The notes under the pieces were generated by a model. It saw nothing but the letters and a program-made list of their open reading frames with translations. It searched no databases and was not told the DNA's origin. Positions 1-5,622 of a stretch of DNA of 5,622 bases are shown in pieces; the first letter of the stretch is position 1, and every line of letters starts with the position of its first letter. The translations under genes were made by a program, and so were the position numbers. This DNA comes from Candidatus Hodarchaeota archaeon (GTDB lineage Archaea; Asgardarchaeota; Heimdallarchaeia; Hodarchaeales; YT1-039): assembly GCA_016840025.1 (NCBI GenBank), contig JAEOTF010000066.1, positions 1 to 5,622 on the forward strand, given 5' to 3'.

Positions 1-2
1 AC

Positions 3-188
3 GAATGTTTCGGACTTCCCCAGGGAGGTGCAATAGCAGGCATCATATTCGGAATAATCGTCATTATTTTTGGTTTGGCTTGGCTCACAGGATGGGACAT
101 AAACATGTGGCCCTTTATCGTAATTATCATAGGAATCCTAGTAATTGCAGGCGCCATATACGGATTCAGCAGAAAAAAAAGCAGATAA
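3..188 (+). CDS. C-terminal part of small archaeal two-helix membrane protein (5' end outside window)
   Basis: The frame beginning at base 3 is open from the window edge to a TAA at 186-188, giving 61 residues with no start codon needed, so this is the 3' end of a gene that begins upstream. The segment opens with ECFGLPQGGAIAG, then has two hydrophobic helices (about residues 9-30 and 36-54) separated by a short TGWDINMWP turn, and ends in a basic tail (SRKKSR). The ECFGLPxGG motif followed by a helical hairpin is, from memory, typical of small archaeal proteins that often carry an N-terminal zinc ribbon; that part is not visible here. The overlapping +2 frame starting at base 5 is rich in Arg, His and Asn and looks like a shadow. 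Function is unknown. The membrane location is inferred from hydrophobicity. Confidence 0.7.
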   Translation, partial: ECFGLPQGGAIAGIIFGIIVIIFGLAWLTGWDINMWPFIVIIIGILVIAGAIYGFSRKKSR

Positions 189-194
189 ATTGCA

Positions 195-210
195 TTTCCC
201 TCTTTTTTCC
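195..210 (+). terminator. T-rich archaeal-type terminator
   Basis: A pyrimidine tract with a run of six T lies 7-22 bases after the stop codon of the partial membrane-protein gene. No stem-loop precedes it. Archaeal RNA polymerase commonly terminates at oligo-T on the non-template strand without a hairpin, so this fits the end of that transcript. Confidence 0.5.
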
Positions 211-277
211 TATGAACGCGTGAGAAAAGATTATTACAACTGGTTTTCAGAAAGAGTAGTACGAATCCTTTCGCGTT

Positions 278-304
278 AGGTCGTGTCGACACTGGTTTGG
301 ACCT
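278..304. repeat. Nested dyad: AGGTC/GACCT arms around a 10-bp palindrome
   Basis: AGGTC at 278-282 and GACCT at 300-304 are exact reverse complements and flank the perfect palindrome GTGTCGACAC at 283-292. A second palindrome, CACATATGTG, follows at 324-333. They could be protein-binding sites; no role is demonstrated. Confidence 0.4.
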
Positions 305-384
305 GTTTGGATTTTAGTGTGAACACATATGTGGCATATTCAGATTATTTCAATAGAATCTGCTATTCTGTCATTCTGGATAAG

Positions 385-400
385 TGTAAAATTTACCTTT
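385..400 (+). repeat. Copy 1 of 16-bp TGTAAAWTTTACCTTT element
   Basis: TGTAAAATTTACCTTT matches the sequence at 555-570 at 15 of 16 positions, differing only in the central base. The core GTAAA-W-TTTAC is itself a dyad, so the two copies look like symmetric binding sites about 170 bp apart, in the same orientation as judged by the CCTTT tail. It overlaps the left arm of the inverted repeat at 390-432. Confidence 0.5.
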
Positions 401-432
401 ACTATAGGATTTTTAGTAAAATAAGGTAAATT
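390..432. repeat. 15-bp interrupted inverted repeat built on TTTACC/GGTAAA
   Basis: AATTTACC (390-397) pairs with GGTAAATT (425-432), and the adjoining TTTACTA (398-404) pairs with TAGTAAA (414-420). This leaves a 9-base loop and a 4-base bulge (421-424). In RNA it would form an AU-rich stem; in DNA it is a strong dyad. Further GGTA elements follow at 436 and 458. Confidence 0.55.
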
Positions 433-554
433 AAAGGTATATTTTCATTTTAAAATAGGTAAAATAATATCGAAAATGCCAAAATGGGCTTCTTTTCATA
501 ATTCAAACAGTTTTACTAGGTGCAGCTCTGAGTGGATCACTTCCTTATTTTTAA

Positions 555-570
555 TGTAAATTTTACCTTT
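555..570 (+). repeat. Copy 2 of 16-bp TGTAAAWTTTACCTTT element
   Basis: TGTAAATTTTACCTTT is the second copy of the element at 385-400, with the central A changed to T. It contains the dyad GTAAA-T-TTTAC (556-566). A regulatory operator role is inferred only from the symmetry and repetition. Confidence 0.5.
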
Positions 571-607
571 TGTGTGATGCACCACTAAACCATAGGTATT
601 AGAAGAA

Positions 608-619
608 AGCGCGCGCGCT
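608..619. repeat. Alternating GC palindrome AGCGCGCGCGCT
   Basis: A perfect 12-bp palindrome of alternating purine and pyrimidine inside an AT-rich region. A shorter relative, AGCGCGCGCT, occurs at 868-877. Such tracts can adopt Z-DNA or serve as recognition sites. They stand out sharply from the local base composition. Confidence 0.5.
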
Positions 620-634
620 AATTCCGATTTAGAG

Positions 635-651
635 TTCACTTCCCCAGTGAA
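635..651. repeat. Short hairpin TTCACT-TCCCC-AGTGAA
   Basis: Exact 6-bp arms (635-640 and 646-651) flank a 5-base loop. The core ACTTCCCCAGTG (638-649) is nearly repeated at 993-1004 as ACTTCCCAAGTG (11 of 12 identical), just upstream of the operon start. It could be an RNA hairpin or a protein site; the evidence is symmetry and repetition only. Confidence 0.35.
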
Positions 652-744
652 AGTCAAATAGTATGCATGAGATTCTTTGAAGCAAAAGGAAAACTAATTA
701 AAATGCTATGAAAAAACGTGAAAAACACTATGAATCATCATTAA

Positions 745-795
745 TCACATGTGAAATTAAATCATGCGTTAGAATTCTAATCATTCACATGTTGA
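745..795. repeat. Operator-like cluster: two TCACATGT sites flanking TTAGAATTCTAA
   Basis: TCACATGTGA (745-754) is a perfect palindrome. TCACATGT recurs exactly 40 bp later (785-792), where it continues as TGA. The perfect 12-bp palindrome TTAGAATTCTAA (769-780) sits between them. Two equal sites spaced by close to four helical turns around a third dyad resemble a regulator-binding cluster, though no regulator gene is in view. Confidence 0.45.
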
Positions 796-867
796 GATTC
801 ATTTTCTGCCACAGACTCATTGATAGAAATCAATTTGTCTGTTGACAAAACATATCTGTTATCTACA

Positions 868-877
868 AGCGCGCGCT
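868..877. repeat. Alternating GC palindrome AGCGCGCGCT
   Basis: A perfect 10-bp palindrome and shorter sibling of the 608-619 tract, 260 bp downstream. It shares the core of that site, with a T-A-rich flank on both copies. Confidence 0.45.
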
Positions 878-1000
878 ACGAGTTGTTGTTTTCCAAGAAT
901 CACGCCAGTTGGAACCTTGATTGATTTTTTCCATAACAATCCTTCCTAACGATTAATACCTTTCCCTATTGACCCAAAAATGAACTACTGCAACTTCCCA

Positions 1001-1013
1001 AGTGCAGCGCACT
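1001..1013. promoter_or_regulatory. Dyad AGTGC-AGC-GCACT just upstream of the operon start
   Basis: Exact 5-bp arms around a 3-base centre end 22 bases before the ATG at 1036. At this position it could be an operator near the transcription start or a small hairpin in the 5' leader. It overlaps the ACTTCCCAAGTG repeat at 993-1004. No good Shine-Dalgarno sequence lies between it and the ATG. Confidence 0.3.
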
Positions 1014-1035
1014 CTACGCACGCAAGTGACATAAG

Positions 1036-2991
1036 ATGCATCTTCAACGATTCAAACTGAGAGTAATTAAGATAATCTCATTAGCATTAGCTATTTCTTG
1101 TACTATTTCGCTAGGCATTTCATTACCAATGATGGTTGAACCATACAATGACTACAGATATAGTAACATAACTATCTTGAATAATCCTTCTCTTCTCAAA
1201 GCGCTGAACGACACTCAAAATGAGGGAGTCCTTATGTGCATACATGGATGGAACCATGAAGATTTCACTTCAATCTCCCCTACTGAAGCAAAAGAAGCTG
1301 TAGAAAATAGTCTGTTCGTATTTAGTGAAGCTGGACTGGAACCTGCGGCTTTCATAGTACCATATGGTTCTTATAATCTGCTACTCCAATCTGTGAAATC
1401 GGCAATAGAAAGCACAGGAATCGCAGTTAACCTGCCTGTACAGCCCCAATCCAAATACAGCTACGGATGGGGCTGGCGGGATATGAAGAGCTTCGACGAC
1501 AACCGCTACGAGAATACACGATTAAGACTCATTAACGAGCAGCCAGATTACATAGTCCTGCACGTGCAAGATTGGAACATCTATCTGAAGAAATTGATTG
1601 AAGAGTATCTTCAGGAGACTCAGCATGCTAATGTCACAATCAGAGTTGACGATGTTGAGGTAAATACTCCAGCAGAGATCGTCTACGACATGACGAGCCT
1701 CTTGGAGCATCATTCGCTGGAGATTTTAGCTTTCGCTGTTGTCCCATCTGGGACATGGAGAGGAGGAGATCCGATGATATTCGGTATCAGTGTTGATGCA
1801 ATCCTTAGGCTCTATTGGTTATTCTTCCTTTTGACTATTTTTCTTCCCCTTTCTTATTTGTTAATTTGGAGATTGTTTTCTAGGCGCGCTGGAAATAATG
1901 AAAACGAGGAGAATACAAATTCTCGTGATTTTGAAAAGAAAAAAAAGAAGAATGTCTCTGTTATTGTCACGGCGTATAATGAAGAGGAAAATATTGAGAA
2001 GTGCATCGAGAGCATTCAAAATCAGGATTATGACGGCGATGTTGAAATTGTCATTGTGAATGATGGTTCGACTGATAAGACTGCAGACATTATTGCCAAT
2101 TATCCTGTGAAACTCATAAACCTTGAGAACAACCATGGTAAAGCCCAGGCACTAAATATGGGAGTCAATAATGCTAAGGGGGATATTCTAGTATTCTCGG
2201 ATTCGGATTCTCAAATGGCAAAAAACGCGATTCGTTTGTTGGTCGAGTATCTCGAAGAACACAAGGAAGTAGGCGCAGTAGCAGGAAACGTGTTCATCAA
2301 TGAAAAACACGCGAATTCTCTAGCATATTTTCAAATGATTGAATATCGCATTGAGCAAGAGATCAATAAACATCTTCAAAGTCAAAATGGAAACGTTTTG
2401 GTTTGTCCTGGTCCGTTGTTTGCGGTGCGGAGACACATCGCTGAAAAGACCATCTTTAGCGACGTGACCGTTGTAGAAGATGCGGATTTTACGATCACAG
2501 CCATTAGGAAACGTGACGCGAAAGTCAGTTGGGTACCAGAAGCAAAAGTCTACACGGAAGCACCGAAATCTATTCTATCTTGGCTTAATCAAAGGAAAAG
2601 ATGGTGGTACGGAAACCTTCAATTATGGAGGGCACACAACGGTTGGGCAATGACAAACCCTTGGATGCTAATGAACTACGTGAGCTTTATCACAAGCACT
2701 GTTTCTATCATATTATTGCTGTTGCTTCCAGTGTTATTTTCGACATATGATAATGCTTGGTTACTGTTACAGCGTGGAATGGTTTACACAATAGCTCCTA
2801 TAATATTGTTCTTTATTCTGTTGTCTCCACTGTTCATCAAACAGAAATCTGTTATGTTGTTATGGCTTCTACCTTACATATTGGTTTATTCTATAATGAA
2901 GTCTATTGTAGTTAGCTACATCTATCTATGCTACCTTTCTGGGAGAGGAGTCAAGATATTATTCGGTTCTCGAATCATAGAGGCTAAATGA
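1036..2991 (+). CDS. Deacetylase-like (DUF2334/NodB-type) domain fused to membrane GT2 polysaccharide synthase
   Basis: This 651-residue protein probably polymerises an activated sugar and exports or modifies the product at the membrane. A signal-anchor helix (about 11-32) leads to an extracytoplasmic domain (about 40-245) with polysaccharide-deacetylase signatures: HGWNH (70-74), VPYGSY (108-113), LHVQDW (175-180), RVDDV (203-207) and AVVP (234-237). The order is permuted relative to the family, where RxDDV and AVIP come first. The metal ligands D206, H70 and H74 appear intact. A helix (about 255-281) and a basic linker precede a complete GT2 domain: VNDGSTD (341-347), DSD (389-391), VED (480-482) and QRKRW (519-523). 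Three C-terminal helices follow (about 545-568, 581-601, 605-635). The arrangement resembles PgaC/hyaluronan-synthase-type processive enzymes, so a HexNAc-containing polymer is plausible but unproven. An in-frame TGA at 1027 makes the ATG at 1036 the only good start. It overlaps the next gene by 4 bases. Confidence 0.9.
   Translation: MHLQRFKLRVIKIISLALAISCTISLGISLPMMVEPYNDYRYSNITILNNPSLLKALNDTQNEGVLMCIHGWNHEDFTSISPTEAKEAVENSLFVFSEAGLEPAAFIVPYGSYNLLLQSVKSAIESTGIAVNLPVQPQSKYSYGWGWRDMKSFDDNRYENTRLRLINEQPDYIVLHVQDWNIYLKKLIEEYLQETQHANVTIRVDDVEVNTPAEIVYDMTSLLEHHSLEILAFAVVPSGTWRGGDPMIFGISVDAILRLYWLFFLLTIFLPLSYLLIWRLFSRRAGNNENEENTNSRDFEKKKKKNVSVIVTAYNEEENIEKCIESIQNQDYDGDVEIVIVNDGSTDKTADIIANYPVKLINLENNHGKAQALNMGVNNAKGDILVFSDSDSQMAKNAIRLLVEYLEEHKEVGAVAGNVFINEKHANSLAYFQMIEYRIEQEINKHLQSQNGNVLVCPGPLFAVRRHIAEKTIFSDVTVVEDADFTITAIRKRDAKVSWVPEAKVYTEAPKSILSWLNQRKRWWYGNLQLWRAHNGWAMTNPWMLMNYVSFITSTVSIILLLLLPVLFSTYDNAWLLLQRGMVYTIAPIILFFILLSPLFIKQKSVMLLWLLPYILVYSIMKSIVVSYIYLCYLSGRGVKILFGSRIIEAK
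2979..2983 (+). promoter_or_regulatory. Ribosome binding site AGAGG for the second operon gene
   Basis: AGAGG lies within the last codons of the synthase gene, 4 bases before the ATG at 2988 and 7 bases before a second in-frame ATG at 2991. The spacing favours initiation at 2991 (MKKIVRLG), which would place the stop and start as TGATG; the ATG at 2988 gives an ATGA overlap. Either way the two genes are translationally coupled. Confidence 0.45.
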
Positions 2992-4607
2992 TGAAAAAAA
3001 TTGTTAGATTGGGACTAGTTGTCAGTTTACTCTTAGTTTCTCTTTCACCTATTAGTGAAGGGGTTTCCGCTCAAGACGCTGTGGTTCAGGGAGTTTGGAA
3101 TAACTTCAGTTTTAGAAGACAAGCTGAAGATTGGTCATCTGCTGCAAAAAGATTTGGGGGCGAGAATGGATTGGTGGATCTGGTTGTTGCACAAGCAAAC
3201 AGTGAAGGATATGCTGCCCTACCATTCCCATTCGAAAGTGATGCCTATCTACGCAGTATAAGTGAGATCGATATGGTGGAGTCATACCTCACAAGATTCG
3301 ATTTGGAGGGGTTAAAGGTAATACTTTCAATCCAACCGTTAAAGGCTGATGTTTCACAGTTGATAAGCATAATACTTCAACGATATGGACATCACGACAG
3401 CATAATAGGTATTAATGTAGATTTGGAATGGAAAGAGAGCGGTATCATAAATCATGTAAGCAACAAAGAAAGAGATGAATGGCTCAGCAAAATAAAGAAT
3501 TATAAATCTAGTCTCAAATTATTTCTGACCTACTTCGGGGATTACAAAAATTTTCCAAATGATAGTACAGATCTAGTAATACTTTTCGATGCAGAAAATG
3601 ATACTCAAACCAATATCTTGGAAAGATATAGAAAACTTGCCGAACATTTTAGTACGGTGGGAATTTACACAGGTTATCAGTCAAGTGTTCCACCTACAGC
3701 ATCCTATAATAGAATTGTTTCTGCAGTCCCAAAAACAGAATACATAATCCAAGTAAGCGGCATATTCTCTGATAAGCCCGTACTGATATTCGAGTTAGAT
3801 AATATCCAAGCAGGTTGGTTGGAGTACACAACGAAAAAACTCATAGATCTGCATGTGCAAGAACGTGTGCCTTTGTTATGCGGTGTAATTCCCTACAATC
3901 TCGATAATCCAGACATGGGCACCGGAATACTTCTAAGACACCTTAACAACTTGGAAGAAAACTTCGACATTTTCGAAATAGGACAAGAAGGATACACCGA
4001 TGACGATTCGGGATTAATGAAGGGTAAGAGCTACGAAGAGCAAAAGGAAATCGTTGAAGAGGGATTTAGAGTTCTCACATCCGTCGGATTAAGGCCGGAC
4101 ACATTTGTTCCTCCACACGGATCAGCTGATGAAACCACAGTCAAAGTAGCGGAAGAAATAGGATTCAAAGGATTCGTGAATCTCTACGAGAATCTGAGAT
4201 CTGATACACTTCTAGTCATAGACTCTTGGGTTTCTTTGACGGATGTATTTGAGAACAATACAGTGATCAAAACATCAGACGAACTGATGAGCGAGATCGA
4301 CAGGACGAACGAGAAAGTAACAATTGTTCTGTACGAGATCAATGATTTTCAAACAAACTCCCAAAACAAGCTTGTTGAGTTCTCAAATACATTGAGAGCG
4401 CTAAAGAATAGTGGTAAGTATAGGTTTATGACTCTGACCGAGTATCGGGAAATTCTAGAAAACAACGCTGAACAGGAACATCCACAAACATTTATTCCTA
4501 TTCATTGGATCTCTGTCTCCATATGTATTTTGGCAATCTGCATTGTTATCTTAGTATACAGAACGAAGAAATCTAGTCAAACGAGCATGCGATTATCTGC
4601 GAGATAA
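2988..4607 (+). CDS. Secreted, membrane-anchored protein: glycosidase-like barrel plus degenerate polysaccharide deacetylase domain
   Basis: This 539-residue protein has a signal peptide (1-28, cleavage probably after VSA), a large extracytoplasmic part, one C-terminal helix (about 503-524) and a short basic tail. Residues 30-255 look like a TIM-barrel glycosidase-type domain; GINVDLEW (141-148) recalls the DxDxE strand of GH18-like enzymes with the first Asp replaced by Asn, and E147 is the candidate acid. Residues 262-485 match the DUF2334/deacetylase fold in normal order: FELDNIQ (268-274), GVIP (299-302), QEGYTDDD (333-340), FVPPHGS (373-379) and IVLYEINDF (446-454). The expected DD is DN, HGxxH is EGxxD, and the late LH is LY, so catalysis is doubtful. 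Coupled translation with the upstream synthase suggests a partner role, such as binding, guiding or trimming the polymer. The layout resembles PgaB with its two domains swapped. Start at 2988 or 2991. Confidence 0.85.
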   Translation: MMKKIVRLGLVVSLLLVSLSPISEGVSAQDAVVQGVWNNFSFRRQAEDWSSAAKRFGGENGLVDLVVAQANSEGYAALPFPFESDAYLRSISEIDMVESYLTRFDLEGLKVILSIQPLKADVSQLISIILQRYGHHDSIIGINVDLEWKESGIINHVSNKERDEWLSKIKNYKSSLKLFLTYFGDYKNFPNDSTDLVILFDAENDTQTNILERYRKLAEHFSTVGIYTGYQSSVPPTASYNRIVSAVPKTEYIIQVSGIFSDKPVLIFELDNIQAGWLEYTTKKLIDLHVQERVPLLCGVIPYNLDNPDMGTGILLRHLNNLEENFDIFEIGQEGYTDDDSGLMKGKSYEEQKEIVEEGFRVLTSVGLRPDTFVPPHGSADETTVKVAEEIGFKGFVNLYENLRSDTLLVIDSWVSLTDVFENNTVIKTSDELMSEIDRTNEKVTIVLYEINDFQTNSQNKLVEFSNTLRALKNSGKYRFMTLTEYREILENNAEQEHPQTFIPIHWISVSICILAICIVILVYRTKKSSQTSMRLSAR

Positions 4608-4729
4608 CCACAATCCGACAATCTTCCAAATTCTCAAAGGTAACTCTAGAAAGTCATAACATGAGCCGGTTCAAGGTAACAGAATTCGTTCTACGTACGA
4701 TAATCACTACATCGCCTAATGAGCTTCAC

Positions 4730-4752
4730 AAGAGCTAGCTAGACTCTTTTTT
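4730..4752 (+). terminator. Hairpin plus T-run ending the + strand operon, inside the convergent gene's end
   Basis: AAGAG (4730-4734) and CTCTT (4744-4748) form a short stem around CTAGCTAGA, merging into six T (4747-4752) and another T-run just beyond. It lies 123 bases after the stop of the deacetylase-like gene and overlaps the last codons of the convergent - strand gene. The 127-bp stretch between the two stop codons (4608-4734) otherwise shows only a weak direct repeat, TTCTCAAAGGTAAC (4631) and TTCAAGGTAAC (4670). Confidence 0.35.
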
Positions 4753-5016
4753 AATTTTTATGTTGAGGTCAAGCATAGTAATACCTGTTAAGGCGATGGA
4801 AACGAGACCATAAACCACCAGTATTGACAGTTCTGAAAATATAAATTGATTCGAGACATAGTTTAAGAAGAAATAGGTAGCAGTCAATAGTATTTTTGTG
4901 AAATTGGATATGTGCTGAGCGATAAAAATAGTGAATATTCCAGCCAAAACAAGGTTTATTGGAAGATACCTTGCTAGCAGGTAGAAAGCTGCAAAAAATA
5001 TGCTAATTCTGAGCAT
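4735..5016 (-). CDS. Small multi-helix membrane protein next to GT2 (possibly GtrA-like)
   Basis: A 93-residue, very hydrophobic protein with about four predicted helices (roughly 3-19, 21-37, 41-57 and 64-84) and a lysine-rich cytoplasmic tail (NIKIKKESS). It starts 38 bases after the stop of the upstream glycosyltransferase on the same strand, so the two are probably co-transcribed. ATG at 5014-5016 is the only ATG, GTG or TTG in the open frame, which remains open upstream to 5169 but there overlaps the glycosyltransferase in a worse frame. The LNYVSNQFIF stretch after the third helix weakly resembles the N-x-x-x-x-x-x-F ending of GtrA-family helices, which flip or handle lipid-linked sugars. 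At 93 residues it is shorter than usual for GtrA, so that assignment is tentative. A PgaD-like accessory role is another possibility. Confidence 0.6.
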   Translation of the reverse strand: MLRISIFFAAFYLLARYLPINLVLAGIFTIFIAQHISNFTKILLTATYFFLNYVSNQFIFSELSILVVYGLVSIALTGITMLDLNIKIKKESS

Positions 5017-5054
5017 GTAAAATAATAAATCTGAAAAATATGGAAGTTTTTGGT

Positions 5055-5622
5055 TTATTCCCAGTTTCTTTCCCTCTTTAGCGATCTTAATTGACCAATG
5101 ATACTGGCGTATGCTAATATGGTATTCTGGTATAGAACATACAAAGGTGCGATGATAATTGATTCTAAACTACGAGTTCGAAGAAAAGTTAAAAAGCCAA
5201 TATAAGCCCAAAAAAAAACAGAGTAGATGAAGTAGTAAGGCAGAATTGCCGTGGACTTGTAAAAAAATAGAGGTAGAAAAACCAGTGCTATCAATCTACT
5301 ATATCCTCCAACAAACCCATAGAAGAAAGTAAAAAACCATTCAATTCCCTTGAATATCCCGGAGGAGAAGAGATTCCTTTTAGAAAAAACCTCAAAACCA
5401 CCTTGTTGCCATCTTGCTCTTTGTTTGATTAAGTTTGAGATGGTGTTGGGAACTTGAGTATAGGCTACTGCTTCTACCACCAATCTGACTTCATGTCCGA
5501 GTTTAAGTATCTTGGAAGATGTATCAAAATCTTCCGTCATTGTTCCCACTTCAAATTTGGATAAGATACTTTTCCTGTATGCAGAGAAAGCCCCTGGTGT
5601 AACAAGGGCGACACCTAATTTC
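5055..5622 (-). CDS. GT2 membrane glycosyltransferase, C-terminal part (5' end outside window)
   Basis: The frame is open from the window's right edge to TAA at 5055-5057, giving 188 residues of the C-terminal portion of a GT2 enzyme. Visible landmarks are VTPGAFSAYRK (7-17, the usual PGAFxAxR acceptor-loop region), TEDFD (29-33, the catalytic ED) and QRARW (67-71, the QxxRW motif of processive GT2 enzymes). At least three hydrophobic segments then run from about residue 90 to 180, and the protein ends in a charged tail (RSLKRERNWE). The catalytic N-terminal half with the DxD motif lies outside the window. The GTG at 5547-5549 is an internal codon, not a start, because conserved GT2 sequence continues upstream. 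The protein is related in plan to the synthase at 1036-2991 but lacks close sequence identity. It is convergent with that operon and followed by a small membrane protein, suggesting a second surface-glycan module. Confidence 0.88.
   Translation of the reverse strand, partial: KLGVALVTPGAFSAYRKSILSKFEVGTMTEDFDTSSKILKLGHEVRLVVEAVAYTQVPNTISNLIKQRARWQQGGFEVFSKRNLFSSGIFKGIEWFFTFFYGFVGGYSRLIALVFLPLFFYKSTAILPYYFIYSVFFWAYIGFLTFLRTRSLESIIIAPLYVLYQNTILAYASIIGQLRSLKRERNWE

What the first reader, a model, noticed from the sequence alone, without database searches (positions are those of the whole stretch)
1036..1800. Circularly permuted deacetylase domain fused to a GT2 synthase
In NodB/DUF2334-type deacetylases the order is DD motif, AVIP, HGxxH, PPxG, LH. 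Here the order is HGWNH (70-74), VPYG (108-111), LHVQD (175-179), then RVDDV (203-207) and AVVP (234-237), directly before the helix leading into GT2. The pieces are complementary: the segment before HGWNH (NNPSLLKALNDTQNEG) is what normally follows AVIP. The metal ligands D206, H70 and H74 are all present, so the permuted domain could be active, with both ends tethered to the membrane. The alternative is two tandem domains, each half deleted.
Basis: partly seen in the sequence, partly recalled or inferred. Interest (0 to 1): 0.72.

Follow-up and report, generated by a model that had tools for sequence, protein, structure and literature searches.

The report
Rewired deacetylase built into sugar-polymer synthase
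In a group of uncultured archaea, a membrane enzyme that appears to build a sugar polymer carries a deacetylase-like domain whose pieces are in a rotated order, an arrangement that differs from the two layouts described for this fold and may place the active site where the new polymer leaves the membrane.

Summary
ORF 1036-2991 (651 aa) reads TM1 - [HGWNH70-74, VPYG108-111, LHVQD175-179, RVDD203-206, AVVP234-237] - TM2 - PgaC-like GT2 - TMs. It is not an artefact: 19 proteins (this one included), in two distant clades, share the order, with H70, H74, P109, H176, R203, D205 and D206 invariant. Rotating the module back turns a partial match to archaeal DUF2334 into a nearly full one (hhalign 89.5 to 119.0; best of 200 column shuffles 102.4). 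The AF2 model matches CE4 enzymes except for their first 36-40 residues, which the canonical neighbour protein does match; only five strands form in it. A circular permutation is known in IcaB/PgaB (MT5-1-2-3), but here the cut lies between MT1 and MT2. Inferred, not shown: the domain is active, and both membrane tethers leave from the catalytic face, next to the polymer exit. The D206-H70/H74 distance could not be measured (no coordinates). A coupled gene with a canonical-order DUF2334 domain follows; its own metal site is lost here.

The parts
1036..2991 (+). ORF, 651 aa: membrane GT2 synthase with N-terminal permuted deacetylase-like module
1051..1134 (+). TM1 (about residues 6-33), predicted N-terminus inside
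   Evidence: hydropathy peak 6-24 and charge +1 before / -2 after; helix 2-37 in AF2 model
1171..1776 (+). permuted NodB/DUF2334 module core (residues 46-247), predicted extracytoplasmic
1171..1623 (+). first part of module (46-196) = canonical helix after AVIP through MT2, MT3, MT5
   Evidence: hhalign to canonical positions 42-192
1243..1257 (+). MT2 HGWNH; H70, H74 predicted metal ligands
   Evidence: H70, G71, H74 invariant
1357..1368 (+). MT3-like VPYG (P109 invariant)
1474..1479 (+). W147-R148, invariant pair; candidate for the late base-positioning Arg
   Evidence: invariant; role inferred
1558..1572 (+). MT5 LHVQD; H176 predicted catalytic acid
   Evidence: H176 invariant; role inferred
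1624..1776 (+). second part of module (197-247) = canonical N-terminus (MT1 strand, helix, AVIP strand, GGDP loop)
   Evidence: on its own aligns to canonical positions 4-40
1642..1653 (+). MT1 RVDD; R203, D205 (base), D206 (metal)
   Evidence: R203, D205, D206 invariant; roles inferred
1735..1746 (+). AVVP strand end (V235 invariant; nearly invariant)
1792..1878 (+). TM2 (about residues 253-281) leading into the predicted cytosolic GT2
   Evidence: helices 253-268 and 270-284; hydropathy peak 248-266
1951..2613 (+). GT2 domain with DSD (389), EDADFT (481), QRKRW (519)
   Evidence: Pfam PF00535/PF13641; NCBIfam; motifs; HAS/BcsA matches
2680..2913 (+). three C-terminal TM segments
2988..4607 (+). 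partner gene, 539 aa, start overlapping the end of the first gene by 4 nt: N-terminal helix/signal, beta-alpha domain that looks like a TIM barrel by its element order (33-255), canonical-order DUF2334 (262-496), C-terminal TM helix
   Evidence: same arrangement in L001

Best explanation
The protein is a processive membrane glycan synthase (PgaC/NodC/hyaluronan-synthase-like GT2) with a circularly permuted NodB/DUF2334 de-N-acetylase (or de-O-acetylase) held outside the membrane between TM1 and TM2. The barrel's chain ends were moved from the canonical MT5|MT1 gap to the loop after the second strand (AVIP), so the motif order is MT2-MT3-MT5-MT1 while the cyclic order and the metal site (D206, H70, H74; base D205; acid H176) are kept. 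Because the new ends leave the barrel at the C-terminal ends of its strands, both short tethers (about 10-17 residues) come from the catalytic face. This should turn the active site towards the membrane, where the polymer leaves the GT2 channel, so that acetyl groups are removed as the chain emerges. Shown: order, conservation, homology to DUF2334, partial barrel in the model, grouping of the permuted modules. Inferred: a complete barrel, metal binding, activity, facing, substrate.
Confidence: 0.66

Rival explanations
1. The module is permuted and folds as a NodB-like barrel but is a non-catalytic chain-binding or structural domain of the synthase; deacetylation is done by the partner protein or not at all.
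For: CE4 pseudoenzymes exist (7bkf and 6hm9 are named so among the structural matches). The MT3 Arg and MT4 Asp are not in their usual places. In L001 the partner has an intact HGYAH/LDD site.
Against: All five ligand and catalytic positions (H70, H74, H176, D205, D206) are invariant in 19 proteins of two distant clades. In 6 of 7 pairs, this window included, it is the partner that has lost its H..H (5 of the 7 pairs are inferred from equal contig lengths).
Confidence: 0.2
2. Two half-domains: the N-terminal and C-terminal parts are remnants of two tandem DUF2334 domains that do not form one site in one chain, but complete each other between two chains (domain-swapped dimer) or with the partner protein.
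For: Tandem DUF2334 pairs, each copy covering the profile, exist in the 4 proteins checked, which were picked because one search showed two matches in one frame (L102-L105). The two ends carry similar short stretches (GGDPxI and LDxPxLL; reading) and the rotated join has a surplus of about 9 residues, as duplication and trimming would leave. The model forms only five strands.
Against: AF2 packs both parts of one chain with high confidence (17 of 19 blocks of 51-240 at 88 or more), though AF2 on one chain does not exclude a swap. None of the 18 other proteins keeps two copies.
Confidence: 0.1
3. Sequencing, assembly or frameshift artefact that swapped two gene pieces.
For: The window is a short contig of unnamed source; P0001 has a different start.
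Against: 18 other proteins on contigs of other lengths, including a named Bathyarchaeota MAG (L001) and a 450,968-base contig (L006/P0013), have the same order.
Confidence: 0.01

Closest known systems
IcaB/PgaB PNAG deacetylases (NodB2 topology)
   Same: Circularly permuted CE4/NodB domain; MT3 without its first Pro and base-positioning Arg from elsewhere (PMC10967932 passages); partner of a PgaC/IcaA GT2 synthase (recalled)
   Different: Cut lies in loop 5, so MT5 comes first, before MT1-MT3 (PMC5855634 and PMC10967932 passages; PMC7229062 legend). Here the cut is between MT1 and MT2. PgaB/IcaB are separate proteins, not built into the synthase (recalled)
Canonical DUF2334 (PF10096) / NodB1 CE4 enzymes
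   Same: R-x-DD, AVIP, HG(W/Y)xHE, PPY, (L/V)H motifs; homologous by profile alignment
   Different: Motif order MT1 to MT5; those read here are separate proteins, e.g. L009 and L033
PgaC/IcaA, NodC, hyaluronan synthase, BcsA
   Same: GT2 with DxD, ED and QxxRW motifs and C-terminal TMs; best NCBIfam model is PgaC_IcaA
   Different: 135 of the 422 bits needed; carries an extracytoplasmic deacetylase-like module between its first two TMs
PgaB and PelA, hydrolase plus deacetylase proteins (compare with the partner gene)
   Same: A hydrolase domain and a CE domain in one protein of a GT2-based polysaccharide system (PMC12022489 passages)
   Different: In the partner gene the other domain is N-terminal and only TIM-barrel-like by element order, the CE domain is DUF2334 in canonical order, and its metal site is lost in the window copy

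Membership tests
Pfam DUF2334 (PF10096) | profile score over the gathering threshold | tested here: met
   30.3 bits vs 26, natural order; 40.8 bits after rotation
CE4/NodB superfamily | MT1 Asp-Asp and MT2 H-x3-H metal ligands | tested here: met
   D205, D206, H70, H74 invariant
CE4/NodB superfamily | deformed (beta/alpha)7-8 barrel | tested here: inconclusive
CE4/NodB superfamily | MT3 RxPY and MT4 D/W motifs | tested here: inconclusive
   PY without R in clade 1, FPG in clade 2; invariant W147-R148 may replace the Arg; no MT4 Asp identified
CE4/NodB superfamily | metal-dependent deacetylation | not testable with these tools
   needs biochemistry
CE4/NodB superfamily | D206 and H70/H74 on one metal site in space | tested here: inconclusive
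   strand order consistent; no coordinates to measure
NodB1 topology | motif order MT1-2-3-4-5 | tested here: not met
   order MT2-3-5-1 in 19 proteins
NodB2 topology (PNAG deacetylases) | MT5 first, then MT1-MT3 | tested here: not met
   MT2 first, MT1 last
PgaC_IcaA (TIGR03937) | equivalog cut-off 422.3 bits | tested here: not met
   135.3 bits
processive membrane GT2 | DxD, ED, QxxRW motifs plus TM segments | tested here: met
   DSD389, EDADFT481, QRKRW519, three C-terminal TMs; HAS/BcsA matches

The most novel reading that the evidence does not exclude
This is a third natural topology of the NodB fold, selected so that both chain ends sit on the catalytic face. The deacetylase is thereby clamped active-site-down over the exit of its own synthase and deacetylates the nascent chain in cis, a one-protein synthase-deacetylase of archaea that relieved the partner's DUF2334 domain of its catalytic role.
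Probability: 0.38. Interest if true: 0.72.

Novelty: new variant of a known kind. Interest (0 to 1): 0.6.

Why it matters
[quoted passage not shown] A further natural permutation, conserved across two distant clades, would show that the barrel was reopened at another loop, and a reason can be tested: fusing the domain to a synthase with its active site towards the membrane. It also offers a single-chain model for coupling polymer synthesis and deacetylation in archaea, where, on my general knowledge, such machinery is poorly known.

Tried and rejected
Artefact or frameshift: rejected by 18 further proteins with the same order. A hidden second MT1 near the N-terminus ('ND' at 38-39): nearly invariant in clade 1, absent in clade 2, so not a ligand. 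A second HGxxH after AVVP: none in the sequence. A frame upstream of 1036 with the missing half: no ORF of 60 aa or more lies between 292 and 1036. No Rfam match in the window.

Wider spread: with A3, 34 of 256 class genomes matched, but only G001 and G129 over most of the module; with A5, 8 of 398 phylum genomes matched and only G001 in full. Of the 9 other places I read 6 (L070-L074, L078): canonical order, no GT2 in the frames seen. L075-L077 were not read. Six stand-alone proteins (L010, L011, L013, L024, L056, L058) have no DD-like motif before MT2 that could serve as MT1 and an invariant GDID near the C-terminus, see Noticed in passing. Profile tests did not settle it: local rotation 227.8 to 227.6, global 216.8 to 222.7 against shuffles of mean 218.0, maximum 231.4, and the C-terminal piece alone reached 13.3, a score that 16 of 200 shuffles also reach. 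L022 and L034 gave a wrong frame, and L048 and L060 showed no DD-like motif by that search; these four are unresolved.

The partner gene is not universal: at full length it was found only in G001 among 256 class genomes, and it is not next to L006. PgaB/IcaB chains are absent from the rows shown; that is no evidence against them. The control rotation scored 40.4 because it too restores the AVIP-to-helix junction, and in the scan other cuts that restore it score 101-109; the true negatives are the column shuffles. The fold of the partner's N-terminal domain was not identified: barely tested it. The association between pairing and a decayed partner site (intact H..H in 1 of 7 pairs vs 48 of 71 others, Fisher p 0.009) rests on equal contig lengths for 5 of the 7 pairs (5 of the 11 other clade-1 hits had such a match), is not corrected for kinship, and the context of the 71 is unknown. 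P0020 (the window's own copy) was dropped before that count and P0097-P0106 (partial hits) were not included.

Full report
What is there. The window holds a non-coding stretch before 1036, then two genes on the + strand whose reading frames overlap by four bases: ORF 1036-2991 (651 aa) and ORF 2988-4607 (539 aa). Pfam finds in the first a GT2 domain (PF00535, 131 bits, residues 308-471) and, before it, DUF2334 (30.3 bits, cut-off 26) over residues 36-109 only.

Is it more than chance or damage? A protein search with residues 1-260 returned 12 proteins, one of them the window's own. All 11 others, 44-54% identical in that region, have the same order, and across the alignment H70, G71, H74, P109, Y110, H176, W180, N181, R203, D205, D206 and E208-T211 are invariant. 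A close relative lies in a named Bathyarchaeota MAG (L001). A profile search of the 256 held genomes of that class matched 34, but only two over most of the module (G001, which is L001's genome, and G129). The second, L006, is a distant relative (20% identical over the module). Searching with it gave 7 proteins of a second clade, one of them L006's own, all with the order HGYxH, FPG, a strand ending in H, IR(C/L)DD, AVIP before TM2 and GT2. The alignment (8 rows of clade 2, L006 and P0013 being the same protein, and 4 of clade 1) keeps H, G, H, P, W-R, H, R, D, D invariant. So 19 proteins, the window's included, carry it.

Is it a rotated canonical domain? Two tests. First, Pfam scoring of 4 modules (of 5 prepared) in natural and rotated form: DUF2334 bits rise from 31.4 to 40.8, 42.2 to 50.5, 39.2 to 48.8 and 60.9 to 72.1, and the match then starts at profile position 2-3 instead of about 50; the other deacetylase profile, PF01522, hardly changes. 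A control cut elsewhere scored 40.4, because it also restores the AVIP-to-helix junction, so it is not a negative control. Second, an 11-row alignment of both clades was compared by hhalign with a profile of 10 canonical-order archaeal DUF2334 domains: natural order 89.5 (template 42-192), rotated 119.0 (template 5-192), with R-DD, AVIP, HGW.HED, P.Y and the H.Q(D/E) of MT5 in register and a surplus of about 9 residues at the join. Placing 200 column-shuffled versions of the moved part in front gave mean 90.7, sd 1.9, maximum 102.4; none reached 119. In a scan of cut points the scores are highest at columns 168-186 (true cut 182); other cuts that restore the junction reach 101-109. The cut thus lies in the loop after the AVIP strand. 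The C-terminal GGDPxI and the N-terminal LDxPxLL both resemble the single canonical stretch GxDxxLV there (reading), which with the 9-residue surplus is what trimming of a tandem duplicate would leave. Tandem DUF2334 pairs, each copy covering the whole profile, were confirmed in the 4 proteins picked for it (L102-L105); I saw no GT2 in them.

Grouping. In a tree of 34 domains the 11 rotated modules lie on one side of a branch with support 100/99, and so do the 10 partner-gene domains (100/98) (rooted at the midpoint for drawing only). The sampling is small.

How it probably works. Hydropathy and charge, weakly in the window and more clearly in L006, place the N-terminus and the GT2 inside and residues 34-252 outside. 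The GT2 has DSD, EDADFT and QRKRW. Its best NCBIfam model is PgaC_IcaA at 135 bits, far below the 422 cut-off, and hyaluronan and cellulose synthases match across part of the membrane region. I infer a processive synthase extruding an N-acetylated (or O-acetylated) chain. In a beta/alpha barrel a cut after a strand leaves both ends at the catalytic face; with tethers of about 10-17 residues this would hold the active site towards the membrane, over the chain exit (inference from topology). The invariant W147-R148 may supply the base-positioning Arg that in IcaB, PgaB and Agd3 also comes from outside MT3 (PMC7229062 passages; PMC10967932 passages).

The partner gene. ORF 2988-4607 is predicted as an N-terminal helix, a beta-alpha domain (33-255; invariant D145, E147, W148, K149 in 37 rows) that looks like a TIM barrel by element order only, canonical DUF2334 (262-496) and a C-terminal helix of TM length. 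L001 has the same two genes with the same 4-base overlap. In the window copy the ligands are lost (LDN, EGYTD); in L001 they are intact (LDD, HGYAH). Among 7 pairs (window and L001 from DNA; 5 inferred from equal contig lengths) 1 keeps H..H, against 48 of 71 other homologues. This suggests, without proof, that the synthase-borne domain took over the chemistry.

A possible parallel. Re-reading the other deacetylase loci of the class, six stand-alone proteins of about 280-310 aa have MT2, MT3 and an LHPIR MT5, no DD-like motif in the usual MT1 place before MT2, and an invariant GDID 10-11 residues from the C-terminus. Canonical relatives there have SFDYD- or VDVD-type MT1 at the start. This looks like another protein with MT1 moved behind MT5, with a cut inside the first helix, but the profile tests do not exceed shuffles, so it is a lead only. 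If true, permutation between MT1 and MT2 happened more than once in this class.

Compared with what is known. E. coli PgaB was described as a circularly permuted CE4 member (title of Nishiyama 2013 seen in reference lists; paper not read). A review states that the shuffling point of PNAG deacetylases is inside loop 5 (PMC5855634 passages), and the Agd3 paper's legend says that MT5 is N-terminal to MT1-4 in IcaB and PgaB (PMC7229062). An earlier paper says that circular permutations of the CE4 motifs have been reported in multiple members, without giving the orders in the passage I saw (PMC4817252). A 2024 survey concludes that the NodB domain takes one of two topologies, NodB1 or NodB2 (PMC10967932 passages). 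The order found here, MT2-MT3-MT5-MT1, fits neither. I found no report of it in the searches, which cover an open-licence library only, with capped lists. It is therefore, as far as I can see, a new variant of a known kind.

Noticed in passing
L010, L011 (296-1222), L013 (1246-2142), L024, L056, L058: Six stand-alone deacetylase-like proteins of the same class (PF01522 50-59 bits in the two scanned) with no MT1-like DD in the usual place before MT2 and an invariant GDID close to the C-terminus: perhaps another permutation with MT1 last. Profile rotation tests were no better than shuffles.
   Followed up: partly
window 2988-4607: Partner protein: its DUF2334 metal site is degraded here (LDN, EGYTD) but intact in L001 (LDD, HGYAH); among pairs 6 of 7 are degraded against 23 of 71 others.
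   Followed up: partly
window 390-398, 424-432, 457-465, 560-568: Four copies of AGGTAAAWT on both strands in the non-coding stretch; expected 0.16, none of 200 shuffles had four. Could be a regulator-binding repeat; the pattern was chosen after seeing repeats.
   Followed up: partly
window 5055-5621 (-): C-terminal part of a second GT2, on the opposite strand, also nearest PgaC_IcaA among NCBIfam models (43.9 bits); cut by the window end.
   Followed up: no
L102-L105: Archaeal proteins of about 900 aa with two tandem DUF2334 domains, each covering the profile.
   Followed up: partly
L065:652-2610 (-): Bathyarchaeal 652-aa protein with a group 1 glycosyltransferase followed by a polysaccharide deacetylase domain (PF13692 115 bits, PF01522 63.7 bits): a different fusion of the two activities.
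   Followed up: partly
clade 2 (L006, P0013-P0019): A Cys-containing insertion follows HGYxH (xCPxxGSxxYEL in most); some members have two or three Cys there, and several have a longer N-terminal extension before TM1.
   Followed up: no
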